32,315 nt of DNA from Alphaproteobacteria bacterium (lineage in GTDB: Bacteria; Pseudomonadota; Alphaproteobacteria; CAAGCB01; CAG-977), in NCBI GenBank assembly GCA_024407875.1, contig JAKSVT010000020.1, positions 1 to 32,315 on the forward strand, written 5' to 3'. The notes beneath the pieces are model-generated. The model was given only the letters and a program-made list of their open reading frames with translations. It did not search any database and had not been told where the DNA came from. The position numbers were made by a program, and so were the translations under genes. This document shows, piece by piece, positions 1 through 32,315 of the stretch (positions are counted from its first letter, which is position 1; every line of letters starts with the position of its first letter).

Positions 1-2
1 CA

Positions 3-86
3 TATCATGGTGGTGGTGGCGGCGGTGGCGCTCGCGCAATGCATGAAGATATTGTAAATGAAATGGAATATAATTCACTTAGATAG
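3..86 (+). CDS. 3' end of an unknown glycine-rich protein (5' truncated by window edge)
   Basis: Only the last 27 codons lie in the window. The frame opening at base 3 reads a run of seven glycines (the repeated ggt/ggc at 9-29), then ARAMHEDIVNEMEYNSLR and a TAG stop at 84-86. The local GC content of the glycine run is far above the surroundings, as expected from glycine codons. A good intrinsic terminator follows within 30 bases, which supports this being the real end of a gene. The family cannot be recognised from so short a tail; the other two forward frames stop sooner or read poorly. Confidence 0.6.
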   Translation, partial: YHGGGGGGGARAMHEDIVNEMEYNSLR

Positions 87-110
87 TCTAAAAGTATAAA
101 ATTTTATCAA

Positions 111-138
111 AAAAAGCCCTAATTTTAGGGCTTTTTTT
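111..138 (+). terminator. Rho-independent terminator of the upstream gene
   Basis: A 10-bp stem, AAAAAGCCCT (111-120) pairing with AGGGCTTTTT (127-136), closes a six-base loop and runs into a T tract. It lies 25 bases after the stop of the partial gene and separates it from the cysteine-rich operon. Confidence 0.85.
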
Positions 139-175
139 GTTTATTTATAAAAAAATTAAAAAATTTGCCATAATT

Positions 176-205
176 TCGACATAATTGTGTTATATATTCT
201 ATAAT
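176..205 (+). promoter_or_regulatory. Sigma-70-type promoter of the cysteine-rich operon
   Basis: TCGACA at 176-181 matches the -35 consensus TTGACA in five of six positions. A perfect TATAAT -10 box lies at 200-205, with an 18-base spacer. The predicted transcription start falls near 212, about 27 bases before the ATG at 239. An AAAGGA ribosome site (225-230) sits 8 bases before the start codon. The promoter follows directly after the upstream terminator, so the two cysteine-rich genes form their own transcription unit. Confidence 0.65.
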
Positions 206-238
206 ATATAAGTGTATATTTAATAAAGGACACGTGTT

Positions 239-3200
239 ATGAAAAAGATGTTAGGATTATTGTTCTTTTTGTTTGCATCTTTATATTTAAATGATGCAAA
301 CGCTGCAAGTTGCACTTCACCTAGTGAACAAAGTGCAGGATGTTCTAGAAAAGGAGATTCTTGTACAGTTCCAAATGGATCAGGTACGTGCGGTGAATAT
401 ACCGGTAATGGTAAATTGACTTGTGGTCAATTAAATTGTAATTCTGGGTATTTTTCTATTGGTGCAACGATGGGATGTGGAGCAACGAGACAAACATACT
501 CAGCGTCAGCATGTCTTCCTGATTGTTGTAAAGGGTCAACATCTTCTTCTGGAACAGGATCTTCTGGAACAGGAAGTTCTGGATCAGGAAGTTCTGGATC
601 AGGAAGTTATGGATCAGGAAGTTCAAGTTCTGGATCAAGTAGTTCAACAACTACTTGTGAAGCAGGATATTTTTTACCAGAGCCACAAGCTGGATGTCAA
701 ATATGTCCATATAACGCATATTGTCCAAAAGGAGCAACAACGCCAACATCTTGTCCGACAGGAACTTCAACAAATGGAAACGGTAAATCATCAGTTAGTG
801 ATTGTATATCTGTTGGAGCATGTCCAAGTAGCACTTCATCAATTCAATTATATTCAAGCTGCCCAAGTGAATGTGGTGGACATTGTATGGATTGTATGAG
901 TAATGGAACGAAGAAATACATGTGTACGGCATGTGCTGATGGATATACATGGGTAGCACAATCACAGACATGTTCTCCTATATCATGTTCTTCTGGAAAA
1001 ACATTAAGTACATCATCTTCAATAACAGGCTGTGCTGAAACATATAAGTGCTTTAGTAGTGGTAATGCTAGATATTATTGCTATAAATGTAAAGATGGAT
1101 ATACATTAAATAGTGATGGTACTTGTTCATTAGCTAATAATTGCCCATCAGGAAAAACACTTTCCTCAACAAAAACGATTACAGGTTGTAATTCTACTAC
1201 ATCTTGTTTAAAGAATGGAACAACATACTATTATTGTACATCTTGTTCAGCAGCTTATGAACTTCAAACTAATGGTACATGTTTAAGTGGTGGGTATTCA
1301 TCTAATGGATGTCCATCTGATAAATTGGTTGCTTCATCATGTCCAAAGGGATGTCCAAAATTGTTACAAGGATGTGAGCCATGTGGAGATAATATGGATG
1401 GTGGATTCTTCTATTATTGTTCTTCATGTATAGACGGATACTCATTGGGGTCAAATGGTACTTGTAGTCAAACTATATGTTCTACAGGTTATGTAAATGA
1501 TGGCGGTGTTTGCAAGAAATGCTCTGATTTAGGCTCGAATTGTTTAGAATGTTCTTTAGGACAATGTGAATTATGTAAGCCAGGTTATGAACCTCATCAT
1601 GGAACATATGGTTGCGTAAAATGTGGAGCTGGTATGTATGGTGATGGTACTGGAACTGGATGTCAATATTGTCCAAGAGGAACGTATCAACCTAGTGAAG
1701 CACAAAGTGAGTGTATACCTTGTGAAAAAGGGTATTTAACAACTTATTATCAAAATGCTGGTACTGGTAATACAGCATGTAAAAAATGTCCAGATGGTAC
1801 AACAACTTCAACAACAGGTAATTATGCAGAATATGGTAGTGAAACAACCGTATGTAAATGTTCTCCATCCTTAATTGATATTCCAAATGGTACATGTACT
1901 GAATGTTCTGGGTTGTTATGTACAAAAGCAACATGTGCAAGTGGTACAACATGGAATAGTACTCTTCAAGGATGTGACTATCCTGCAAGTCAATGCACTC
2001 CTTCAAATAGTAAATTCTGTTTAAGTGAATATGGTGCAGGAAGTAATCCTTGTGGTGGATATGCTAACAACATTAAGGGATGCTCACAATGGTCTGCTGC
2101 ATCAGATTGTTGTAGTAGTGGAATGAATGTTTCATCCAATGGATGTAGATGTACAGGAACAGCAAACCCAGGATATCACTGGACAGCAAAAGATAAAATT
2201 AACAGTCCTTATCCGATTGACTGCGAGATTGGATATTACTGCACAGGTGGTACAGCTGATCATACATTATGTCCTGCAGGTAAGACCTCGAATCCAAATG
2301 CAAAGAGCGAATCAGATTGTTTTGCAGCAGCTGGTACTTCATGTTCAAAAGGACAATATTTGTCATCTGGAGTATGCACAGATTGTCCACAAGGAAAATA
2401 TCAGCCAAATGATAACTCAACAGCTACATCATGTACTTCTTGTGGTGGTGCAGTAGCTTCTTGTGATCCTGTAACAGGTTCTATTATATCTTGTTCACTA
2501 GGTTATCAAAAGAGTGTTTCTGGCCAATGTGTAATGCCTGTATGTCGTTCATGTGATTCCTCACAAACAGGTATTACAGATAACGTTAAGGAAATTTGTA
2601 AAACTTGCGCTTCTGCATATGGTGAACATTGTACTAAGTGTGATTGCTTTGGATGTTTAACTTGTGAAACAGGTTATGCTGTAAATTCATCAGGAACATG
2701 TGGTGTATTATCTTGTGATAGTGGCTCATATCTTAATGCTACAACAGGAGCATGTGTACAATGTTCTCCTGGATATTATCAAGGTAATGTAGGAAAAACT
2801 TCATGCTTCGAATGTTCTGTAGGTATGTATTGTCCTAATACTGGTATGATAGGTGAAATACCTTGTGAAAAGGGATATTACAATGATACAACAGGTAATA
2901 CTAAGTGTAAGGTATGTCCTCCAGGATCTCATACAACACTTTATGGATCACCAAAATCGCCATATTCAGGTATTGCAGCTCAAGGATGTGAAGCTTGCGC
3001 ACCAGGTTCATATTCAGCAGGATCAGCTACTGAATGTACATTGTGTCCAGGTGGTACTTATGCTAATGGAACAGGCCAAACATCATGTTCAAATTGTATA
3101 GCTGGTTATAAGTCTGGTAGTTCAATTGGTAGTACATCTTGTGATATTTGTCCTGCAGGTACTTATTCATTATCAGCATCTTCTACATGTACTGCGTGTT

Positions 3201-5071
3201 CAACAAATTCAACACAATGTACAGCGGGTAGTGGTGCTCCAATGCAAGCTGCATGTCAAACATGTGCATCAGCAATCAATGTATTAAGAGGTACATGCTA
3301 CACATGTGATGGAAACTGTGGTGCAACAAATGCATGTAAGACAGCAACATGTGTTCCAAGTACAGGATCTGTAAATGGTACATACGAATTTAATGTTTCA
3401 TTACAAGCTTGTATGGCTAAATCATGTGATCCGGGATACTATATTTCAGATGGCGTATGTACAATATGTCCAGCAGGTTCTTACTGTCCAGGTAGTACAA
3501 CTCCAGCGATACTATGTTCAAAAGGTACATATTCAAATGGTGAAGGTCATACATCATGTGATATGTGTCCAGCAGGTATGTACACAGATACAGAAGGATC
3601 TGTATTATGTAAATCTTGCCCAATGGGTACATACTCATCTGCACCAAGAAGTATAGCATGTACAACATGTCCAGCAGGTTCACATACAACAGGATGGGAT
3701 ACCTCAACTAAGGATAAAGCAACCTATTGTACAAAGTGTGATCCGGGTACATATAGTACAACATCTACATATCAATGTGATCAATGTGGAGCAGGTACTT
3801 ATGCAGCAGATTATGGTAGTACATCATGTACAGAATGTGATTATGGTATGTATCAAGATTTGACTGGTTCAATTTCATGTAAAGAATGTCAAAGAGGTAC
3901 ATATACAGATCAGAAGAAATCTTCAAAATGTACAAAGTGTCAAACAGGTACATATCAAGATGCTACAGGTCAGTCTACATGTAAACCATGTCCAGCAGGA
4001 ACTGTAACAGATATGGAAGGAACAATAATGTGTGAACCTTGTCAAATGGGATACTATCAAGGATCAACAGGTAAAACATCTTGTTATCAATGTAATTCAG
4101 TTGGAACAGGTGCATGCCACGCATGTGATTCAGTTTCAGGTGAATGCAAGAACTATACTTGTGCTGATGGTATGATTGACGATGGAACAAAATGTGTAAA
4201 ATCTTGTGTTGAAGGTCAATACTTTAACTACATTACAAAAACATGTGATGCTTGCCCAGCTGGATTTATCTGTAGAGATAATAAGATGGAAGCATGTACA
4301 GGTGGTACAGTTCCTAATGCAACACAAACAGCTTGTGAAGGTTGTAGCTCACAATTAAGAGTAGACAATGGTACATGTACAACATGTGATATGACAGGTA
4401 TTGAACCTGCTTGTAGAAATGTTCAATGTAATACAGATTTCCATGCTGTAAGAAAAGGTGATACTTTATTATGTGAAGCATGTAAATCTGGTACTGAATA
4501 CACAGAAGGTCCTACAACTTATGGTATTACTGATTTGAATTTAAGCTGTAAGAAGTGCTCAGAGGGCTTTACTATTGAAAACGGTACATGTGTTGTTTGT
4601 GATAGACCATCAGGTAGTGTTGAATGTAGAGCTGTTGCATGTAAAGCTGGATTTGAACCAAAAGGCAATGTCTGTGGAGCTTGTGCAACAGGATACTATA
4701 AAGCTGCAGATGATGATACAAACATTACAAATGCATCAACATATTCAGGTGTAGCATGTAGTTCTTGTGGTGAGTTAACTTCTGTTAAATGGATCGTTAA
4801 TAAATTAACAGGTGGTTTAGAAGAAGCAACAGCTGCACAAATGGCTTTGGCAAAGACTTTGTATACTGATTACAAGAAATCAGGTGGAACATTAGGTGCA
4901 TACCCATATGTTTCATGGTCAGGTCCATTGAAAGCAATTATTTCTGGATCTCATTCAGCAGATGAATGCGCAATTAATCCAGACGTAATTGGATTAACAG
5001 CAACGTGCGTATACCCATTAGTACAAGATGGCTTATGTTGTCGTTATCAAGTTCAAGGTGCTGCAGAGTAA
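239..5071 (+). CDS. Giant secreted cysteine-rich repeat protein (GCC2/GCC3- and EGF/VSP-like modules)
   Basis: This 1610-residue protein starts with a clear Sec signal peptide; predicted cleavage follows Ala22 in DANA|A. Roughly one residue in nine is cysteine. A Ser/Gly linker covers about residues 99-139. Four units of about 50 residues (about 197-410) share the pattern C-x-G-x-T-L ... Y-Y-C-x-x-C-x-x-G-Y-x-L ... G-T-C. From about 450, and densely from about 1060 to 1290, there are short modules of the type C-x-x-C-P-A-G-T-Y-x(n)-C, resembling GCC2/GCC3 (ephrin-receptor-like) modules and loosely the variant surface proteins of Giardia. The last ~100 residues (from about 1508) have few cysteines and look like a separate folded domain. 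No membrane anchor or sorting motif is visible at the C terminus, so how it is held at the surface is unknown. Many disulfides are expected, so oxidative folding in the periplasm is needed. A role as surface adhesin or coat is inference only. Confidence 0.85.
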   Translation: MKKMLGLLFFLFASLYLNDANAASCTSPSEQSAGCSRKGDSCTVPNGSGTCGEYTGNGKLTCGQLNCNSGYFSIGATMGCGATRQTYSASACLPDCCKGSTSSSGTGSSGTGSSGSGSSGSGSYGSGSSSSGSSSSTTTCEAGYFLPEPQAGCQICPYNAYCPKGATTPTSCPTGTSTNGNGKSSVSDCISVGACPSSTSSIQLYSSCPSECGGHCMDCMSNGTKKYMCTACADGYTWVAQSQTCSPISCSSGKTLSTSSSITGCAETYKCFSSGNARYYCYKCKDGYTLNSDGTCSLANNCPSGKTLSSTKTITGCNSTTSCLKNGTTYYYCTSCSAAYELQTNGTCLSGGYSSNGCPSDKLVASSCPKGCPKLLQGCEPCGDNMDGGFFYYCSSCIDGYSLGSNGTCSQTICSTGYVNDGGVCKKCSDLGSNCLECSLGQCELCKPGYEPHHGTYGCVKCGAGMYGDGTGTGCQYCPRGTYQPSEAQSECIPCEKGYLTTYYQNAGTGNTACKKCPDGTTTSTTGNYAEYGSETTVCKCSPSLIDIPNGTCTECSGLLCTKATCASGTTWNSTLQGCDYPASQCTPSNSKFCLSEYGAGSNPCGGYANNIKGCSQWSAASDCCSSGMNVSSNGCRCTGTANPGYHWTAKDKINSPYPIDCEIGYYCTGGTADHTLCPAGKTSNPNAKSESDCFAAAGTSCSKGQYLSSGVCTDCPQGKYQPNDNSTATSCTSCGGAVASCDPVTGSIISCSLGYQKSVSGQCVMPVCRSCDSSQTGITDNVKEICKTCASAYGEHCTKCDCFGCLTCETGYAVNSSGTCGVLSCDSGSYLNATTGACVQCSPGYYQGNVGKTSCFECSVGMYCPNTGMIGEIPCEKGYYNDTTGNTKCKVCPPGSHTTLYGSPKSPYSGIAAQGCEACAPGSYSAGSATECTLCPGGTYANGTGQTSCSNCIAGYKSGSSIGSTSCDICPAGTYSLSASSTCTACSTNSTQCTAGSGAPMQAACQTCASAINVLRGTCYTCDGNCGATNACKTATCVPSTGSVNGTYEFNVSLQACMAKSCDPGYYISDGVCTICPAGSYCPGSTTPAILCSKGTYSNGEGHTSCDMCPAGMYTDTEGSVLCKSCPMGTYSSAPRSIACTTCPAGSHTTGWDTSTKDKATYCTKCDPGTYSTTSTYQCDQCGAGTYAADYGSTSCTECDYGMYQDLTGSISCKECQRGTYTDQKKSSKCTKCQTGTYQDATGQSTCKPCPAGTVTDMEGTIMCEPCQMGYYQGSTGKTSCYQCNSVGTGACHACDSVSGECKNYTCADGMIDDGTKCVKSCVEGQYFNYITKTCDACPAGFICRDNKMEACTGGTVPNATQTACEGCSSQLRVDNGTCTTCDMTGIEPACRNVQCNTDFHAVRKGDTLLCEACKSGTEYTEGPTTYGITDLNLSCKKCSEGFTIENGTCVVCDRPSGSVECRAVACKAGFEPKGNVCGACATGYYKAADDDTNITNASTYSGVACSSCGELTSVKWIVNKLTGGLEEATAAQMALAKTLYTDYKKSGGTLGAYPYVSWSGPLKAIISGSHSADECAINPDVIGLTATCVYPLVQDGLCCRYQVQGAAE
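551..646 (+). repeat. 15-bp in-frame tandem repeat encoding the Ser/Gly linker
   Basis: Five consecutive 15-bp units of the form GGATCAGGAAGTTCT occupy 551-625 with few mismatches, and a displaced sixth copy lies at 632-646. Each unit encodes Gly-Ser/Thr-Gly-Ser-Ser. Because the unit is a multiple of three, slippage would change linker length without breaking the frame. Confidence 0.85.
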
Positions 5072-5089
5072 TAGGAAAGGAACAAAAAA

Positions 5090-5845
5090 ATGAGAAAAAT
5101 AGTTGTTATTTTGGGATTAGCAATGCTCCTGAATATTACTCAGGTTCAAGCAGCATCAAGAAAACTTGGTCAAGATGGTGGTTTTTTTGAATCCATAACC
5201 AATGGTTTGAAAGATTTGTTGAATAAAGAACATAAAGGTGTTCTTTGTTCATCAACATCAAATTATTGCCAAGATTTACAAAAAAAGACATGTAAGACAG
5301 GTGAGAACTGCTATGCGGCATATTGCTCAAAGACAGAGCAATGTCAAGAGTTTGCAGGAACAAATAATGTTTGCCAAAAGGGTAGATGTGTTCCTACAAC
5401 ATGTTCAGATAATGAATATTGTCGTAAGATTGGCTTTGGTGTATGTTCTTCTGCGAATATTTGTGTTCAATGTGAAGTTGCTTCTGATTGTATGAGCATT
5501 ACAGGTAAAGCATCAAATTGCGTATCTGGTAAATGTGTAGCTTGTGAAGTAGGTGATACAGCTTGTACAGGTTGTGGTGATAATCAAGTTGTAGTTTCTG
5601 GCGGACAGTGCGCTTGTTCAGATGCCGCATTTGAAGCTGAAGGAAAGTGCTTGTTATATTGTGATTATGTAAAGTCATGTCCAGAAGGATATAATTACAA
5701 AGTTCCTTGCGATAAAGGATGCTGTTGTTCAAATATTGAGAATCCTGCTTTTAAGATGAAGGCTTCAATAAATAGTCTTACTGCAACGGAGCTTTCTATT
5801 GATGATGGTTTAAAATTAAAAGAAGGCGTTACTATTTCCAAGTAG
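5090..5845 (+). CDS. Secreted cysteine-rich protein, companion of the giant repeat protein
   Basis: This 251-residue protein follows the giant gene by 18 bases and has a strong AGGAAAGGA ribosome site. Its first 21 residues form a Sec signal peptide ending VQA|A. After a short non-cysteine segment with a helix-like stretch (about 30-48), residues 53-218 carry about 30 cysteines in irregular C-x(2-8)-C spacings, including CGCxx-like clusters and a final CCC near residue 212. The last 35 residues lack cysteine. The spacing does not match the CPAGTY-type modules of the neighbour, so this is not a simple duplicate. Shared operon, secretion and cysteine content suggest a joint surface role, perhaps as partner or processing factor of the large protein. 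I recognise no named family. Confidence 0.8.
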   Translation: MRKIVVILGLAMLLNITQVQAASRKLGQDGGFFESITNGLKDLLNKEHKGVLCSSTSNYCQDLQKKTCKTGENCYAAYCSKTEQCQEFAGTNNVCQKGRCVPTTCSDNEYCRKIGFGVCSSANICVQCEVASDCMSITGKASNCVSGKCVACEVGDTACTGCGDNQVVVSGGQCACSDAAFEAEGKCLLYCDYVKSCPEGYNYKVPCDKGCCCSNIENPAFKMKASINSLTATELSIDDGLKLKEGVTISK

Positions 5846-5860
5846 TATTTAATAAAAATT

Positions 5861-5889
5861 AAAAAGCAGCTTTTTATAAGCTGCTTTTT
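5861..5889. terminator. Bidirectional intrinsic terminator between converging units
   Basis: AAAAAGCAGCTT (5861-5872) pairs perfectly with AAGCTGCTTTTT (5878-5889) around a five-base loop. T-rich tails are present on both strands. It ends the cysteine-rich operon on the plus strand and the hisA-hisE-HIT operon on the minus strand. Confidence 0.9.
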
Positions 5890-5919
5890 TTAACGGTAAA
5901 GACTTTAAAATCTAAAAAT

Positions 5920-6267
5920 TTAAACAGGAAGTTTTTTTCCTGCTACAATATGAACGTGAAGATGTGGGACTTCTTGCCCCCCGTTGTTACCAGTATTCAT
6001 TATTAAGCGATAGCCATCTTCAACAACACCTAATTGTTCAGCAACTTTACCAACAGCTTTGAAAAAGCCTGCAACTTCTTCTGGTTTTGCATTAGAGGTA
6101 AAATCAGAAAAATTCATATATTTTCCTTTTGGAATTACTAATACGTGAACAGGTGCTTTTGGATGAAGATCTTTAAATGCAATTGCATATTCATCCTCAT
6201 ATAATTTGTTTGTTGGAATTTTACCCGCTAATATTAAAGCAAATACATTGTTGTCATCATAAGCCAT
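5920..6267 (-). CDS. HIT-family (histidine triad) nucleotide-binding hydrolase, HINT-like
   Basis: The 115-residue length and sequence fit the HINT branch of the HIT superfamily, purine-nucleoside phosphoramidases acting in the cytosol. The defining triad is visible as HLHVHI with His102, His104 and His106; His104 is the expected nucleophile. The preceding NTGNNGGQEVPHLH stretch and the early FALILAGKIP motif are typical of the family. The start is supported by an AAGGAG site (minus strand) just ahead of the ATG. It is the last gene of the hisA-hisE-HIT operon, 26 bases after hisE. HIT genes commonly sit beside hisE in alphaproteobacteria, so the association is expected although the link to histidine synthesis is unclear. 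Family assignment is firm; the physiological substrate is not known. Confidence 0.93.
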   Translation of the reverse strand: MAYDDNNVFALILAGKIPTNKLYEDEYAIAFKDLHPKAPVHVLVIPKGKYMNFSDFTSNAKPEEVAGFFKAVGKVAEQLGVVEDGYRLIMNTGNNGGQEVPHLHVHIVAGKKLPV

Positions 6268-6293
6268 TATAAATCTCCTTAAATTGACTTAAA

Positions 6294-6611
6294 TTAAAAT
6301 TCTTTTTTTCGTGAAGCTTTTTCGACTAAACCAGAAGTTCCTTCTCTTTGTTCTAAAATGTTCCATACATCTTCAGGTTTAATGTTTGCATCAGCCCATA
6401 AAACTAATAAATGATATAATAAATCAGCACTTTCACTCATAATATGCTCTTTATCATCATTTACACTTGCAATAACAGTTTCAGTAGCTTCTTCACCCAC
6501 TTTTTGAGCTATTCTGTTTCTTCCCCTATAATATAAAGAAGCTGTATAAGATGATTTAGGATCAGCTCCTTTTCTAGATAATACTGTTTTATATAAATCG
6601 TCTAATATCAT
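6294..6611 (-). CDS. hisE: Phosphoribosyl-ATP pyrophosphatase
   Basis: This 105-residue protein carries out the second step of histidine synthesis, hydrolysing phosphoribosyl-ATP to phosphoribosyl-AMP and pyrophosphate. It has the all-alpha MazG-like fold signature: the metal-binding KVGEEATETVIA (about residues 37-48) and the downstream E-SADLLYHLLVL helix (about 60-70), with its acidic residues in place. It is a stand-alone HisE and not the HisIE fusion found in enterobacteria. The start codon lies one base after the hisA stop, so translation is probably coupled. The HIT gene follows 26 bases later. Confidence 0.96.
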   Translation of the reverse strand: MILDDLYKTVLSRKGADPKSSYTASLYYRGRNRIAQKVGEEATETVIASVNDDKEHIMSESADLLYHLLVLWADANIKPEDVWNILEQREGTSGLVEKASRKKEF

Positions 6612-6612
6612 T

Positions 6613-7347
6613 TTATAATTTTTTCCTATTTAAAATTTCTAATGCTTCAGGAATAGTGAATTTATGTTCGTATAAAGCTCTTCCTGTTATAATTCCTGTA
6701 ATGTTTTGAACATTTGTTTTTGCGCATAATGCTATATCGGATAATGAACTAATACCTCCAGATATTATAACTGGCGTTGTAATTGATTTAGCTAAATTTT
6801 CTGTAGCTTCAATATTTGCACCTCTTAAAACACCATCTCTTGATATATCAGTATATATAATTGCTGATACACCACAATTTTCAAATTTTTTTGCCAATTC
6901 AACATCTTTAACAGTTGAAGTTTCTGCCCAACCTTCAACAGCAACATATCCGTCTTTGCAATCTATTCCCACAGCAATTTTATTAGGAAATTTATCACAA
7001 GCCATTTTAACAAAGTCTGGATTTTTTAAAGCAATTGTACCTAATATAATTCTGTCTACGCCAATGTTTAGCCAATTTTCAATATTTTCTAAACTTCTTA
7101 TTCCACCACCTAGTTCAATTTTCGTATTTACATTATGTCTTATTGATTTAACAGCATCAATATTAATAGGATTTCCAGCAAAAGCGCCATTTAAATCTAC
7201 AATATGAATCCACTTGGCTCCTTCTTGCTCAAAGAATTTTGCTTGATTACAAGGATTATCATTAAAAGTATCAGAATCTTCCATAATACCTTGTTTTAAT
7301 CGCACACAACATCCATCTTTTAAATCTATTGCTGGTAGTAAATCCAT
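6613..7347 (-). CDS. hisA: Phosphoribosylformimino-5-aminoimidazole carboxamide ribotide isomerase
   Basis: A TIM-barrel isomerase of histidine synthesis, 244 residues, the normal length. It opens with LLPAIDLKDG, where Asp8 is the expected catalytic base; the second catalytic aspartate is Asp129 in AVGIDCKDG. The two phosphate-binding half-barrel motifs are seen at GGGIRS (about 80-85) and ISGGISS (about 195-202), and YTDISRDGVLRG (165-176) is typical of HisA. An AAGGTG ribosome site precedes the ATG. It is the first gene of the minus-strand operon and is divergent from the exported pseudoprotease gene, with 71 bases between them. hisF, which usually follows hisA in alphaproteobacteria, is not here. 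Confidence 0.96.
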   Translation of the reverse strand: MDLLPAIDLKDGCCVRLKQGIMEDSDTFNDNPCNQAKFFEQEGAKWIHIVDLNGAFAGNPINIDAVKSIRHNVNTKIELGGGIRSLENIENWLNIGVDRIILGTIALKNPDFVKMACDKFPNKIAVGIDCKDGYVAVEGWAETSTVKDVELAKKFENCGVSAIIYTDISRDGVLRGANIEATENLAKSITTPVIISGGISSLSDIALCAKTNVQNITGIITGRALYEHKFTIPEALEILNRKKL

Positions 7348-7359
7348 TATTTAAACACC

Positions 7360-7388
7360 TTGTTAATCATTTGTTGCTAGTATATGAT
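7360..7388 (+). promoter_or_regulatory. Sigma-70-type promoter for the exported pseudoprotease gene
   Basis: In the 71-base divergent spacer, TTGTTA (7360-7365) and TATGAT (7383-7388) are separated by exactly 17 bases. The predicted start lies near 7395, about 24 bases ahead of the ATG at 7419. No comparably good promoter is seen for hisA on the other strand. Confidence 0.5.
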
Positions 7389-7418
7389 AGAGTAAATATA
7401 AACAGGTATTAGATAAAA

Positions 7419-9374
7419 ATGAAACGTTTTTTATCGTTTTTGTTGTTTTTTGTTGGCTTAATGTGTTTAGCAGAAAAGTCAAATGCTGTTGTTGGAAGTT
7501 CTGAATCAGCAGTAAATGTAGATAGTTTAGGTGATGTAGGAGAAAATCTATTCCAAAATTATGATGGGAAGGTTGCTCCGGTTGCATTAGCTTATGTTGA
7601 TTTTAAAATTGATAGAGCTAGAACAGCAAACCAATATGGTAAAGATATTGGTAAATATAATTTTAAATTGTTCGGATGCAGACGTGTAGATAAAAAGATT
7701 GTTTTAAATCAAGGAAGAGCTATGCGCCGTGATATGCATTTTAATGATGTATTCTTTGAAGAATTAAATGAATTAATACCTGTTGTTATTCCAAAAGATA
7801 GTAAATATTATCCTTATAGTGTTGGGGATGTTCCTGCTGGTTATTTGTTAACTGCAGAAATTAAAGATTTATACGTTAATGCTTGTGATCACTATGATTG
7901 GCGTACAAGAGTTTATTCAAATATGCGTTCAGGTACGGCTGAAATTAAAGTTAAATGGCGTATTATGACACCTTATAACCATAAAGTTTATTGGGAAGGT
8001 GAAACTGTTGGTTATTCACAAATAGATGATCCGATTCGTAGAGGTGAAGTAAGATTAATTGAAAAAGCCTTTGGTGATGCTCTTGTTCGTATGGTTGGAT
8101 CATCAATGGACGTTTTGCATAATAAACCTGATTTAGAAGCTCTAGCAAAAGCAAAGGCTGAACATGATGCTCTTGCTTATGAGCATTTACTCAAAAGACA
8201 AGACTTACAATCATCTTATAGAAGAAAACGTCAAAGATTTTATAATGAAAGAATTCGTCAAAGAGAATTACAAGCTTTAGAAAGATTAGAACCTGAAGAA
8301 AAAGAGTTTGATGATTTTATTGGTACAGATATGAGCGGAAAATTGCTCGGAGGTATTGGTAAATTTGATAATGGTGATGATCTTGCAGGTTCTCTTGATA
8401 AAGAAGGAAAAGACGCAAGTAAATTAGGCGCAATGGGAAATGGAAATTCTGATAAAGAGCGTGATTTGGATGGTTCTGAAGGTGGAATTTTTGGGCGCTT
8501 GTTTGGCGAAGGGGGAAATGGTATTGCTGGTAAATTAATGCTAGGCGATATGGAAAATGGAACCTTAGGTCGATTACTAACAATGAATTTGGTAGGCTTG
8601 TTTGACGGAACAGGTTTAGATGGATTAGATAAAGAAACTCAAGATGCTATTACTCAAGGTGATTTTGACAAGTTTGGCTTCTCAATATCCCCAATTGATT
8701 CTTGGATTACAATTAATAATATTAAGCCATTTAAAAAATTAACCCCTTTGCGTATGTATCGTATACGTTCTTCTGTTGTTGCCGTAATTTCAGGAGATGA
8801 TAGTGTAGGCTCAGGTTTAGTTATTGCACCTGGATTGGTTTTAACAAACTATGAAACTATTAAACATTCTCCATTTGCAGGAATTGAATTCCTAGATGGA
8901 AGAATGTCAGATGGTGTTGTATTGCGTGTAAATAAAGAAAAAGATGTTGCTTTAGTTTATATGCGTCCAGATGGATTTGATAAATACAATTGGCCTTTGC
9001 CTTTACGAATTGATTTACCAGAAGTTGGTGAGCCTTTCTATGCAATTGGAACTCCTATGCGTGGTGGTTTAGAAGGTGCAATCGATCATGGTAAAGTTGC
9101 AGGATATAGATATATTGATAATGGCGTTGATATTTTGACTAATACAAACTTACAAAGTGTATCTTTGGGCGGTACTTTAGTGGATGAAAAAGGTAATGCT
9201 ATTGGTATATCTTATGGTGGCGATAAACTTACAGATCAAGTAAGAGATAAATTTATTCCTATTGGTGATGCTTTCCAAGCTTTAAAAGTTAAAATTTTGG
9301 ATAGAGATATGGATGAATCTCCAACGGATAAAGCTAATTTGTTAAGAAAACAACGAGAAGACTACATTAAGTAA
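7419..9374 (+). CDS. Exported protein with C-terminal degenerate trypsin-like (pseudo-serine-protease) domain
   Basis: A 651-residue protein with a Sec signal peptide, predicted cleavage SNA|V after residue 23. Residues about 50-230 form an unrecognised domain with repeated strand-like segments. Residues 236-296 are charged and probably helical or coiled coil. Residues about 305-415 are glycine-rich with recurring GKL/GRL motifs. Residues about 450-620 are a DegP/trypsin-like fold: SSVVAVIS, GSGLVIAPGLVLTN, KDVALVYM, GEPFYAIGTP and a GG-x-LVDEKGNAIGI ending. The His position is Glu479 (TNYET where active enzymes have TN-x-H-V) and the Ser position is Leu583 (SLGGTL against NSGGPL); only Asp509 of the triad is kept. 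It is therefore likely a binding or scaffold domain in the periplasm and not a protease. The one-base gap to the regulator downstream implies co-transcription. Confidence 0.8.
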   Translation: MKRFLSFLLFFVGLMCLAEKSNAVVGSSESAVNVDSLGDVGENLFQNYDGKVAPVALAYVDFKIDRARTANQYGKDIGKYNFKLFGCRRVDKKIVLNQGRAMRRDMHFNDVFFEELNELIPVVIPKDSKYYPYSVGDVPAGYLLTAEIKDLYVNACDHYDWRTRVYSNMRSGTAEIKVKWRIMTPYNHKVYWEGETVGYSQIDDPIRRGEVRLIEKAFGDALVRMVGSSMDVLHNKPDLEALAKAKAEHDALAYEHLLKRQDLQSSYRRKRQRFYNERIRQRELQALERLEPEEKEFDDFIGTDMSGKLLGGIGKFDNGDDLAGSLDKEGKDASKLGAMGNGNSDKERDLDGSEGGIFGRLFGEGGNGIAGKLMLGDMENGTLGRLLTMNLVGLFDGTGLDGLDKETQDAITQGDFDKFGFSISPIDSWITINNIKPFKKLTPLRMYRIRSSVVAVISGDDSVGSGLVIAPGLVLTNYETIKHSPFAGIEFLDGRMSDGVVLRVNKEKDVALVYMRPDGFDKYNWPLPLRIDLPEVGEPFYAIGTPMRGGLEGAIDHGKVAGYRYIDNGVDILTNTNLQSVSLGGTLVDEKGNAIGISYGGDKLTDQVRDKFIPIGDAFQALKVKILDRDMDESPTDKANLLRKQREDYIK

Positions 9375-9375
9375 T

Positions 9376-9990
9376 ATGCATAAAGTTTTAGTGTATACAA
9401 AACAATTAGAAGTATTTGAACAAATTAAGCAATTTGTTAAAAATGATATAGAATTTGTAATTTGTAATCATTTTGTAGATACAAGAGCTAATTTGCAAGG
9501 TTGCGAGTTTTCTGCTGTTATTTTTGATGATCCTAAAGATTCCAAGTTGCCTAAAATTAAAGATTTAAAGTTAGTCTTACCTGTTATTTATTTATGGTCA
9601 AAACCAATTTTGAGTGAAGGCGTTGTATTCCAAAAACCTTTTAATTTATTTGATTTTGTAAGCTCTTTAAAAAAGATTGTTGAAAATTATGAAAAAAGAA
9701 AGAGTGAAACATTAAAAATAGGTTTATGGTCATTAGATAAATTTTCTAAAAAATTATCGTATGAAGATAAAGAAATACAATTGAACGACAAAGAATGCCA
9801 ATTACTTATTTGCTTAACAAATTCAAATGATTGTGTTGAGAAAGATGAGATACTTCATGAAGTTTGGGGATATGTCGATGGTATTTCAACTCATACTTTA
9901 GAAACACATATTTATATGCTTCGTCAAAAATTAGAGTATACAGGACTTGAAATTGTTTTAGATTCGAAAGGTAGATACGGATTAAAATAG
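9376..9990 (+). CDS. OmpR/PhoB-type winged-helix regulator with atypical receiver domain
   Basis: The 204-residue protein ends in a well-formed OmpR/PhoB DNA-binding domain (about 113-204): LNDKECQLLICL, DEILHEVWGY, then THTLETHIYMLRQKLE as recognition helix, and a terminal GRYGLK hairpin. The first ~105 residues resemble a receiver: a candidate acceptor Asp51 in SAVIFDD and a conserved Lys87 in QKPF. The acidic pair that binds magnesium in true receivers is absent; the first strand reads KVLVYTKQ. It may thus act without phosphorylation. No sensor kinase of the two-component type lies nearby. The gene starts one base after the pseudoprotease stop and has no room for its own promoter. Confidence 0.85.
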   Translation: MHKVLVYTKQLEVFEQIKQFVKNDIEFVICNHFVDTRANLQGCEFSAVIFDDPKDSKLPKIKDLKLVLPVIYLWSKPILSEGVVFQKPFNLFDFVSSLKKIVENYEKRKSETLKIGLWSLDKFSKKLSYEDKEIQLNDKECQLLICLTNSNDCVEKDEILHEVWGYVDGISTHTLETHIYMLRQKLEYTGLEIVLDSKGRYGLK

Positions 9991-10005
9991 TATCTATAAA
10001 TTAGA

Positions 10006-10935
10006 GTGGATATAGATATATTATTATGGCTGCAAAATTTTAGAGAAGCTTCATCAGGATGTTTCGATAATATAATGTTATTAATAACAAAGTTGTCTGA
10101 AGAGCATGCTATAGCTTTTTTGTTGGCTGTTTTATATTGGGTAGTCGATAAAAAAATAGGAATATTTGTATATTTTTGTTTTTGGTTTAACTGGTTAATT
10201 AATTTCTTTTTAAAAGCAACTTTTTGTGTATATAGGCCATTTGTTAGAAGTAATTTAATTCATCCTGTTAAAGGAGCAATAGCAGAAGCAACGGGATATT
10301 CATTTCCTAGTGGTCATACATGTAGAGCAATTTCTGTTTATGGTGGTTTATCAATCTTTACATCTAAATGGATTAAGGCCATATTATATTCAATTGTCTT
10401 TTTTGTTTTGCTAAGTAGAATGTATCTTGGAGTTCATACTCCTCAAGATGTATTAGTTGCATTACTTGTTGGATTTATAGGTATATATGTTGTAAAAAAA
10501 TTCTTTGTAAAATTAGAAAAAAATCCAAACTATGATAAAAATATTTTAATATATGGTTTATTAGTTACAGCATTATTGTTAATATATATAATATTTAAAA
10601 AATATCCGATGGATTATGTTGATGGTAAAATAATTTATGATCCAAAAGATATGATATGTAATTCTATAAAAAGTATAGTTGGTAATACATCAATCATTAT
10701 AGCTTGGTATTTAGAACGTAAATTTGTGAATTTTGAAGTTAATGTTTCTAATAGGCAAAAATTAAATAGATTGTTTGTTGGATTTTTCATATTAGGTATA
10801 ATGAATTTTACATTATTTCCATGGTTAGAAACATATGGTTATATTGGAAAAGCAATTTTATATTTTTTAGGCAATTTTTATGTGCTTTTCTTTGCTCCGT
10901 TAATTTTTAAATGGATGCAAAAGAGAGGCTTTTAA
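10006..10935 (+). CDS. PAP2-family membrane phosphatase
   Basis: A 309-residue membrane protein with about seven or eight hydrophobic segments. The three-part lipid phosphate phosphatase signature is complete: K70-x6-R77-P78, then P101-S-G-H104, then S137-R138-x5-H144-x3-D148; His104 and His144 are the expected catalytic pair. Members dephosphorylate undecaprenyl pyrophosphate, phosphatidic acid or similar lipid phosphates on the outer face of the inner membrane. The start is a GTG with only a weak ribosome site; the next good in-frame ATG would remove the first 23 residues but keep all motifs, so the exact start is uncertain. It is 15 bases after the regulator gene. The substrate cannot be told from sequence. 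Confidence 0.88.
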   Translation: MDIDILLWLQNFREASSGCFDNIMLLITKLSEEHAIAFLLAVLYWVVDKKIGIFVYFCFWFNWLINFFLKATFCVYRPFVRSNLIHPVKGAIAEATGYSFPSGHTCRAISVYGGLSIFTSKWIKAILYSIVFFVLLSRMYLGVHTPQDVLVALLVGFIGIYVVKKFFVKLEKNPNYDKNILIYGLLVTALLLIYIIFKKYPMDYVDGKIIYDPKDMICNSIKSIVGNTSIIIAWYLERKFVNFEVNVSNRQKLNRLFVGFFILGIMNFTLFPWLETYGYIGKAILYFLGNFYVLFFAPLIFKWMQKRGF

Positions 10936-10937
10936 TT

Positions 10938-10961
10938 AAAAAAAGCAAACTTTGTTTTTTT
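10938..10961 (+). terminator. Possible weak terminator after the PAP2 gene
   Basis: A-rich sequence followed by GCAA, a three-base loop ACT, TTG and a run of T (10951-10961) can fold into an imperfect hairpin with a G-U pair. The short GC core makes it weak, but the position right after the stop fits a terminator. Confidence 0.35.
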
Positions 10962-11041
10962 GTGTTTAAATTTTAGTTTAATTGTTTTAAAATCCCAATG
11001 TCTTAGATGACAATTTAAATATAAAACAGGATTATAATATT

Positions 11042-12223
11042 ATGATAGATTTTGATTTTTCTATTCCTACGAAAGTTTTATTTGGTGCTGGCAAAATGGA
11101 TGCTTTAATGCGTGAAAAATTACCAGGTAAGTTGGCTTTGTTAGTTATATCTTCAGGAAGTGTTGTAAAAGAACGTGGCTACTTAGCAAGAATGGAAAAT
11201 ATCTTAAAACATCAAAATATTGATTATTTTATTTATGATAAAGTTTCTTCCAATCCAAAGAAAAATGAAATTATGGAAGCTGCTCAATTTGCAAGAGATA
11301 ATTTTTGTGATTTTGTAATTGGCTTAGGTGGATCAAGTGTTGTTGATTCTGCTAAAGCAATTGCTTTTATGGCTAGAAACCCAGGTGATTTGTGGGATTA
11401 TTTCGTAACAGGATCAGGTAAAGGTTTGCCTCCTAAAAATCCTGCTCTTCCAATCGTTGCTATAATGACAACAGCAGGAACTGGATCTGAAACAGATCAA
11501 TGGATGGTTGTAACAGATGATAAAATTGGTGAAATGATTGCATTTGGTGTTCCATCAACATTTCCTACTTTGTCTGTTATGGATATTGATTTAATGATGT
11601 CTGTTCCACCATATTTAACAGCCATTCAGGGTTTTGATGCATTTTTCCATGCAGCAGAAGGTTTTATTGCTAAAATAGCAACACCAATTAGTGAAGCTTT
11701 TTCTTTACAAATTCTTCGTTTGGTAAACAAGTATTTACCTAGAGCAGTAGCAAACGGTAATGATGCTGAGGCTAGATCAAATATTGCTTTAGCAAGTATG
11801 CTTTCAGGAATGGTTCAATCAACTTCTAGTTGTACATCATTACATGCTATGGATCATGGTTTGACATCTAATCACCTTGATTTGCCTCATGCTGCAGGAT
11901 TATTAATGTTATCAAAATCTTATTTTGAATTTTTCTCAAAATATGTTCCTGATAGATTTATTAAAATGGCTCACATTATCGGTGGTGTTACTGCTAATTT
12001 GCCAGAAGAAGAAAAGCCTATGGAATTTGTAAATCAAATGGTTCGTTTACAAAAAGAATGTGGTGTAGATAATTTAAAAATGAGCGATTATGGTATCAAA
12101 TTTGAAGATATGGAACAAATGGCTCGTAATGCACATCAAACAATGAGTAATTTGTTTGCTATGGACAGATATTCTTTGTCTTTAAAAGAAACAGTTACTA
12201 TTTTTGAAAAGGCTTATAAATAA
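11042..12223 (+). CDS. Iron-containing (group III) alcohol dehydrogenase
   Basis: The 393-residue length fits the Fe-ADH family, which interconverts alcohols and aldehydes or ketones using NAD(P)H in the cytosol. The N-terminal dinucleotide domain shows GLGGSSVVDSAKA (about 94-106) and TTAGTGSE (143-150). The metal ligands align with those of the E. coli FucO type: Asp199 and His203 in GFDAFFHAAEG, His268 in LHAMDH, and His283 in LPHAAG. An ACAGGA site lies 10 bases before the ATG. It heads a close-set operon; the radical-SAM gene starts two bases after its stop. The actual substrate is unknown; the pairing with an aminomutase makes an amino-acid-derived aldehyde or keto compound conceivable, but that is inference. 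Confidence 0.92.
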   Translation: MIDFDFSIPTKVLFGAGKMDALMREKLPGKLALLVISSGSVVKERGYLARMENILKHQNIDYFIYDKVSSNPKKNEIMEAAQFARDNFCDFVIGLGGSSVVDSAKAIAFMARNPGDLWDYFVTGSGKGLPPKNPALPIVAIMTTAGTGSETDQWMVVTDDKIGEMIAFGVPSTFPTLSVMDIDLMMSVPPYLTAIQGFDAFFHAAEGFIAKIATPISEAFSLQILRLVNKYLPRAVANGNDAEARSNIALASMLSGMVQSTSSCTSLHAMDHGLTSNHLDLPHAAGLLMLSKSYFEFFSKYVPDRFIKMAHIIGGVTANLPEEEKPMEFVNQMVRLQKECGVDNLKMSDYGIKFEDMEQMARNAHQTMSNLFAMDRYSLSLKETVTIFEKAYK

Positions 12224-12225
12224 TT

Positions 12226-13353
12226 ATGAATAGTGCTGAGTTTCGTAAGAAATATTTTCCAAACGTTTTAGATGAAGATTGGAACGATTGGAAGTGGCAA
12301 ATGAGAAATCGTGTCACAAGCTATGACCAATTATCAAAAATATTTGATTTAACTGATAGCGAAAAGCAAGCTTTAACTATGGATAATGCTTTTCCTGTTG
12401 CAATTACACCATATTATTTAAGTGTTGCTATTGATTGTTCTAGTGTAAGACGTACAATCTTACCAAATCCTCAAGAACATAATATTTATCCAGGAGAAAC
12501 AAATGATCCTTTAGGTGAAGAACCTGCAATGAAAGTTCCGGGTTTGGTTCATCGTTATCCTGATAGAGTTTTGTTTTTAACTACAGAATATTGTTCAACA
12601 TATTGTAGATATTGTACAAGATCAAGATTAGTTGGCCGAAATAGTGTAAAACCATCTACTTGTATGAGTAAAAAACAGCGTTGGGAAGAAGCTTTTAAAT
12701 ATATTAGAGATCATAAAGAAATAAGAGACGTTTTAGTTTCTGGTGGCGATCCATTAACAATGGATGATGAATCTATAGATTATCTTTTATCTAATTTGCG
12801 TAAAATAGAACACGTTGAAATGATACGTATAGGTTCTAAAACGCCGGTAGTTTTACCACAACGTTTTACTCCAAATTTGTTGAATATAATTAAAAAATAT
12901 CATCCTGTTTATTTTTCATTGCATTTCACTCATCCATCTGAACTAACTCCAGAAACAAATAAAGCATGTAATATGATTGCTGATGCTGGGATTATAATGG
13001 GTTCACAAACAGTTTTGCTAAGAAATGTTAATGATGATGCAAAAACATTAAAACAATTAATGCATAAATTGTTATTAGTTCGTTGTAGACCTTATTATTT
13101 ATTCCAATGCGATCCAATAGAAGGTTCGGCACATTTTAGGGTAAAAGTTGAAGATGGCCTTAAAATAATTGATGAATTAAGAGGATATACATCAGGTTAT
13201 GCAATTCCTACTTATGCAATAGATATTCCTGGTGGTGGAGGCAAAATAGTTTTAACACCAAATCATGTAATTGGGAAAGATGGTGATTTTCTTAAATTAC
13301 GTAATTTTGAAGGTAAAGAATATTTATATCCAGATTATATAACAGAGGTTTAA
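12226..13353 (+). CDS. KamA-family radical SAM aminomutase (lysine 2,3-aminomutase-like)
   Basis: A 375-residue radical-SAM, PLP-dependent enzyme. The iron-sulfur motif is C123-x3-C127-x2-C130 (YCSTYCRYC). PLP is expected on Lys340 in PGGGGK. The two aspartates that bind the substrate amine in clostridial lysine 2,3-aminomutase (Asp293 and Asp330) align with Asp296 (FQCDPIEG) and Asp333 (AIDIPGGGG), and the TRSR arginines follow the cluster, so a lysine-like substrate is more likely than glutamate. The protein is about 40 residues shorter than the clostridial enzyme and lacks the C-terminal cysteines that bind structural zinc there. It is longer than EpmB (about 340), and no efp or epmA is near. 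It lies between Fe-ADH and proC with two-base gaps on both sides. Confidence 0.85.
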   Translation: MNSAEFRKKYFPNVLDEDWNDWKWQMRNRVTSYDQLSKIFDLTDSEKQALTMDNAFPVAITPYYLSVAIDCSSVRRTILPNPQEHNIYPGETNDPLGEEPAMKVPGLVHRYPDRVLFLTTEYCSTYCRYCTRSRLVGRNSVKPSTCMSKKQRWEEAFKYIRDHKEIRDVLVSGGDPLTMDDESIDYLLSNLRKIEHVEMIRIGSKTPVVLPQRFTPNLLNIIKKYHPVYFSLHFTHPSELTPETNKACNMIADAGIIMGSQTVLLRNVNDDAKTLKQLMHKLLLVRCRPYYLFQCDPIEGSAHFRVKVEDGLKIIDELRGYTSGYAIPTYAIDIPGGGGKIVLTPNHVIGKDGDFLKLRNFEGKEYLYPDYITEV

Positions 13354-13355
13354 TT

Positions 13356-14162
13356 ATGAAATTATTGATAATTGGTTGTGGAAAAATGGGTGGATCCGTT
13401 TTGGACGGATATTTATCAAAGCATGATGAAGCAAATAATATTCGTGTTATTGAACCAAATGAACAAATAAGAGAAAAACTCAAACAAAAAAAGGTTATTT
13501 CTTTTGAGAAAATAGAAGATTTAAAAGATTTTAATCCAGATTTTGTTTTTACAGCAGTAAAGCCATTTTTAATAGGTGATATAATTGATTCATTAAAAAC
13601 TTTTATTGATAAAGGGGCTGCTTTATTTACAATTATTGCTGGTAAAAAAATTGCTTTTTTTGAAGAACATTTAGGTAAAAATGCTAAAATTGTAAGATGT
13701 ATGCCTAATACTCCAGCATCTATTGGTAAAGGAATTACAGGTTTGGTTGCTAATAAAAATGCAACTAAAGAAGTAAAAGAATTTGTAAACGATGTATTTG
13801 AAGCTTGTGGAGAAACTGTTTGGCTTGATGATGAAAGTCAAATAGATGCTGTAACAGCAGTGTCAGGAAGTGGTCCTGCTTATTTGTTTTATTTAACAGA
13901 AACATTAGTAGAAGCAGCAAAAGCGACAGGCTTAAATGAAGAACAAGCTAAAAAATTAGCAAAAGCAACTATAATCGGAGCTTCTGCATTAATGGAGAAA
14001 AGTTCTGAAGAGCCTTCAAAACTTCGTCAAAATGTTACAACTCCAAATGGTACAACAGCTGCTGCATTAGATGTATTGATGAATGAAGAAAATGGTGTTG
14101 GAAAATTAATGACAAAAGCCGTTTTAGCAGCACAAAAACGTAGCGTTGAACTTGGAAAATAA
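13356..14162 (+). CDS. proC: Pyrroline-5-carboxylate reductase
   Basis: A 268-residue NAD(P)H-dependent enzyme that makes proline from pyrroline-5-carboxylate in the cytosol. The Rossmann motif is GCGKMGGS at residues 7-14. RCMPNTPASIGKGITG (114-129) and the family signature AVSGSGPAYLFYLTETLVEAA (about 168-188) are intact, as is TTPNGTTAAALD (228-239). The length is normal. It starts two bases after the KamA-like gene and is the third gene of that operon. Proline synthesis is the default assignment; reduction of another cyclic imine produced by its operon partners cannot be excluded from the sequence. Confidence 0.93.
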   Translation: MKLLIIGCGKMGGSVLDGYLSKHDEANNIRVIEPNEQIREKLKQKKVISFEKIEDLKDFNPDFVFTAVKPFLIGDIIDSLKTFIDKGAALFTIIAGKKIAFFEEHLGKNAKIVRCMPNTPASIGKGITGLVANKNATKEVKEFVNDVFEACGETVWLDDESQIDAVTAVSGSGPAYLFYLTETLVEAAKATGLNEEQAKKLAKATIIGASALMEKSSEEPSKLRQNVTTPNGTTAAALDVLMNEENGVGKLMTKAVLAAQKRSVELGK

Positions 14163-14241
14163 AAAAATATTAGTTTTTTTGGCTATTTTATCGTATAAGT
14201 AAAATTTATGAAGATTTAAGATATATTTTAAGGATTTTAAG

Positions 14242-15228
14242 ATGTACGTTATTATTGGTGGAGCTGGATTTTTAGGATCAAATTTAGCAGCAGGAATTGA
14301 AAAAGCCGGATTAGGCGAAATTAGTGTTGTTGATAATTTTGAAACAGATGAACGTTGGAGAAATATTGCAAAAAGAAATCTACGTTCAATAGTAGCTCCA
14401 CGTGATTTGTTCGAGTACTTAAATTCGCATAATGAACAAATTGATGCAATAATTCATATCAATTATACGGGTGTTACTAAAGAAGCTAGTGTTGATGATT
14501 TAATTGAAGAGCGTATTATTCTTACATGGAAGTTATGGTGTTGGTGTTCAGAAAACCGTGTACCATACATTTATGATTCAACAAGTGGCGTTTATGGCGA
14601 TGGATCTCAAGGGTTTAAAGATGATGACTCATTAGAAGCATTGTTGAAATTACAACCATTAAATCCGGCTGCTTGGACCAAATTAATGATTGATAGAAAA
14701 ATAGCAACTAATATTGCTGAAGGTAAAAAAGCTCCACCACAATGGATTGGTTTTAGATGCTTTAACTTATATGGTCCAAATGAATATCATACAACAAATC
14801 ATAGAAGTGTTGTTCCTGGTATTTATCAAGCTGCAAAATCAGGTAAGTTGTTCCCATTGTTTAAATCGGAAAATCCGGATTATAAAGATGGCGAACAATT
14901 AAGAGATTTTATCTGGGTTGATGATTGTGTAGATATAATTATTTACTTTTTACAACATCCAGAAATTAGTGGTATTTTTAATATTGGAACAGGTGAAGCC
15001 AGAACATATAAAGATGTTTTAACATGTGTTTATAATGCTATTGGTGAAAAACCTGAATTAGATTTTATTGATATGCCAAAAGATTTGAGAACACATTATC
15101 AATACTATACAAAAGCAGATGTTACTAAATTGCGTCAAGTTGGGTATGATAAGCCATTTACTTCTCTTGAAGAAGGTGTATCTAAATATGTTCATGATTA
15201 TTTAGAAAAAACAGATATGTATAGATAG
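14242..15228 (+). CDS. HldD-like NAD-dependent sugar epimerase with altered active site
   Basis: A 328-residue extended short-chain dehydrogenase whose closest recognisable relative is ADP-L-glycero-D-manno-heptose-6-epimerase (HldD), an LPS-core enzyme. It has the GGAGFLGSN nucleotide motif (6-14), DSTSGVYGD (112-120), and FRCFNLYGPNEYH (171-183). Two key residues are changed. The catalytic Tyr of the Y-x-x-x-K motif (PLN-V-Y-G-Y-S-K in E. coli) is Ala143 in PLNPAAWTK, although Lys147 is kept. The second catalytic base, Lys178 of E. coli in GHK, is Thr184 in EYHT. It may be inactive, a binding protein, or use a different mechanism. A good AGGA site precedes the ATG; lgt follows after 10 bases. 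Confidence 0.75.
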   Translation: MYVIIGGAGFLGSNLAAGIEKAGLGEISVVDNFETDERWRNIAKRNLRSIVAPRDLFEYLNSHNEQIDAIIHINYTGVTKEASVDDLIEERIILTWKLWCWCSENRVPYIYDSTSGVYGDGSQGFKDDDSLEALLKLQPLNPAAWTKLMIDRKIATNIAEGKKAPPQWIGFRCFNLYGPNEYHTTNHRSVVPGIYQAAKSGKLFPLFKSENPDYKDGEQLRDFIWVDDCVDIIIYFLQHPEISGIFNIGTGEARTYKDVLTCVYNAIGEKPELDFIDMPKDLRTHYQYYTKADVTKLRQVGYDKPFTSLEEGVSKYVHDYLEKTDMYR

Positions 15229-15238
15229 GACAAGTATT

Positions 15239-16063
15239 ATGAGTGCAACTTCAATTGCTTTAGGTTATTCAGGCATACAGTTTCCAAATATTGACCCTGT
15301 TGCAATACATTTAGGTCAATTTGGAATACGTTGGTATTCTCTTGCATATTTGTTTGGAATTTTGTTTTGTTGGTTTTTAACGAAGGCATTAGTACGTCGT
15401 TATCCTTCAAAGGTTGATGTTGATGATTTAGATGATGCATTCTTTTGGATGACTTTAGGTGTAATTTTAGGTGGTCGTATTGGATATGTTTTATTTTATA
15501 ATTTCCAATATTATTTAGATAATCCATCTCAAATTCTGGCTGTATGGCGTGGCGGTATGTCATTCCATGGTGGTATTTTAGGTGTTATAATTGCAATATT
15601 TTTCTATACACGTTCTATAAGAGTAAGTTTTTTTGATTTGTCTGATTTGTGTGCCTGTGTTGCGCCATTAGGATTGTTTTTTGGACGTTTAGCAAATTTT
15701 GTTAATGGCGAATTATTTGGTCGTATTACAACATCTGTTCCTTGGGCTATGATATTCCCAGCAGGTGGTCCTTTACCTCGTCATCCTAGCCAATTATATG
15801 AAGCAATGTTTGAAGGTTTGTTCTTATTCATATTGTTGTATACATCATGGACAAAATGTGTTTGGATAAGAGTAAGAACAGGTTTTGTATCGGGTATGTT
15901 TTTATCAGGTTATGCAATTGCAAGATTTTTGCTTGAAAATTATCGTGAACCTGATCCTCAATTAGGATTTATGTTTGCTCGTATTACAATGGGACAATGT
16001 TTGACATTGCCTATGTTGATAATCGGGTTATTAATTATGTTTATTACATCTCGTCGTGTCTAA
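15239..16063 (+). CDS. lgt: Prolipoprotein diacylglyceryl transferase
   Basis: A 274-residue inner-membrane enzyme that moves diacylglycerol from phosphatidylglycerol to the lipobox cysteine of prolipoproteins, the first step of lipoprotein maturation. The Lgt landmarks are all present: IRWYSLAYL near the N terminus, WRGGMSFHGG with essential His110 (E. coli His103), FFGRLANFVNGELFGR with Arg150 (E. coli Arg143), RHPSQLYEA (181-189), and NYREPD near the C terminus. Seven membrane segments are plausible. The AGGA ribosome site overlaps the stop codon of the epimerase gene, pointing to coupling. The next gene starts inside its last codons. Confidence 0.96.
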   Translation: MSATSIALGYSGIQFPNIDPVAIHLGQFGIRWYSLAYLFGILFCWFLTKALVRRYPSKVDVDDLDDAFFWMTLGVILGGRIGYVLFYNFQYYLDNPSQILAVWRGGMSFHGGILGVIIAIFFYTRSIRVSFFDLSDLCACVAPLGLFFGRLANFVNGELFGRITTSVPWAMIFPAGGPLPRHPSQLYEAMFEGLFLFILLYTSWTKCVWIRVRTGFVSGMFLSGYAIARFLLENYREPDPQLGFMFARITMGQCLTLPMLIIGLLIMFITSRRV

Positions 16064-17042
16064 TAACTTATTAAAAAAACAAGAATTAGGTCAATTCTTT
16101 ACAGTTAAAGAAAATTGGCTTTTGCCTCATATATTAGATTTTATTAAAAATTCTAAATGTAAAATTGCCTATGATCCATTTGCTGGGGCAGGTAATTTGT
16201 TGAATGCTGTAAAACCTTTTGGTATAACAAAAACTATAGGATTAGATATAGATAAAAATCTTAAATGGAAATTAAATGATTCTTTATTAAATATTCCAAG
16301 GATAGAAAACTCTATATTACTTACAAACCCTCCATATTTAGCAAAGCAATCAGCATCAAGAAAGCATCTTAATTTAAATTATTTTAAAAATTCTAGCTAT
16401 GATGATTTGTATTTAATTGCTTTAGATAAAATGCTTGAAGCATCAAAATTTGTAGTGGCAATTATACCAGAGTCTTTTATTAACTCAAATTATAAGCAAA
16501 AAAATTTATTAAGCTCAATTACAATTTTAGAACAAAATCCTTTTCTTGATACAGAAAATCCAGTTTGCATTGCATGTTTTGATGGTGAGTATAAAGAATT
16601 ATCTAAGGTAAAAGTTTATAAAGAAAATAAATTCATAAATGATTTAGATAGTATATTGAAAATTAGATTAGAACCAAAATTTAACGTTGATATTTCTTTC
16701 AATGATTTAAATGGTTGGTTAGGTTTAAGAGCTATTGATAAATCTGATGATAAGACGTTTATAAAATTCGATTTTAAAGAAAATATTAATTATGATTGGG
16801 ATAACAATATTAAAGTTAGTTCAAGACATATTTCTCTTATAAATATTGATATTCCAAAGAATAAAAGAAATCTTTTAATAAAAAAATCAAATGAAATTTT
16901 ACAGGAAATTAGAGGATTGTCAGCTGATGTTTTATTAACTCCATTTAAAGGAAATACAAAAAAAGGAAAACGTCGAAGAAGAATGGATTTTAGATTAGCG
17001 AGAGCTATTTTAGAAAAAGCAAAAGAAAAAATACTTGATTGA
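16056..17042 (+). CDS. Solitary DNA N6-adenine methyltransferase (NPPY type)
   Basis: A 328-residue SAM-dependent methyltransferase. It opens with a QELGQFFT motif common to gamma-class and Eco57I-like methylases, has the SAM-binding DPFAGAGNLL (40-49) with GLDID (62-66) as the next strand, and the catalytic NPPY at 91-94. The middle (about 150-270) has no recognised domain and may hold target recognition; the C terminus (296-328) is very basic. No restriction endonuclease gene is beside it, so it looks like an orphan methylase. It begins with GTG inside the last eight bases of lgt and probably relies on translational coupling. A role in RNA or protein methylation is less likely given NPPY with this N-terminal motif. 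Confidence 0.8.
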   Translation: MSNNLLKKQELGQFFTVKENWLLPHILDFIKNSKCKIAYDPFAGAGNLLNAVKPFGITKTIGLDIDKNLKWKLNDSLLNIPRIENSILLTNPPYLAKQSASRKHLNLNYFKNSSYDDLYLIALDKMLEASKFVVAIIPESFINSNYKQKNLLSSITILEQNPFLDTENPVCIACFDGEYKELSKVKVYKENKFINDLDSILKIRLEPKFNVDISFNDLNGWLGLRAIDKSDDKTFIKFDFKENINYDWDNNIKVSSRHISLINIDIPKNKRNLLIKKSNEILQEIRGLSADVLLTPFKGNTKKGKRRRRMDFRLARAILEKAKEKILD

Positions 17043-17124
17043 GAACAATTTAAAATTTCTTTATTTCGAAAAAAAATTAAGATATATTTATTCTAGAAGG
17101 TTTATCATAGAAGGATTTGCAATA

Positions 17125-17424
17125 ATGGAAATAGAAAAGAAAATCGAAGATGGTATGACTGTTTTGTATTTAAAAGGTCGTATTATTTCTACTCAATCTG
17201 GTGAAGTAGAAGGAGCTATTGAAGAGGCTCTTAAGGAAAATAATAAATTGGTTCTTGATTTGAAAAATGTTGATTTCATGGTTTCTGCTGGAGTTAGATT
17301 GCTTCTAGCAACAAATAACGAAGTTGAGGAAAAAGAGGGAACTTTTATTGTTAGAAATGCAAATAATGTTATTATGGAAGTTCTTAAAATTACAGGTCTT
17401 ACAAAATTCTTAAATATTCAATAA
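17125..17424 (+). CDS. STAS-domain anti-sigma factor antagonist (SpoIIAA/RsbV-like)
   Basis: A 99-residue single STAS domain. The characteristic LVLDLKNVDFMVSAGVRLLL (42-61) carries Ser54 at the place of the regulatory phosphoserine. The frame stays open back to an ATT-preceded start at 17035, but ATG 17125 has a proper AAGGA site at 17111-17115 and gives the normal family length, so I use it. It lies 27 bases before the gene for a protein that has both an antagonist-type phosphatase and a kinase domain, the two activities expected to act on Ser54. The downstream target, classically a sigma factor or another enzyme, is not encoded in the window. Confidence 0.88.
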   Translation: MEIEKKIEDGMTVLYLKGRIISTQSGEVEGAIEEALKENNKLVLDLKNVDFMVSAGVRLLLATNNEVEEKEGTFIVRNANNVIMEVLKITGLTKFLNIQ

Positions 17425-17451
17425 ATTATTGTTTAGAATAAGGCGTATTTT

Positions 17452-19707
17452 ATGCGTAAGATTTTCCGTAGATGGTTGCTATTATTAATCGCTTTAGTAT
17501 TTTCTCTTTCTATTGTTTCTTTTAATTATGGTTTCAGTATTTATGAAAAACAATATGGGGCTGACTTCTTACAAGTAAAGCTAGATTATGCTCTTAAACA
17601 ATTAAATAAATCTCATCAAAAAATTCATGAATTTAATACTAATTATAAACATGAAACTTTAAATTTGGCTTTTTTTATTTCAAAATTAGTTCAAAAGAAC
17701 CCCAAGTTTTTAAAGGTACAAAAATCATTATCGGAATTAGCTGATGATTTGGACGTTGAAGAAATAAATATTACAAATGAAAAGGGAATTATAGTTGCAT
17801 CTTCTAAAAAAGAAAATAAGGGAAAAGAATTAGAAGATAAGCCTAGTGAATTGCCGTCAAATTTGTTTGATGATAATAGTGCTTGGGAAAAAAATGATGA
17901 AGCGTTTTTTTCTAAAAATAGAGAATATTCTGTAAAATTAAATCGTTTTGAAGCGCCAGGATATATTCAAATTGTTCGATTATATGATGCATTAGAAGTT
18001 CAAAAAGATTCAGAACGTAAAACATCATTTTTAGAAGGATTTGAAATTGGTGATACGGGATTTGTTTTGTTAATTGGTAGCGAGAGTAAACGTATATTAT
18101 CTTCCACATATAAAAATCATGTTGGAAGATTTGCTCATGAAATTGGTTTAACTCCAATTGAATTGTGGCCTGATAGTGGATTGTTCTGGATTGAAACAAA
18201 AGAAGGTAGATATTTATGCTATCGTATTTCTACGAATTTAGATTTAGGAGCGTTCTTAGTTGGGGTTTATCCTGAAAAAGAATTGGTTCAACAACGCAAA
18301 GAAACAATGATTTGGTTAATCATTAGTTTCATGCTTGTTTTGATTGTATCATATTTTGCAATTTCTTTTTTGTTAAATAAAGTTGTTATTTCAGGTATTT
18401 TAAAAACAATTCATATTTTACATAAAATTACAAAAGGCGATTTAGAACAAAGAGTTGATATTTATTCAAACCCTGAATTTTCATCATTATCAACCGGTAT
18501 TAATACAATGGTTGAAGCTCTTCATAAAACAATGATTGAAAGAACAGCAAGAATAGAAAAAGAATTAGATTTGGCTAAAAAGATACAAATGAATGCAGTG
18601 CCATCTAAATTTCCTGCTTTCCCAAATGATTCAAGCTTTGATGTGTATGCTATTATGCATCCAGCTCGTGAAGTTGGTGGAGATTTCTATGATTTCTTTA
18701 CTTTAAGTTCTGATCATTCAAAATTATGTTTTGTTATCGCTGATGTGTCAGATAAAGGTGTTCCTGCAGCTATGTTTATGATGAGTGCAAAAGCTTTAAT
18801 TAAACAATTTGCAGAAAGAGGATTAAGTCCAGCAAAGATTTTTGAAGAGACAAACAGAGAATTAAAAATTAATAATACTACTTTTACTTTCGTAACTGTA
18901 TTTTTGGGCATTTTAGATACAAAGACAGGACGTTTGGTTTATTCAAATGCAGGCCATAATATGCCGATTTTTAAACATGAAAATGGTGTATGTGAATATA
19001 TTGAATGTGATTCAGGATATATTTTAGGAGCTGTTGCTAAAGCAAAGTTTGTAGATAACGAGATTTATTTAAAAGGTACAGAAGGATTACTCCTTTATAC
19101 TGATGGTGTAACTGAAGCAGAAAATGAAGATGAAAAATTATATTCAGATCAGCGTTTGTTGGACGTTGTAAATGAAAATCCTGCTAAAAGTTCAACTGAA
19201 ATTTTAGATTTTGTTTATAATGATGTTTTAGCTTATCGAGGTAAAGCAAAACAGTCTGATGACTTAACAATGTTGGCAGTGTCATATAATAGGCATACAC
19301 TTGAATTACCTGCAAATGAAGATAATTTGGATAAATTCTGTGAATTTGTTGATAATTTCTTGGATAAACAACAATGTTCTGATGAATTTAAGGCTAAGAT
19401 ATATGTTGTTTTAGATGAAATGATTTCTAATGTTGATAAATATGCATACAAGAATAAAAATGAAAATGAAAAATTGTTGCGTTTGTCTTGTTGTATAGGC
19501 GGAAGCCCAAAAGCTTTAGAAATTGTATTGATGGATAAAGGTACACCATTTGATCCGTTAAAAGAACCTGATTTGAACATTGATTTACCTCCAAAAGAAA
19601 GACCTGTTGGAAAGATGGGGATTTTTGTTGTTAAATCTATGGTGGATGAAATGACATATTCTTATGAAGATGGCTATAATATTGTGAAATTAAAGAAATT
19701 CATTTGA
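17452..19707 (+). CDS. Membrane sensor with HAMP, SpoIIE/PP2C phosphatase and RsbW-type kinase domains
   Basis: A 751-residue protein. Membrane helix 1 is about 8-27, a periplasmic sensor of about 250 residues follows (dCache-like in size), helix 2 is about 286-308, and a HAMP linker covers about 309-365. The PP2C/SpoIIE phosphatase (about 395-612) keeps the metal aspartates: Asp411 in GGDFYD, Asp431 in ADVSDKG, Asp551 in YTDGVTEA, and Asp603/604 in SDDLTML. The C-terminal GHKL kinase domain (about 625-751) has an N box DEMISN (Glu656, Asn660), DKGTPFDP (Asp695) and the glycine loop GKMGIFVVK (720-728). Such a protein could both dephosphorylate and phosphorylate the STAS protein next to it. 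Vibrio SypE is a known kinase-phosphatase of this general kind with a different domain order. Confidence 0.9.
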   Translation: MRKIFRRWLLLLIALVFSLSIVSFNYGFSIYEKQYGADFLQVKLDYALKQLNKSHQKIHEFNTNYKHETLNLAFFISKLVQKNPKFLKVQKSLSELADDLDVEEINITNEKGIIVASSKKENKGKELEDKPSELPSNLFDDNSAWEKNDEAFFSKNREYSVKLNRFEAPGYIQIVRLYDALEVQKDSERKTSFLEGFEIGDTGFVLLIGSESKRILSSTYKNHVGRFAHEIGLTPIELWPDSGLFWIETKEGRYLCYRISTNLDLGAFLVGVYPEKELVQQRKETMIWLIISFMLVLIVSYFAISFLLNKVVISGILKTIHILHKITKGDLEQRVDIYSNPEFSSLSTGINTMVEALHKTMIERTARIEKELDLAKKIQMNAVPSKFPAFPNDSSFDVYAIMHPAREVGGDFYDFFTLSSDHSKLCFVIADVSDKGVPAAMFMMSAKALIKQFAERGLSPAKIFEETNRELKINNTTFTFVTVFLGILDTKTGRLVYSNAGHNMPIFKHENGVCEYIECDSGYILGAVAKAKFVDNEIYLKGTEGLLLYTDGVTEAENEDEKLYSDQRLLDVVNENPAKSSTEILDFVYNDVLAYRGKAKQSDDLTMLAVSYNRHTLELPANEDNLDKFCEFVDNFLDKQQCSDEFKAKIYVVLDEMISNVDKYAYKNKNENEKLLRLSCCIGGSPKALEIVLMDKGTPFDPLKEPDLNIDLPPKERPVGKMGIFVVKSMVDEMTYSYEDGYNIVKLKKFI

Positions 19708-19724
19708 TAAATGAGGTTATAAAC

Positions 19725-21347
19725 ATGAAGAAATTTAAATTATGTAAAGTTATTCTTCCTTTGTTGGGCTTATTAATTGCTTGTAAACTTGTTAATGCTC
19801 AAGAACTTAAAAAAGTTATATTTAATTTAAGTCAAATGAATTCTCCTAAGTACACAATTTCTGTTCAAAGTGGCACTTATGATGCTGAAGTTGCTTATCA
19901 AAAATTTCCGGCAGCTAACATAAAGGAATTCTTTAGTGGTGATGATGCTGCAAAAGCTTTATTGGAAGGTAAAGTTGATGGTTTCTTTGGAGCACATATT
20001 ATAATGCACCATTTGGTTAATTCAAACTCTAACTTTGTATTTTATCCTGAAATAGTTAAACAAGCAAAAGCGGCTATTGCTGTTACAAAATCACGTCCTG
20101 ATTTGGTTGAAAAATTAAATGCTTTTATTGAAAAATCTGAACAAGATGGTAGTTTGCATGAACTTTACACTAATTTAGTTTTAAATTTAAAATATCCTGA
20201 AAGAAAAAACAAAAACGAAGTTCAAGTTTTATCAGATGAAGAAAAAATAGTACGTTATGTAAGTGATGAAGAAAAATCAAATACAATTATTGTTGGCATT
20301 GAGAAAGACTTTGTTCCTTTATCTTATAGATTAGATAATGGTGAACTAGATGGCTTTTTAGTTGTTTTAATGAGAAGATTTTCTAAAGAAACGGGTATAA
20401 AAGTTGTATTTAAATATGATTATTTTGGAACGTTATTATCTGAATTGTTGCTAGATAAAATTCAAGTAATTGCTTCAAATACAAACGTTACGGAAGCTCG
20501 TAAAGAAAAAATGTTGTTTACGAAAGATTTTTTAGGTAATGACTTTTCTATGCTTGTAAAGAAAGAATTACTTCCAACAGAAGAGAGTTTCCATTCATTT
20601 GTTAATGCAAAAATTGGAGTAATTGCAGATGCTTATAATGGGGTAATGGCATTAAGTAGAATTCCTACAGCAACAATTATTAATTATGATACAAATGCTA
20701 AAATGCTTTCTGATTTAAAAGAAGGGAAGATAGATGCTATTGCTCATGATTTGTCATTATTGGAAGATTATGCAAAATCAAATAATGATTTAACTGTTTA
20801 TCCAACGCCAATATCAACAGATTCTTATGCTGTTGCTACTAGAAAATCAGAAAAAGAATTAATTAGAGATATTAATAAGATTTATGCCAAATTTAATTTA
20901 GATGGTACTTTTTTCAAACTTGAACGTGTTTGGTTCGGCGATGAAAAGAAGTTTGATATGCCGGTTTCCAAACCTTCAGGAATAAAAAAACTTTTAAAGA
21001 TTGGATATATTCCTGATGCATATCCATTTTCATATGTTGATAAGAATGGAGAGGTTTTAGGTTATTCTATTCATGCTTTGTATATGGCTATGCAAGAATT
21101 GGGATATGGCATTTCTGAGATGATACCTATTGAATATAAGGATGTTGTTACGGAATTAATTTCTAGAAATATTGATTTAGCTGTTGGGGCTGTATCTATA
21201 ACTCCAGATAGATTAAAAATTATTGGTTTTACAATTCCTGAATATTATACATCTAACGTTATGTTAGTTAAAAAAAGTAGACTGTTAGCAGAAGCTAAAA
21301 AAGAAAAAAATAAAAAATCTTTTTTAAGTAAATTGTTAGGCAAGTGA
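19725..21347 (+). CDS. Exported tandem family-3 solute-binding protein with half-full-half lobe order
   Basis: The 540-residue protein has an N-terminal signal; LIAC with Cys20 fits a lipobox, while VNA|Q at 25 would suit signal peptidase I, so lipoprotein status is open. Residues about 42-153 read like the second half of an SBP_bac_3 domain (VQSGTYDAEV, DGFFGA, AAIAVTKSRPDLVEKLN, DGSLHELY). Residues 186-404 are a full domain (VGIEKDFVPLSYRLDNGELDGF through DGTFFKLERVW). Residues 424-517 are a first half (IGYIPDAYPFSYVDKNGEVLGY to EYYTSNVMLVKK). The ATG at 19725 has a GAGG site 8 bases ahead; an in-frame TTG at 19704 inside the previous gene is a worse start. No ABC permease is adjacent, so it may be a periplasmic sensor input for the kinase-phosphatase upstream. 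Confidence 0.82.
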   Translation: MKKFKLCKVILPLLGLLIACKLVNAQELKKVIFNLSQMNSPKYTISVQSGTYDAEVAYQKFPAANIKEFFSGDDAAKALLEGKVDGFFGAHIIMHHLVNSNSNFVFYPEIVKQAKAAIAVTKSRPDLVEKLNAFIEKSEQDGSLHELYTNLVLNLKYPERKNKNEVQVLSDEEKIVRYVSDEEKSNTIIVGIEKDFVPLSYRLDNGELDGFLVVLMRRFSKETGIKVVFKYDYFGTLLSELLLDKIQVIASNTNVTEARKEKMLFTKDFLGNDFSMLVKKELLPTEESFHSFVNAKIGVIADAYNGVMALSRIPTATIINYDTNAKMLSDLKEGKIDAIAHDLSLLEDYAKSNNDLTVYPTPISTDSYAVATRKSEKELIRDINKIYAKFNLDGTFFKLERVWFGDEKKFDMPVSKPSGIKKLLKIGYIPDAYPFSYVDKNGEVLGYSIHALYMAMQELGYGISEMIPIEYKDVVTELISRNIDLAVGAVSITPDRLKIIGFTIPEYYTSNVMLVKKSRLLAEAKKEKNKKSFLSKLLGK

Positions 21348-21367
21348 TTTTAATTTGACTTGATACT

Positions 21368-21376
21368 TGATATAAT
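21368..21376 (+). promoter_or_regulatory. Extended -10 promoter for the coiled-coil membrane gene
   Basis: TGATATAAT combines the TG of an extended -10 element with a perfect TATAAT (21371-21376). There is no good -35 at the usual distance, which is acceptable for this promoter class. The predicted start is near 21383, about 29 bases before the start codon. Confidence 0.5.
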
Positions 21377-21411
21377 ATATGAGTTAAAAAGGTAATATTG
21401 GAGATTGTGGC

Positions 21412-22125
21412 TTGAAATACTTGTTGTTATTGATATTGTTGCTTTGTGCACTTAGCGTATATGTTTTAGAGCCGCAATTAAAATCATTTTCTGTAATTGC
21501 AATTTTGGCTATTATCTTTTATTTCCTATATGATATTGCGATGGGAAAAGATGAAGAAGAAAGTGTTGTGAAAACACTAAGTAATGATGAAAAAATTACT
21601 TATATTACTATTAAAAATAGGGGCAAGATTGCTGAACCTAAAAATATGGAAGAATGGAAAGCTCTTCGTAAAAGATTAGAAGCTGATTGGGATAAAGAAT
21701 TAAAAGATCAAGAAGCAGCATTTCAGCGCCAGGTTGATATGATTACAAGAGCCCATAATGAAGCCTTGGCAAAAATTAAATCTCAATATGATGCTTTTGC
21801 AAAAGATTTTGATAAAAAATCAGGGATTAAAGCTGTTGAAAATAAAGCTGTTGATGAAAAGAAACCTGAATCTTACGTTGAATTAGTTAGGGCTCGTAAA
21901 GAAAAAGAAATGCGTGAAGCCAAAGAAAGACAAGCTGCTTGGGATAAAGAAGTTAGCCGTATGTCTGAAAAATGGCAAAAAGACAAAGCTTCAGCTCAAA
22001 AACAATGGAAAATTGAGGCTGATAGAATTCAACAAGACCGTTATAGTAATAAAAATAGAGCTAAAGAAGAATGGGATGCAGAAATTCTTCGTTTGCTCAA
22101 AATTGAAAATACTGCTGTTGGATAA
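21412..22125 (+). CDS. Membrane-anchored coiled-coil protein of unknown function
   Basis: A 237-residue protein with two hydrophobic helices at about 2-18 and 25-44, then a charged cytoplasmic or periplasmic part with long, Glu/Lys/Ala-rich helices (about 75-125 and 155-225) containing repeated tryptophans in W-x-x-E/K contexts. The frame begins with TTG; GGAG (21400-21403) eight bases upstream supports that choice, and no in-frame ATG lies close by. It sits alone between the solute-binding gene and the sigma-54 promoter of the flagellar operon, with its own apparent promoter. I do not recognise the family. A flagellar or cell-envelope role is suggested only by location. Confidence 0.75.
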   Translation: MKYLLLLILLLCALSVYVLEPQLKSFSVIAILAIIFYFLYDIAMGKDEEESVVKTLSNDEKITYITIKNRGKIAEPKNMEEWKALRKRLEADWDKELKDQEAAFQRQVDMITRAHNEALAKIKSQYDAFAKDFDKKSGIKAVENKAVDEKKPESYVELVRARKEKEMREAKERQAAWDKEVSRMSEKWQKDKASAQKQWKIEADRIQQDRYSNKNRAKEEWDAEILRLLKIENTAVG

Positions 22126-22147
22126 TATTTTAAACACGATTTAAATT

Positions 22148-22163
22148 TGGCACAAAACTTGCA
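22148..22163 (+). promoter_or_regulatory. Sigma-54 (RpoN) promoter of the flagellar operon
   Basis: TGGCAC (22148-22153), five bases, and TTGCA (22159-22163) match the RpoN consensus, with GG (22149-22150) and GC (22161-22162) exactly ten bases apart. Transcription would start near 22174, 28 bases before flgI. Sigma-54 control with an FlbD-type activator is well known for middle and late flagellar genes in alphaproteobacteria. The activator is not in this window and I did not identify its binding site. Confidence 0.88.
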
Positions 22164-22201
22164 TATTAGTTTGTAGAAAAATTAATGTGTGAGGTATCGC
22201 C

Positions 22202-23329
22202 ATGAAAAATTTGTTGAATTATATTAATAAGTGGACTGCTTTAGTATGTGGATTTGTAATGTTTTTATCCGCATCAGCTGCAGCAAATTCTCGTATTAAA
22301 GATATCACAGATATTGAAGGGGTGCGTGATAACCCTTTGATTGGTTATGGCTTAGTTGTAGGTCTTAACGGTACAGGTGATAATATTTCATCCATGGTGT
22401 TCACAGAAGAAAGCTTAATCGGTATGTTAGAAAGATTAGGCGTTAATACTCGTGATGGTAAAATTAAATCTAAAAATATTGCTGCCGTTATGGTAACTGG
22501 AAATTTGCCAGCATTTGCTCGTCAAGGTACAAAGATTGATGTTATGATTAGCGCTTTGGGTGATGCAAAAAGTTTGCAAGGTGGCGTTTTATTAGTAACA
22601 CCAATGCTAGGTGCTGATGGTGAAGTTTATGCTATTGCTCAGGGTGCTGTAGCAATTGGTGGATTTAATGCTGAAGGTAATGGACAATCAGTTGTAAAAG
22701 CTGTTCCTACTTCAGGTCGTATTTCAAATGGAGCAATTGTTGAACGTGAAATTCCATTCAATTTTGCAGGCCAAAATAATATTAGAATGACTTTACGTAA
22801 TCCTGATTTTACAACAGCTTCACGTGTTACATCGGCAATTAATTCCTATATGGGTAATATTTGCGCAAAAACTCTTGATAGTGCAACTATTCAAATCAAT
22901 TTACCTTACACAAAGAAAGATCAATTAGTTCAATTTTTAACAGATATTGAACAATTGCGTGTTGAACCAGACCAACAAGCAAAAGTAATTATTGATGAAA
23001 AAACTGGAATTATTGTAATTGGTGAAAATGTTCGTATTAATCCAGTTGCTATTGCTCAAGGTAATTTAACAATTCGTGTTAATGAAACACCTTTAGTTTC
23101 TCAACCAGCTCCTTTTGCAATGCAAGGCGAAACAACAATAGTTCCAAGAACTCAAATTGATGTCGATGAAGAAAAAGAAAATCGTATGTCTGTACTAAAA
23201 TCCGGTATTTCTTTGCAAGAATTAGTTGATGGATTAAATGCTTTAGGAATTGGCCCAAGAGATATGATTTCTATTTTACAAGCAGTTAAAGCTGCTGGTG
23301 CTCTTCAAGCTGAAATTGAAGTTATGTGA
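22202..23329 (+). CDS. flgI: Flagellar P-ring protein FlgI
   Basis: A 375-residue exported protein that builds the peptidoglycan-associated ring around the flagellar rod. The signal peptide ends near SAAA|NS at residue 28. The mature start SRIKDITDIEGVRDNPLIGYGLVVGLNGTGD is diagnostic of FlgI. Other conserved stretches are SLQGGVLLVTPMLGADGEVYAIAQGA in the middle and LQELVDGLNALGIGPRDMISILQAVKAAGALQAE at the end. The length is normal. It is the first gene behind the sigma-54 promoter, followed by flgJ with a 20-base gap. A GAGG ribosome site precedes the ATG. Confidence 0.97.
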   Translation: MKNLLNYINKWTALVCGFVMFLSASAAANSRIKDITDIEGVRDNPLIGYGLVVGLNGTGDNISSMVFTEESLIGMLERLGVNTRDGKIKSKNIAAVMVTGNLPAFARQGTKIDVMISALGDAKSLQGGVLLVTPMLGADGEVYAIAQGAVAIGGFNAEGNGQSVVKAVPTSGRISNGAIVEREIPFNFAGQNNIRMTLRNPDFTTASRVTSAINSYMGNICAKTLDSATIQINLPYTKKDQLVQFLTDIEQLRVEPDQQAKVIIDEKTGIIVIGENVRINPVAIAQGNLTIRVNETPLVSQPAPFAMQGETTIVPRTQIDVDEEKENRMSVLKSGISLQELVDGLNALGIGPRDMISILQAVKAAGALQAEIEVM

Positions 23330-23349
23330 TAAGACGAAAGGAATTGATC

Positions 23350-23691
23350 ATGAGTGATTTTAATGCAATGAGTGCCGCAATACCAACAAGTGTAAATGAA
23401 TATACACAAGCTCCAAATCTTAATAAGTTTGGAAGTATGAGCAAGGCTAGCTATGAAGATGTTAAAAAATCTGTTCAAGACTTTGAAGCTTTCTTCTTAA
23501 CACAAGCTTTTGAAACTATGTATAACACTGTTCCTGTAAATGAAAATTTTGGTGGTGGTAATGGAGAAAAGATTTTCCGTTCAATGTTAATGCAAGAATA
23601 TGGAAAAATGACAGCTCAAGCTGGTGGTATTGGATTGACAAATGAAATCATGGCTCAATTGGTTGCTTCTGGTAAAGTTGTGAAAGATTAG
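23350..23691 (+). CDS. flgJ: Flagellar rod-binding protein, FlgJ N-terminal type without muramidase
   Basis: A 113-residue protein matching only the rod-binding half of FlgJ: VQDFEAFFLTQAFETMY (42-58), GEKIFRSMLMQEYGKMTAQAGGIGLTNEIMAQLV (72-105). The peptidoglycan hydrolase half found in enterobacteria is absent, as is usual in alphaproteobacteria, where a separate lytic enzyme acts. I use the ATG at 23350, which has an AAAGGA site upstream; the frame also opens at a GTG at 23326 that overlaps the flgI stop, but the ATG has the better ribosome site. It helps cap or guide rod assembly in the periplasm. Confidence 0.92.
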   Translation: MSDFNAMSAAIPTSVNEYTQAPNLNKFGSMSKASYEDVKKSVQDFEAFFLTQAFETMYNTVPVNENFGGGNGEKIFRSMLMQEYGKMTAQAGGIGLTNEIMAQLVASGKVVKD

Positions 23692-23702
23692 GGAGTAAGC
23701 TC

Positions 23703-24134
23703 ATGAGTGTATCAGAAAAAATTCAAACACAATTGGCAATTATGAGTGAACTTTGCCGTTTGTTAAAAAAAGAAAATACATTGTTGCAAGATCAACGTCA
23801 GGATGAATGCAAAGATTTGTTAGAACAAAAAGAAAAGTTGTCTTTTGCTTATGCTGATGGATTTAAAGCTATTACAAAAAATAAAGAAAACTTTGCAGAA
23901 CTTAGCGATCAACAAAAAGGTGTTTTGCGCAAAGCTGCAATGACTTTAAAAATGTTAACGGATGAAAATAAGAGACTGTTAGAAATCAATAAAGATGCAA
24001 TTAATAGATTATTAAATGCAATGAAAAAAGATGTTGAAGAACAATCTCAACAAACACCTCTTTATAATGCTGATGGAGCTATTGTCGGTGATAGTGGTCA
24101 TCCTGTTGCATTGAGCTATAACTCAGTGCATTAA
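23703..24134 (+). CDS. flgN: FlgN-type export chaperone for the hook-filament junction proteins
   Basis: A 143-residue, mostly helical, charged protein. The pattern is typical of FlgN: an N-terminal helix with LCRLLKKENTLLQDQR, a DLLEQKEKL repeat, a central helix, then a helical C-terminal part (about 70-115) and a flexible tail. FlgN binds FlgK and FlgL in the cytosol and delivers them to the flagellar export apparatus. Its place directly before flgK strengthens the call, since sequence conservation in this family is low. The gap to flgJ is 11 bases, and a GGAGTAAG site precedes its start. Confidence 0.85.
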   Translation: MSVSEKIQTQLAIMSELCRLLKKENTLLQDQRQDECKDLLEQKEKLSFAYADGFKAITKNKENFAELSDQQKGVLRKAAMTLKMLTDENKRLLEINKDAINRLLNAMKKDVEEQSQQTPLYNADGAIVGDSGHPVALSYNSVH

Positions 24135-24154
24135 GATAGAAAAGGAGTAAGATC

Positions 24155-26353
24155 ATGGGTTTAACTTCTGCACTTAGAACAGGATTGAGTGGATTAAATG
24201 CAAGTCAAAAAGCATTGTCCGTTGTTTCAGAAAACGTTGCTAACGTTAATACTGAAGGATATTCACGTAAAGTTTATTCTCAACAAACAATTGTTTTGCC
24301 TGATGGCTCAAATAGTGGCGTTAAGGCTAATACAAATTTCCGCCAAGTTGATGATGTTATTAGAAAGCAATATAGAATAGAAAGCGGTAATATGCAAAAG
24401 AGCTATGTACGTTCTTATTATTTGGACTTAATCCAAAGTAAAATGGGAACAGTATCATCTCAACAATCATTGGCTAACCGCGTAAACTCAATTCAAACAA
24501 CATTTGAAAGTTTAGGTATTGATGCTGATAAATTAAATTCTCAATCAGCTGCTGTATCATCTCTCGATATTGCAATTAAAACATTTAATTCTTTATCAAA
24601 TGAAATTCAATCTGTTCGCCAAGAAATTGATGCTGGCATTACAGATTTGTGTGAAGAAGTTAATGATATTTTATATCAATTAGATGAATTGAATAATGAT
24701 ATCGTTAGAACAGAAGCTATGAACAATATGACTTCTGATGATTATAGAGATAAAAGAGATACATTAATCACTAGATTATCAGAAATTATGGATATTCAAT
24801 ATTATGAACGTTCAAGCGGAGAATTAGTTGTTTTAACAAAAAGTGGTAAATCTTTATTAGAAAAAGATCCTTCTTCACTTGACCATAAAAATGCACAACA
24901 AGCCGGTTCATTAATTAGTTATTCTGGTGGTGGTATTCCTGGCTTATATTGTGGTGAACATGATATTACAAACGAAATCAAGTCTGGTGAATTAGCAGGA
25001 TTGATTGGTTTGCGTGATACAGAATTGCAAGACATGCAATTGGAAATGGATGAATTGGCTTATCAATTAAAAGAAGCTTTGAATAGTATATCTAACCAAG
25101 GTACAAACTATCCAAATATGACTTTTGAAATTGAGGGCTCAAGAACATTCATTGATAGTTCTGTTCAATCAATTACTATTGGTGATGATCAAGACGTTAA
25201 AATTGTTTTGTTTGATGAAGATGGCCAAGAAAAATTTTCAACATCATTGGTTTCTATTTTAGGAACAAGAACAACAACAATTGATAATTTGACTGATACA
25301 ATTCAAAAATGGCTTCAATCAGGTGAGGGCGGCCCTTCATTGAATTTTGCTTCTTGCGAAATTGATAGAGATGGCAAATTTAAACTCGATTTAGGCACAA
25401 GTACTTTATCTATTTCATTTAGAGAAGAAAATTCTATCGTATTTGGATCTGAACAACAATTAGTTGATTTATCATATAATACAGATGGAAGTGAAAATAA
25501 TCAATCTACTCGTAAATTCCAAGGATTTTGCTCATTCTTAGGCATTAATGATATTATTTTAACATCAAGAAAAGAATGCGTTTACGATTCTTCTATTACT
25601 TCAAAAGCTGCTGCAATGGGTATTAAAGGAACTACAACACTTTCTTTCTCAGATGATAAGTATGGCTTTGATTTTGCAGAAGTTACTGTAACTGCTCAAG
25701 ATACTTTAGTTACAATTGCTCAAAAAATTAATGAAGCTTGTAAGAATTCAGCAAATGAAAATATTATTGATGCACAAATAGTAAAAGAAGGTAAAGGATA
25801 TCGTTTACGTATTATTGATAAAGAAGGAAATCAATTAGAAATAAACGAAAGAAATACAACAGGCGTAAGTTTGTTAAATAAATTAGGTATAAAAACTTCT
25901 CATGCCGGTGTAGCAAATGATATTGAGGTTCGTCCTGAAATTTTAAAATCTCCTACTTTATTAGCAACAGGACAATGTGAATATAGTACAGAATCTGGAT
26001 CATATTATTTGTCAGAATCAGATAACTCTTTAGCTAATAAATATTGTGAAGTATTTAGTAAAGCTATCAATTTTGATTCAGCAGGAAGTTTTGAAAAGAT
26101 TAGTACCTCATTAACAAAATATGCAAATAGTATTGTTGATGGTTTAGCTGGTCGTGTATCAGATGCTAATGCTTCTTACTCTTATCAAGAAGATTTAGTA
26201 AATACATTATATACGAAAGAACAGGATATAAGTGGTGTTGATTTGGATGAAGAATTATCCATGATGTTGTTATATCAACGTTCATATTCTGCATCAGCAA
26301 AAGTTATGTCAACTTCAATAGAAATGTTAGAATTGTTAGATTCATTGTTTTAA
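24155..26353 (+). CDS. flgK: Flagellar hook-associated protein 1 (hook-filament junction)
   Basis: A 732-residue protein, longer than the ~550 residues of the enteric protein. The N terminus is unmistakable: SALRTGLSGLNASQKALS (about 4-21), then ENVANVNTEGYSR (about 26-38). The C terminus has the matching helix with DEELSMMLLYQRSYSASAKV, which packs with the N terminus in the axial structure. The middle is enlarged by surface-exposed sequence. It is exported by the flagellar type III system, so there is no Sec signal. An AAAGGAG site is 8 bases or so before the ATG. FlgN just upstream is its chaperone. Confidence 0.95.
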   Translation: MGLTSALRTGLSGLNASQKALSVVSENVANVNTEGYSRKVYSQQTIVLPDGSNSGVKANTNFRQVDDVIRKQYRIESGNMQKSYVRSYYLDLIQSKMGTVSSQQSLANRVNSIQTTFESLGIDADKLNSQSAAVSSLDIAIKTFNSLSNEIQSVRQEIDAGITDLCEEVNDILYQLDELNNDIVRTEAMNNMTSDDYRDKRDTLITRLSEIMDIQYYERSSGELVVLTKSGKSLLEKDPSSLDHKNAQQAGSLISYSGGGIPGLYCGEHDITNEIKSGELAGLIGLRDTELQDMQLEMDELAYQLKEALNSISNQGTNYPNMTFEIEGSRTFIDSSVQSITIGDDQDVKIVLFDEDGQEKFSTSLVSILGTRTTTIDNLTDTIQKWLQSGEGGPSLNFASCEIDRDGKFKLDLGTSTLSISFREENSIVFGSEQQLVDLSYNTDGSENNQSTRKFQGFCSFLGINDIILTSRKECVYDSSITSKAAAMGIKGTTTLSFSDDKYGFDFAEVTVTAQDTLVTIAQKINEACKNSANENIIDAQIVKEGKGYRLRIIDKEGNQLEINERNTTGVSLLNKLGIKTSHAGVANDIEVRPEILKSPTLLATGQCEYSTESGSYYLSESDNSLANKYCEVFSKAINFDSAGSFEKISTSLTKYANSIVDGLAGRVSDANASYSYQEDLVNTLYTKEQDISGVDLDEELSMMLLYQRSYSASAKVMSTSIEMLELLDSLF

Positions 26354-26384
26354 TTAGAAAAAAAGAGAACAGAAAGTTTAAAAT

Positions 26385-26391
26385 AAGGAGG
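26385..26391 (+). promoter_or_regulatory. Consensus Shine-Dalgarno of flgL
   Basis: AAGGAGG lies eight bases before the ATG at 26400, a full match to the anti-SD sequence and the strongest in the window. An out-of-frame ATG at 26393 is too close to be used. Confidence 0.8.
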
Positions 26392-26399
26392 AATGGACC

Positions 26400-28538
26400 A
26401 TGCCAACAAGAGTACCTACGACAGCTTCTTATAATTTATATATGAGAAATATTGCTACACAGAAAAATTCTGCTAACCAATATTCATATCAATCTATTAC
26501 AGGTAATAGATATGAAACCTATGATCAATATGGTGTATCTACTTATCGTTTATTGTCACTTGAAAATGAACAAGCAAAAGCAGAAAAATTCTTGGATACA
26601 AACAAAGTAACACAAGTTGTTATTGAAACACAAGAATCTGCAATTACAAGTATTCGCGATGCAATGATTAATTTCAGAAGCGATTTGCGTAATTTCTATT
26701 CAAATGACTTAGAAAACTTATCAAAAAATCCTACAAGTGAAGGTATGACTGCATTAGCTTCAATTCAAGAATCTGCATTTGAAGCAATGTCATTGTTGGC
26801 ATATTATTTAAATACTGAAGCTGATGGTACATATGTGTTTGGTGGTGGTGAAGCTAACGTAAAACCTGTTGACTTCAATTATAAGTGTTTAGAAGAATAT
26901 CAAGCTGATTATGATGGCAAAATGAATGTTTATCCTATGAGTTATTCTGCTGTTATGACAAAAATGTATTCTGACTATACACAAACAGGTGGGCTTACAA
27001 TTTCTAGAGATTATCAAACTGTAAACCCTCATGAATGGCAGATGTTTGGTTCGGTTCAAAATTCATTCCATGCAGACAAAGATACTAAAGTTTTATCTGC
27101 TGTTTATGAACATACTTTTGATAATTTAAAACCTGGTGATGTTGTAACTATTGATACAGATACAACAAATCCTGGAAGTGAAAAATGCATAGATTATACC
27201 GTAGTTTCTGTGAGTGAAGATGGAAAAAGTGTTGAGTTCGATAGAACGTTTTTATTTGATATTGATAATCCAGACTCTGATAATATTTCAATTACACGTA
27301 AAGCTATGTGGAACTTCACTTCTGAAGATAATTCATTAAAGGGTGCTGTTGGTGAATTTTCTAATTTAAAAGAAGGACAAAAATTATTTATTGAAAATAC
27401 AAACTTCAATAATAAATATTATACTGTTGAAAAAATTTCATCTGATGGTTCAACAGTTTATTTTAAAGAAGATGTTGTTCCTGAACAAAGAGAATTGCCA
27501 ACAAGAGAACAATTAGAGCAATTTCCTAATTTAAAGATTCCTACATTAAAACAATCTGTAGAATCTGGTCGTTTAACGGCAAAAACAGGAAACTTTATTA
27601 CTTCAGAAATGGTTGGTAGTGAATTACAAACAGGTACAGTTTGGTTTGAAGCTAATGAAAATACAATGACAGCTACTGCAAAAGGTGCTTTTAGTTCTTA
27701 TAAACCAGGTGATACCATTATGGTAACAGGATCAACAGAGGGCAAAAATGATGGGGCTTATATTGTAAAATCTGTTTCATCTGATGGCCGTACTGTAACT
27801 TTTGATGAAAGTACAAAACTTAAAGAAGATCAAGACTTGAATAATGGCAGAGCTGTTGTAAATGGTGAAGGATTGGTTCTAGGTAAAACATATCCAGTTG
27901 GAACTACAATTTCTTTAACAAATACAACAAATCCTTATAACACAAATTACACAATTATAGATGTTCCTAAAATTGATGAAAATGGTAATTGGTATTTAAA
28001 AGTTAATAACGATACATTTCCTGAATATGATAAAGCAAGCTATTTTGAAAAAGCCAGAATTGATACATATTCATATTACAATGGTGAATATTTGGAAACA
28101 ACATATCGTATTAGTGAAGCTTCTGTTGTAAAAAATGATATTAATGCTAGTGCTGATGCTTTCCAAAAAATGTTTTCTGCAGTGGGATCAATTGCGCAAG
28201 GTAATTTATTAGATAGTGAAAATATTACTTCTGCAACTCAGCGTGTAGAAAAAGCTCTTGATATGCTAGAAGAAGCTTTAAATGCTAATAAAGGCACAAG
28301 TAATAAGCAATCTTTGACAACTATTGAATATTCTTTAATTACTAAATTAGACCGTGTTAAAACAACTATTGATTCTCAAACAGAATTAAATAATTCTCTA
28401 ACAACATACTTAGATAATATGACACAAGTTGATAAGACTGAAGCTGCTACTTACTTGTTGCAAGCTGAAAATAACTTAAATGTTGCCTATAAGGTTTTAG
28501 CATCAATTAATAATTTAAGTTTGTTAGATTATATTTAG
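26400..28538 (+). CDS. flgL: Flagellar hook-associated protein 3 with large repeat-bearing insert
   Basis: A 712-residue protein, more than twice the enteric FlgL (about 317). The N-terminal helix region (1-160, with NSANQYSYQSITGNR and GTYVFGGG) and C-terminal helix region (about 580-712, ending YLLQAENNLNVAYKVLASINNLSLLDYI) match FlgL and the D0/D1 domains of flagellins. Between them, about 220-540 holds four units of roughly 40 residues with the pattern F-x-x-L/Y-K-x-G-D/Q-x-x-x-I ... Y-T/I-V-x-x-V/I-S-x-D-G-x-x-V-x-F (near 240-281, 320-356, 431-471 and 497-537), probably beta-rich and surface exposed at the hook-filament junction. It is the last gene of the operon, closed by a strong hairpin. 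Confidence 0.92.
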   Translation: MPTRVPTTASYNLYMRNIATQKNSANQYSYQSITGNRYETYDQYGVSTYRLLSLENEQAKAEKFLDTNKVTQVVIETQESAITSIRDAMINFRSDLRNFYSNDLENLSKNPTSEGMTALASIQESAFEAMSLLAYYLNTEADGTYVFGGGEANVKPVDFNYKCLEEYQADYDGKMNVYPMSYSAVMTKMYSDYTQTGGLTISRDYQTVNPHEWQMFGSVQNSFHADKDTKVLSAVYEHTFDNLKPGDVVTIDTDTTNPGSEKCIDYTVVSVSEDGKSVEFDRTFLFDIDNPDSDNISITRKAMWNFTSEDNSLKGAVGEFSNLKEGQKLFIENTNFNNKYYTVEKISSDGSTVYFKEDVVPEQRELPTREQLEQFPNLKIPTLKQSVESGRLTAKTGNFITSEMVGSELQTGTVWFEANENTMTATAKGAFSSYKPGDTIMVTGSTEGKNDGAYIVKSVSSDGRTVTFDESTKLKEDQDLNNGRAVVNGEGLVLGKTYPVGTTISLTNTTNPYNTNYTIIDVPKIDENGNWYLKVNNDTFPEYDKASYFEKARIDTYSYYNGEYLETTYRISEASVVKNDINASADAFQKMFSAVGSIAQGNLLDSENITSATQRVEKALDMLEEALNANKGTSNKQSLTTIEYSLITKLDRVKTTIDSQTELNNSLTTYLDNMTQVDKTEAATYLLQAENNLNVAYKVLASINNLSLLDYI

Positions 28539-28558
28539 TTGAATGAATGTTAAAATAT

Positions 28559-28600
28559 TTTGGGGCTGTTTATGACAACAGCCCCAAACTATCAGTTTTT
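28559..28600 (+). terminator. Strong terminator at the end of the flagellar operon
   Basis: A perfect 12-bp stem TTTGGGGCTGTT (28559-28570) with AACAGCCCCAAA (28577-28588) around a six-base loop lies 20 bases after flgL. A T run (28595-28600) follows after a short gap, so it is slightly atypical but thermodynamically strong. Confidence 0.8.
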
Positions 28601-28818
28601 TATATAAATATAGTTAAAAATCCAGGGATCGTAGTTTTGTTGTTGCTAGTTCCAATATTGCTTGATGTAATTTTATAGGCAATATTAGGCTTAAATTCAT
28701 TTATAAAATTGTTTAAAGAAGGAGTGTTCCCATTTTTTGATTTTACTTCAATTGGAATTATTGAATTGTTCCTTTCTATTAAAAATTCTATTTCTTGAGT
28801 GTTTTTTTCATTTTGCAA
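28600..28818 (-). pseudogene. C-terminal remnant of an AAA ATPase with DUF4143
   Basis: The reading frame gives about 70 residues with NEKNTQEIEFLIERNNSIIP followed by IEVKS, which is the nuclease-like E-(V/I)-(D/E)-F-(L/V)-I-E ... P-I-E-V-K-S ending of the widespread ATPases annotated AAA_14/DUF4143 (about 400 residues when intact). It ends in a natural-looking stop at 28600. Upstream in the same frame there is an immediate TAA, and the ATPase, Walker motifs and the rest are missing. The frame's nominal first codon is a TTG with no ribosome site. The break falls exactly at the first of three 33-bp repeats. This is therefore a broken gene and not a small functional one. Confidence 0.75.
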
Positions 28819-28912
28819 TTATTTTGACCATGTTGCTGGTAAAAAATGCAATTATTTCGACCTTGTTATCGATGAAATATGCAACTTTTTTGACGTTAAC
28901 TAATAAAATATT
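28814..28912. repeat. Three tandem 33-bp repeats between nhaC and the ATPase remnant
   Basis: Copies begin at 28814, 28847 and 28880, exactly 33 bases apart. Copies 1 and 2 share the core TGCAATTATTTYGACC and match at about 25 of 33 positions; copy 3 is diverged (TGCAACTTTTTTGACG). The array ends two bases before the stop of nhaC and starts at the break of the ATPase remnant. Together with the remnant and terminator it fills the 28539-28913 interval, in which I see no intact gene. Confidence 0.8.
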
Positions 28913-28913
28913 A

Positions 28914-30524
28914 TTATTTAGAGCAGTGTTTAAATAAAAATTTCAAAATTAAATAAAGTAAAATAATACAAAATGGTAGGACTAGTAATGAAAGATTTTT
29001 GTTAAAATTAACAGCTAAAAATCCTAATAAAATATATCCAAATACAGATAATGAAGCAATTAATGAAGCGTATGGAAGTTGTGTTGATACGTGTTCAATA
29101 AAATCACATTTTGCTCCTGCTGCTGACATAATGGTTGTATCAGAAATGGGAGAACAATGATCTCCAAATACAGATCCTGCTAAGCAAGCTGAAATATTTA
29201 TAGTTAATAAAATATCTGTTGGAGAAAATAGACTGCATATTATAGGAATTAGTAATGAAAAAGTTCCCCAGCTTGTTCCTATAGAAAATGATAAAAATGC
29301 AGAAATAATAAATATAATTGTTGGTAGGAATATTTGAATGCTTGATGCAGAATTAGCAACTATATTTTCAACGTAAAATTTAGCACCTAATAAATTAGTT
29401 ATTCCAGAAATAGTCCATGCTAGAGTTAAAATTAATAAAGGGGCAGTCATTGCTTTAAAGCCACTTGGAACACAATTCATGAATTCTTTAAAAGAAATAA
29501 CGTTTCTTGATATGTAAAAAATAAATGAAAAAATTAAAGTTAAAAAGCTTCCTAAAACAAGACTTTTTGAAGAGTCTGCTTTTGTAAGAGCTTCTTTAAA
29601 TGAGCTTTCTTCAAAGAATCCACCTGTATACATTAAGCTTAAAAAGCAAAAAAGAATTAAAGCCAAAACAGGACAAATTAAATCAATTACATCACCTTTT
29701 GCTGTAAATTGCTCGTTTGTAGTATTAATAGTAACATTTGATGCTTCTTGCACTTTTTTCATTTCAGAAAAGTCTTTTTGCATAAATATTAAAAACACAG
29801 TCATAAATAAAGTTAATATAGCATATAGATTATATGGTATTGAACTTAAGAATAACGAAAAGCCATTTATTCCTGTATCATGAGGAACTGATGCTACGAC
29901 AGCTGCTGCCCAACTAGAAATAGGAACTATTATACAAATAGGTGCACATGTAGCATCGATAATATAAGCTAATTTTGCGTGGCATGACTTATGTTTATCT
30001 GTTAAAGGAGACATAACAGAGCCTGTTGTTAAACAAGCAAAATAGTCATCTATAAATAAAAGTAATGCTAAAACAAATGTTGCTAATTCAGCTCCTAATT
30101 TACTTTTAATATGCTTTGATGCCCATTTACTAAAAGCTGTTGAACCACCAACTGTATTGATTGCAGAAACTATTATTCCTAATGTAATTAAAAAGATTAT
30201 AATGCCTATATTTGCTCTATCTGAGATTTTTGAAATCATTCCTCCATCTTGTTGAAAAAGAAATGAATTTAATGCAAATTCAATATTACCATCTGAATAA
30301 AATAGAGCTCCAATTATTATTCCTGTAAATAAAGATGAGTAAACTTCTTTTGTAATTAAGGCCATTATAATTGCAAAAATTGGAGGAATTAGCGCATAAA
30401 AGGATCCAAAAACTTTGGGTTGATAGTTAAGTTCATTAGTATAATTGCTAAAATTATTTATAATAAACAATAGAGCTATTATTGCTGTTATAACTATAAT
30501 AAATGGATAATTTAATTTTCTCAT
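28914..30524 (-). CDS. NhaC-family sodium/proton antiporter
   Basis: A 536-residue inner-membrane protein with about 12 hydrophobic segments. The family marker near the C terminus is clear: AGSVFGDHCSPISDTTIMSAAGAKCDFIEHVSTQLPYA, and the middle has LLFIDDYFACLTTGSVMSPL and VPISSWAAAV, both typical of NhaC transporters. Members exchange sodium (sometimes with a metabolite such as malate and lactate) for protons. I see no clear Shine-Dalgarno ahead of the ATG, but the start MRKLNYPF followed at once by a membrane helix is sensible. It is divergent from the phosphoesterase gene, with about 140 bases between. The specific ion or substrate cannot be determined here. Confidence 0.92.
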   Translation of the reverse strand: MRKLNYPFIIVITAIIALLFIINNFSNYTNELNYQPKVFGSFYALIPPIFAIIMALITKEVYSSLFTGIIIGALFYSDGNIEFALNSFLFQQDGGMISKISDRANIGIIIFLITLGIIVSAINTVGGSTAFSKWASKHIKSKLGAELATFVLALLLFIDDYFACLTTGSVMSPLTDKHKSCHAKLAYIIDATCAPICIIVPISSWAAAVVASVPHDTGINGFSLFLSSIPYNLYAILTLFMTVFLIFMQKDFSEMKKVQEASNVTINTTNEQFTAKGDVIDLICPVLALILFCFLSLMYTGGFFEESSFKEALTKADSSKSLVLGSFLTLIFSFIFYISRNVISFKEFMNCVPSGFKAMTAPLLILTLAWTISGITNLLGAKFYVENIVANSASSIQIFLPTIIFIISAFLSFSIGTSWGTFSLLIPIICSLFSPTDILLTINISACLAGSVFGDHCSPISDTTIMSAAGAKCDFIEHVSTQLPYASLIASLSVFGYILLGFLAVNFNKNLSLLVLPFCIILLYLILKFLFKHCSK

Positions 30525-30544
30525 TTTTGTTCAAATGTATCGGG

Positions 30545-30560
30545 CATTATTTTAATAATG
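30545..30560. promoter_or_regulatory. Possible operator: inverted repeat between divergent nhaC and phosphoesterase genes
   Basis: CATTATT (30545-30551) and AATAATG (30554-30560) form a perfect 7-bp dyad with a two-base centre, about 20 bases upstream of the nhaC start. Such dyads are frequent by chance in AT-rich DNA, so this is a weak call. The rest of the spacer (30525-30666) shows no convincing promoter on either strand. Confidence 0.25.
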
Positions 30561-30666
30561 AAAAAAGTCTATCATAAAAAAATATAAAAACAATTTATAA
30601 ATATTATTGAAACGTGTATTTATTTTGCTTATTTTTTATGTAGTTATTTTTTTTAAGGGGACAATA

Positions 30667-31782
30667 ATGCATTTCACTTTAATAGCTTCTTTGGTTGGTT
30701 GCTTTACAACTACGTATTTGTATTTTAGATATGCTTGGTGTTGTCCGTCTGTTAATGTTTGGCAAAGAACAATTATTTTGGCAGTACTGTTATCTATAGT
30801 TTTTTTCCCAATGTTAGCTTCATATAAATTTGAACAGCCTTTAGGTAAATACTACATAACTTATAGAGAAACTTTGTATATTGTTTTCGTATCAATGGTT
30901 ATGTTGTTCACTTTTACCGTATTTAGAGATGTTGTTTGGTTAATATTGCATTTTATTAATGAAAAATATCATCCTATAACAAGCAATAATCTTGGAAAAA
31001 TTAATTTATATACAACTATAATTTCAATTATATTTGGGCTTTTTTCTTATTATTCAGGAAATAGTATTCCTAAATTAAAAACTTTTGAAATTAAATCAGA
31101 AAAAATTGTTGAAGCAAAAAATGTTTTAATGATGAGTGATTTACATATTCATAGAGCTTTGAGAATTTCAAAATTAAAAGGTATTGTTGAAAAAGCTAAT
31201 AAATTAAATCCTGATGTTATAGTTCTTGTCGGCGATATTTTCGATGATGATATTGATAGGATTAATGATTATTTAAATATCGTAAAAAATCTTAAAGCTA
31301 AAAAAGGTGTTTATGTTGTAACCGGCAATCATGAATATTATATAGGTTATGGCAATGCTTTAGAAATTTATAAAAGAATGGGCTGGAATTTCTTAGAAAA
31401 TAGCGGTGTTTCTGTATACGATGATCTATATATAGGTGGAGTGCCTGATATGACAATTGTAAACAGAATGAGAATGATTAAAGATGCAAATTTAGGCAAA
31501 ACTTTTGATGATTCAAAAGATAGTCAATATAAGATATTGCTTTCTCATACGCCTACAAATTTTAAAGATAATAATTTTGACTTAGAATTATCAGGTCATA
31601 CTCATGGGGGCCAAATATTCCCATTTACAGCTTTTGTTTTGTTGCAAACACGTTATATAGCAGGTTGGTTCAATTTATCAAAGAAGGCTAGATTGTATGT
31701 TTCTAGAGGGACAGGCCAATGGGGACCACAACAAAGATTTTTAGCCCCATCAGAAATGACGATGTTCAAATTTATTAAATAA
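30667..31782 (+). CDS. Membrane-anchored calcineurin-like metallophosphoesterase (YkuE/YaeI type)
   Basis: A 371-residue protein. About four membrane helices lie in residues 1-130, followed by the phosphoesterase domain with all metal-binding motifs: SDLHIH (157-162), GDIFDD (189-194), GNHE (220-223), SHTPTN (293-298, His294) and SGHTHGGQIFP (309-319). Relatives include E. coli YaeI, which has been described as a lipid phosphodiesterase; the substrate here is unknown. The frame is open back to a TTG at 30607, but the ATG at 30667 has a strong AAGGGG site (30655-30660) and was chosen. It ends two bases before the converging gene on the minus strand. Confidence 0.92.
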   Translation: MHFTLIASLVGCFTTTYLYFRYAWCCPSVNVWQRTIILAVLLSIVFFPMLASYKFEQPLGKYYITYRETLYIVFVSMVMLFTFTVFRDVVWLILHFINEKYHPITSNNLGKINLYTTIISIIFGLFSYYSGNSIPKLKTFEIKSEKIVEAKNVLMMSDLHIHRALRISKLKGIVEKANKLNPDVIVLVGDIFDDDIDRINDYLNIVKNLKAKKGVYVVTGNHEYYIGYGNALEIYKRMGWNFLENSGVSVYDDLYIGGVPDMTIVNRMRMIKDANLGKTFDDSKDSQYKILLSHTPTNFKDNNFDLELSGHTHGGQIFPFTAFVLLQTRYIAGWFNLSKKARLYVSRGTGQWGPQQRFLAPSEMTMFKFIK

Positions 31783-31784
31783 CT

Positions 31785-32315
31785 TTATTTTACATCAACA
31801 AGTAAAGCTGTGCCATTAGGAATAACTTTTACTTCAGCGTAAGATATTATTTTTGCAAATTTTTTGCCTCTGATAAAATTAGATGCGTAAAGAATTTTTG
31901 GCTCTTTCCCTTCATTTAAAATTTTATAACTGAGTATGTATTCGTGTGGTTTAAGTTTTTCTAATGGATTATACGGTTTAGCAAAAATAGCTCTGTTATG
32001 AGTGTCAGTTGTTACTACAATTTTACCGTTTAAATTGTTTATCTCATCAGCAGGTAATAAATTCATATATTTTAATTTTAAATATTCGCTAATAAAATCG
32101 TTTGAATGACTTTCAACAAATACAGGCAAAAGTATAGTTGTTCCGTTATCTTTTATGTTTTTATATTGGATAAATGGAACTAGTAATCCTAAAACAATAA
32201 CTGATGAAATTAAGAAACTGTTATGTGTTTTGATTAAAGATGTATATTTAAAGTTTTTAATTATATTAAATAAATTGGAAAAGTTTTCTTTTTTAAAGCT
32301 AATTTTAGATTTTAT
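31785..32315 (-). CDS. GDYXXLXY-type small membrane protein (5' end beyond window)
   Basis: The frame runs open from the right window edge to the TAA at 31785-31787, at least 176 codons, with no ATG inside before the membrane helix, so the true start is outside the window. It shows a basic N-terminal stretch, one membrane helix (SFLISSVIVLGLLVPF, about 32202-32249 region downward), and then FISEYLKLKY, which fits the G-D-Y-x-x-L-x-Y motif of a family of small bacterial membrane proteins with Glu-Tyr in place of Asp-Tyr. The remainder is a small beta-rich domain ending LLVDVK. These proteins are usually found next to a larger multi-spanning membrane protein (DUF4401/DUF2157), which would be expected just outside the window. 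Function is unknown. Confidence 0.65.
   Translation of the reverse strand: MKSKISFKKENFSNLFNIIKNFKYTSLIKTHNSFLISSVIVLGLLVPFIQYKNIKDNGTTILLPVFVESHSNDFISEYLKLKYMNLLPADEINNLNGKIVVTTDTHNRAIFAKPYNPLEKLKPHEYILSYKILNEGKEPKILYASNFIRGKKFAKIISYAEVKVIPNGTALLVDVK

Follow-up and report, generated by a model that had tools for sequence, protein, structure and literature searches.

Two tandem circularly permuted SBP_bac_3 units, encoded behind a SpoIIE/STAS module in an alphaproteobacterium, as a probable periplasmic ligand sensor

The window analysed here, a stretch of 32,315 nucleotides from one contig of an alphaproteobacterial genome, contains a gene whose product probably consists of two tandem, circularly permuted units of the SBP_bac_3 family of substrate-binding proteins (SBPs), exported and probably tethered to the membrane. 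According to the best explanation, which we consider fairly likely, these units sense a ligand for a SpoIIE/STAS switch. The permuted domain order, its recurrence in other organisms and its linkage with the genes of the switch were directly observed.

The open reading frame at 19725-21347 on the forward strand encodes 540 aa. Pfam SBP_bac_3 (PF00497) matches the product over three stretches (E-value 4.5e-45), of which residues 188-405 are a full domain; its score of 153 bits is well above the curated cut-off (26.4), and both lobes are homologous. In what follows, L1 is the N-terminal lobe of the canonical fold, and L2 is the second lobe together with the return helices. Instead of the canonical order, lobe 1 followed by lobe 2, the lobe profiles give L2-L1-L2-L1 (Table 1). 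The alignment behind these profiles contains the window protein, which inflates their bit scores, while Pfam is independent of it; both support the half-full-half order that had been read from the sequence alone. The protein has complete ends, since the signal sequence abuts lobe 2 and just 21 residues follow the last lobe 1. The signal sequence offers either a candidate lipobox, LIAC with Cys20, or a signal peptidase I site at VNA-Q, and a lipobox-like motif precedes lobe 2 in 39 of 57 permuted relatives. Pfam finds no permease domain in the chain. The C-terminal tail sits where array proteins run on into a permease, and may be a remnant of such a fused form.

Table 1. Features of the permuted SBP gene, of the switch genes upstream of it and of the related transporter locus in the same genome. 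Positions refer to the window unless a locus and contig are given.
Feature	Position	Strand	Evidence
STAS (anti-anti-sigma type) protein	17125..17424	+	Pfam STAS 6.4e-15
Membrane sensor, HAMP + SpoIIE (PP2C) phosphatase + HATPase_c_2	17452..19707	+	Pfam
Signal sequence, residues 1-25	19725..19799	+	direct sequence reading; lipobox-like motif in relatives
Unit 1 lobe 2, residues 39-152	19839..20180	+	lobe-2 HMM 125.9 bits; Pfam stretch
Unit 1 lobe 1, residues 187-281	20283..20567	+	lobe-1 HMM 97.4 bits; within Pfam 188-405
Unit 2 lobe 2, residues 289-405	20589..20939	+	lobe-2 HMM 131.5 bits; AncQR alignment
Unit 2 lobe 1, residues 424-519	20994..21281	+	lobe-1 HMM 112.3 bits
Short basic C-terminal tail, residues 521-540	21285..21344	+	tail comparison with permease-fused relatives
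ABC ATPase beside the four-unit array, 358 aa	L009:5348-6424, contig C44	-	tail aligns with HATPase_c_2
Four permuted units + permease, 1195 aa	L009:6417-10004, contig C44, window genome	-	L2-L1 four times, then BPD_transp_1

The same L2-first order is shared by the relatives, which rules out chance or a frameshift artefact as the source of the half-full-half pattern. A truncated or frameshifted ordinary SBP was likewise rejected: apart from three proteins, all relatives begin lobe 2 between residues 24 and 58, preceded by a signal sequence or a lipobox. Domain databases cut the permuted unit into halves, and the permutation is therefore hidden in them.

The fold and the pairing of the lobes were predicted from models. 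In the AlphaFold prediction of a single unit (unit 2, 109 alignment rows), the permuted order folds as one compact two-lobed domain (pLDDT 91.2, pTM 0.84); the prediction of residues 26-540 (55 rows) has a pLDDT of 86.4 and a pTM of 0.73. Superposed on two-lobed binding folds, the single-unit model gives an rmsd of 6-8 Å and a TM-score of about 0.45, as is expected when an alignment that follows sequence order meets a permuted or pseudo-symmetric fold. Its match to OpuAC recurs at similar values in the full model; the idea of OpuAC as a permuted ProX homolog found no support in PMC2861598 and was not used. Over its central stretch, the full model superposes on canonical SBPs of the PDB at an rmsd of 13-20 Å (target TM 0.3-0.47), which suggests that lobe 1 of unit 1 and lobe 2 of unit 2 do not pack into an ordinary domain and that the outer halves form no simple pair around a central one. 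By sequence, the permuted order is absent from the best-ranked PDB chains; the match of entry 6h30 across the unit junction is explained by its being a canonical tandem.

The sequence-only reading had proposed that the outer halves make a second domain around the central one. Such a protein would have an ordinary SBP in its centre (187-405), ringed by a second domain that the outer lobe 2 (39-152) and the outer lobe 1 (424-519) close around it; residues 187-405 do align colinearly with ordinary SBPs at good E-values, and a linker of ordinary hinge length joins the central lobes. The spacer from L2 to L1 inside a unit is nearly constant, at 14-20 residues (32 in unit 1 of the window protein), and that from L1 to the next L2 varies from -1 to 26 residues, compared with a hinge of about 4 in 45 canonical proteins. 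In the window protein, its close relatives and the four-unit protein, the unit-to-unit linker is at most about 5 residues long, like an ordinary hinge, so that ordinary or swapped pairing is physically possible; in the arrays of other taxa, however, it is mostly 10-26 residues long, which argues against the ring. The divergences of L2 and L1 correlate within the unit (0.63-0.93, in nine of nine array units), and those of L1 and the L2 of the next unit correlate negatively in five of six cases, with the caveats that centring lowers the correlations and that block duplication could yield the same pattern. Because single lobe2-lobe1 proteins occur, one unit is confidently predicted to fold compactly on its own, the modelled central stretch mismatches canonical SBPs and the lobes of the same unit co-diverge, each lobe 2 would most likely pair with the lobe 1 that comes after it, and the ring-like arrangement is quite improbable. 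What stands of the earlier proposal is the circular permutation with two presumed sites, arranged as two tandem L2-L1 units rather than as a pair of outer halves; the structure prediction of residues 26-540, suggested there as a way to find contact between these halves, gave a model in which the canonical central pairing is absent.

In SBP_bac_3 amino-acid binders, a conserved lobe-1 Arg contacts the carboxylate and a lobe-2 Asp contacts the amino group of the ligand. The Arg is present in both units of the window protein (VTEARK in unit 1, ITPDRLK in unit 2) and in all 108 aligned units from relatives; the Asp is found in 52 of these 108 and, in the window protein, in unit 2 only (AIAHD motif), while the GT motif occurs in unit 1 only. 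Neither unit thus has the full set of amino-acid-binding residues, which makes ligand binding uncertain, and with the Asp confined to one unit and the GT motif to the other, the ligand may be something other than an alpha-amino acid.

The genome of the window (1.77 Mb) encodes a second permuted protein, with four L2-L1 units followed by a BPD_transp_1 permease and an ABC ATPase gene after it (Table 1). A congener carries two adjacent double-unit permuted SBP genes, and a 276-aa protein made of a signal sequence, L2 and L1 and nothing else, which corresponds exactly to a circularly permuted ordinary SBP and whose gene overlaps a SpoIIE gene by 4 bp. The tandem double-unit genes of the congener (L040:7525-10679, reverse strand) lie behind an ankyrin-repeat gene and a small, perhaps flagellar ORF, with no SpoIIE gene beside them. 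In further members of the family, one permuted unit is fused to a permease.

When a profile of 16 L2-L1 units was run against 385 genomes from the class, permuted matches over the full profile length (162-290 bits) came only from the family of the window organism and from one genus of another family; the remaining listed matches were partial, mostly to L1, at 112 bits or less. A phylum search with a strict cut-off matched the window genome alone among 398, which indicates that the family is rare though broad. A scan of genome contigs with a single protein (P0001) as query found no relatives, because the query patterns are not conserved. With a chimeric alignment of conserved lobe-2 segments from two subfamilies, the scan of 84,980 GTDB species returned 41 loci in several phyla, all of the form [L2-L1]n with lobe 2 first; this query biases the 41 loci towards its two subfamilies and, being taken from permuted proteins, gives no frequency of permutation among SBPs. 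The arrays have n = 1, 2, 3 or 4, usually with an amino-acid permease, and stand-alone units measure 255-280 aa. Hosts include Nitrosomonas communis, Methylobacter marinus, Methylobacter tundripaludum, Methylovulum miyakonense and Candidatus Formimonas warabiya, together with metagenome-assembled genomes of Chlorobium, Ignavibacteria, Geobacteraceae and Kuenenia. The permuted form is an old and widespread family.

In the tree, unit 1 of the window protein clusters with unit 1 of the congener's double-unit genes, and unit 2 with the congener's unit 2, the single-unit protein and the four-unit array. A first tree had hinted at several independent permutations for the single-unit fusions of the clan; one origin of the permutation is not rejected (AU p 0.56). 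These clades also bear on whether the window protein could be a functionless, decaying fragment of a longer array transporter, as the absence of the permease part, the long and divergent linker of unit 1 and the loss of some ligand-contact residues might suggest. The frame is open, however, the signal sequence is intact, the four lobes score 97-131 bits with HMMs that include the window protein, and the congener has co-orthologous double-unit genes whose units 1 and 2 fall in matched clades, so that decay is a very remote prospect.

Upstream of the SBP gene, the window encodes the genes of an RsbU-type module together (Table 1). The ATG of the SBP gene lies 17 bp past the stop codon of the SpoIIE/HATPase_c_2 gene, and a TTG upstream, at 19704, would make the two overlap by 4 bp. 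The gene had been described as directly behind a kinase-phosphatase sensor, which is right as to position, the sensor being a PP2C (SpoIIE) phosphatase that carries HATPase_c_2 at its C-terminal end. Residues 266-614 of this SpoIIE protein, which start at the end of the sensor domain and take in the phosphatase, are 38% identical to the SpoIIE protein encoded in the operon of Methylobacter tundripaludum. In the window, the SBP gene has no ABC permease or ATPase gene next to it, in agreement with what had been noted from the sequence, and the STAS - SpoIIE/HATPase - SBP cluster looks like an offshoot without the permease. Downstream lie a coiled-coil ORF and then what we take, from the translations, to be flgI, flgJ, flgN and flgK; the coiled-coil protein (21412-22125, 237 aa), directly behind the SBP gene, has an N-terminal membrane segment and no Pfam match above the cut-off. 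At 16056-17042, an ORF of 328 aa overlaps lgt; its sole match, to a family of adenine-specific DNA methyltransferases, is below threshold.

Across the permuted-array loci, a SpoIIE gene is found within about 6 kb in 20 of 41, often overlapping the array gene, and a STAS gene is nearby in 22 of 41; HATPase_c_2 genes also lie close by. None of 18 canonical SBP loci of the class, a small control set from one class only, has SpoIIE, STAS or HATPase_c_2 in a similar stretch; the comparison gives a Fisher p of 1e-4, with related loci and rows that are not independent. The fullest operon comprises an NMT1-type SBP, a SpoIIE sensor (dCache + HAMP), [L2-L1]n-permease, an ABC ATPase, STAS and HATPase_c_2, and stop and start codons in the array operons frequently show a 4-bp overlap. 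Ahead of the SpoIIE gene in these operons there is regularly an NMT1/THI5-like SBP gene, which often overlaps it (L116:2860-3888, L091:2854-3888 and similar loci). The module is absent from the two-unit arrays of another alphaproteobacterial genus and from the single-unit fusions of the clan; therefore, the linkage is common and not universal. Within the clan, STAS-SpoIIE pairs are usual, and an SBP stands behind them only in the window genome and in an extra copy of the congener; the suggestion that the gene always follows such a pair was consequently rejected for the clan, whereas across phyla the association is strong. The sensing role raised by the sequence-only reading is likely. In a relative from the class, one protein of 1206 aa (L149:1430-5050, reverse strand) joins a canonical SBP_bac_3 domain to PAS, GAF, SpoIIE and HATPase_c_2, with a STAS gene adjoining.

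The ABC ATPases encoded next to the arrays have a length of about 360 aa, compared with 220-295 aa for the canonical controls. Their tail of roughly 120 aa aligns with HATPase_c_2 (hhalign probability 98.0%, E-value 1.9e-13), and 17 of 18 such tails (L090-L126 and L009) lack the N-box Asn, the copy of the window genome having Asn there; by these alignments, the ATPases bear a degenerate, RsbW-like HATPase_c_2 tail. A wider proposal, which we hold tentatively and at somewhat less than even confidence, is that the permuted arrays with their permease, the RsbW-like and mostly ATP-binding-dead ATPase tail and the SpoIIE/STAS/HATPase operon form a widespread sensory ABC importer, in which substrate occupancy or transport would directly drive partner switching, with the window protein as a permease-less sensor branch.

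The window protein might instead be a soluble auxiliary SBP for the permuted-array ABC importer of contig C44, its adjacency to SpoIIE reflecting shared operon ancestry only. The genome does encode, from the same family, a four-unit array permease with its ATPase, stand-alone permuted SBPs adjoin array transporters in other taxa, and unit 2 groups with the C44 units. Yet the SBP gene lies within the STAS-SpoIIE cluster, away from the transporter, and the congener retains a single-unit version that overlaps another SpoIIE gene, so that we regard a purely auxiliary role as unlikely.

To our knowledge, natural circular permutation in SBPs was previously known from one type-I family, that of TpMglB-2, and we know of no partner-switching genes for GlnPQ, and of no RsbU-type system served by its own binding protein or ABC ATPase with an RsbW-like tail. 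The literature searched, which covered few subscription papers, yielded neither of the latter two, nor a description of permuted SBP_bac_3 proteins or of SpoIIE/STAS with ABC importers. TpMglB-2 (Tp0684) of Treponema pallidum, a circularly permuted type-I SBP proposed as 'Type Ic / cluster Bc', is likewise a natural permuted periplasmic binding protein, and it binds ligand and changes conformation (PMC4990184). It differs in being a single domain of the type I sugar-binding fold with an ABC partner; the window protein is arrayed and homologous to SBP_bac_3 amino-acid binders, rather than having a type I fold and a sugar ligand. TpMglB-2 is not known as SpoIIE-linked, whereas permuted SBP_bac_3 arrays often are. 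The array relatives resemble GlnPQ, in which canonical tandem substrate-binding domains are fused to a permease (PMC8025302; PDB 6h30), in their tandem SBP_bac_3 domains and BPD_transp_1 permease; GlnP is canonical, with lobe 1 first, and the window protein has lobe 2 first and lacks the permease. EvgS and BvgS (PDB 9ilw and 4q0c), the top Foldseek matches, also have two tandem type-II binding domains and use them for sensing, but in canonical order and with a covalent histidine kinase, while the window SBP is a separate protein beside a PP2C phosphatase. In RsbU/RsbV/RsbW partner switching, a SpoIIE phosphatase, a STAS protein and a HATPase_c_2 kinase act together (reviewed in PMC8256260), and the STAS and SpoIIE/HATPase_c_2 neighbours in the window carry these domains.

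Gene order and fusion support the link between sensor and switch, and the most likely function, as we infer it, is to sense a ligand in the periplasm and pass the signal to a partner-switching cascade. The ligand, most likely a small carboxylate or a compound resembling an amino acid, would bind there and close the permuted domains, and the binding protein would then dock to the SpoIIE sensor on its periplasmic side. Docking would alter the phosphatase activity of SpoIIE on the STAS protein, which in turn would control whatever the HATPase_c_2 domain restrains.

The window SBP thus probably tells a phosphatase-based gene switch about the outside of the cell. Circular permutation is now seen among the amino-acid-binding proteins of the SBP_bac_3 family, where the arrays are stable, hold up to four units and occur in several phyla, with cultured Methylobacter, Nitrosomonas and Methylovulum among the hosts. 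The link between the transporter and SpoIIE/STAS, which can be tested in such hosts, would, together with the kinase-like ATPase tail, tie nutrient import directly to a phosphatase-controlled switch.
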